Shown: piece after piece, positions 1 to 32,849 of the stretch
How the letters are laid out: the number at the start of each line of letters is the position of its first letter
Numbering within the stretch: position 1 is the stretch's first letter
NCBI GenBank assembly: GCA_021158735.1
Contig: JAGGUC010000067.1
Coordinates: 1-32,849 of the forward strand
DNA: 32,849 nucleotides
Source: Desulfurococcales archaeon
GTDB taxonomy: Archaea > Thermoproteota > Thermoprotei_A > Sulfolobales > NBVN01
Direction: 5' to 3'
Notes under the pieces: model-generated
The model's database searches: none
Seen by the model: the letters and a program-made list of their open reading frames with translations, nothing else
Told to the model about the DNA's origin: nothing
Program-made: the position numbers and the translations under genes

Positions 1-904
1 ACACAACGTATACCCGCCTTAACGTACTACACTTCTGCATACACATCCTTATGTAATTCACATAACGACTCCACTCCTCAAGTAGCACCTTCTCTAGCTT
101 TCCAACTCTGACAATAGTTATGGAGATATAGTGCCCACAAACCATAGGCGCACTTATATCAAGTAAGGAGCCAACAATCTCAATAAGCTTCTCAACATCT
201 TCTTCAAGCTTATTTCTATCTACATGACCATTGTATTCCTCTAGAACTCTCTTCAACTCGTGAAGCACTATATGTTTGTATAGCGATACATCGTCAGCTC
301 TATTGATGTACTCTATGAGTTTCCTAAACTCTTCATTCTCCTCGTAGACTTTTCGTACATACTGCATGAACTCCTTCAACACGTTAACATCCCTGCTAGC
401 GTATTCACGTGCTATAGAGATTGAGAGTAGCTGTGCTAGCCTAGAACCGAAGACAGGTTCTAGGTACTGCGAGACTGCGTATGGTGCCGCCATGAGGAGC
501 GTCTTAGCTATTACTTGGTTTAGATTAGTGGTATAGGGTATTCTAACAAGCAATACACCTCTCTCAAGGTCGAGTAGAACTCCTTCCTCACTAGACCACT
601 CTACATCTACATCATACTCAATACCGAGGCCGGGAGCAGCTGACCGCCTAGATACAAGGTTCTTCAGGTACTCCCTAACGTACTCCTTATGCTTACGCTT
701 AACCAAGTGGGAAGCCAGGGGGTAGTAGACCTTAAGCTTTACGTAGCGTATAGCATTCTCAACACTTCTAAACAGCTTCATCAACACCTTGAGGATTAGG
801 TAGATAGCAAAGATAATACCAAGTACTGTAAACAACGACCTTAGAGGCTCAGGTAGCTTATCAAGTATCTCAAGTATCCTAACAATATAGCTCAAGTCTA
901 TCAA
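1..904 (-). CDS. unknown membrane-anchored protein, 3' end beyond window
   Basis: An open frame on the minus strand runs from a TTG at 904 off the left edge, giving at least 301 residues with no stop. An N-terminal hydrophobic segment around residues 20-45 (LRSLFTVLGIIFAIYLILKV) looks like a single membrane anchor. It is followed by a soluble, charged, mostly helical region with several Cys near the visible end. I do not recognise the family. A TATA-like element (CTTTATAATT on the minus strand, 924-933) sits about 24 bases upstream of the TTG, so the mRNA is probably leaderless, which supports this start. The gene lies just inside the right end of an integrated element (X), so it is probably accessory cargo. 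Function unknown; coding status is well supported by the long clean frame. Confidence 0.75.
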   Translation of the reverse strand, partial: MIDLSYIVRILEILDKLPEPLRSLFTVLGIIFAIYLILKVLMKLFRSVENAIRYVKLKVYYPLASHLVKRKHKEYVREYLKNLVSRRSAAPGLGIEYDVDVEWSSEEGVLLDLERGVLLVRIPYTTNLNQVIAKTLLMAAPYAVSQYLEPVFGSRLAQLLSISIAREYASRDVNVLKEFMQYVRKVYEENEEFRKLIEYINRADDVSLYKHIVLHELKRVLEEYNGHVDRNKLEEDVEKLIEIVGSLLDISAPMVCGHYISITIVRVGKLEKVLLEEWSRYVNYIRMCMQKCSTLRRVYVV

Positions 905-923
905 GAAATCATTAACAGCAACG

Positions 924-933
924 AATTATAAAG
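924..933 (-). promoter_or_regulatory. TATA box of the leftmost gene
   Basis: CTTTATAATT on the minus strand, centred about 24 bases from the TTG start at 904. This is the spacing expected for a leaderless archaeal transcript. Confidence 0.5.
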
Positions 934-967
934 GATACCGGTTAATACTCATAACCTCTATACTACG

Positions 968-1076
968 TGGCATATCATACTTCAGTTAATACATGTTTTG
1001 ATAGCACTAATTGAATATCAGTTACATCTGTTTGGCATATCAGCTATATGCCAGCTAAGTTGGTTCTGGCATATGT
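968..1076. repeat. integrase arm-type repeats of element X (TGGCATATCA)
   Basis: Three direct copies of TGGCATAT(C/G)(A/T) at 968, 1033 and 1067. An inverted partner ATATGCCA at 1046-1053 forms the dyad TGGCATAT-N5-ATATGCCA. The last copy touches the att core. The layout matches arm sites beside a recombinase core; binding by an integrase is inferred. Confidence 0.5.
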
Positions 1077-1118
1077 CTGGAGCCCCGTGGTCCGGGGTTC
1101 AAATCCCCGCGGCCCCAC
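1077..1118 (+). other. att site 1: 3' fragment of a tRNA gene (42-bp direct repeat)
   Basis: The 42 bases are identical to 7259-7300. They contain a T-arm (CGGGG, TTCAAAT, CCCCG) followed by the acceptor strand CGGCCCC and A; this copy also keeps CCA. No matching 5' half (GGGGCCG) lies upstream, so it is a partial tRNA left by integration and not a functional gene. The core starts with CTGGAG, which would put CTG at the anticodon position and suggest tRNA-Gln(CUG). The variable loop would then be 6 nt, so the identity is uncertain. Confidence 0.85.
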
Positions 1119-1170
1119 CACATCAAATTTATATGAATTCTGATATTGTTCTAATTGGTGGTAGTTGCCT

Positions 1171-1202
1171 TGTTATATCACTATTTTCAGATTGTTATGT
1201 CA
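1171..1202. repeat. left-end arm repeats of element A
   Basis: TGTTATATCA at 1171-1180 and TGTTATGTCA at 1193-1202, 22 bases apart, just inside the left att. The same pair recurs 23 bases apart in remnant B (7352-7361, 7375-7384). Presumed integrase arm-binding sites. Confidence 0.5.
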
Positions 1203-1283
1203 GGTTCTAATGTGTAAGCTGAATTCAAAAGTGAATTCCTTGATTAGGGGTGGTGCTTCTTTGTTGACGTCAGGTTTATTGAT

Positions 1284-1823
1284 TTGAGGAGTATTCCTGA
1301 TGATGTAAGGTATAGGATATTCAACTATCTCTGGAATGTTAGGAGGGTTGGTAGTAGGAATTTAGGTATATCTTCTGCTTTAGCTAACATGGTTAAGAAC
1401 CGGAAGAGGAGAGTTACTGATAGCTTATTGAAGTGCATGTTAGAGCTACTTACACCTGAGGAGTACGCTGAGCTTGTTGAGGAAGTTACTGCTGTTAGAG
1501 TTGATTCTAATACATTTGTTAAGATTCTTGTATCAGCAGTTGCAGATCCTGCGCTAAAGCCTATCTTAGTAGAGTTCGTAAAGAATAGACTCGCGGCGGA
1601 GATGTTAGCTGAAACAACGAGGTACACGGTTACGAAGCAGGACTTGCAGGAGTTTAGGTCTGTTCTTGAGAAGAAGGTACTTGGTGAGATAATTGCGGTA
1701 TTAACAGGTCAGACAGACCTAGCTAAGGTGGAGATGGTTATCAGGCACTACTTTGGTGGATCAATAGAGAAGATGAGGGAATTTTACGATGAAAACGCGC
1801 CCCAAATATTGGAAGAAATCTAA
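1284..1823 (+). pseudogene. integrase N-terminal-domain protein, probable truncated integrase
   Basis: The frame is open from 1248; the first usable start is TTG at 1284. Before it the same frame reads VDVRFID, which appears to belong to the protein, so the original start has probably been lost. Residues 1-70 (IPDDVRYRIFNYLW, GISSALANMVKNRKR, LLTPEEYAELVEE) match in pattern the N-domain of the intact integrase at 24929 (LGDDVRLSILRAV, GIAKSSLHRYLSGKR, HLEREEFESIVSE), an HTH-like fold. The remaining 110 residues are helical, but none of the Arg, Lys-x-x-Arg or Tyr catalytic signatures of tyrosine recombinases is visible. It sits where the integrase gene should be, right after att and the arm repeats. 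It may be a decayed integrase or a domesticated DNA-binding regulator. The terminal part overlaps no other gene. Confidence 0.6.
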
Positions 1824-1831
1824 ATAAATTT

Positions 1832-1850
1832 ATATCTACTAGATAGATAT
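1832..1850. promoter_or_regulatory. palindromic operator over TATA box, copy 1
   Basis: ATATCTA-N5-TAGATAT is a perfect 7-bp dyad overlapping the TATA-like TTTATATCT upstream of the first metallophosphoesterase gene. A near-identical site (6 of 7 arm bases) lies before the second one at 2691-2709, so both genes were probably controlled by one repressor. Confidence 0.55.
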
Positions 1851-1853
1851 AAA

Positions 1854-2705
1854 TTGGTGGAAGGGAAAGTGAAGATCTGTTGTGTCGGTGATATACACTA
1901 TCCGTATAGGGTAAGTTTGGAGGAGATAGTCGATAATATAGATGACGCTTGCTTTGATTCCGATATACTCGTTCTTGTAGGTGATATAACGTCTAGTGGT
2001 AACTTAGACTACGTTAGAAAGATGTTAACTAAAATTAAAGAAGCTGTTGACTCTCTCTGTTCTGGTAATTCCGGGTAACCACGACATTTATGTGGATTAT
2101 AGTGAATTATCTAGAGGCATTATCTCATTACTTAAACTGTCCATGTCCAATACTTTAGTTGAAAAGTTAGGCTGTGTAGCTTTAATGAAAGGATCGTTCA
2201 TCTTAAATAGTATAGGTTTTGTAGGTTCGATTGGATGGTATGATTACTCGTTTGCTCCCAATTGGCTCGGGCTTAGCTTAGAGGATTTTAGAGCTAAGTC
2301 TTATAGCTTGCAGGTGTGGGCTGATGAGAATTACATTAAATTGCCTTTCCAGATGAAGAATTCACGTTATATCTAGTTAATAAGTTAGAAGAAGATATCA
2401 GAAGGATCTACGATAAAGTAGATAAAATAGTTGTAGCTTTACACCATTTACCATTTAGAGAATTAGAACACTACAAGCTCAGAGCGGAATGAGACTACTT
2501 CTCGACTTTTATGGGCTCCGAAAGCTTTGGATACATCATTAAGAAGTATAGTGATAAGGTAAGGTTAGTGTTGTTCGGTCATCAACATAATGGTGTAGAG
2601 ACCAAGATATGAAAGGAAGTTAAGGGTGTTAAGTGCTGCAACTGCGCATCCTCGCTGCCACTTGTAGTTAAAAAACCTAAGACTAGATTTATATCTATCA
2701 GATAG
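1854..2705 (+). pseudogene. calcineurin-like metallophosphoesterase, broken (copy 1)
   Basis: Pieces of one metallophosphoesterase are readable in order across changing frames: VGDIHYP, LVGDIT, then after a shift near 2060 (a CT-rich run) VIPGNHDIYV, then after a shift near 2350 ALHHLPF and LFGHQHNG. These are the metal-ligand motifs D-x-H, GD, GNHD, H and GHxH of the family (phosphodiester/phosphomonoester hydrolases with two metal ions). Two in-frame TGA codons (2490-2492 and 2610-2612) further break the 3' part. The start is probably GTG at 1869 (VKICCVGDIH), by analogy with the second copy (MKIMVISDLH); a TTG at 1854 is in the same frame. With two frameshifts and two stops it is a dead gene. 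It lies between the integrase remnant and a second, divergent metallophosphoesterase. Confidence 0.85.
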
Positions 2706-2709
2706 GTAT
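2691..2709. promoter_or_regulatory. palindromic operator over TATA box, copy 2
   Basis: ATATCTA-N5-TAGGTAT, a 6/7 match to the dyad at 1832-1850, again overlapping TTTATATCT just upstream of the second metallophosphoesterase gene. It overlaps the 3' end of the first pseudogene. Confidence 0.5.
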
Positions 2710-2731
2710 GTATCTATGTGGGGATGGGAAA

Positions 2732-3451
2732 ATGAAAATAATGGTTATAAGCGACTTGCATTATGATAAGCGTGTATTTAAAGGAATTGACGGGTCTAGG
2801 GCATGGGAGTGGCTGTTATCAATAGTAGATTATTATGGGCTTGATTATCTGTTAAGCTGTGGAGATTGGGGTACTGGTATTAGCTTCGAGGAATTCTATG
2901 AGTTGCTTGAGAAAACTATTGTCTTGAGTGTCTACGGCAACCACGAGAACATGGATGTTCTAACCAAACTGTACAATGTTAAGACTAGTGAATACCTACC
3001 TGTACTCATGGAAGATGCTAGAATATATGAATTTAGTGAGTTAAGGATAGCAGGTATAAGCGGGGTCATAGCTAAGAAGAGGAAGACGAAGAAGGGAGTT
3101 CCGAGACGAACACCTGGAGAATTCCTAGAAGCTGCCGAGAAGCTAAGGAACAAGAACATAGATGTACTACTCATACATTAGACACTCTACCTCCCAAACC
3201 TGTTCCCGTTCACGGCGCAGGGTTTCCGCTCGTTAACTGCTTTAGAAACCGTAAGAATAATTAAACCAAGACTAGTAATTAACGGGCACATGCATAGTGG
3301 AGGCTATAGGACACATGATTTTCCGTGGAGAACAAAGTATATCTACATAGATTCTTCGCAGAAGGAGAGACATTACCTAATATTAAATACAAATAATATG
3401 GACTTAGAAGTGTGGAGAGACTTCGAAGTAGTTGATGAAGTTGAGGTGTAG
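2732..3451 (+). pseudogene. metallophosphoesterase with single in-frame TAG (copy 2)
   Basis: From ATG 2732 (MKIMVISDLHYD) the frame shows D-x-H, SCGDWG and VYGNHENMD, the standard metal-binding motifs of calcineurin-like phosphoesterases. It reads IDVLLIH and then TAG (3179-3181). The same frame continues without a shift through TLYLPNLFPF, VINGHMHSGG and a C-terminus ending at TAG 3449-3451, about 239 codons in all. Family members usually have HExP after the strand, so the TAG most likely replaces GAG (Glu): one point mutation. An alternative start at 2708 in frame is upstream of the likely transcription start. The gene has its own TATA box and operator. It could be a recent nonsense pseudogene, a sequencing error, or a readthrough case; the last is least likely. 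Confidence 0.8.
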
Positions 3452-3481
3452 AAAGCTTTATACCTTATTTAAACATTATAT

Positions 3482-3513
3482 GTTACTGGAGTAACAACTG
3501 TTACAGTTGTTAC
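3482..3513. repeat. 9-bp phased GTTAC/GTAAC repeats with 10-bp inverted repeat
   Basis: GTTAC at 3482, GTAAC at 3491, GTTAC at 3500 and GTTAC at 3509 are exactly 9 bases apart. GTAACAACTG (3491-3500) and CAGTTGTTAC (3504-3513) make a perfect 10-bp inverted repeat with a 3-base spacer. It lies between two convergent genes, directly before the GC-rich segment. Possible protein-binding iterons or an RNA hairpin. An alternative is the leftover of a Thr/Val-repeat coding sequence (it reads VTGVTTVTVVT). Confidence 0.5.
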
Positions 3514-3575
3514 CGCCGCGGAGTGGCCCCCACGGTGAGGGAGGGATGAGTCGTGGGCTCTGCCGTGACGCGGCG
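3514..3575 (+). ncRNA. candidate GC-rich structured small RNA
   Basis: A strongly GC-rich island in AT-rich DNA, closed by a perfect 7-bp stem CGCCGCG (3514-3520) / CGCGGCG (3569-3575). Inside, CCCAC (3529-3533) can pair with GTGGG (3553-3557), leaving a 19-nt G/A-rich loop (3534-3552) with GTGA and ATGA; CACGG (3531-3535) / CCGTG (3563-3567) is an alternative pairing. A T-rich tract (about 3578-3588) follows and could be a terminator, and TATA-like sequences lie around 3458-3475. The shape recalls an archaeal H/ACA-type hairpin with a K-loop, but a clear ACA box is missing. Strand and function are inferred. Confidence 0.4.
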
Positions 3576-3582
3576 ACTTTCT

Positions 3583-3978
3583 CTACTTTTCGAATCTCCT
3601 GAGCTCTTCCCTAAACCTCTTAGGATTGTTCTTGAGAAGAATCCTGAAGTAATTAGCTAGATTATCTGTTATAGTTATCAGGTTGTTCATGTACTTAGCC
3701 TTGGGTTCGCTTTCAAGCACCTTAGGTTCGTAGCTTATGTACCTGCTGAGTTTGTTGTCCGCAATTATTAGTGCAGGTCTATAGCGATGTAGAAGGCTTT
3801 CCACAGCATCTATTGATTGGACAACTTGGGCTAAGTCAATCACCTCTCTTAACTTGCTGTACCTCCTAGAGAAGAACCTTAGATAACTAGCTCTCCTACT
3901 AGAAGAAACCCTACGAAAATGTCTTAGCCCAGTACAGAGACGGCCAAACACCCTACTCTTCAAAACGTGCTCTCTCAT
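3583..3978 (-). CDS. unknown protein; true 5' end probably upstream and frameshifted
   Basis: 131 residues from ATG 3978, basic in the N-half (many Arg). The same frame is open further upstream to about 4046 and reads LSNLIIAIDLSEDGPRIIAL, a beta-strand with Asp that looks like real protein. No ATG/GTG/TTG exists there in frame, because GTG ATT TAA at 4049-4041 ends at once. Adding one T to the ATTT run would give a start GTG ATT TTA AGC in frame 18 bases after the preceding gene, behind a GGTGAT ribosome site. So the gene may be full length but broken by a 1-base deletion. The strand-Asp motif and a later RPALIIADNK hint at an RNase H-like fold, a weak inference. It is in operon order with the upstream minus-strand gene. 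Confidence 0.5.
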   Translation of the reverse strand: MREHVLKSRVFGRLCTGLRHFRRVSSSRRASYLRFFSRRYSKLREVIDLAQVVQSIDAVESLLHRYRPALIIADNKLSRYISYEPKVLESEPKAKYMNNLITITDNLANYFRILLKNNPKRFREELRRFEK

Positions 3979-4066
3979 GCCAACTAGAGCTATTATTCTA
4001 GGACCGTCCTCACTAAGGTCTATAGCTATTATTAAGTTGCTTAAATCACATCACCTATAGTTTTTG

Positions 4067-4420
4067 CTATAGCTTTAGGTTCTTAAGCTTGTAGTACTTC
4101 CTATGTAATTTCTTTTCTGCCCATACTTTTGCTGCTTCCACAATTTCTGTTGGTAGTTTTTCTAAATCTACAGGCCTAGATAGCTCTAGTTCACATGTTA
4201 TATTGTGTTTCTCACACTTAAGATAGAGTGATAGTGCAAATGCTAGCTCTAGCCCTCTATCGGGAAACAAGAAATACACATAGTCTTGTGAGTAAGCGAT
4301 TTCACCTTGTAATTTGATGTGCTTCCTCTTCTGATTTCTCCTGAACTTCTTGATGTTATTGAGAATGAATTCTCTTAGGTTTTTATTCTGTACTTTCCTT
4401 GGAATTCTCAGTATTATCAT
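4067..4420 (-). CDS. small basic protein of unknown function
   Basis: 117 residues, very Lys/Arg-rich, starting MIILRIPRKVQNKNLREFI. A central hydrophobic stretch (YVYFLFPDRGLELAFALSLYL, about residues 48-68) is more like buried helix/strand than a membrane segment. A TATA-like TTTATATATT lies about 35 bases upstream on the minus strand and a weak AGGTAAG ribosome site precedes the ATG. It is the first gene of a probable two-gene unit with the gene at 3583-3978. I do not recognise the family. High charge and location in an integrated element suggest nucleic-acid binding, but this is only an inference. Confidence 0.6.
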   Translation of the reverse strand: MIILRIPRKVQNKNLREFILNNIKKFRRNQKRKHIKLQGEIAYSQDYVYFLFPDRGLELAFALSLYLKCEKHNITCELELSRPVDLEKLPTEIVEAAKVWAEKKLHRKYYKLKNLKL

Positions 4421-4527
4421 AATTCTTACCTGTTTTAATTATGCTGAAGTTAATATATAAATTGATGACTATGGTAGTAGTTGATATTTATTTGTAGATA
4501 TTAGCGTTGTTTTGTTGGGGCAACGGC

Positions 4528-5520
4528 GTGAGGGCTGCGTCGCAACTGCTGGCGCTGTTGATTTCGGAGGCTATAGTTGTTGGGCTAGCTGTTGCTGGGA
4601 GTGGAATTTTAAGTAATATTTTGCTTAGGCAGTCGCCGAGAGGTGGGAGTTTAGTTTTGGCTGGTTTCGAGTGGTGGTGGGAGGAACGTGAAGGTAATGG
4701 TTTTGTTATTTATGTGCGCGGAGTCGTTTCTAACATAGGTGTTGATGAGGTTAATATAACGGGCGTGTGGGTAGCTATTAATGGTGTTAACTATAATTTA
4801 AGATTCACTGCTAATGCTAACTTAAAATCTAACGAGTGGACAGAGGTTTTTGCTAACGGAAAAATAGTTTCTCTACCAAACAATAGTAGACTTACAGTAT
4901 TTGTTAGGTACTGTACAATAAGTAAATGTTCAGTTAGCTTTGTAGGTGCCAATATAAAGAGTTCTAGGTATTTAGTGAGGGAGGTTTACTATACAATTAC
5001 ACTTCCTGGGTACACTACTGTTACTAGAACGAGGACTTACACTGTAACTTATACTTATACAGTTACAAGTAATGTTGGGGAAACTAGTACTGTTATTAGT
5101 ACGCTTACTGAAACTGTAACTAGTGTTGCGACAGCTACGCAAACAAATACAGTTACAGTAACTACAACTGTTATTACTACAGCTACTGCAACTAAACCTG
5201 CGTGGCCTGTTAAGTTTGAAGCATGTTATGATGTTAATAATAACATAAATGTATATGGGGTGCTACAAAAACCTGTGCGCAAGGAGCCTATTCCTTATAT
5301 TGTTAAGTACTTAAGGTGTAACGTGTTTGGGTGCGATGTTCTTGCTGTAAAGGTGTTTGAATGGAAGACTGACCGAACATTCTATAGCAGGTACAGACCC
5401 GTATCAGTCGGTTCTCTGAGTTCTCTAAGAATAGAGATATGGAGTGTTGATTGGTACAGTAGTAAAATTATTCAGAAAATTTATGATCAGACTGTTGACA
5501 CCAGTATTAGATGTGCTTAG
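4528..5520 (+). CDS. pilin-like surface protein with Thr/Val-rich stalk
   Basis: I chose GTG 4528 (VRAASQLLALLISEAIVVGLAVAG); an in-frame TTG at 4507 would add seven residues. The N-terminus has a short positive stretch, then about 20 hydrophobic residues preceded by Ala-Ser-Gln. This is like archaeal type IV pilin/class III signal peptides, in which the helix stays as the assembly core. Residues about 45-150 form a beta-rich domain (FEWWWEER, ITGVWVAING). Residues about 160-230 are a low-complexity Thr/Val/Tyr stalk of TVT-type repeats, and a C-terminal domain with four Cys (about 235-330) follows. Likely a secreted filament or adhesin subunit, or a viral structural protein, carried by element A. 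The stalk resembles O-glycosylated linkers of archaeal surface proteins. The gene is intact, unlike many of its neighbours. Confidence 0.7.
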   Translation: MRAASQLLALLISEAIVVGLAVAGSGILSNILLRQSPRGGSLVLAGFEWWWEEREGNGFVIYVRGVVSNIGVDEVNITGVWVAINGVNYNLRFTANANLKSNEWTEVFANGKIVSLPNNSRLTVFVRYCTISKCSVSFVGANIKSSRYLVREVYYTITLPGYTTVTRTRTYTVTYTYTVTSNVGETSTVISTLTETVTSVATATQTNTVTVTTTVITTATATKPAWPVKFEACYDVNNNINVYGVLQKPVRKEPIPYIVKYLRCNVFGCDVLAVKVFEWKTDRTFYSRYRPVSVGSLSSLRIEIWSVDWYSSKIIQKIYDQTVDTSIRCA

Positions 5521-5547
5521 CAGTATACATTAATAAGTTGAATGCTA

Positions 5548-5953
5548 TTAAGTACATTTTGCGTTTTTGCTTGTTTTAAGCTGTTGTTGCAGTGCCTGTT
5601 GTAGGTGTTGTATAAATAGCTGTAGCTGTATTTCTCTCTGCAATCCTTCTCTAAATGGGGAATGTTTGAATGATATCATGCATTTGTTGCTGTTAGTTAC
5701 GTGTATTAATACGTGCGGGTGCTGTATTGTGTATGCGTCTCGCAACTCTATACCGTACTTTTTAAGTACATGTTCTAGTTTTTGTACCGCCTCTAGCGTT
5801 AGGCATACTTTATGCCCTGCTTTTATTAGTTGCACTATTTTGTGCTATTTTGTGCGCGAACTCATTGTCGTTTTGTATCTTAAATATTTTCTTCATTTCG
5901 TCATAGAGATCTTCCGTTTGTGCTTGTGCGCGTTTAACTGGCATAGCTCCCAT
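5548..5953 (-). pseudogene. small gene frameshifted by a 10-bp tandem duplication
   Basis: Two overlapping minus-strand frames are parts of one gene. From ATG 5953 the first gives 47 residues (MGAMPVKRAQAQ, LYDEMKKIFKIQNDNEFAHK) and stops at 5810. The second, from 5835 to 5548, gives QLIKAGHKVCLTLEAVQKLE and a Gln-rich C-terminus. Between them the 10-mer CTATTTTGTG is duplicated in tandem (5835-5844 and 5845-5854). Deleting one copy joins the frames as EFAHKIVQLIKAGHKVC, giving a protein of about 130 residues. A TATA-like TTTTTAAA lies about 25 bases before the ATG. Family unknown. If the duplication were not a mutation, the two would be overlapping genes, which is less likely. Confidence 0.7.
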
Positions 5954-6090
5954 TTTATTGCTTACTACGTTTAAAAAAGGTGTGAGTAGCTGTGTGCAAG
6001 TAGTTTTGCGGTATTTAATTATTTATTTGTTTTTTACCGTTGTCTTCTGAGCTGTCATAATAATTAAAAAATGCGGGGCTGGGAGGATGC

Positions 6091-6204
6091 ATGTTCAAAG
6101 AAGTACAGCAAAATCCGTTTATAAAATTAAGCGTGTTAGTTATGATGCTAGCTCTTCTAGTTCTGGTAATGGTGCTTCTGTATATTATAGTATATATAAT
6201 ATGA
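6091..6204 (+). CDS. 37-residue single-pass membrane protein
   Basis: A short frame starts at ATG 6091 behind a GGGAGG ribosome site (6081-6086) at ideal spacing. The protein begins MFKEVQQNPFIKL and is then almost purely hydrophobic (Leu, Val, Met, Ile) to its end, so it is one transmembrane helix with a short N-terminal soluble part. Its TGA overlaps the ATG of the next gene (ATGA at 6201-6204), the classic sign of translational coupling. The competing longer frame from ATG 6087 has a worse ribosome-site distance and a Ser-rich leader that looks non-biological, so I prefer this reading. Function unknown; perhaps it tethers or regulates the P-loop protein encoded next. Confidence 0.6.
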   Translation: MFKEVQQNPFIKLSVLVMMLALLVLVMVLLYIIVYII

Positions 6205-6638
6205 CATGGTTGAGGGGTGGGCGCTGGTGGCTGTTTCCTGATGAGGTTGTTTCGGGTTCTAGGTTTGTCGAATCTGTTGGTGGTGATGTTTATTGGTTGA
6301 TGAGGCGTTTTGTTGATAGGGGGTTTAATGTTGATGTTCTTGGTGTTGATGCTACTGCGGGGTACGGTAAGAGTCTTGCTGCGGTTAAGCTTTGTGTTGA
6401 TCTTAGCTATGATGGTTGGCTCATTATTATCGCTTTCCATAGTCACGAGCTTGGTCGTAAATTGTTTGAGTATGTTCTTCGCTATGCGTTTATTCGTGAG
6501 CACTTGGTTGGTAAGAACTGGATTGGTAAGGTTCTTGCTCGGGGTTCTCTTGTTCTTCCTCGTGTGATCTATGTTGGTGGTATGGAGCGTTACTGCCCGC
6601 TGATGTGGTTGCTGGCAACTACATTAATATGTCGTTAA
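6201..6638 (+). pseudogene. truncated P-loop helicase, Rad3/XPD-like N-terminal part
   Basis: From ATG 6201 (MTWLRGGRWWLFPDEVV) the protein has a Walker A motif ATAGYGKS around residues 50-57, followed by AAVKLCVDL, a strand LIIIAFHSH and YVGGMERYCPL. Order and spacing match the start of XPD/Rad3-type helicases: in the XPD at 18699 APTGFGKT is followed by YSGRKMCPLL. Only about 145 codons remain. Motif II, the other Fe-S cysteines and the whole second RecA domain are missing, and the last residues after CPL look like frameshifted tail. Another frame continues as PADVVAGNYINMSL from about 6596. The gene was therefore cut by deletion or frameshift. It probably served replication or maintenance of the element. 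Coupled by ATGA to the small membrane protein. Confidence 0.65.
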
Positions 6639-6823
6639 TTAACGCTATAGTTAATAATATAAACGATGTTGCGCTGGGTGGTACGCTCAGTAGCGATTTT
6701 GTTTATGTTGCTATAGTGTTTATTGTGCTGTTTTGCAGTTCAGTGTTTTGTATTCCGTACCTAATCCGAAAGAAATTTCGGATTTCAGAATCCGACCATA
6801 AGCTCAAGCAAATTCGCGCATGA
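6605..6823 (+). CDS. possible small membrane protein or helicase-gene remnant
   Basis: A 72-codon frame from GTG 6605, overlapping the end of the helicase fragment. It has one strongly hydrophobic stretch (FVYVAIVFIVLFCSSVF, about residues 32-48) followed by a basic tail that runs into the inverted-repeat cluster. There is no ribosome site. It may be an unrelated remnant fused by a deletion. Low confidence that it is expressed. Confidence 0.25.
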   Translation: MVAGNYINMSLINAIVNNINDVALGGTLSSDFVYVAIVFIVLFCSSVFCIPYLIRKKFRISESDHKLKQIRA

Positions 6824-6923
6824 GGGCAGCCAAGGTCGGATTCCGCCCTCAATTCGAAAAGAAAAGTAACGGGATGAATTAAAGTCTTAAGTTTTTGGCA
6901 CAAACTTAAATAAGTTGTGCCAA
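6763..6923. repeat. cluster of four inverted repeats (possible element origin)
   Basis: Within 160 bases: AATCCGAAA (6763-6771)/TTTCGGATT (6776-6784); GAATCCGACC (6788-6797)/GGTCGGATTC (6834-6843); GAGGGC (6822-6827)/GCCCTC (6845-6850); TTGGCACAA (6895-6903)/TTGTGCCAA (6915-6923), the last extended by three more pairs around one bulged A. The half-site AATCCGA appears four times in alternating orientation. Such density between the helicase and regulator genes fits a replication origin or operator region of the element; not proven. Confidence 0.5.
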
Positions 6924-6973
6924 GCCTTTTCTCAATTTTAAAGAATTTGTTTCCTCTTTTGCTGAGTGATAGT

Positions 6974-7150
6974 ATGAGTCTCGTAGAGTTACTGAAGTCA
7001 CGTAAGCTATTACCCCTAGGTCAGCGTAGAATTTCCAGGCTTGGTAATGATAGGTACATTGTTTACTTACCAGCGGAATTAAATGATTTATGGAAAGAAT
7101 TGAATGAGACTAGAGCTAAGGTTAAGGTATACATAGAGCTGGAAGCATAG
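6974..7150 (+). CDS. AbrB-like small DNA-binding regulator
   Basis: 58 residues from ATG 6974 (MSLVELLKSRKLLPL); an upstream in-frame start at 6917 would fall inside the terminal inverted repeat, so I reject it. The pattern RISRLGNDRYIVYLPAELNDLW followed by KVKVYIEL resembles the swapped-hairpin AbrB/SpoVT fold in the small proteins common on crenarchaeal plasmids and integrated elements. In those, 'G-x-x-RY-x-x-YLP' is the core strand pair. Such proteins bind DNA as dimers and often control element genes. It lies immediately inside the right end, between the inverted-repeat cluster and the arm sites, so it may bind either. The gene is intact. Confidence 0.65.
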   Translation: MSLVELLKSRKLLPLGQRRISRLGNDRYIVYLPAELNDLWKELNETRAKVKVYIELEA

Positions 7151-7151
7151 T

Positions 7152-7258
7152 TGTTATATCACCCATGAGTTAATAGTGTATTTGAATTCAGCTATGAATT
7201 CGTATTTGCTACCATGTTATATCAATTATATCACAGTTACGTAGCTTCTGTTATATCA
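7152..7258. repeat. right-end arm repeats of element A (TGTTATATCA)
   Basis: TGTTATATCA at 7152-7161, 7215-7224 and 7249-7258 (the last abutting att 2), with a partial copy AATTATATCA at 7224-7233. Spacing of 63 and 34 bases mirrors the TGGCATATCA series at the end of element X. Confidence 0.55.
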
Positions 7259-7300
7259 CTGGAGCCCCGTGGTCCGGGGTTCAAATCCCCGCGGCCCCAC
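7259..7300 (+). other. att site 2: 42-bp tRNA 3' fragment
   Basis: Identical to 1077-1118 over 42 bases. It diverges inside the CCA (here CTA), and the flanks on the left differ. It marks the junction between element A and the older remnant B. Confidence 0.85.
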
Positions 7301-7570
7301 TAAATAAACTAATACAAGTTCTGACATGATTCTACTCGGTGGCAGTCACCTTGTTATTTCACCATTTTTCAGACTGTTATATCAAGTTCTAAGCTATGAA
7401 CTGAGTTCAGCTTTGAATTCATTATTCAAAGTGATGGTTATGGTTGATAATTAAGTATATTGATTTGGGGATTCCAATGATATTTATTATATAGTGCTTG
7501 ACCACTCCCTGGAAGGTTAGGAGGGCTGACAATAGGAGTCTAGGTATATCTCCTAGCTTAACTAACGCCT
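7301..7570. mobile_element. remnant of element B (left end and start of integrase)
   Basis: From the att core to about 7570 the sequence is a degraded duplicate of 1119-1395. Shared pieces include the arm pair (7352, 7375), the GAATTC-rich stretch, GTTGAT-TATTGATTTG (integrase VD-FID) and AGTCTAGGTATATCTCC (NLGISS). It carries stops and indels throughout. Beyond about 7570 the similarity ends, so the rest of B was deleted. Confidence 0.7.
7441..7570 (+). pseudogene. decayed integrase N-domain of element B
   Basis: Fragments alignable by eye to the gene at 1284: ATGGTTGATAATTAAG (VD then stop), TATATTGATTTG, ACTCCCTGGAAGGTTAGGAGG and GGAGTCTAGGTATATCTCC. Multiple stops and shifts. It keeps an apparent ATG before the VD, which suggests that the element A copy lost its start codon. 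Confidence 0.55.
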
Positions 7571-7683
7571 TATTAGAAAGCTCGGAAGCCTAAAAATTAT
7601 TATGGAAGCATAGGATTTAGAAAACTGTTTGAGAATTATATTGAAATTAGGCTTAGGAAATTCGGGCGGGATATTGTGTTTGA

Positions 7684-7865
7684 CAGGAGGAACTTGCTAT
7701 GCCTGTAGGTGTTACTAAGCAAAAATAATAATTATTGAGAGGAAACATCTTTCATCACCAACACTAGCTTTGAAAATAACTCGCTTCTTTAATGTGCCTG
7801 TTGGAGAAATATTTAAGCTTAAAGGGAAATCCTACCTAGGAGAAGGGTTGCAAAACAATGAGTAG
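7684..7865 (+). pseudogene. XRE-family HTH regulator, degraded
   Basis: The stretch EELAMPVGVTKQ followed after a one-base shift (in the A-run near 7721-7725) by IIIIERKHLSSPTLALKIT and FFNVPVGEIFKLKG is a typical Cro/CI-type HTH: helix, turn with VTKQ, then LALKIARxFNVxxEEIF. The N-terminal helix is missing or scrambled (the preceding DNA reads YGSIGFRKLFENY in another frame). Its stop TAG (7863-7865) overlaps the ATG of the HPP gene, so it was the first gene of a regulator/membrane-protein pair. Now non-functional unless the shift is a sequencing error. Confidence 0.6.
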
Positions 7866-8322
7866 GCCTTGGATAAACTATTTCCTACAGAGCTTCCTAG
7901 CTATGGTGGCTATTTTCGTAGTCTTAGTTACTCTTAGCTTACAGCACATAGTTATAGTTGCTTCAATAGGTGCCTCGGCATTCATAGTTTTCATAATGCC
8001 TAAAAGCAAAACTGCTAGACCAAGAAACGTTATTGGGGGGCACCTAATAGGTTTCATGAGCGGTGCTCTATGCTGGTATATTAGCAAATTCTTTCATCAA
8101 GCGGAGCCTATAGCTACGTTAGTTATGTATTCTTTAGCAGTAGGGTTATCTACACTGCTAATGGTGATTACAGGTACGGAGCACCCACCAGCTTCCGGAA
8201 CAGCATTAGCTACAGCCATTAGTGGCTTTAGTTTTAAAATACTTGCAGCATTAATTATAAGTACTTGTGTTCTTTCAGCAATAAAGTATGCGCTAAGGCA
8301 TTACCTTAAGGACCTAGTTTAG
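7858..8322 (+). CDS. HPP-family integral membrane protein
   Basis: 154 residues, about the usual size of the HPP family. Four or five hydrophobic segments are visible (about residues 8-30, 30-48, 62-80, 88-108, 120-142). Family hallmarks are SIGASAFIVFIMP near residue 40, then RPRNVIGGHLIG and the signature EHPPASGTAL near residue 105. Some family members have been linked to nitrite transport, but most, including this one, have no assigned substrate. The ATG overlaps the end of the degraded HTH regulator, implying former translational coupling. No broken motifs; probably functional. Confidence 0.8.
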   Translation: MSRPWINYFLQSFLAMVAIFVVLVTLSLQHIVIVASIGASAFIVFIMPKSKTARPRNVIGGHLIGFMSGALCWYISKFFHQAEPIATLVMYSLAVGLSTLLMVITGTEHPPASGTALATAISGFSFKILAALIISTCVLSAIKYALRHYLKDLV

Positions 8323-9278
8323 CCTTTAAAACTCCGCATTTTCGGCTTTAGGAATTTTAATAGCACGTTTAAAGCCAACTACCCTAAGTAAGGCATGCTA
8401 GTGTGAGATCTTGAAATAGCATTACTAATTGATATAGCTAACGTTATGGACTATAATTTCTGTTAGTTTCTATCAAGGTGTGCATATAATCGGTGATGGT
8501 GTTGAAGAGCTTGACTTTTTAGGTTCTACGAGTACTTGCAGATGTTTGTGAGGTCTCGAAGCATCATATTGAGGTTTAGGCGCTAACGTTCCGTAAGAAA
8601 GGCATGGTTAAGTGCAGGAATGACCTTATGGTTCTTCCACATAAAGCAACTAAGGATTTTCATGCATGTAATCCCCCTGTAGTTCAGGTAGTGGAGAATT
8701 TGTTGAGAGCGCTCTAAGAGATCAAATGAATGTACTTCAAGAGTTCGGAACTATACCAACTGATTAACGAGTTGTTGTGAAAGGCAGCGTGATTACTGCG
8801 GCTAGGATTTCAGCTTCTATAGTTCTAGGATTAAAACTAATCGAGATCTTACTAAGCAAATATGTAAGTTGCTAAATACATCGGGTATTATAATGACTTA
8901 AAAGAGCAGGCAAATTGCGTATTCTTTATAAATTTATTTAAATTTATTACTGTTCATGTTAATCCTTTAATGTTACTAAATAATGCTACTAAAAGTAGCA
9001 TCATAGTTAAAACTTAGACATTACTGTAACCCTAGAGATTTTTCATACTATTCTTTTTATTAGTGCTTTTAGACTCATGCTAACAAGCCTTTCTAGAAGT
9101 ATAAGATATTTTCTGCTTTTTTGAAGATTGAAACCGGGATTCAGCGTGAGATTGAAGTTAATATTATTGCTAACGTAGGTCTACCTACCCTAAAAATGTG
9201 TTAAATGATACTTGAAAGTATGTACGAAACAGTTAAATATGGTGCACTTTTAATTATGTATAGTGCACATATCTGTAG
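8323..9278. other. gene-poor stretch with decayed coding traces
   Basis: No convincing gene in 950 bases. Short protein-like pieces occur on the plus strand in different frames: LEIALLIDIANVMDY (about 8411), VLADVCEVSKHHIEV and FRKKGMVKCRNDLMVLPHKA (about 8535-8650), and SVITAARISASIVLG (about 8790). They are interrupted by stops, so at least one unidentified gene has decayed here. A perfect 8-bp hairpin ATGCTACT-AAA-AGTAGCAT lies at 8983-9001. The rest is AT-rich. Confidence 0.45.
9242..9268. promoter_or_regulatory. paired GTGCAC operator around ABC operon promoter
   Basis: GTGCAC at 9242-9247 and 9263-9268, 21 bases apart (two helical turns), bracketing the TATA-like TTTTAATTATGTATA. Context is ATGGTGCAC and ATAGTGCAC. 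A similar pair stands before fmdE (12941-12968). Confidence 0.45.
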
Positions 9279-10436
9279 GTGGTTGGGGTGGCGGGTAAGA
9301 CTAAGTTGGCTCTGGTATTGGGTATTGTCCTAGTTATTTTAGTTATTATTATATCGTACTCAGCCTACGTAGTAGTGCAGCCTAAGCAGAGCTCAAACAC
9401 AAGCAGTGGGTACATCGAGGCCGTCGACTTCATCAATAGGACCGTTAAGGTACCTAATAACGTGTCAAGGATCGTCGCTCTAGGTCCAGGAATGCTTAGG
9501 TTGGTTACATACCTTAATGCCACAGACCTTCTTGTGGGTGTTGAGGCTTCAGAGCAACTATGGGACCCTTTAGGAAGGGACTATGCAATAGCTTATGCAG
9601 AATTATTTAAGAAGCTGCCAGTCGTTGGTTTAGGAGGTCCTAGAAACCCTCCGGACCCTGAGAAAATAAGGTCTGTTAGTCCTGACCTCGTAATAGTACA
9701 TAAACTATATGCTCAAATGTACGACCCAGATAGGCTCTCTAGGGAGGTTGGTACCCCTGTTATAGTGCTTGATTATGGTAGGGCGGGTTACCTGGACATA
9801 GACTCTATTAAGAAGGCTCTGAAACTTCTGGGTGAGGTGCTGCACCGTGAGGAGAGGGCTGATGAGCTCTGTAGGTACATTGATGAATTAATTAGTGACC
9901 TGAAGAAGAGGACAGAAGGAATTAAGGAGAAGCCTTCAATTTACGTTGGTGCGGTCTCCTATAAGGGCAGGCAGCCATTTACTTCATCACAGTCACCATT
10001 TTCACCCCTCACACTGCTTAATACATCAAGCATCGTTGATGAAGTAGCTGTTAAGCCGGGCTTGATTTCTGTAGATTTCGAGTACCTACTAAGGAAGCAG
10101 CCAGACATTATTTTCATAGACCTTAATAATCTGGATATTGTAGCTCAGGACTTCAAGAAGGACTCAAGTAAGTACTGTGCCTTAAAAGCCTTCAGGGAGG
10201 GGAGAGTATGTACTATACTTCCTTTTAATTACTACCACACAAACATAGCTACTGCGCTAGCAGACGCCTATTACATAGGTAAGGTATTGTATCCAAGCAA
10301 ATTCGCTGATGTAGACCCTGTGAAAAAAGCAAATGAGATATTCAAGGTCTTCCTGGGTAAGCCTCTGTATGATGAGTTCGTTAGGGGCTACGGTATTGGT
10401 TTCAGTAACATAGCGAACATGTTTAGGTGCAGCTAA
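9279..10436 (+). CDS. ABC transporter substrate-binding protein (metal-chelate/BtuF-FecB type)
   Basis: 385 residues. The N-terminus has a membrane/signal segment (LALVLGIVLVILVIIISYSAYVVV, about residues 9-33), so the protein is exported and probably membrane-anchored. Next come DFINRTVKVPNNVSRIVALGPG (the typical 'P-x-x-x-R-I-V-x-L' opening of periplasmic iron-siderophore/cobalamin binding domains) and VSPDLVIVHK (first-lobe end), then a second lobe with ISVDFEYLLRKQPDIIFIDL. It captures a metal complex outside the cell and hands it to the permease encoded next. The GTG at 9279 fits a leaderless start about 25 bases after the TATA; GTG 9288 is an alternative. It is followed at 2 bases by the permease. 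Substrate not determinable; the nearby fmdE hints at metal (Mo/W or Fe) metabolism. Confidence 0.85.
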   Translation: MVGVAGKTKLALVLGIVLVILVIIISYSAYVVVQPKQSSNTSSGYIEAVDFINRTVKVPNNVSRIVALGPGMLRLVTYLNATDLLVGVEASEQLWDPLGRDYAIAYAELFKKLPVVGLGGPRNPPDPEKIRSVSPDLVIVHKLYAQMYDPDRLSREVGTPVIVLDYGRAGYLDIDSIKKALKLLGEVLHREERADELCRYIDELISDLKKRTEGIKEKPSIYVGAVSYKGRQPFTSSQSPFSPLTLLNTSSIVDEVAVKPGLISVDFEYLLRKQPDIIFIDLNNLDIVAQDFKKDSSKYCALKAFREGRVCTILPFNYYHTNIATALADAYYIGKVLYPSKFADVDPVKKANEIFKVFLGKPLYDEFVRGYGIGFSNIANMFRCS

Positions 10437-10438
10437 GC

Positions 10439-11503
10439 ATGAGTAAGAAGATCGATCAAGAGTATGTGACCAACTCGTCACTTCGTAAAATACTTATTTT
10501 AGCTGTACTACTTGTGGTTTTAGCCCTCTTAATTCCATTATCAGCATCTATAGGATTATACAATGTGTCATTTTTTGATGCTTTCAAGGTATTGCTGGGG
10601 TATAAATTACCGGGGAATGAAGCAGTTGCTCTTTGGCTTAGGTTGAGGAGATGCCTTGTAGGAGTTATTACAGGTATGTTACTAGCTGGAGGTGGAACCA
10701 TCATGCAGGCTGTTCTGCGTAATCCACTAGCATCACCCTTCACGTTAGGAATCTCTCACGCTGCAGCTCTAGGAGTTGCCATAGCCCTCATAACGGGATC
10801 TGCAGGCTACACGACTATGTGGTTTATGGAGATTACCTCTCCTTATGTGCTACCTATTTTTGCCTTTGTTTTTGCATTATCTCAGTCACTGCTAATACTC
10901 CTGCTGGCTCAGAAAGAAGGGCTAGAGCCGCGTGCAATAATTCTCTCAGCTATAGCTATGGCTTTCACATACCAAGCAATTTTAGCTCTACTGCAGTACT
11001 TAGTACTTAATGAATTGCAAATTGCGACAATAGTTTTCTGGATGTTCGGCGACTTATCTAGAGCTGGTGATGCAGAGCTTCAAATACTCTCACTTACATT
11101 TCCTGCTCTAGTAGCTATGTATATGCTGCTACACGCCGACCTAGATCTAGTCTCGATCAGTGATGACGTGGCTCTTTCCTCCGGCGTGATTCCTTGGAGG
11201 GTCAGGTTAGTAGCGGTAGTGGTCTCAACTCTGGGGGCAGCACTCGCTACGTCTTTCGTAGGGATCTTAGCTTTTCTCTGCCTAGTTTCCCCCCACATAG
11301 CTAGACTACTCATTGGTGCTTCCCACCGCTATCTAATTCCCACCGCTATGATCGTTGGTTCAATACTGCTTCTAATAGCCGATATTGCCTCAAGGACTGT
11401 ACTGTCACCAATAACGCTTCCTGTCGGTATAGTTCTGTCATTTATTGGTGCACCGGTACTGATCGTGCTATTAATGAAGGGTGGTGGGCATGGTCATTAT
11501 TAA
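10439..11503 (+). CDS. FecCD/BtuC-family ABC permease
   Basis: 354 residues from ATG 10439, two bases after the binding-protein stop; the in-frame start at 10427 would overlap that gene and is less likely. About nine to ten hydrophobic helices are visible. Family signatures are LRLRRCLVGVITGMLLAGGGTIMQAVLRNPLASPFTLGI (about residues 65-105) and the C-terminal FVGILAFLCLVSPHIARLLIG...LIADIASR (about 275-325), the classic FecCD segments that contact the ATPase. It forms the homodimeric membrane channel of an iron-siderophore, haem or cobalamin-type importer. Translationally coupled to its ATPase by a 14-base overlap. Confidence 0.9.
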   Translation: MSKKIDQEYVTNSSLRKILILAVLLVVLALLIPLSASIGLYNVSFFDAFKVLLGYKLPGNEAVALWLRLRRCLVGVITGMLLAGGGTIMQAVLRNPLASPFTLGISHAAALGVAIALITGSAGYTTMWFMEITSPYVLPIFAFVFALSQSLLILLLAQKEGLEPRAIILSAIAMAFTYQAILALLQYLVLNELQIATIVFWMFGDLSRAGDAELQILSLTFPALVAMYMLLHADLDLVSISDDVALSSGVIPWRVRLVAVVVSTLGAALATSFVGILAFLCLVSPHIARLLIGASHRYLIPTAMIVGSILLLIADIASRTVLSPITLPVGIVLSFIGAPVLIVLLMKGGGHGHY

Positions 11504-12245
11504 GGTAGTTAATATTGACGTATACTATAACAGCTACAAAGCCCTAGATAGAGTCTCAATTACAGCTAGACCTGGGGAGGTGGTTGGAATAATAGGCCCT
11601 AATGGTAGCGGCAAGACAACACTTCTAAGAACCATAGACGGTATCCTCAGACCTAAAATAGGTTCTGTATATATTGATGGAAAGAAGGTAACTTCTATGA
11701 AGAGACGTGAAGTAGCTAAGCTAGTTGGCTACGTACCTCAGAGAACAGAGTTCTCTACATACATGACTGTCTTAGACTTCGTCTTGACTGGTAGGAGACC
11801 ATACATAGGGCTTAGCTATACTAATAAGGACTTCAAGAAAGCAGTAAATGCCTTAAAAATGGTTAGTGCCCACCACTTAATAGATAGGAGACTAGATCAA
11901 TTAAGTGGTGGCGAGCTTCAGCGAGTTATAATAGCGCGTTCGTTAGCGGCAGAACCTAGTGTACTTCTACTTGATGAGCCAACCGCAAACCTAGATCCCC
12001 GATATCAAATTGAGGTACTGGAACACATCAGGAGTTTAGCAGAGGAGAAAAGAAATACCATTTTAGTAACCCTTCATGACTTAACACATGCCTACAGGTA
12101 CTCAGACAAGGTTATTATGATGAAGAATGGGAGAGTGTTTGCTATGGGTGACCCGCAAGAAGTCATTACATCTGAGAACATCAAGAACGTCTTTGGTTTA
12201 GAGGCACTCGTACTAAAAGAATTGAAAGCTGTTATTTTTAGGTAG
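11490..12245 (+). CDS. FecE/BtuD-type ABC ATPase
   Basis: 251 residues from ATG 11490, which overlaps the permease stop (11501-11503); GTG 11481 is an alternative. Walker A GPNGSGKTT (about 36-44), Q-loop YVPQR, ABC signature LSGGELQRV, Walker B VLLLDEPTANLDP and the switch His in LVTLHDL are all present, so the enzyme should be active. It powers import by the permease encoded just before. The last 33 bases overlap the convergent fmdE gene on the other strand, an unusually tight arrangement that could allow antisense effects. Confidence 0.92.
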   Translation: MVIIKVVNIDVYYNSYKALDRVSITARPGEVVGIIGPNGSGKTTLLRTIDGILRPKIGSVYIDGKKVTSMKRREVAKLVGYVPQRTEFSTYMTVLDFVLTGRRPYIGLSYTNKDFKKAVNALKMVSAHHLIDRRLDQLSGGELQRVIIARSLAAEPSVLLLDEPTANLDPRYQIEVLEHIRSLAEEKRNTILVTLHDLTHAYRYSDKVIMMKNGRVFAMGDPQEVITSENIKNVFGLEALVLKELKAVIFR

Positions 12246-12938
12246 AACCGCCTGATTCCTCAGAGCTTTATATATTGGTGGATGCAGTACTGATATTCCG
12301 CGGCCAACAACAGCATTCAGAGTTCTCCCTGCACACGCTAGACACAACGGCTCATCATCTACGTAGACCACTCGAGCGGACATCACAAGCTCTCCACACC
12401 TAGAACATCTAATACTTTCAAAAATAGGGGCTCTTTCAACCTCCCTAACAATCTCTACCTCATGAATTACGAACTCATCTTCAGTTATCTCCGCCATCAT
12501 GTAGCCTATTTCCTCCCATAGCTCCTGTAGCTTATGGATCTCCTCCTCAGAACCCTCCCTTCTAACAACCACCTTCTCGAACAGTTCATGAACCTCCTTT
12601 GAAAAATACTTCTTCCTAAGTTCCTCAGCATCAATGTATACTCTAACGCCTCTTTCTTCACCCCTCTTAAGTAATGTCAGCGCGTTCTTCCCTAAATCAA
12701 TATACACTAAGGAATTATTACCGAAAGTACATCCAGTAGCTACCTGGACGCCATCGGCAAAACAGTTATTTACCTCAACAATAGCTAGGACGTCCTCCCT
12801 CACAGTCTCAACTACTCCCGACTTCTTCAAGCCCAGCTTCTTCATAGCTATTTCGGAAGCCCTTAAACCTAGAACTAAGAACGGGCATACATGGCCATGG
12901 AACATCCTAGCTTTTTCTATCAACTCCTTACTAACCAT
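12213..12938 (-). CDS. FmdE-family protein with C-terminal zinc ribbon
   Basis: I start at ATG 12938 (MVSKELIEKARMFHGH). An earlier in-frame ATG at 12968 lies only a few bases from the TATA element (about 12969-12977) and would precede transcription. The N-terminal domain has FHGHVCPFLVLGLRAS, EVNNCFADGVQ and GCTFGNNSL, the metal-binding His/Cys set of FmdE (first named from molybdenum formylmethanofuran dehydrogenase operons). A C-terminal treble-clef/zinc ribbon CSRCGE...CLACAG (about residues 185-210) follows. FmdE proteins occur widely without that enzyme, and their exact role (metal or cofactor handling) is unsettled. Convergence with, and shared promoter motif with, the ABC operon suggest they work together. 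About 241 residues. Confidence 0.88.
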   Translation of the reverse strand: MVSKELIEKARMFHGHVCPFLVLGLRASEIAMKKLGLKKSGVVETVREDVLAIVEVNNCFADGVQVATGCTFGNNSLVYIDLGKNALTLLKRGEERGVRVYIDAEELRKKYFSKEVHELFEKVVVRREGSEEEIHKLQELWEEIGYMMAEITEDEFVIHEVEIVREVERAPIFESIRCSRCGELVMSARVVYVDDEPLCLACAGRTLNAVVGRGISVLHPPIYKALRNQAVLPKNNSFQFF

Positions 12939-12940
12939 AT

Positions 12941-12968
12941 GTGCACCCAATAATTTTATGATGTACAC
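12941..12968. promoter_or_regulatory. GTGCAC-like pair in the fmdE promoter
   Basis: GTGCAC at 12941-12946, three bases before the fmdE ATG, and GTACAC at 12963-12968 beside the TATA (minus strand ATTATATA). The 22-base spacing resembles the pair at 9242-9268. Suggests a common regulator; the second half-site is imperfect. Confidence 0.35.
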
Positions 12969-13086
12969 TATATAATATGTATTACTTCAGTCACAAGAAA
13001 CTACGGTTGTGAGGCAGATGTCTAAAGTACTAGTACTCTTACACGTGATTTACCTGTACATTATTCATTACAATACGTCTTGGATT

Positions 13087-13853
13087 TTAATTACACTCTA
13101 GAAGTTTACCGAATCCTTTAATGTTCGGGCTAATCCCTAATTCATGCAGCGCTAACCACACAGACGCAGTATTACTTGATACGACAGGTTTCCTCAGGTC
13201 TCTTTCAAGAGGCTCTATCACTTCTATAGTTCTGAAATTAGTGTAGCTAATTAATACCCCATCAGCTTCAGGCACAAAGACCTCTCTTACGAGCCCTATA
13301 CGCTGTCCATGGTGGCTGACGCCCTATGTCCGTGTTTTTAATTATGTTCAAACCCTTTATGTTAAGTACCTTAAACCCGCTGTCTTCAAGAAATTTCTTT
13401 TCTAGTTGATTGAGCTCCTCTATGTAGGGGGTAGCCACCACTAATTTAGAAATATTGAGGGCGTGCAGAGCTTCAATAATAGCGAGTGCTGTAGTTATAG
13501 TCTTTATTCCTGCCCCTTGCTTCAATAGATTTTCTCAGCTTCTGCTCCCACTCAATACCCTCCAGTAAAGACCCCGTCGTACATCCATAAACTATAATAT
13601 CTACTTCAGCAGTGGCTAGATCCTCTGCCGCTTTTAATGACTCCCTTGCCATATCTCAAAGTGCTTTCGGCGTTACCTCCACCAGCCGAATCCTAGATGT
13701 GTGAGTGGTCACACCTTCAGGAACTAATTCCCAGAACTCGCTTTCCATTGTTGTATTTGATGAAGGCACAATTAAACCTACCCTGTTACGCCACCCATAC
13801 ACCAATACCACCACAGTAGTACAAAACTCCTGATTTCTTAATAGTATATTCAT
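13087..13853 (-). pseudogene. maleate isomerase/Asp-Glu racemase-like enzyme, broken
   Basis: Successive minus-strand frames read GWRNRVGLIVPSSNTTMESEFW, then TGA (13658-13656), then ARESLKAAEDLATAEVDIIVYGCTTGS, then after a shift near 13520 TTALAIIEALHALN...LVVATPYIEELNQLE, and after another near 13290 DGVLISYTNFRTIEVIEPLER to the end FGKLLEC. These are the segments of the maleate isomerase/arylmalonate decarboxylase branch of the Asp/Glu racemase superfamily, whose two catalytic cysteines lie in YGCTTGS and SCTNFR. Here the second is Tyr (SYTNFR), so the site is also chemically dead. One stop, two frameshifts and one lost catalytic residue make this a clear pseudogene. Confidence 0.85.
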
Positions 13854-13941
13854 AATATTCTTTATGTATTACTCAGAGTTACAACCTTCTTACAGGAATG
13901 ACCAGTGTAGATCCTCAATTGAAGTTCAAAATGATATACGA

Positions 13942-14907
13942 TCATGTAATGTAAATTAATGGGGTAGATGTAGTAACCAGTACCTTCTTATCTCTGTAGC
14001 ATGGTGCCTTAACATTGAATTCGCTAATTAATCTAATTAATAATTTAAGTCCTTGAATAACCCCGCTAATAATATTCGCATAGCATGTACTCCCTTTCGA
14101 GACCATAACGTATGGCGTACCTAGTTTTGAGAGAATACCTGAGAGACTTAATGCTTTACTAGTTCTCTCGCTAGGGAAGACCACCGTAAGAGCACTCCTG
14201 GATATGCTATATATAGGTGCATGCAGGAACTCCTCCAGTAGGTATGTTCTGCAGGGTAGGCAAAGTGTTTCATATAGCTTTAAGCATGTAAAATACGCTG
14301 GTACTAACCCGCTTCCCTCACCTACGGTAATAACTTCGCTTATGCCTCTAGCGCTCACTAACCCATGCATCCTGACCTCACGTATGAGCACGTTGTTAAG
14401 CTGCGACTTCAATGTACTTGCATTCAATTCTACTCCAAGAAGTTTGGCTACTGCTGCAACCGTAGCTATGAAACTTGATACCCCGACAGGGAACTCCTCA
14501 CACGTACTAGTAACTTCGACTACATTACTTACGACTGAAGCTAGCGGGGAATGAGGATCTGATGTAATTGCCACTACCTCCCATCCTAAAGACCTCAATT
14601 TGTCGGCAGACTTGACTACCTCTCTAGTTCTTCCCTTATATGAAATAGCCAGTGCTGTTTTTCTGGTGTCAAATGATTTATTTACATAAATTGATAAGCT
14701 TAATGGGTCAATAGCTAAGAATTTGAGTGAGGATAAATATTGAGTAGCAAGCGCAGCTGCGAAGGAATCACCAGCACCAAATGCATAACCGTGCTTGACC
14801 CCGGCTAAATTTATGTTCATGGGTTTCTTGAGCTGGCATGCGATAACTTCAGTAAACTTCGAGATTTCATGTCTAATGAAGTCAGCGAGATCCGTACGTA
14901 TCACCAT
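13942..14907 (-). CDS. SIS-domain sugar-phosphate isomerase/aminotransferase-like protein
   Basis: 321 residues. Two SIS-type halves are visible: GAGDSFAAALATQYL (about 43-57), ALAISYKGRTREVVKSADKL (about 85-104; the S-x-x-G-x-T phosphosugar loop has Tyr-Lys-Gly-Arg-Thr) and a second half with ITVGEGSGLVPAYFTCLKLYE (about 193-213) and LLEEFLHAPIYSI, in which 'E-x-x-H-x-P' is the conserved catalytic-type Glu/His of GlmS and bifunctional phosphoglucose isomerases. Likely an aldose/ketose or amino-sugar phosphate isomerase; there is no glutaminase domain, so it is not a full GlmS. ATG start at 14907. It lies between the isomerase pseudogene and the beta-CASP gene with no obvious operon partner. 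Confidence 0.75.
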   Translation of the reverse strand: MVIRTDLADFIRHEISKFTEVIACQLKKPMNINLAGVKHGYAFGAGDSFAAALATQYLSSLKFLAIDPLSLSIYVNKSFDTRKTALAISYKGRTREVVKSADKLRSLGWEVVAITSDPHSPLASVVSNVVEVTSTCEEFPVGVSSFIATVAAVAKLLGVELNASTLKSQLNNVLIREVRMHGLVSARGISEVITVGEGSGLVPAYFTCLKLYETLCLPCRTYLLEEFLHAPIYSISRSALTVVFPSERTSKALSLSGILSKLGTPYVMVSKGSTCYANIISGVIQGLKLLIRLISEFNVKAPCYRDKKVLVTTSTPLIYIT

Positions 14908-15033
14908 GACAAATCATACGGGGATTGCTTTTAAAGAATAGTGACCAAAGTAGTTTTTAAGGAGGCTGCAAGTTCGGGAATCAAGGCCTGTAGGCAATGC
15001 AGTAATATATGGTGTTCATGAACCCGCCAGCCA

Positions 15034-16314
15034 TCAACTAATGTCTATGAGTAGGTTATCACCATTAACTGGGAAGTATATATCTACATCAGTAAGGTGT
15101 TCCTGCAACTTCTCTTTAAAGATCATTCCAGTCTCTTCCTCGCTATGCACCAAGATTACCTTAGATAGGCCTCTAATAGACCTTGCAAGCCTAATGAGTC
15201 CATCAGCCCCGGCATGACTTGAGAAGTCAAACCACTGCACTCTAGCTTTCACACTCTCCCCGTTCTCAGTATAGCAGCCGTCCTCAAGCAGTAATCTGCC
15301 AGGAGTTGTCGGGCCTTGATACGACACGAGGAAAATGGAGTTGCTTGGGTCACTGCTTAACTTCTTAAGATAGTATACTGCTGGACCGCCCTTCAACATC
15401 CCAGCTGAGCTAACTATAATATTCCCCCTGCTCTTAACGATCTTCCTCCTCTCACTCGAACTCCTCACCATCCTGAACTCCTTCAGCGCTCTCACCAGTA
15501 AGTCATATCTATTCAGGTACTCAGGGTGGCTCACTAAAATGTCATTTATAACCCTGATCATGCCGTCATAGTAGACGTTAGCCCATCTCAACCTCTCGTA
15601 CAGTAGTAGGAGAACCTCCTGGGACCTACCTAAACTAAAGGCAGGTATAAGTACATTACCTCCTTCATCAATTACCTCCTTCACAGACTCTATGAACTCC
15701 TTCTCAATTTCCTCCCTTTTCGGGTGAATGGAATTCCCGTAAGTCCCCTCAGTGATCAGTACGTCTGCCTCTAGACCGTCCATGAAGGCACCTTTCACGA
15801 GCCTAGTGTCAATGGTGTTTATGTCACCCGTGTATAGTATTTTAGCACCTCCTATCTCAACATAGATCATGGCACTGCCCGGTATATGCCCTGCATTAAC
15901 TAACTTGATATTGTAGTCGCCGAACCTCACTTCACTGTCATAGTACAGATCCAGTGTGCTGTCCAGCATCACCTCGATATCTACCTGTTCATAGGGGAGG
16001 TAGTACCCTGAGATCTTCAGGAAGTCAGACAACATTATTTTAGACAGTTCCTTAGTTACTCTCGTCATTACGGCGGGGATCTTGAATGACGTATAGAGCA
16101 TCGGTAAAGCACCGATATGGTCCAGGTGCGCGTGCGATACCGCTACAGCAGCAAGCTCGCTAGGTCTTATGTGTAATGGAAGTTGCGGAATATCTTTCTC
16201 ATCGAAATTAATTCCGTAATCTAGTAGCAGGTACCTACTATCACTTCTCACAGCCACTGCCGCACGACCTACCTCACGACCACCTCCCAAGATCCTGATC
16301 TTCATCTGAGCCAC
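15034..16314 (-). CDS. beta-CASP metallo-beta-lactamase ribonuclease (archaeal CPSF-like)
   Basis: 426 residues. The N-terminal lactamase motifs are SHAHLDHIGALP (motif 2, about 59-70), NAGHIPGSAM (motif 3) and YTGDIN (motif 4). The beta-CASP region has PAFSLGRSQEVLLLL, IIVSSAGMLKGGP and FSSHAG (motif B/C region with His). A last His is in ILVHSEEETG. All zinc ligands appear present. No KH domains precede it, so it is the short archaeal CPSF2/RNase J-like class, which acts in RNA 3'-end processing or 5'-3' decay. ATG at 16314; ATG 16305 (MKIRILGGG) is equally plausible. Divergent from the NAC gene with a 60-base shared promoter region. Confidence 0.9.
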   Translation of the reverse strand: MAQMKIRILGGGREVGRAAVAVRSDSRYLLLDYGINFDEKDIPQLPLHIRPSELAAVAVSHAHLDHIGALPMLYTSFKIPAVMTRVTKELSKIMLSDFLKISGYYLPYEQVDIEVMLDSTLDLYYDSEVRFGDYNIKLVNAGHIPGSAMIYVEIGGAKILYTGDINTIDTRLVKGAFMDGLEADVLITEGTYGNSIHPKREEIEKEFIESVKEVIDEGGNVLIPAFSLGRSQEVLLLLYERLRWANVYYDGMIRVINDILVSHPEYLNRYDLLVRALKEFRMVRSSSERRKIVKSRGNIIVSSAGMLKGGPAVYYLKKLSSDPSNSIFLVSYQGPTTPGRLLLEDGCYTENGESVKARVQWFDFSSHAGADGLIRLARSIRGLSKVILVHSEEETGMIFKEKLQEHLTDVDIYFPVNGDNLLIDIS

Positions 16315-16374
16315 TTCCTCACCTAGAGTAACTCTTTATATTTCTCAGATAATAAACTAAACTGAGGATGAGTA

Positions 16375-16749
16375 ATGCTCCCCTTCAACCCAAGAGAACT
16401 CAGGAGAATGCTCAGAAGAATGGGAATACGTGTTGAGGAGTTCAATAACGTTAGGTCCGTCAGCATCGTACTTGATGATAAAGAGATAATTATAAGGCAG
16501 CCGCAGGTGTCAGTAATGACTGTTCAAGGACAGAAGATATACCAGATTGTAGGAGGTCAGGAAGAGAGTGTGGATCTGTCTGCTGAGTCAGGAATTGTTG
16601 AGGAAGTTACTTTTAGTGATGATGATATTAAGTTCGTAATGGAGCAGGCTGGCGTTGATAGAGAGCTAGCTGTGAGAGCGCTTAAGGAGGCAGGTGGCGA
16701 CATAGCTAAGGCAATACTCTTGATCACTGAAGGTAAGCTAAAGAGCTGA
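16375..16749 (+). CDS. nac: nascent polypeptide-associated complex protein (archaeal alpha-NAC)
   Basis: 124 residues with the archaeal NAC layout. An N-terminal basic segment (NPRELRRMLRRMG) is followed by the NAC domain (EVSIVLDDKEIIIRQPQVSVMTVQGQKIYQIVGG, about residues 28-62) and a C-terminal UBA domain (DDDIKFVMEQAGVDRELAVRALKEAGGDIAKAILLI, about 85-119). It binds ribosomes and emerging nascent chains as a homodimer. A GAGGATGA ribosome site lies just ahead of the ATG. The 3' end overlaps by 12 bases the convergent regulator gene. Confidence 0.93.
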   Translation: MLPFNPRELRRMLRRMGIRVEEFNNVRSVSIVLDDKEIIIRQPQVSVMTVQGQKIYQIVGGQEESVDLSAESGIVEEVTFSDDDIKFVMEQAGVDRELAVRALKEAGGDIAKAILLITEGKLKS

Positions 16750-17451
16750 TGCCCTGACCCCCCTTAATGCCGAAACCAGTTCAGGTACATCCCCCTTGAG
16801 TGATAGAACCAGCGGTATGCCTTCCCTATCAGCCAGCCTGATAGCCATAGGATCGACTTTTTTAGGTCCGTGAAGTACCACCACTGCAGGTTTTACAGGT
16901 GCGACACGAACAGCTATCATGGGTGACCTCCCAGTTGTTACTTTAGTAAATATTAGTGCGCGGTTAGTGGTTAATCCCATTAACTGCCAGAACTGATCTC
17001 CACTTAATGACACTATGGCACCAATACTGTCTATGACGGTATAGCCGTAGAATTCCGTTCCTGAAATCCGGGAATTCACAATGATCCCTTCTACAGCTGT
17101 CACTAACTCGTCCAGAGTGAGGGGAGTGCTTAGATCCCTAGCATCTATTATAGCGCCCAAGTCTAAATTGAACATCTTAGCCAGTTGCCTAGACGTGATC
17201 CACCCTCTCTCTGAATCGATTTGGAATAGTGCGTCAACAAACCTTCTAAGGAACCTGACCCCAGGTAACCTCCTACTCTTTTCATAGTCAACTATCACAC
17301 TCGGTGTAATACCCATGGCTTTAGCAACTTCTACCTGCGTAGCCTTGAATGTCTCTCTCCATCTCTTTAAAGCCGCACCGCAATTATCACTCACTACAAT
17401 GTCACCAGCGATCCTACGTGCAATAACCTCCTTAACATAGTCGTTAACCAT
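16738..17451 (-). CDS. archaeal XRE-type transcriptional regulator with C-terminal sensor-like domain
   Basis: 237 residues. A lambda-repressor-like HTH is clear at about residues 25-75 (AALKRWRETFKATQVEVAKAMGITPSVIVDYEKSRRLPGVRFLRRFVDAL). The C-terminal 130 residues (TVIDSIGAIVSLSGDQFWQLMGL, RVAPVKPAVVVLHGPKKVDPMAIRLADREGIPLVLS) resemble the domain attached to this HTH in a widespread archaeal regulator family. Its ligand is unknown to me. It is an HTH regulator that likely acts as a dimer on promoter DNA. ATG start; the convergent overlap with the NAC gene is conserved-looking. No partner gene is in the same operon. Confidence 0.8.
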   Translation of the reverse strand: MVNDYVKEVIARRIAGDIVVSDNCGAALKRWRETFKATQVEVAKAMGITPSVIVDYEKSRRLPGVRFLRRFVDALFQIDSERGWITSRQLAKMFNLDLGAIIDARDLSTPLTLDELVTAVEGIIVNSRISGTEFYGYTVIDSIGAIVSLSGDQFWQLMGLTTNRALIFTKVTTGRSPMIAVRVAPVKPAVVVLHGPKKVDPMAIRLADREGIPLVLSLKGDVPELVSALRGVRASAL

Positions 17452-17510
17452 TTATACGACCAATTAATCATGTGTTAATTAAATAAAATAATTATATTGA
17501 AACTACCTGA

Positions 17511-18643
17511 ATGTTTGGAAATACGTATTTTCGAAGTTACTTAGTTTTCATTTCTTCAAGAACCGTCAAGAACGTATTAGCTATTCAGATGACTACTCTA
17601 AATGCGGCAGAGTACTTAGGTATCGGGGAGATCGGTGCTATAATTCCCAGTAGTTTCGCGGACATAGTAATACTTAACGACTTCAAGGAATTCAAAGTAA
17701 GTGAAGTGATCATGGAAGGGCAACTACTCATCAAGAACGGAAAGTTCCCCCGCGGTCTTGGCCCGAGATTTAAATATCCTGACAAAGTATACAAAACAAT
17801 AAATATGAGGAAGTTAGAGTCTCCATCAGACTTATTGATTAGGGTTGGTGTAGATGCTGGCGTAGCTGAGGTTATTGCTATAAGGGTGGTACCCGGCAAG
17901 ACCGTAACTAGAAGAGACAGGGTGTTAGTGAAGGTGCGTAATAAATACTTGAGGGTTACGGAGAGTCAGGACATTTCTCATGTCTGTGTTATTGAGAGAC
18001 ATCATGCGACAGGGGGTACTGGTCGTAGATTCGTAACGGGGCTTAGTTTAAGGCGGGTGCAGTAGCTCGGAGCATAGCTCATGACACGCACAACATAGTG
18101 GTTGTGGGTAAGAATCCAGTGGACATGTATGTAGCAGTCAATGAACTATCTATGATGAGTGGGGGTATGGTGTGCGTAGTTAATGGTAGGGTCGTCAGCA
18201 GTTTCTGAGGTAAGGTTTTTTATAGGTCTGTGTTGGTCTTTAGTTAGGAAGTACCTCCTAGATGTGTCCCCTGTGCCGTTGGGGACGAAGGGTGCCCATG
18301 ACCTCCACGTGAAGCGACTTGTAGCCACAATGAAGTGTGGAGTAGAGGCACAACCCGTCCTAGCAAGACCTACATAGACCTAGGACGGGAAACGGTTATC
18401 GGGAAAGTTACACTACCTACTGCTGGACTCATGTCAGATAAGAGATTTGAGGAGGTGGCTCAGGATATAGAGGATTTTGCTGGTGTAATGGGGACTGTGA
18501 ACTTAAGTTATCATGCAGTCTTCATGAACATAGCACTGTTGACACCTCCTGTAATTCCTGAGATAAGAATAACTGACAGGGGTTTAGTCGATGCTGTTGA
18601 AGGCAGACTTATCGAGCCCGTGCTGAATTTCAAGGAGTCATAG
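17511..18643 (+). pseudogene. adenine deaminase, N-terminally deleted, frameshifted and interrupted
   Basis: Only the C-terminal half of an adenine deaminase is present: AIQMTTLNAAEYLGIGEIGAI, ADIVILNDFKEFKV, IERHHATGG, then after a one-base shift near 18050 ARSIAHDTHNIVVVGKNPVDM and GGMVCVVNGRVVSS. After about 190 bases of foreign-looking sequence it resumes with GKVTLPTAGLMSD, NLSYHAVFMNIALLTPP, IPEIRITDRGLVDA. In intact enzymes VNG(K/R)VV is followed directly by the LP-x-AGLMSD segment, so the middle is an insertion. The catalytic N-terminal barrel (HxH and Lys) is missing. It would have converted adenine to hypoxanthine in purine salvage. Its last codons lie 55 bases from the convergent helicase gene. 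Confidence 0.88.
18245..18390 (+). ncRNA. candidate structured RNA inserted in the adenine deaminase pseudogene
   Basis: The insert begins with a TATA-like GGTTTTTTATAGG (18214-18226). About 25 bases later comes a series of strong helices: GTCCCC (18266-18271)/GGGGAC (18281-18286); a long composite hairpin 18283-18360 with GTGCC (18292-18296)/GGCAC (18347-18351), CTCCAC (18303-18308)/GTGGAG (18337-18342) and TTGT/ACAA around an AGCC loop; and CCCGTCCTAG (18354-18363)/CTAGGACGGG (18380-18389), a perfect 10-bp stem. The inner loop has GA (18316-18317) opposite TGA (18331-18333), as in kink-turns. The design recalls archaeal H/ACA guide RNAs, but I cannot assign a class. A folded mobile insert (MITE-like) is the other option. 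Confidence 0.45.
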
Positions 18644-18698
18644 AAGTTATTCAGCATTTCTGCAGAAATAATTGATGGTGACTATATACTGTACGACC

Positions 18699-20513
18699 TT
18701 AAATAAGTCCTTTAAAGAACTTCTTCATGAGGTGCGCGAGGGCTTTCCTAGAGGTGACTATGGCGTCGTAACGTACACTTAGGAGTGACCTCAGCTTAAG
18801 CGATAAGAATCTCCTGTCAGCTAGAACTATGAAGGCCCTATCACGTCCAGACCTAATGGCCCGGCCTACAGCTTGAAGAGACCTTATTGCAGCGGGAACA
18901 GCCGTGGTTAGGTCTGTAGCTAATTTGCTTCCCAGTTTCTCACTGAGGTTTCTTCGCAGGTCACTAAGGTAGTCATCAGGCTGGGGGTACGGAACACCCA
19001 TTAAGGCAACTACCTTAATTAGTGACCTGCCCTCACCATCTAAAAGCTCTATTCCTTCAGTAAACTTACCGCTTGCTACCGCGTGAATTACTGCTTTGCT
19101 GCCGCCACTGATTATTGCGTCCAGAACTTCCGCGTAAGTTGTTCCTCTACCCTCAATTACCTGCTCCTTTACGTCAACTATGTTTATGGTTACTTCATCC
19201 ATGAACTGATAGCTAGGGTACACTGCCAGTATCACGCCCTTGTCCAACGACTCATACATTGAAGTTAGTAAGTCAGCGTACTTTAAGTACATCTCCTTAG
19301 CTCTTAACCTATAACTTGATGAAACAAATGTAACAACGGCATAAAACGTATTTTCTCTGGGAAAGACATTCCCGAATTCTTCTTCAACATCAACGTACAC
19401 GGTCACCTCACCGCATACAGAATCCATTACTTCCTTTGGAGGCATGGTCCCCGACATGAGGAGAACGCCCTTAGCCTCTGACAGCCTCTCAGTAATTATG
19501 TCGTAGTTCGTGGGTATGACCTTTAACTTCCTAATACCCTCAGCTCTATCTACGACACCGTATACTTGGAAATCATTTCTCCTCACGTAGTCCAGGAACT
19601 TAAGTACCTTATTAAGTGATGAACCAAGCCTGACGAAGTCTGCAGGCCGGACAACCAACTCTCTGAGTTGCTTGAGCTTGATCTCCATTAGGGTGTCCTC
19701 CAAGAGTTGCAGGATCCCTTCTCCAGGATGTATGAGGGCTTTCTCAATCCGCCTCAAAAGCCTAGACCTTACGTTCTTCAGAAGCTCTCTTAAGCTTACT
19801 AAGTACTTAAGGACTTCCTCACTAGGGCAGAAGTGCTTTACTTCTTTGATCGCATTATCTAGTGTTAACTCATCTAACTCACCCTCTATAATGGATTGCG
19901 GATTAAGGATTGTATGAGCTTCATCAACTATAACGTAGAAGTCACTCAAGCTTAAGTCAGTAAATGCAGTTCTGAATATTTCTTCTTGAAATAAGTACGG
20001 GTACGTAACCACTACTACCTTACTGTAGTATGCCTTACCCACGAGCGCGAAGAAGGGACATACCTTAAGCTGCGTAACTATAGAGTAAACAATTTGACGG
20101 GGGTCGCTTTCACCACCCTCAAGGATACGGGTAAGCTCGTCCTGATAGGGCACGCGGTCGAGGCTACTATAGAAGTCACATAATCCTCTAGACCTTAGGA
20201 TCCTGCAGTTCACCCAGAAATCCTCAGGCCTCACCTCAGAACCCCTCAGGAGCGGGCACATTTTACGCCCGCTGTAAATGAAGCTGAAGTCATAGCCCAG
20301 TTTCCTTGCTTCACGAATTACTGGTACCATTTCATTTCTTGTTCTTACTGCGTAAAGCACTTTTTCGGCTTCTCTATGAGCGATTAAAGCAACTACGGTC
20401 TTTCCAAATCCTGTCGGTGCCTTAAGAACAATGACGCTGCCTAAGTTCTTCCTGAGAGCTGATATAGATTCCTTCTGTCCCTTCCTGAACTTCTTATAGG
20501 GAAATTCCTTCAT
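18699..20513 (-). CDS. XPD/Rad3-type Fe-S DNA helicase
   Basis: 604 residues. Walker A APTGFGKT (32-39), four Fe-S cysteines at about 86 (KMCPLL), 103 (VNCRIL), 112 (GLCDF) and 152 (KVCPFF), DEAH box VDEAH (197-200), a segment LLMSGTMPP, and motif VI QAVGRAIRSGRDRAFIVLADRR near the C-terminus. The domain order helicase 1 with Fe-S and Arch inserts, then helicase 2, is that of XPD/DinG/Rad3 proteins. These unwind DNA 5' to 3' in nucleotide excision repair and related transactions. Somewhat longer than typical archaeal XPD (about 550), so it may be a paralogue rather than XPD itself. ATG start; divergent from the aminopropyltransferase gene. Confidence 0.9.
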   Translation of the reverse strand: MKEFPYKKFRKGQKESISALRKNLGSVIVLKAPTGFGKTVVALIAHREAEKVLYAVRTRNEMVPVIREARKLGYDFSFIYSGRKMCPLLRGSEVRPEDFWVNCRILRSRGLCDFYSSLDRVPYQDELTRILEGGESDPRQIVYSIVTQLKVCPFFALVGKAYYSKVVVVTYPYLFQEEIFRTAFTDLSLSDFYVIVDEAHTILNPQSIIEGELDELTLDNAIKEVKHFCPSEEVLKYLVSLRELLKNVRSRLLRRIEKALIHPGEGILQLLEDTLMEIKLKQLRELVVRPADFVRLGSSLNKVLKFLDYVRRNDFQVYGVVDRAEGIRKLKVIPTNYDIITERLSEAKGVLLMSGTMPPKEVMDSVCGEVTVYVDVEEEFGNVFPRENTFYAVVTFVSSSYRLRAKEMYLKYADLLTSMYESLDKGVILAVYPSYQFMDEVTINIVDVKEQVIEGRGTTYAEVLDAIISGGSKAVIHAVASGKFTEGIELLDGEGRSLIKVVALMGVPYPQPDDYLSDLRRNLSEKLGSKLATDLTTAVPAAIRSLQAVGRAIRSGRDRAFIVLADRRFLSLKLRSLLSVRYDAIVTSRKALAHLMKKFFKGLI

Positions 20514-20616
20514 TGCGGTAGCACCGACACTATGCAGTCGTTAATGATGTGTTCTCCAGTGTAATAAATAGTAGGAGTTACTACTAACTTTATTTTTACT
20601 TACTTAGTCGTTTATT

Positions 20617-21516
20617 GTGGTAGAGGTAGGAGGTATGGGGATTGGACTCTACACTGTGGAGAATGTATCTAAGTACTCACTCTACATAGTAAAAGTAAAG
20701 AACGTGATCTTAACTACGAAGACAAAATACCAGGAGGTTCAGATAATTGAGCTTGAAGAGTATGGGAGAGCATTAATTTTAGATGGGTATATTCAGTCTG
20801 CAGAGGCTGATGAATACATATACCACGAGACATTAGTTCACCCTGTAATGGTGACTCACCCAAACCCGAGGAGGGTACTAATCATAGGGGGCGGTGAGGG
20901 AGCTACCTTAAGGGAAGTTCTCAAGCATGGCTGTGTGGAGGAGGCCGTCATGGTTGATATTGATGGGGAGCTTGTTGAGCTGGCCAAGAAGTACTTAGAC
21001 TTCATGCATCAGGGCGCGTTCTCTGACCCAAGAGCGAAGGTTATTATTAGCGATGGAATGAAGTACGTTAATGAGTGTGGTAGCTCAGTTTTTGATGTCG
21101 TCATCATAGACCTGACAGACCCTTACAGCTCGGAGATAGCTAAGTCACTGTATACTAAAGAATTCTACACCGATGTTAAGAATATACTGAAGGAGGATGG
21201 ACTAATAGTTACTCAGGCTGGCAACTCGTTCTTCTATACGGACGTATACTTGTACGTACTGAATAACTTGAAAGCAGTATTTCCTATAATCAGAGAGTAC
21301 TGGCAGTGGGTGCCGTCCTTCGGGTATGCGTGCAATTACATCATTGGTTCGCTAAAGTACGACCCGGCTGAGGTGGGTGAGGATAAGGTAGATGGGGTGC
21401 TCAGGGAGAGAGGTGTCAGAACAAAAATGTATTGTGGTGCCCACCACATAGCATTATTTAAGGAACCCATAGTTCATGGAAGGACTGTTGTTAGACAGCT
21501 GAAGTCGGACAGTTGA
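20617..21516 (+). CDS. speE: polyamine aminopropyltransferase (spermidine synthase family)
   Basis: 299 residues. Decarboxylated-SAM-dependent aminopropyltransferase motifs are present: TKYQEVQIIELEEYGRALILDGYIQSAEADEYIYHE (N-terminal domain, gate and His), RVLIIGGGEGATLREVLKH (SAM-type glycine loop), VDIDGELVELAKKYL, and DVVIIDLTDPY with the catalytic Asp. In thermophilic archaea such enzymes make spermidine-type or N1-aminopropylagmatine-derived polyamines that protect nucleic acids at high temperature. GTG 20617 fits a leaderless start 27 bases after a TATA-like TTTATTTTTA; ATG 20635 directly abuts a GGAGGT and is therefore badly spaced for it. Convergent with RuBisCO, 28 bases apart. Confidence 0.92.
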   Translation: MVEVGGMGIGLYTVENVSKYSLYIVKVKNVILTTKTKYQEVQIIELEEYGRALILDGYIQSAEADEYIYHETLVHPVMVTHPNPRRVLIIGGGEGATLREVLKHGCVEEAVMVDIDGELVELAKKYLDFMHQGAFSDPRAKVIISDGMKYVNECGSSVFDVVIIDLTDPYSSEIAKSLYTKEFYTDVKNILKEDGLIVTQAGNSFFYTDVYLYVLNNLKAVFPIIREYWQWVPSFGYACNYIIGSLKYDPAEVGEDKVDGVLRERGVRTKMYCGAHHIALFKEPIVHGRTVVRQLKSDS

Positions 21517-21544
21517 TATGAGCAGGTAATTGGTTCATACTACC

Positions 21545-22855
21545 CTATTTGGGTCTCACATGCCCCCATTTTCTCAGTGCTTCAGACAGCTCCTTATGTG
21601 TCTTAGCGTACTCCTCAAGCGGTGTGTTACTTAGGTAAGCCTCAATAGCCTGTCTGACTGCCATGCCCCCAGCTCTTGTCCCCCATGGATGCCCGGTAAC
21701 GCCTCCTCCCACCTGAATCAGTATGTCTACACCCATAAAGTCAAGTACTTGATGTAGGATTCCTGGGTGAAGCCCGCCTGAAGCTACGGGTAATACGGGC
21801 TTTAGTCCATACCATTTCTGCGTTTCTTTAATTGACTTAGCTTCTGGTTTGAATTCCTCTCTGGTCATAACATTCACGGTTTCCCGCAATTCTGCCATGT
21901 CGGCCTCCATCTTACCTACATTAGTGCCTACATGAATGTGGTCAACACCAGCTAATCTAGCTATCTTAGCTATTAAGTAAAACGAAACACCATGTTCCTT
22001 ACTTCTAGTGAATGCTGCATGGAATGCTCTGTGAGCATGGATAGCTAGTTTTAAGTCTTCGGCCTCCTCTCTCACAGTCTGAAGTGCTGCCCAGCCAGCA
22101 CATAAGATGTCGATCATGATGAAGTTATTGCCGTGATCAGCTACGGCCTTCATACGTCTAAGCATCTCACGTGTCTCAGCAGTTATGTTTACTAAGTAGC
22201 CTTTTCTCTCACCAGTTTCTTTTTCAGCTTTTTCTAGTGCCTTGACTACAGCGGCTAGTCTTTTCTCGAACTTATTGAAGCTTTGACTAGTCAGGTTTTC
22301 ATCATCTTTAATTAGGTCTACCCCTCCAGTAGCTATTTCGTACGCTACTTGAGCGTATTCTTCTGTTGTGAGTCCTACTTTAGGCTTAGGGACGGTAGCT
22401 AGTATGGGTCTGCCATGTACCTTCAGAATATCCCTGACACCCTTCACACCGAACTGCGGCCCTAGGAAGGACTTGACGTACTTTTCAGGGAACTTGATGT
22501 CAATAACTCTCAGTGCTTTGATAGCTCTCATGCCGAAGATATTGCCTAGGAGTGAGCTGAATAGCTGGGGTATGGAACCAAGCTCAAAGAGGTCTAACGG
22601 GTAAGCTACCTTAATTAGCCCGTCCTCACTCATGTAGTATACCTTCGCCATTAAATTCTTTATGTGGTCTTTGAGAGTAGTTAGTGTTGTCCAGGTGCCT
22701 ACACTGCTTTCTGAAGCAACCCTACCTGCAGCATCTGCTAAGCTGACACCTGGAGCTGGCCTTACCTTAAATACGGCGATTACATCGTGGGTTCCCGGAG
22801 TATATGATAAGTCGATGAAGTCTCTATACCATTCGAAATCTTGGTCTTCACTCAA
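21545..22855 (-). CDS. rbcL: ribulose-bisphosphate carboxylase, archaeal form III
   Basis: 436 residues, the length of archaeal form III. Catalytic segments: KPKVGL with Lys157/Lys159, GGVDLIKDDE with the carbamylated Lys183 and metal ligands Asp185/Glu186, AIHAHRAFHA with His275, loop-6 Lys315 in GTNVGKMEAD, and SGGLHPG and GGGVTGHPWG phosphate loops. In archaea without a Calvin cycle this enzyme works in AMP/nucleoside salvage: ribulose 1,5-bisphosphate derived from AMP plus CO2 gives 3-phosphoglycerate. The partner genes (AMP phosphorylase, R15P isomerase) are not in this window. It starts at TTG 22855, about 38 bases after a TATA-like GGTTAAATAC, with a weak GGT site before it. No small subunit, as expected. 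Confidence 0.96.
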   Translation of the reverse strand: MSEDQDFEWYRDFIDLSYTPGTHDVIAVFKVRPAPGVSLADAAGRVASESSVGTWTTLTTLKDHIKNLMAKVYYMSEDGLIKVAYPLDLFELGSIPQLFSSLLGNIFGMRAIKALRVIDIKFPEKYVKSFLGPQFGVKGVRDILKVHGRPILATVPKPKVGLTTEEYAQVAYEIATGGVDLIKDDENLTSQSFNKFEKRLAAVVKALEKAEKETGERKGYLVNITAETREMLRRMKAVADHGNNFIMIDILCAGWAALQTVREEAEDLKLAIHAHRAFHAAFTRSKEHGVSFYLIAKIARLAGVDHIHVGTNVGKMEADMAELRETVNVMTREEFKPEAKSIKETQKWYGLKPVLPVASGGLHPGILHQVLDFMGVDILIQVGGGVTGHPWGTRAGGMAVRQAIEAYLSNTPLEEYAKTHKELSEALRKWGHVRPK

Positions 22856-22903
22856 GACCTAACCCATTTAGGTATTCTACACCACTGTATTTAACCCCTA
22901 ATA

Positions 22904-23767
22904 TTACACTTGTTCCGTAGTAGACTTGATCATCTCATGCACTCTCTTCGATATGTTAATGATTCTCTTACTAACTTCTGATTCAGGATATGCGAGTGTT
23001 ATGGGGGTGCCGCTGTCGTTTGCTTCAGCTATGCGAGGGTCCAAGGGTATTTCCCCTAGGAACTCTATATTGTACTTTTCAGCTATTTCTTTTCCTGTTC
23101 CCTTCCCCAGCAACTTGTAGAGGGTCTTGCACTTAGGGCAGTAGAATCCTGACATGTTTTCTATTACACCAATGGGTCTGATACCAACCTGCTTAGCGAA
23201 AGCTATAGACCTGCCGACAACCTCTATGGATATTTCTGAAGGTATCGTTACAAAAAGGGCGCCATCAACTTTAGGTAAGTACTGAGCTACTGTTAATGCC
23301 TCATCACCCGTTCCGGGAGGCATGTCAATTACTAGGAAGTCGAGCTCACCCCAATTAACATCACTTACGAACTGCATGATGGCGGTAGTCTTAAGTGGTC
23401 CGCGCCAGACGACGGGTGTGTCGCTACTGGGTAGGAGGAAGTCTAACGACATAACCTTAACGCCGAGTGGACCTACAGCAGGCTCTATACCTTCAGTAGT
23501 TACTATAAGTTTTCTTCCCTTCAGTCCGAGCATCTTGGGTGCGGATGGGCCGTGGAAGTCAACATCCATCAGTCCAACCTTAAGGTTCAGTGAGGCTAGG
23601 GCTACAGCTAAGTTGGACGCGATAAAAGACTTCCCTACACCTCCTTTACCAGACATTATCACCAACCTGTGCTTCACTAACTTCATTTTCTCCTCAATAA
23701 TCTTGAGCCTCTCACGTACTTGTGGCGGAATAAAACGTGGTTTGCTTTCACTGGACACGGTATTCAC
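22904..23767 (-). CDS. Mrp/Nbp35-family Fe-S cluster carrier ATPase
   Basis: About 287 residues. Deviant Walker A SGKGGVGKS, switch motif VDFHGPSAPKMLGL, Walker-B-like LVIDMPPGTGDEALT, and a C-terminal CPKC (FYCPKCKTLY) that binds the bridging Fe-S cluster. The MIP18-like domain found in some bacterial Mrp proteins is absent. It assembles or carries Fe-S clusters to apo-proteins; the Fe-S helicase encoded nearby is a possible client (inference). The frame is open to 23863, but a TATA-like ACTTAAATT centred near 23796 predicts transcription from about 23769. I therefore take GTG 23767 (VNTVSSESKP) as a leaderless start; GTG 23758 is an alternative. Confidence 0.92.
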   Translation of the reverse strand: MNTVSSESKPRFIPPQVRERLKIIEEKMKLVKHRLVIMSGKGGVGKSFIASNLAVALASLNLKVGLMDVDFHGPSAPKMLGLKGRKLIVTTEGIEPAVGPLGVKVMSLDFLLPSSDTPVVWRGPLKTTAIMQFVSDVNWGELDFLVIDMPPGTGDEALTVAQYLPKVDGALFVTIPSEISIEVVGRSIAFAKQVGIRPIGVIENMSGFYCPKCKTLYKLLGKGTGKEIAEKYNIEFLGEIPLDPRIAEANDSGTPITLAYPESEVSKRIINISKRVHEMIKSTTEQV

Positions 23768-23862
23768 CAGAATTAAATGGGTGGTACGGTAATTTAAGTA
23801 ATTGCGTGGGTACTTCAAATGCACTTGAGTATAGCTCTGTTGGTCTGTTAGCTCGTAGTGCA

Positions 23863-24666
23863 TTACCTCTCTATGACATGTATGGATCTTAGTTCTATTG
23901 TTGTTACACTGCCATTTATGCTGAGGATGAGTTTTACGGGTAATTTAAATTTGTTTTCATACCATACTGTAGCAGTAATGCTATACGCAGTGGTGTTGCT
24001 TAACGGTAGCGAGTAGGTGTACCTAATCTTAATCGTGCTCGCATTTCCTAGTTTACCTAAGTCAAGTACCTCACTTCCCATGAGCTCTTTACTTAAGTTA
24101 CCTCTCAAGGTTCGGTTAAGGACTTCATAATTTAAGAACATATTTGAGATATTGTCTGTGTAGCCGTATAGCGTGTTAACCCCTGTCAGCATCAGCAGGT
24201 CAATTAAGTATGGTGCTCTAAGGTATAGTATGTGGTAGCCGCTGATAGTCTTATTTTCTGTTGTCGTCTCATTACCGACCTTTGTTCCTGCAGGTATTGT
24301 TACTTCGTAGTAAAAGATCCTGACTTGAATAAAATCCTTAACACCCATGACATAGTTTCCGCAGGGCACGTCCCCCCTTACGTAGTACCATAAGTCAATA
24401 CTAACATTGCTGTTATTCTGCACAACGACTTTCTCCAAACCTTCATATAGCCTACTGATGTCCTCCACAGCTTCTATGCCTTCCTGCTTCTGCATTGAAG
24501 CATAAACAAGATTATAGCCCACATAAGCAATCACAGCAATAATGACTATCACAGCTACTATGTCCCACCGCACACGCTTCAACCTGAGAGAAGGACCCTT
24601 CCTAACCTTCTTTTTCTTAATTATCTTACCTGTTTCCTTTTCCTTGCGTTTACCCACAACAAGCAC
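23863..24666 (-). CDS. single-pass membrane protein with large extracytoplasmic domain, unknown function
   Basis: 267 residues. A very basic cytoplasmic N-terminus (KRKEKETGKIIKKKKVRKG) is followed by one hydrophobic helix (WDIVAVIVIIAVIAYVGYNLVYA, about 34-56). The 210-residue outer part is beta-rich with many N-glycosylation sequons (NNSNVS, NETTTENKT, NRT, NLS, NAS, NTT, NGS), fitting an exposed archaeal surface protein. I see no catalytic motif. ATG start, or GTG within the first codons. It ends 95 bases before the inferred Mrp start on the same strand and may be co-transcribed, but no functional link is evident. Confidence 0.75.
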   Translation of the reverse strand: MLVVGKRKEKETGKIIKKKKVRKGPSLRLKRVRWDIVAVIVIIAVIAYVGYNLVYASMQKQEGIEAVEDISRLYEGLEKVVVQNNSNVSIDLWYYVRGDVPCGNYVMGVKDFIQVRIFYYEVTIPAGTKVGNETTTENKTISGYHILYLRAPYLIDLLMLTGVNTLYGYTDNISNMFLNYEVLNRTLRGNLSKELMGSEVLDLGKLGNASTIKIRYTYSLPLSNTTAYSITATVWYENKFKLPVKLILSINGSVTTIELRSIHVIER

Positions 24667-24779
24667 CTCAACTACAGATTAAGTTAGCGTAAACCCTATT
24701 TAATATTTAAGAACCAGAAATAATAATCACAGAGAAAAATTTAACTACAGAGTAGATAAAGTAGTTAGTGCTGAAGGAA

Positions 24780-24855
24780 GCCGCCGTAGCTCAGCCGGTA
24801 GAGCGCCGGCCTCGTAAGCCGGTGGTCGCGGGTTCAAATCCCGCCGGCGGCTCCA
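24780..24855 (+). tRNA. tRNA-Thr (anticodon CGU), with encoded CCA
   Basis: Full cloverleaf: acceptor GCCGCCG/CGGCGGC, D-stem GCTC/GAGC, anticodon stem CCGGC/GCCGG with loop CTCGTAA (anticodon CGT at 24813-24815), variable loop TGGTC, T-arm GCGGG-TTCAAAT-CCCGC, discriminator T, then CCA at 24853-24855. No intron. It serves as the attachment gene of the integrase that starts 74 bases downstream. It is complete, as expected when an element restores the tRNA 3' end. Confidence 0.97.
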
Positions 24856-24898
24856 CTCACCCTAAGTTCTTCATGAAAACTTATATACCCCTCAGGCG

Positions 24899-24926
24899 GT
24901 TCCCGTTTCTTGGAGGTTCCGGGAAC
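24899..24926 (+). promoter_or_regulatory. hairpin enclosing the integrase ribosome site
   Basis: GTTCCCG (24899-24905) and CGGGAAC (24920-24926) can pair around a loop containing the GGAGGT ribosome site (24912-24917) of the integrase GTG at 24929. A TATA-like TTATATA (24881-24887) lies upstream. The hairpin or DNA dyad could limit integrase translation or be an operator. Confidence 0.4.
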
Positions 24927-24928
24927 TC

Positions 24929-26212
24929 GTGTTCGAACTCGGTTCTGATGTTGAGTGGTATGAGAGGGTTAGGGTTGAAGCTTTAGGTGACGATGTTAGG
25001 CTTAGTATTTTAAGGGCTGTTAAGAATAAGCTTGGATTTAATGGGGCTTGTAGTGCTTTAGGTATTGCTAAGTCAAGCCTCCATAGGTATCTTTCAGGTA
25101 AGCGTAAGATACCTAGTGATGTTGTTAAGAAGGCGCTTAGACACCTTGAGAGGGAGGAGTTTGAATCCATTGTTAGTGAATGGGATAAACTCAGGGCTCT
25201 AGGTGTTATAAGCGATAAGGGAGTTGTAGATTATGGTCTTGCACTTAAGATACTGGGGCTAGCATCTAAAGACGAGTACTTAAAGAATGCTATCTTGAAA
25301 TTTGTCGTCCAAGAATTTAGAGACGATCTTAGGAAAATGCTTGGAATAAGTTTTGTAGGAATTAAGCTGGAGTGGAGTGAGAATTTCGAATACTTCCTCA
25401 TGGAGCGTAAGAAACGTAGGAAAGTAAAAGACCCAGAAACACTAAAATACTATAAAAGCCTATTCGAAAAGTACTTGCAGGGTAAGGAGCTTTCAGAGAA
25501 GCTAATAGACTATGTAGTTAACCATCCAAATAGGTGGCTTAGAAACGTGTTTAGACACTACATACAGTACCTATACTTTAAGAGGAAAATATCACCTGAA
25601 ACATTTGGTTGGATTATGGAGGTTGTTCCTAGCAGGAGCTACAAGCTAGATGTGAGGCCATACCAGATATCTCTAGAAGACTTGAGGAAAACATTAGCAT
25701 TCCTTAAAGAGAAACACCAGCTATACTACACGATCTACAAAGCCATGCTTGAGTCAGGTGCTAGGTTCGAACATGTACTTAGGATGTTTGAAAAATGGAA
25801 TCCTAGCGAAGTAATTGAAATCCCAGGGTTAAACATTATTACCAAGAGGCTTGTATGTTTCGAGGATAGAGGTTTCTGCAGATACTACATGGGCTTAAGG
25901 GGTTCTGAGAAACCATGTGAGTGGGTGTACTTCAGCGCAGACACACTCAAACTACTACGGGAATTCGCTTCTAAACACGTCAACAGACACCAGGTCAGTA
26001 AGTACGCTAAGAGGCACAACCTGATACTGCCCAAATACATGAGGAAGGCTTCGTGGAGGCTTATGGTGAAGGCCGTGCCTAGGGAAGTAGCTAGGTTCAT
26101 CCAGTCTAGGTTCGGGGAGCTTAGAGTTAGTGAGGCGAGGTACGAGGACTTACTTGGTGAGGCTGATGAGGAGTATCCCAAATATCTAGGGATGGTTAGG
26201 GAGTACCTGTAA
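24929..26212 (+). CDS. int: archaeal tyrosine integrase (pNOB8/SSV-like)
   Basis: 427 residues from GTG 24929, 12 bases after GGAGGT. N-domain about 1-80 has an HTH-like unit (LGFNGACSALGIAKSSLHRYLSGKRKIPSDVVKKAL). A core-binding region follows (about 150-235, many Lys/Arg). The catalytic domain includes the first Arg in SGARFEHVLRM (Arg279), a Lys/Arg pair KASWRLM (Lys373, Arg377, replacing bacterial HxxR as in SSV-type enzymes), and Tyr candidates ARYEDL (405) and EEYPKYL (416, 419). All elements for activity appear present. It would cut and join at the 3' half of the adjacent tRNA-Thr. The gene does not contain the att site, unlike true SSV integrases, so it stays whole after integration. 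Its N-domain pattern matches the remnants at 1284 and 7441. Confidence 0.93.
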   Translation: MFELGSDVEWYERVRVEALGDDVRLSILRAVKNKLGFNGACSALGIAKSSLHRYLSGKRKIPSDVVKKALRHLEREEFESIVSEWDKLRALGVISDKGVVDYGLALKILGLASKDEYLKNAILKFVVQEFRDDLRKMLGISFVGIKLEWSENFEYFLMERKKRRKVKDPETLKYYKSLFEKYLQGKELSEKLIDYVVNHPNRWLRNVFRHYIQYLYFKRKISPETFGWIMEVVPSRSYKLDVRPYQISLEDLRKTLAFLKEKHQLYYTIYKAMLESGARFEHVLRMFEKWNPSEVIEIPGLNIITKRLVCFEDRGFCRYYMGLRGSEKPCEWVYFSADTLKLLREFASKHVNRHQVSKYAKRHNLILPKYMRKASWRLMVKAVPREVARFIQSRFGELRVSEARYEDLLGEADEEYPKYLGMVREYL

Positions 26213-26681
26213 TTTAATTCACTAGGTACTCAAGACTTCAGGGGGACACAGGTCTATACGACCTAAGCATAACCGCACACTGCTCAACAACCAGCAAAGG
26301 TAGCTAACCTAGAGTTCTTTGCCGTAGTAACTTATTAGGTTCTGGCGGTAGCTTAGGTGGGTAGTAGATTTGCGTGCTAGGTGTTGTTAAGTTAGAGGAA
26401 GTCTACGTTAAAGCACCTACCGGTACGGAGGGGGCTGTGGGTGTGTACCTAGTTAAGTGCCTTAACTGCAGAGAGCTCTACATACTACCCACACGGATAC
26501 ACCCAATCCCTGCAGTACCCTAAACGGCGTAAGAACCTACCTCTAAGTGATGTACGTTGAGTAAGGATAGTTGACTATACATACCTATGTTTAATGATTA
26601 TCCATTGATGACGCCTTCGCCGACTGACACCTCCCACGCTACGTAACCCAATTACATTATTAGGAGTAACTTTTTGTCTGA
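26213..26681. other. mostly non-coding stretch after the integrase
   Basis: Apart from the short zinc-knuckle ORF listed separately (26374-26523) I see no gene. Sequence composition is mixed, with no strong repeats. Confidence 0.4.
26374..26523 (+). CDS. possible 49-residue protein with Cys-x2-Cys
   Basis: A small frame from GTG 26374 to TAA 26521-26523. It reads VLGVVKLEEVYVKAPTG, then VYLVKCLNCRELYILPTRIH and a short tail. One CxxC knuckle and a strand-rich pattern look protein-like; composition matches neighbouring coding DNA. There is no clear ribosome site. Could be a small zinc protein of the element or a remnant. Low confidence. Confidence 0.35.
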   Translation: MLGVVKLEEVYVKAPTGTEGAVGVYLVKCLNCRELYILPTRIHPIPAVP

Positions 26682-26711
26682 ATGCAGCTATGTTATCTTG
26701 AGGTGTTAAGT

Positions 26712-27593
26712 GTGAGTGGACCTAAGCTTAGGGCCTTAGTTATAGGGTTAATAGCCTCACTCCTGCTATGCCTTAGTATGTTAGGTACTCCCATGTTAAC
26801 AGCCGCTTCATCCTCTATAGAGACTAATAAGGATGTGTATAGGGTAGGGGACGTTATGACTATTACTGTTAGAGATCCTAATGCAAACGTTAATAGATTC
26901 TTTGCTGATACAATTGAGGTTATAGTTAAGTCAACAAGCGATCTCGGAGGGATTAAGGTAGTATTAACTGAGACTGGGGCCGATACTGGAGTGTTTAAAG
27001 GTAGTGTGCTCTTGTCGGGTGCATTAGCAGTAGGACTTAATACATTATACGTTAAGCCTGGGGATGAAATAACGATAGTTTATGGTGGCATCACACATAA
27101 GGTACGGGTAGCATCTCATGAGGCTGTGATTGTAACCACAACTGCGACTACAGCACCTACTAAAACTGCGCCTCCTAAGACTATAAGTAGAACCGAGGCT
27201 TTAGTGCCTAGCGAAATTACGAATGTTACTATCACCACCAACGTCACTATACCGGTAGCTCCACCGGTAAAAGTAGTTAACGAGTCCCTTGAAGAACTAA
27301 TCTTAATGCTTAAGGAGCTTAAGGAGGATCTAAAGACCCTTAAAGATTCTAAGATGGCTCTAGTGAGGATTCAAGCAGTTGCTTCAATAATAGCTGAGAA
27401 GGCGTATGAGGAGGCTAAAGCCGGTAATTTAGAGGATGCTAAAGAACTAGCCTTAACTGCTCTAAACATGACACGTGGAGTTATAAAAGCTTATGATGAA
27501 AAAGCTGAGGTAGTTAAGAAGTATTCAGAATCATTTGAAAACATATGTGAAGCACTAGCAGAGCTCATTAGAGCATACACAGGGTCAAGCTAA
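26712..27593 (+). CDS. secreted surface (S-layer-like) protein with C-terminal coiled coil
   Basis: I start at GTG 26712 (VSGPKLRALVIGL), 6 bases after GAGGTG; an upstream in-frame ATG (26682) lacks a ribosome site. The signal peptide covers about residues 1-33 (LVIGLIASLLLCLSMLGTPMLTAAS). An Ig-like beta domain follows (about 35-150) with ETNKDVYRVGDVMTITVRDPNANVN and VVLTETGADTGVFKGSVLL, the repeat unit of archaeal surface proteins. Then comes a Thr/Pro-rich linker (TTTATTAPTKTAPPKT) and a helical C-terminal part with heptads (LEELILMLKELKEDLKTLK), likely a coiled coil. No C-terminal anchor is seen, so it may attach to a partner or the S-layer. Accessory location; probable role in the cell surface. 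Confidence 0.75.
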   Translation: MSGPKLRALVIGLIASLLLCLSMLGTPMLTAASSSIETNKDVYRVGDVMTITVRDPNANVNRFFADTIEVIVKSTSDLGGIKVVLTETGADTGVFKGSVLLSGALAVGLNTLYVKPGDEITIVYGGITHKVRVASHEAVIVTTTATTAPTKTAPPKTISRTEALVPSEITNVTITTNVTIPVAPPVKVVNESLEELILMLKELKEDLKTLKDSKMALVRIQAVASIIAEKAYEEAKAGNLEDAKELALTALNMTRGVIKAYDEKAEVVKKYSESFENICEALAELIRAYTGSS

Positions 27594-27812
27594 GCATGGT
27601 TTAACGCCCATGTCATTGTAATGCCATAAACCCCAAACACTCTTTTTACCTTCATGGATTTCTACGCATAATGTGAGACTACCTACAATCCAATGTAATG
27701 TAGAACAGTAACTACCTCATAGAGTCTGGGGCGAGTTTATGAGTAACTCCTCATTGTGAGTTAGTATGTGAAATTTTATGTGAAAAGCCTTCATTCATGC
27801 TTTGCTAAAGCT

Positions 27813-28649
27813 TTAGCTTTCGGTGTGCTCGATTCCTGCTAGAAGATATATTAGAGCGTACCATCTGCCTACATTGTCGCTCCACAGCTTATCATCGCAG
27901 TAGTATGTTCTGTGGAATGGTGAGCCTCGAGGGCTGTCCTTAAATGTATTCATTACATGATCTTTTTCCATCAATAGGTACGTGTATATTCTCTCCATGC
28001 CACGGCACTTAAAACAGTACTTTATGAAACGTTCCGATAGTGGAGTCTGCATTAGAGCAAGAAATTCTAATCCTTCATTATCTATTGTTGTAAATGCCTT
28101 ACCGCACTTAAGACATGAAACTTTAATGAGCCTATTCTTTGCCCATTCGATATGCTTCGAAGCTTCGGGCTTCACATCCGATACTAACTCCTCCCATTCC
28201 TCCTCTATCAGCCTCTTTATCTCGCCGCACCAATATAGCACGATCTGAGCGAGCTCCCCTAAGCTATCCCTTCTCTTGCTGTAGTCCTCAGCTACACCGT
28301 TTACGAGCTTTATAGCTAAACCTCTAGCTCTGCTAGGATTAAGCATTACCGAAGGTGAGTGAAGGAGGGTTGAGGCATAATCAAGTACATGATGTAGGAG
28401 AAAAGCTCCTACACACTGCTTCCTAAATTCCTCACAATAACCACCGCATACCTCGTTGTAATATCTACTTAGCTCCTCATGTAGGTAATAAAATACCCAT
28501 GTCCCATCTATTATTACCCTACCGTAATCATGAAGCTCAGGATGCCCTATACTATCAATTTCCCTATTAATCTCATCAGCAATTCTGTCATCAATTCCTA
28601 GACGACGAGCCCACTTATTATGGATAGCCCAACTAGGCATAACCTTCAC
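27813..28649 (-). CDS. unknown cytoplasmic protein with zinc-ribbon, hydrolase-like His/Asp pattern
   Basis: 278 residues. It starts MKVMPSWAIHNKWARRLGI and contains HPELHDYGR, FLLHHVLDYASTLLHSP, and a four-Cys zinc site CLKCGK...CFKCRG (about 180-220). The spaced His/Asp residues in helices recall metal-dependent phosphohydrolases or zinc phospholipases, but the order is not a match I can prove. No signal peptide or membrane helix. ATG 28649; ATG 28640 (MPSWAIH) is also possible. It stands alone between a surface-protein gene and a broken secreted-protein gene. Confidence 0.65.
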   Translation of the reverse strand: MKVMPSWAIHNKWARRLGIDDRIADEINREIDSIGHPELHDYGRVIIDGTWVFYYLHEELSRYYNEVCGGYCEEFRKQCVGAFLLHHVLDYASTLLHSPSVMLNPSRARGLAIKLVNGVAEDYSKRRDSLGELAQIVLYWCGEIKRLIEEEWEELVSDVKPEASKHIEWAKNRLIKVSCLKCGKAFTTIDNEGLEFLALMQTPLSERFIKYCFKCRGMERIYTYLLMEKDHVMNTFKDSPRGSPFHRTYYCDDKLWSDNVGRWYALIYLLAGIEHTES

Positions 28650-28949
28650 CTAGGATTGCAATTATTGGGGTTCAAGACATAAGTTTAAAATTAAAATTTA
28701 AAAATAATCAAAAACTGTCAATCTAGACAATAGGATGTATGGTCAAACATAGACCTATTTCAATACACTCACATTAATCATAAGGACAGGCAACTATACA
28801 TTGTCACGTTTAAGGAGCCCATAGGCGAGGTGGTCAGGGAGAACAGGGGCAACCCCGAGAGAGCTAAGGAACTCAGTGAAGGAGCTAGAAGATCTTCTAG
28901 AAGCAGATCCACACCTATGAATCGGTGAAAAAAGTTTGAGGGTTTAGGA
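28650..28949. other. intergenic region with a possible gene remnant
   Basis: Around 28795-28925 the plus strand reads YIVTFKEPIGEVVRENRGNP and ERAKEL, then loses the frame (KELEDLLEADPHL in another). This looks like the end of a decayed gene with no recognisable family. The rest is AT-rich. Confidence 0.3.
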
Positions 28950-29359
28950 TCAGGGTCTCCTAATGCTTACAGTCGCGGCAACGACCGTGGCTACTACCAC
29001 AGCTCCGAGGATAGCTAACGCAGTAGCACCCCGAGCGCTCTCCCACTCCGGAGCCTCTAGCTCACCACCAACGATATAAGCGATAACCGTGGTGTTCACG
29101 TCATACGTTCCTAGGGCTTGACAGGATGGATCAGCATATAGATCGGTGCAGTTCTCTAAGGTTACCTCCCATGTGTAGGTACCTGCCTGTGTGGGTGTGT
29201 GGGCTGTGAAGGTTACGTCGGTATCAGCTGTCACCTGCTCAGGCGTTAGAGATACAGTGATATTAGGGCCCTGCATCTGAGCTGCGGCAATGACCCCGCA
29301 AGAATCACAGCAACTACAGCTATGGTAGCAGAGATGTAGAGCAACCTCAATACATTCAT
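28950..29359 (-). pseudogene. secreted protein with C-terminal membrane anchor, 1-base frameshift in signal peptide
   Basis: From ATG 29359 the frame gives a signal peptide (MNVLRLLYISATIAVVAVILAG) but then runs out of frame at a G run (CCCC at 29294-29297 on the plus strand). Adding one G there joins it to VIAAAQMQGPNITVSLTPEQV, an Ig-like domain with a Cys pair (NCTDLYADPSC), and a C-terminal helix (ATALAILGAVVVATVVAATV) with basic stop. The corrected protein of about 136 residues has complete surface-protein logic: signal, domain, anchor. The frameshift is either real (phase variation or decay in a homopolymer) or a sequencing error. Read as it stands, only the part from ATG 29276 remains. 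Confidence 0.7.
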
Positions 29360-29489
29360 CACAGCAACAGAGAAACCCTAGAAAATAAATCTTTCGAGAA
29401 GTTTCTAGCTGTTCTCGAGGCTGAGGGCAGGATAGAGTGTGGATCCGTCGGCAAGGCCAAGCTCTGCAGGGCTAGGGAGAGGTGATGCC

Positions 29490-29606
29490 GTGGATCCCAT
29501 GGACCTGCTCCTAACTACCCTAGCAGTAGTGATCCTCAACGCTACAGCAACAGCCTTTACGGGGCATGCGCTGAGGAAGCTCGAGAGGAGAACCCTTAGC
29601 AGCTAA
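29490..29606 (+). CDS. 38-residue single-pass membrane protein
   Basis: GTG 29490 follows a perfect GAGGTGAT ribosome site (29479-29486). The product VDPMDLLLTTLAVVILNATATAF then GHALRKLERRTLSS is one membrane helix with a basic tail. Just upstream on the same strand is an open but start-less frame (29404-29485) reading KSFEKFLAVLEAEGRIE, whose stop TGA lies inside the ribosome site, so the two were probably one transcript. Function unknown. Confidence 0.45.
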   Translation: MDPMDLLLTTLAVVILNATATAFTGHALRKLERRTLSS

Positions 29607-29655
29607 CCAAAGAACCTTACGGTCAGGGACATGCATGACGTCATGTCGCACATCT

Positions 29656-29928
29656 ATTTAAGACGTATTTAAGACAGTTTTAAGAGGTATCTGCGGTAGC
29701 TTAAAGTACATTTAAGACAGAGTGAGACATTTGTCGCAAAACGTCTTACTTTGTCGTAAATACGCTTCTCAAGCTGGGGAGTTTGAGAACATGTATTATC
29801 AAATGTTACGAAATGTTTCGAAATGTTCGCAAAACTGCGGGGTTTAAGACAGTACATTAAACAATTAGTGGGAGGTAGCTTCATCATCGAGCAGTTCCTG
29901 CTCGATTATTTAAGACATGTTTTAAGTG
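29656..29928. repeat. phased repeat field: ATTTAAGAC, TTTGTCG and AAATGTTNCG families
   Basis: ATTTAAGAC at 29656, 29667 and (as TTTTAAGAG) 29678, exactly 11 bases apart, then 29710, 29842 (GTTTAAGAC), 29908 and a TTTTAAGTG at 29920. TTGTCG(C/T)(A)AAA at 29731 and 29751, 20 bases apart. AAATGTTACG, AAATGTTTCG, AAATGTTCGC in tandem with 10-base period (29801-29830). Helical phasing indicates proteins binding one face of the DNA. Candidate replication origin (iterons) or complex promoter of the tRNA-Thr element. Confidence 0.6.
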
Positions 29929-30131
29929 TTCCCGGACTTAGCGTGGGTGGAGTTCTGGGTGTGGTATGTTTTGCTCTCATATTTACTCTACAAGAGTTTA
30001 ACTCAATAATCGCTCCAATGCTAACTATACTTCTCAGAGTCAATATAGGGGTTAACGTGGGAGTCAATATCGCAAAAACACTTAATAGTTTTTATAATTC
30101 TTTTACAGCAGAGTTTATGGCGATTTCGTAG
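29823..30131 (+). CDS. possible small membrane protein
   Basis: 102 codons from ATG 29823, which lies in the third AAATGTTNCG repeat. The middle is hydrophobic (VGGVLGVVCFALIFTLQEF and IIAPMLTILLRVNIGV, two probable membrane segments). An internal GTG (VGGSFIIEQFLLDYL, about 29870) would avoid most of the repeats and may be the true start. No ribosome site is convincing. Unknown family; expression uncertain. Confidence 0.35.
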   Translation: MFAKLRGLRQYIKQLVGGSFIIEQFLLDYLRHVLSVPGLSVGGVLGVVCFALIFTLQEFNSIIAPMLTILLRVNIGVNVGVNIAKTLNSFYNSFTAEFMAIS

Positions 30132-30587
30132 AGTCTTAATACTGAAACTGCGGTGCTTCTATGCAGTTAAGGCGGGAATGGGCTTAAAGAACGTGTAGAA
30201 CTTTTCGAAAATGAACCACATTAGTGATTACCTAATAATAATTATACAATTAGCTTAGAGCTAATCCTAAATTAGGTTCTTTAATTAGATCCTTGTAGTC
30301 GAGGCTTAAGATGCCAGAAATAAATGAAGTAGAGTACGAAGGCCCACTAAGAAGTGAGGCTAAATAGTCTATACTCTAAAACGCTTATATCGATCTTGAC
30401 AACCCTTAGAATGGGATGAGGAGTAGGTAGACCGTAGACATTTACCTGCTAATGGTCTTGTACGCATCTGTGCTAAGCAATGGCTTACCGCATATGTTGT
30501 TACGTGGAGTTGAAGCGAATTATCTTGAAGAATCAATTATTTGACTAAGGTCGAATAAGCTTTATAAGAACATACTATTTGTGAAAC
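30132..30587. other. intergenic region with weak coding remnants
   Basis: Only short fragments, e.g. VLYASVLSNGLPHMLLRGVEANYLEES near 30450-30540, which looks like the tail of a helical protein without a start. TAATAATAATTATACAATTAGC at 30220-30250 is AT-rich. I see no gene. Confidence 0.35.
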
Positions 30588-32384
30588 TTACGATATCCAT
30601 TCTATAATCCGTTCTCCATTTCTTGTTTTTCTTACTTTACGTACTTGTACTAGGTATTCTATAACTCCCTTAATATCTTCCTCCCTATACTCTTCATCTC
30701 TAACTTCTTTTCCTAACTTCTTCACTTCCTCAATTAATTCTCTTTCACGTATTCTCTTTCTTTCGCGTATGGTTGTTTCAACATCGTCTAGAAGAGAGTT
30801 ATATGATATTGATGGTATACCTAGTAGTAGAGCATATGTTCTAAGCTCTTTATCGTTTGTGAAGAGCACAGCATTCCTCCTTAAAGCTTCTAGAAGAACC
30901 GCGGTATCCACTAAGTCTCCACTTGCCATCTTTGCTATTTCAGAAGCCCCTCGGAGAGCCTGAGCTATAACCGCAGCTTGAGACACGGACTTAGAGGTTG
31001 GCTCCTCCAACACTTTTAATCTAATGTATCCTGCTCCGCTTATTTCATAAAGCCTAGTCAACGATCTTATTATGTTGTTCATTTCTTTTTTAATACTAAA
31101 CTTTCTCTTCAATTCATAGATAACTGGAGTAGGGATAATAATTTCCCTACCTGACATGAAGGTTTTGAAGAATGAGCCTCGAGGATTATAGGGGTAAGTT
31201 AGTGTAGTGATTATATTTGTATCCATTACTATGGGCTTTTTCCTATCGAATAGGGGATTTGTGAAAAGCTCGATTTCCACTTCCGTACTAAGATCTATTT
31301 CCGGAAAAACTTCATAGCTAATTACCTGGCCATAAGGGGTGGGTTCAACGAAGGGCTTCACCATTTCATCATATACTTCAAATTCCTTTACTTTAGCAGG
31401 GGATGTAAAGGGTAGGAGAACATCACCATAAAGGTAGATGCTCTTGTATTCGAGCGTTTCATATACTTTCCTCCTAACCCAGTTTATTGTACCTTCCTCA
31501 CCACCTTGAATTAATTGGCTAACTATTTTCGAAGGATTATATACCTTTAGCTTAACCTTTTTAGCCTTTTTAACCCAGTCATTATCAGCTCTCAACGGAA
31601 CCATAGTTATTGGGAGAAGGCTGGGCTTAAGCTCTTTATTGCTAAGCTTGAAAATGCTAGAAATAACCCAGAACGCCATGAATGGGTTGGCTGTTAAAGC
31701 ACGCAGAGGATTAGGGTGATAAGCGAAAGAGCCTACGTCTATGCCTGATATTAGGAAGGATTCTTCGATAGGAAAGTCTATGGATGAGAAGAAGGAACCT
31801 ACACCAACCACTACATCAGCTTCCTTTAAAGCATGCTTAATCAGGTCTTTCACTTCGCTAGTAGCTCCATCCACAATCTTCATTAATTCTTCTTTAGCGC
31901 TCTTCATCTTGGGATCGGTCATGGCCAGTATGGTCGTAGGTTCTATGTTCTTCTCTGTTCTAAGGTACATAGTAAAGTCTATAAACTTCTCCTCAACTAA
32001 TGAGTAGACTTTCTTAAACACTTTATATTCCTTAGAGTTCTCTCTTAGCTTATCGAAAGCTGGTATTTTTAAGATGTAATCGTATTGATGAGGTTTCCAA
32101 CCTACTTTCTCAGTAAAACCAAATTCTGTTAGGAAATAGTAGTGCTGATTTGCAATATGGTCGAAAACACTTAGCAACATACGTGCCTCTTTATCAGGGT
32201 CTATTTCCTTAAATTCTCTAACTTTTTCAATAGTAGTACGGCTTCTAAAAGAAGGTCTATTAAGTTCAAAACCCACTTGATCACCAAACTCAACCTTCAA
32301 TTCGTTCTTTACATTATCCTTGATGAAGATTCCATGTTCAAACCATAAGCTTACCCAAGCTCTATAAGACTTCATGTTTTTCAT
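30588..32384 (-). CDS. PIN-domain nuclease with large unknown N-terminal domain
   Basis: 598 residues, far larger than a typical PIN toxin (about 130). The C-terminal PIN domain (about 383-530) has the full acidic set: Asp388 (IVMDTNI), Glu424 (PVIYELKRK), Asp490/Asp493 (SGDLVDTAVLLEAL) and Asp511 (LFTNDKEL), so an Mg2+-dependent RNase is expected. The first 380 residues fit no domain I know; they contain VVVGVGSFFSSIDFPIEESFLISG and hydrophobic, Pro-rich segments. The last about 65 residues are charged helices. No antitoxin gene is adjacent; the nearest is the divergent ribbon-helix-helix gene 184 bases away. The PIN core resembles archaeal VapC-like/Nob1-like nucleases. May act in RNA processing or element defence; unproven. 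Confidence 0.75.
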   Translation of the reverse strand: MKNMKSYRAWVSLWFEHGIFIKDNVKNELKVEFGDQVGFELNRPSFRSRTTIEKVREFKEIDPDKEARMLLSVFDHIANQHYYFLTEFGFTEKVGWKPHQYDYILKIPAFDKLRENSKEYKVFKKVYSLVEEKFIDFTMYLRTEKNIEPTTILAMTDPKMKSAKEELMKIVDGATSEVKDLIKHALKEADVVVGVGSFFSSIDFPIEESFLISGIDVGSFAYHPNPLRALTANPFMAFWVISSIFKLSNKELKPSLLPITMVPLRADNDWVKKAKKVKLKVYNPSKIVSQLIQGGEEGTINWVRRKVYETLEYKSIYLYGDVLLPFTSPAKVKEFEVYDEMVKPFVEPTPYGQVISYEVFPEIDLSTEVEIELFTNPLFDRKKPIVMDTNIITTLTYPYNPRGSFFKTFMSGREIIIPTPVIYELKRKFSIKKEMNNIIRSLTRLYEISGAGYIRLKVLEEPTSKSVSQAAVIAQALRGASEIAKMASGDLVDTAVLLEALRRNAVLFTNDKELRTYALLLGIPSISYNSLLDDVETTIRERKRIRERELIEEVKKLGKEVRDEEYREEDIKGVIEYLVQVRKVRKTRNGERIIEWIS

Positions 32385-32567
32385 AAAAGGCGCCCTTCAC
32401 GGACTTATCTCGATTTCATAATATATTTTTGTAAAAAGTTAAAATATCTAACCATAACCTTCTCCCTTAGCCTACAACCTTCTCAACCCCGTTAGGTATG
32501 ACTAGACTTTAAATTATATGGTTAAATTTATGAGTTCTAATGTTTTAGAGTTAGTATTGGTGTTAAC

Positions 32568-32849
32568 GTGGCTAGTAGTAAGGGGGAAACGTATCATCAG
32601 AGGTGGAGGCGTGAGCACCCTAGGCTTCAGATATATCTTTCTAAAGAAGAGTATGAGTGGCTTAGGAAGAGAGCTGATGCTAAAGGGGTATCGATGAAGG
32701 ACATTGTTCTAGAGGCTATTAAGCGTGAAAGGGATGTGGAGCTTGAAAAGAATTTGGAGTTTCTTAGGGGGTTTTATAGAGCATTAGATCTGTTTATTGA
32801 TGATCCATGGGAATTCTATGTGAGGGTTATTGATAGAGCTAGGAGTAGG
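32568..32849 (+). CDS. ribbon-helix-helix DNA-binding protein, runs off window end
   Basis: GTG 32568 begins a frame open to the last base (94 codons visible): VASSKGETYHQRWRREHPRLQIYLSKEEYEWLRKRADAKGVSMKDIVLEAIKRERD. The strand 'RLQIYLSKEEYEWL' followed by 'GVSMKDIVLEAI' is the CopG/Arc ribbon-helix-helix pattern seen in regulators carried by crenarchaeal plasmids. C-terminal helices follow. It would bind operators as a dimer. It lies divergently from the PIN protein and shares the AT-rich promoter region (TTAAATTTATG about 32522). Confidence 0.7.
   Translation, partial: MASSKGETYHQRWRREHPRLQIYLSKEEYEWLRKRADAKGVSMKDIVLEAIKRERDVELEKNLEFLRGFYRALDLFIDDPWEFYVRVIDRARSR

Follow-up and report, generated by a model that had tools for sequence, protein, structure and literature searches.

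The original paper on DUF3800 RNAs is reportedly that of Weinberg et al. from 2017. DUF3800 proteins have been described as having an RNase H fold and being linked to putative non-coding RNAs (PMC10910872); these RNAs are structured and lie beside RNase-H-fold proteins without a known role, some of which have been seen in CRISPR loci (PMC10910872, PMC12669027). In a scan of archaeal DUF3800 loci with Rfam, we found DUF3800-X RNAs convergent with the DUF3800 gene, just past its stop codon, and DUF3800-VI RNAs upstream on the same strand. Here we describe an RNA from a Desulfurococcales archaeon, encoded in a stretch of 32,849 nucleotides (contig JAGGUC010000067.1 of assembly GCA_021158735.1; hereafter the window), which resembles DUF3800-X (RF02984) in being archaeal, small, stem-closed and convergent past the stop codon of its partner gene, but which differs from it in sequence and in internal structure. 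The DUF3800-X covariance model matched neither the window RNA nor its relatives, and no Rfam family matched the window RNA at gathering score, the weak matches being chance. The RNA family is thus previously uncatalogued and absent from Rfam 15.

A GC-rich hairpin RNA and its 5' leader

The preliminary description of this DNA had pointed to a GC-rich island with a 7-bp closing stem as a candidate structured RNA. The island does contain the 62-mer with the highest GC content of all 32,787 in the window (0.758, or 76%, against a window mean of 0.42), closed by a stem (P1) of CGCCGCG paired with CGCGGCG. Within it, a tandem GA/GA separates P1 from P2, a short helix with two conserved G-U pairs that reads GUGGC/GCCGU or, in another RNA type, GUGGG/CCCGU, a C-G to G-C swap. 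The hairpin continues through P3 to an apical loop, where a K-loop-like cap (GGUGA...AUGA) is present in only 20 of the 39 RNA copies; the other cap types, GGUAA...GGAUGC and GGUACCGG...GGGGGAUGAC, keep the GAUG, but not the full K-loop.

Table 1. Features of the RNA locus and its surroundings; positions are those of the window.
Feature	Position	Strand	Remarks
tRNA 3'-half, left att-like direct-repeat copy	1083..1200	+	
Calcineurin-like metallophosphoesterase gene	2708..3451	+	Upstream of RNA; in-frame TAG at 3179-3181
BRE/TATA promoter of RNA (putative)	3451..3463	+	GAAAGC-TTTATA; TTATA placement across loci
Variable 5' leader	3482..3513	+	Contains the phased GTWAC copies; 3491-3500/3504-3513 form a hairpin that stacks on P1
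Conserved RNA core	3514..3575	+	39 homologues; P1/P3 pairing and two-sided changes
P1	3514-3520/3569-3575	+	
Tandem GA/GA	3521-3522/3567-3568	+	Between P1 and P2
P2	3523-3527/3562-3566	+	GUGGC/GCCGU
P3	3529-3535/3551-3557	+	
Apical loop	3536-3538/3545-3550	+	UGA...GAUGAG; K-loop-like
orf155	3583..4053	-	Divergent DUF3800-like protein with predicted RNase H fold; convergent with RNA; stop codon ~7 nt past P1
orf117	4067..4420	-	Small protein, predicted ferredoxin-like fold; upstream of orf155, same strand
tRNA 3'-half, right att-like direct-repeat copy	7259..7380	+	84% identical over 122 bp

A DNA search located a second copy of the RNA in the same genome, on contig C164, and further copies in relatives, and a covariance-model search detected the RNA in 25 of the 214 genomes of the order; altogether, 39 homologues were collected, in Thermoproteota. 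An alignment of 18 sequences that was not fitted to any model already contained two-sided changes at 6 of its 14 consensus pairs. When the 39 matches were aligned to the covariance model, 97.8% of the P1 and P3 cells were paired, 10 of the 14 pairs carried two-sided changes and the covariation score reached 0.579, figures that are biased towards the model because the alignment was fitted to it. Shuffled alignments scored 0.185 and slid structures at most 0.115, and these controls agree with the fitted figures, as does the unfitted alignment. The preliminary description had itself named compensatory changes in homologues as a check, and their abundance bears out its proposal. It is this covariation, and not the folding of the single sequence, that shows the GC-rich island to be a real structured RNA gene of heat-loving archaea. 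Folding energy alone decides nothing, since the window RNA is only mildly more stable than shuffled sequences on the + strand (z -1.7), whereas the - strand folds better (z -3.7).

The strand was assigned from two other features. The P1 and P3 cells hold 23 G-U against 7 A-C on the + strand, a ratio that would swap on the other strand. Moreover, 22 of 38 loci have a TTATA between 30 and 60 nt before P1; the four windows lying further upstream each contain this motif in 0-2 of 38 loci, the 0-30 nt window contains it in 4 of 39, and the reverse motif TATAA is found in a single locus of 38. We therefore read the RNA from the + strand, where transcription would start at about 3484-3490 and where the T-rich tail of the RNA extends into the orf155 gene. 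An RNA on the - strand, despite its better single-sequence fold, was rejected on these same grounds.

Directly upstream of the core, GTTAC, GTAAC, GTTAC and GTTAC start at positions 3482, 3491, 3500 and 3509, and a perfect 10-bp inverted repeat is formed by GTAACAACTG (3491-3500), a TTA loop and CAGTTGTTAC (3504-3513), both as first reported. The phasing exceeds chance: 60 dinucleotide-shuffled versions of the window contained no run of three or four GTWAC copies at 9-bp spacing. The real window has only two hairpins of this 10-bp type, where a shuffled one would be expected to hold 0.25. The earlier view that the repeats lead into the RNA holds in so far as they form a leader hairpin adjoining P1, but they lie outside the conserved core. 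Only a few close relatives retain the palindrome of the leader: G024 with a compensatory T-A to C-G change, L028 with a compensatory A-T to G-C change together with additional 9-nt units, and the C164 copy for the most part, with G-U wobble pairs, though there the minimum-energy fold differs. Most other loci have unrelated leaders in which the palindrome is missing or different, whereas the GC-rich hairpin is conserved across families. The 9-bp phasing is part of a lineage-specific 5' leader hairpin; the repeats, which differ from the GC-rich hairpin in their conservation, are a separate thing.

The convergent orf155 gene

The position between convergent genes noted in the preliminary description is confirmed, and the partner arriving from the other side is orf155. 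This gene is tail-to-tail with the RNA in 30 of the 39 loci, its stop codon mostly 0-6 nt away (range -12 to +15), and a further two or three loci retain weak orf155 remnants. RNAs that have no clear orf155 partner are found twice each in L070 and L075 and once in L077, L080 and L081; the two in L070 (1485-1619) are family hairpins in direct tandem, and no partner protein was detected near them. Conversely, a reverse search by the protein family alone retrieved 17 loci, all 17 of which carry the RNA on the other strand, immediately beyond the stop codon.

No Pfam or NCBIfam family in the libraries searched accounts for orf155, and no relative was found by sequence in the PDB. Alignment of the family shows four acidic residues that are conserved, or almost so (D11, D98, E113 and D129). 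The AlphaFold2 model of orf155 (pLDDT 92.8) points to an RNase H fold; among PDB structures it most resembles archaeal RNase HII proteins (E 2e-6, TM ~0.55), a likeness of fold only, at ~16% sequence identity. The Pfam DUF3800 model (PF12686) gave no match to orf155 at any reported threshold, which is why we call the protein DUF3800-like rather than DUF3800 and why the link to that family rests on profile comparison: orf155 and short archaeal DUF3800 proteins matched at P 5.5e-5, with a score of 36.3, whereas none of 100 column-shuffled controls exceeded 19.0. In a viral fold library, the second-ranked match was an annotated DUF3800 protein, though its E of 0.021 is weak.

Most genes of the orf155 family, the window gene with its uncertain start codon among them, have no ATG, GTG or TTG before the conserved N-terminus, where instead a conserved Shine-Dalgarno-like GGTGA or GGTGG is followed, after ~6 nt, by TTA or ATA. 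A non-canonical start or recoding is possible in this family, and translation from TTA or ATA, if used, would be weak, suiting a protein kept scarce.

More distant orf155 relatives, including a 187-aa RNase-H-like candidate, occur in G510 (L109) and G486 (L108 4050-5600), where a different GC-rich, structured-looking candidate RNA (GAUGUGGGGCGAACCCCC...GGGGCUGAUGU) occupies the convergent position; though the sequences are few, the habit of pairing RNA and protein seems older than the present RNA family. For the different RNA beside the distant proteins L089 and L090, a search for a link to TnpB omega-RNA gave no match outside the protein family except one weak match in G229, and scans of viral and plasmid sequences were empty.

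Mobility and genomic setting

The RNA had been placed inside an element, termed A, and a direct repeat of a tRNA 3'-half does flank it, the two copies bounding an integrated element of ~6.2 kb. There is also an identical match of 38 nt at C170:1513-1550. Among the neighbours, orf117 adjoins orf155 in several loci and is often decayed, and L025, L028, L037 and L074 have a relative or remnant of the metallophosphoesterase in the corresponding position, uninterrupted in L037 where the window gene has its TAG.

Additionally, the unit of RNA and protein occurs between unrelated chromosomal genes with no replication genes nearby (L024, L032, L078 and L079). Comparison of L024 with G162 shows that the shared DNA stops at the start of orf155 and at P1, G036 lacks the unit at a site that is occupied in its congener G170, and in G055 it is probably absent beside the same upstream flank. 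The flanks of G170 are too diverged from those of G036 and G055 to yield exact insertion boundaries. RNA and protein move or decay as a unit on mobile DNA. No plasmid or phage record and no viral contig carrying an orf155-family protein was found, and PADLOC returned no credible defence-system match.

Some further features were observed in passing. A CRISPR-like repeat array lies just upstream of the RNA-protein pair in the complete genome G031 (L076 107-1121). In the window itself, 24780-26212 holds a tRNA-Thr and, after it, an archaeal phage integrase (PF16795), which may mark a second integrated element, and a RuBisCO large chain gene lies at 21545-22855 (-).

Possible roles of the pair and comparison with known systems

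The almost constant tail-to-tail linkage makes it probable that RNA and orf155 act jointly, as an RNA-protein unit travelling on mobile DNA. As a single, joint judgement, we favour a reading in which positions 3484 to ~3590 (+) are a stand-alone small RNA gene and its core hairpin is the cognate RNA of orf155, the two forming a module in which the RNA would control or position the nuclease. The hairpin, from P1 through the tandem GA, P2 and P3 to the K-loop-like cap, would bind the convergently encoded orf155 and hold or position it; the RNA would most likely keep the nuclease in check or license its activity, in an antitoxin-like or scaffold role, and the module would spread and decay on mobile elements, the window copy lying in a tRNA-integrated one of ~6 kb. 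Its biological role may most likely be that of a selfish or defence RNA-nuclease module, a tentative suggestion. Against the module reading stand the lone RNAs, and the co-divergence of RNA types and protein types could arise from linkage alone.

The main rivals are control in cis and an RNA guide. A convergent RNA might mainly regulate the orf155 mRNA through the overlapping 3' end, as antisense or terminator, which would suit both the short distance, 0-15 nt in most loci, between the end of the core and the stop codon, and the T-rich tail entering the gene; such a role, however, has no need for a conserved tandem GA, P2, cap or compensatory changes, and lone RNAs persist without the gene, so that we regard it as unlikely. 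Slightly less likely still is an RNA-guided nuclease in the manner of OMEGA (TnpB/IscB), in which the RNA would be the scaffold and the protein would be guided to targets by the 5' leader, which varies, or by the short tail at the 3' end. With that system our pair shares an adjacent structured RNA and a protein of (predicted) RNase-H/RuvC fold with conserved acidic residues, on mobile, multi-copy DNA, and the leader does vary between loci. Yet the protein, at ~155 aa, is far smaller and lacks recognisable lobes for target binding, the leader, a short one, is conserved among sister copies, and, whereas an omega-RNA carries a 3' guide and overlaps tnpB in sense, the window RNA is antisense to its gene, with the core ending at the neighbour's stop codon. 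The guide RNA envisaged in the preliminary description also finds no variable guide segment inside the conserved core; only the short leader and the 3' tail vary.

Two minor rivals are very improbable. An archaeal box H/ACA pseudouridylation guide would, like the window RNA, be a hairpin with an internal loop and a K-loop-like cap in a hyperthermophilic archaeon, but an ANA box directly 3' of the closing stem is found in none of the 39 copies, the strands of the would-be pocket are mutually complementary in most of them, Rfam gives no match and the RNA is linked to one protein; the missing ANA box and the self-complementary pocket led us to reject this candidate. Plasmid copy control, the other function first proposed, would fit an RNA between convergent genes in a tRNA-flanked element, and would call for an adjacent replication gene with a complementary mRNA; the neighbour here is RNase-H-like and no replication protein, and the same RNA sits at unrelated chromosomal sites that have no replication gene, so the proposal finds no support.

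The boldest reading, which we regard as doubtful, is that of a minimal mobile RNA-controlled nuclease in which the activity or targeting of a ~155-aa enzyme of RNase H fold depends on a tail-to-tail RNA of ~75-100 nt. If true, RNA-directed or RNA-licensed nucleases would have arisen a separate time in archaea. Natural variants of the pair, with RNA types to match, number in the dozens, and the expectation for the family is sharp, namely that the protein binds the RNA.

Similarly to the window RNA, the DUF3800-I, -VI and -IX RNAs are structured and lie beside a gene for an RNase-H-fold protein (DUF3800), but their motifs are different; a search for DUF3800-I in genomes of the order, run with no positive control, was empty. 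Because the convergent layout matches that of DUF3800-X and the profile of orf155 links it to DUF3800, we regard the RNA as a probable new family of the DUF3800-associated kind. The DUF3800-associated RNAs are a known puzzle, to which this family brings a compact pair of a 62-nt core and a ~155-aa protein. Rfam 15 has no entry for the RNA family, and the protein family is likewise missing from the Pfam and NCBIfam libraries that were searched.

Follow-up and report, generated by a model that had tools for sequence, protein, structure and literature searches.

A gene-free IS607-derived element carrying a predicted TnpB guide-RNA scaffold in an archaeal adenine deaminase pseudogene

The window analysed in this study, a stretch of 32,849 nucleotides from a Desulfurococcales archaeon, contains a degenerate adenine deaminase gene divided by a short insert. 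The first-pass annotation of the window had regarded this insert as a candidate non-coding RNA gene, and had suggested that a guide RNA might have been transposed into a dead gene or that the insert might be a MITE-like element with a fold. What, then, is the insert, and could the RNA that it encodes have a function? The two descriptions turned out to apply at once, since the insert has the ends of an IS607 transposon and carries a predicted TnpB guide-RNA scaffold; the idea of an independent RNA gene, in contrast, did not hold.

Boundaries and transposon origin of the insert

The host pseudogene lies on the forward strand at 17562-18595 and was recognised by three pieces matching TIGR01178 (17562-18056, 18044-18202 and 18401-18595). 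It has defects besides the insert: the N-terminal part is absent, and a frameshift is present near 18050. An intact adenine deaminase orthologue was found in a genome of the same genus (G001:C28), and comparison with it showed that the pseudogene is interrupted by a 204-bp segment at 18192-18395. The DNA alignment of G001:C28 to the window ends at 18196 and resumes at 18394, with a 7-nt overlap at the joint. When this overlap is read parsimoniously, the simplest empty site is AATGGTAGGG followed directly by TTATCGGG. Contig G001:C87 was rejected as a reference for the empty site because its DNA could not be aligned, and G001:C28 was taken instead.

When the flanks were joined in silico, they gave an open frame, GGMVCVVNGRVIGKVTLPTAGLMSD, which matches the G001:C28 orthologue. 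The insert therefore does divide two segments that are normally adjacent in the enzyme, as had been noticed from the sequence. The empty site and the joining of the flanks also showed a GG dinucleotide at both junctions of the element and no target-site duplication. The left GG crossover dinucleotide is located at 18190-18191 (empty site AGGG/TT, the slash marking the junction). The right one, at 18394-18395, is assigned from the empty site and from column counts of the pseudoknot described below, and is at the same time the 3'-terminal dinucleotide of the predicted RNA scaffold. Of the limits originally given for the insert, 18197-18395, the right one was exact, whereas the left one was off by 5 bp from the mapped end at 18192.

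A DNA search of the genome of the window (G000) with the insert gave one entire short copy on contig C171 (70%) and two longer elements, on contigs C47 and C104, which bear the two ends of the insert at their own two ends. In these elements, the sequences matching the first ~45 and the last ~155 bases of the insert are separated by ~1.8 kb (C47) and ~2.5 kb (C104). Because these two elements carry the insert's ends at theirs, the insert is the left end of an IS607 element fused to its right end, and so a MITE-like internal-deletion derivative. The empty-site comparison, the in-frame flanks and the copies in the same genome together delimit the whole non-autonomous miniature IS607 element at 18192-18395 on the forward strand.

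The transposase of the C47 element has a MerR-type helix-turn-helix and a resolvase domain, and its score with the IS607-family model NF033518 was 217.6 bits (cut-off 110). The TnpB of the same element scored 54.8 with PF07282 (cut-off 26.3) and 97.6 with the guided-TnpB model NF040570, slightly below the cut-off of 100. A phmmer search of the PDB with the single TnpB gave no match; a profile built from eight such TnpBs matched solved TnpB and Cas12f structures. The putative RuvC residues D184, E273 and D369 are invariant in the alignment of the eight proteins and are kept in the C47 TnpB. In the C104 element, tnpA is intact, but tnpB contains stop codons and is split by a LAGLIDADG reading frame. 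This homing-endonuclease frame (locus L009 on C104; 639-1328, reverse strand) lies inside tnpB, where it separates the two parts of the zinc-binding region. With in-frame stops after the LAGLIDADG insertion, the C104 tnpB looks dead unless it is spliced, in which case the insertion might be a bulge-helix-bulge intron.

The insert begins with a left end of ~50 bp (18192-18241) that is common to the full-length C47 and C104 elements. It contains the TATA-like box reported earlier, TTTTATA at 18218-18224, which is conserved in the alignment of left ends and is located upstream of tnpA in the full-length copies. The left end meets the 3' part of tnpB in a deletion junction region at 18242-18257, where ~1.8 kb of tnpA-tnpB sequence is missing relative to C47. 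The element thus resembles a MITE in being short (204 bp), in having no full gene, in occurring in several copies (C171 and relatives) and in sharing the ends of an autonomous element. By eye, no terminal inverted repeats of useful length were found between the left end, CAGTTTC..., and the right end, ...GGGAAACGG; such repeats are absent from IS607 elements (PMC3852290). We therefore use the label MITE-like and do not call the insert a strict MITE. The search for further copies that had been proposed for this insert was thus positive both in its own genome and in relatives, and the refuting outcome named at the time, which included a lack of conservation and of other copies, did not arise.

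A conserved RNA structure nested in the end of tnpB

Alignment of 33 copies showed that the right-end ~138 nt form a structured RNA of four helices and two long-range pairings. In this alignment 91.6% of the cells are paired, whereas sliding the 3' side lowers the value to 39-44%. Changes on both sides of a pairing occur in 89 cells, as compared with 36 in shuffles. The single-sequence fold of the insert only modestly exceeded that of shuffled sequences (z = -2.19; 4 of 200 shuffles were equally good). The RNA structure is therefore proven by covariation over 33 relatives and not by single-sequence folding. This upholds the strong structure that had been seen in the insert from the start.

In the window, the predicted scaffold occupies 18258-18395 on the forward strand. 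Helix P1 (GUCCCC/GGGGAC, 18266-18286) shows compensatory changes in five of its six pairs. Its loop contains CCGUU (18276-18280), which pairs with AACGG (18391-18395), adjoining the presumed guide, in 89.7% of the cells and with one compensatory change. The second long-range pairing, between GUGCC (18292-18296) and GGCAC (18347-18351), is formed in 95.2% of the cells. A GUGCC located in the loop of P1 was comparably good as a partner of GGCAC but was dropped, because this GUGCC overlaps CCGUU, which pairs with AACGG. Helices P3 (18303-18309/18336-18342) and P4 (18314-18319/18323-18328) follow within 18303-18342. The terminal hairpin P5 (18354-18389) is the perfect 10-bp stem of the first-pass annotation, CCCGTCCTAG at 18354-18363 with CTAGGACGGG at 18380-18389. 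The GA/TGA loop, which had been likened to a kink-turn, falls within helix P3/P4, and the kink-turn was not supported.

The pairing of CCGUU with AACGG corresponds in form to a pseudoknot that proved necessary in the IS607 element ISXfa1 (PMC10711439). A fixed flanking base was also reported to be part of the scaffold (PMC10711439), and the presence of the GG crossover bases within AACGG in the present RNA agrees with this. In P4, the alignment row of the window copy shows two A.C mismatches, and this individual copy may therefore be decaying.

Variants of the right end were also seen. The elements L095 (G041) and L072 (G015) share their terminal hairpin and left end with the other copies, but the upstream RNA at their right ends is another one, GGGTTTCCGAGACC...GGGGAGGGGGCTCAGGGAAACC, and may represent a second type of scaffold. 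At G022:C4:126687-126726 (L096), the terminal hairpin CCCGTCCTAG...CTAGGACGGGAAACAGA occurs without the remaining scaffold.

In the C47 element, the right ~138 nt code for the C-terminus of TnpB, and the stop codon lies within the last stem. A covariance model, R1, was built from the scaffold RNA and searched in the genomes of 60 relatives. It gave 422 matches in 41 of the 60 genomes, which contain 57 TnpB matches. At least 30 of the 57 TnpBs carry an R1 match at the 3' end on the same strand; no wrong-strand R1 was found at a TnpB among the matches listed, and 35 of the 150 R1 matches listed lie at a TnpB 3' end. Most of the TnpBs with R1 at the 3' end are only 34-41% identical to the C47 TnpB. 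The RNA is thus tied to TnpB independently of the sequences from which the model was built. Across the phylum, an R1 match was present in 55 of 300 genomes. The R1 match (153 bits), the covariation and the linkage to the tnpB 3' end lead us to read the right-end RNA of the window element as the scaffold of a TnpB guide RNA (omegaRNA/reRNA), lying within the end of the tnpB coding sequence.

Further, weaker R1 matches of 28-57 bits were observed in the genome of the window, on C90, C47 (4852-4995), C65, C148, C18, C116, C48, C86, C80 and C51 (L162-L172). Several of them have identical scores and lie at contig ends, which points to more repeat families.

Alternatively, an archaeal RNA gene in its own right might have moved into the pseudogene, for instance one for an L7Ae-binding guide RNA of the C/D, H/ACA or another type. 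The structure, the TATA-like box and the location in a dead gene would agree with this explanation. The ends of the insert, however, are those of full-length IS607 elements, and the RNA is found at tnpB 3' ends in other genomes. Nor did any Rfam family (tRNA, 5S, SRP, RNase P, sno/sRNA and others) exceed its threshold, the only match being a chance one to SNORD101 (E = 3); the earlier remark that the insert matches no common archaeal RNA is consistent with this. An independent RNA gene is refuted by the transposon ends and the tnpB linkage, and we consider it extremely improbable. An assignment to C/D, H/ACA or other L7Ae/kink-turn RNAs was likewise unsupported.

Presumed guide, gene-free copies and proposed mechanism

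The empty site has TAGGG (18187-18191) immediately to the left of the insertion point. AGGG precedes 24 of 33 left ends, as compared with 7.6% of GG sites in the window; this count over 33 left ends replaces an earlier one over 18, which had been chosen partly by eye for GGG. Published target-adjacent motifs (TAMs) of IS607 TnpBs are AGGAG and GAGGG (PMC11061315) and GGG (PMC10711439). The TAGGG beside the window element fits these motifs and is the presumed TAM of the empty site. From the architecture of IS607 omegaRNAs (PMC10711439) and the mapped right end, the presumed guide is the ~16-20 nt of adenine deaminase sequence directly 3' of the element (18396-18415). The putative TnpB target in the deaminase gene would then be TAGGG followed by TTATCGGGAAAGTTACAC.

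Many of the strong R1 matches have neither TnpA nor TnpB inside the ~4 kb examined. R1 and TnpB matches stand at a ratio of ~7:1 (422 versus 57), where 422 counts all matches of the model, not each of which is established as a solo copy. A search with the left end only (E < 1e-7) gave 14 matches. Eleven of these were short elements, and in all 11 the RNA lies within ~200 nt; the other three were a full-length element, one element at a contig edge and a longer one, which was matched weakly at its far end. The flanks of solo copies differ among copies, and one orthologous pair, L059/L073, has the same flank.

Short elements in two genera (G015 and G022) have one internal junction in common, and they therefore probably descend from a gene-free ancestor. 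In this miniature lineage, the tnpB frame is interrupted in several copies, 91.8% of the cells are paired, and double changes number 16, as compared with 6.5 in shuffles. Where miniature elements differ in their junctions, they still keep the entire ~138-nt scaffold and not the terminal hairpin alone. These facts give modest evidence that the RNA is under selection in the gene-free state, the alternative being that the right end is needed in transposition.

The analysis identified the element as a transposon derivative with defined limits and empty site, and it showed the conserved fold of its RNA, the linkage of this RNA to TnpB genes and the abundance of solo copies. The following mechanism could connect these observations. 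An internal deletion of an IS607 transposon removed tnpA and most of tnpB and left the miniature element. This element entered the adenine deaminase gene, or its pseudogene, at a GG dinucleotide, a step for which an IS607 serine transposase would have acted in trans; the intact tnpA genes on C47 and C104 of the same genome are candidate sources. Transcription from the TATA box of the left end would run through the scaffold into the flank and yield the scaffold with ~16-20 nt of deaminase guide. The TnpB of a full-length relative such as C47 could bind this solo RNA in trans and cut element-free copies of the site next to TAGGG, and recombination would then copy the element back, resulting in its retention. 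A role of TnpB in retention has been published for IS605/IS607 elements (PMC11870625). For the functional part of the scheme, which comprises mobilisation and TnpB binding (both in trans), transcription, cutting and retention, we would put the prospects at about even. Taken together with this scheme as the leading mechanism, our identification of the element and of its RNA appears highly likely to be right.

There is another possible interpretation, in which the scaffold is a fossil: the right end of a miniature IS607 element would be kept for TnpA, and the RNA would be used by no TnpB. In agreement with this, P4 contains two mismatches in the window copy and the tnpB of C104 is already broken; in addition, the scaffold is inseparable from the right end, and transposition in trans alone could explain the number of solo copies. 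In the two-genus lineage, however, the high pairing and the excess of double changes persist after the loss of tnpB. It is the whole scaffold and not the terminal hairpin alone that is kept across different junctions, and the C47 TnpB is full, with its putative catalytic residues present. We regard a fossil scaffold as a serious contender with a probability clearly below even. It should be noted that the scaffold RNA overlaps both the right end required by TnpA and the coding end of tnpB, so its conservation could partly serve transposition or the protein.

The solo RNA might also have been domesticated as a guide with which TnpB, or a dead TnpB, performs regulation or defence, and not retention. 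The excess of scaffold over TnpB matches would be expected in this case, and bacterial TnpB-derived RNA-guided regulators, TldR, are known (PMC13418256). The flanks vary between copies, which fits transposition rather than a fixed guide, and the putative RuvC residues are kept in the C47 TnpB. Domestication therefore seems very unlikely. Returning to retention, a broader proposal can be made for this archaeal order: gene-free IS607 derivatives may be trans-acting guide RNAs that hijack the TnpB of a few full-length copies, the insertion site of each solo copy serving as guide for its own retention and the scaffold being selected in the gene-free state. We advance this tentatively, as a proposal that falls slightly short of an even chance.

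Relation to known elements

The window element resembles the IS607 transposons with a TnpA serine recombinase and TnpB, such as ISXfa1 and ISFba1, in the TnpA family of its full-length relatives and in its GG crossovers, lack of duplication, G-rich motif to the left of the element, predicted ~150-nt right-end RNA entering the flank and guide-side pseudoknot (PMC10711439, PMC11061315). Unlike them, it is gene-free. The ISFba1-type RNAs, derived from RAGATH-18, are described as occupying a non-coding region downstream, whereas the present scaffold is contained in the last part of the tnpB coding sequence, as far as the stop codon, and has no Rfam match. SisTnpB1 of Sulfolobus islandicus is likewise an archaeal RNA-guided TnpB with its guide RNA at the tnpB 3' end, but it is of the IS200/IS605 type with the TAM TTTAA, as compared with the IS607 type and AGGG here (PMC10640517).

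Gene-free elements have precedents. The MITEs of Staphylothermus marinus, reported in 2009, are ~260 nt long, occur in 14 copies and are linked to IS607 (PMC2678158). Compared by description, they are also crenarchaeal IS607-related miniature elements, some of them within genes; in contrast to the window element, they have inverted repeats and resemble the region upstream of transposase ORFs, and no guide RNA was recognised in them (PMC2678158).

PATEs are palindrome-associated gene-free elements of the IS200/IS605 type with a TnpB-linked guide RNA. They share with the window element the gene-free state and the combination of transposon ends with a guide-RNA scaffold; they derive from IS200/IS605 elements with a Y1 transposase, whereas the window element derives from IS607 with a serine transposase. 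The insert was accordingly not assigned to the PATEs, its parent TnpA being an IS607 serine recombinase and not a Y1 enzyme.

In the literature searched, the coverage of which was partial, we found no description of gene-free IS607-type elements with a guide scaffold. The present analysis indicates that IS607 elements give rise to gene-free derivatives retaining the full predicted TnpB guide scaffold, and that, by match counts, solo scaffolds are commoner than the genes for TnpB among the thermophilic relatives covered here. The scaffold would represent a new guide-RNA family, nested in tnpB and without an Rfam match, whose covariance model reaches distant relatives. The question is thereby raised whether a gene-less mobile element can hold its site through a CRISPR-like nuclease supplied in trans.

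Two other features of the window are worth recording. At 24780-26212, a tRNA-Thr (CGT) stands immediately before the frame of an integrase of archaeal phage type (PF16795, 78.8 bits), which suggests an integrated element at this tRNA gene. On the reverse strand at 21545-22855, a frame resembles, by eye, the large subunit of form III RuBisCO.
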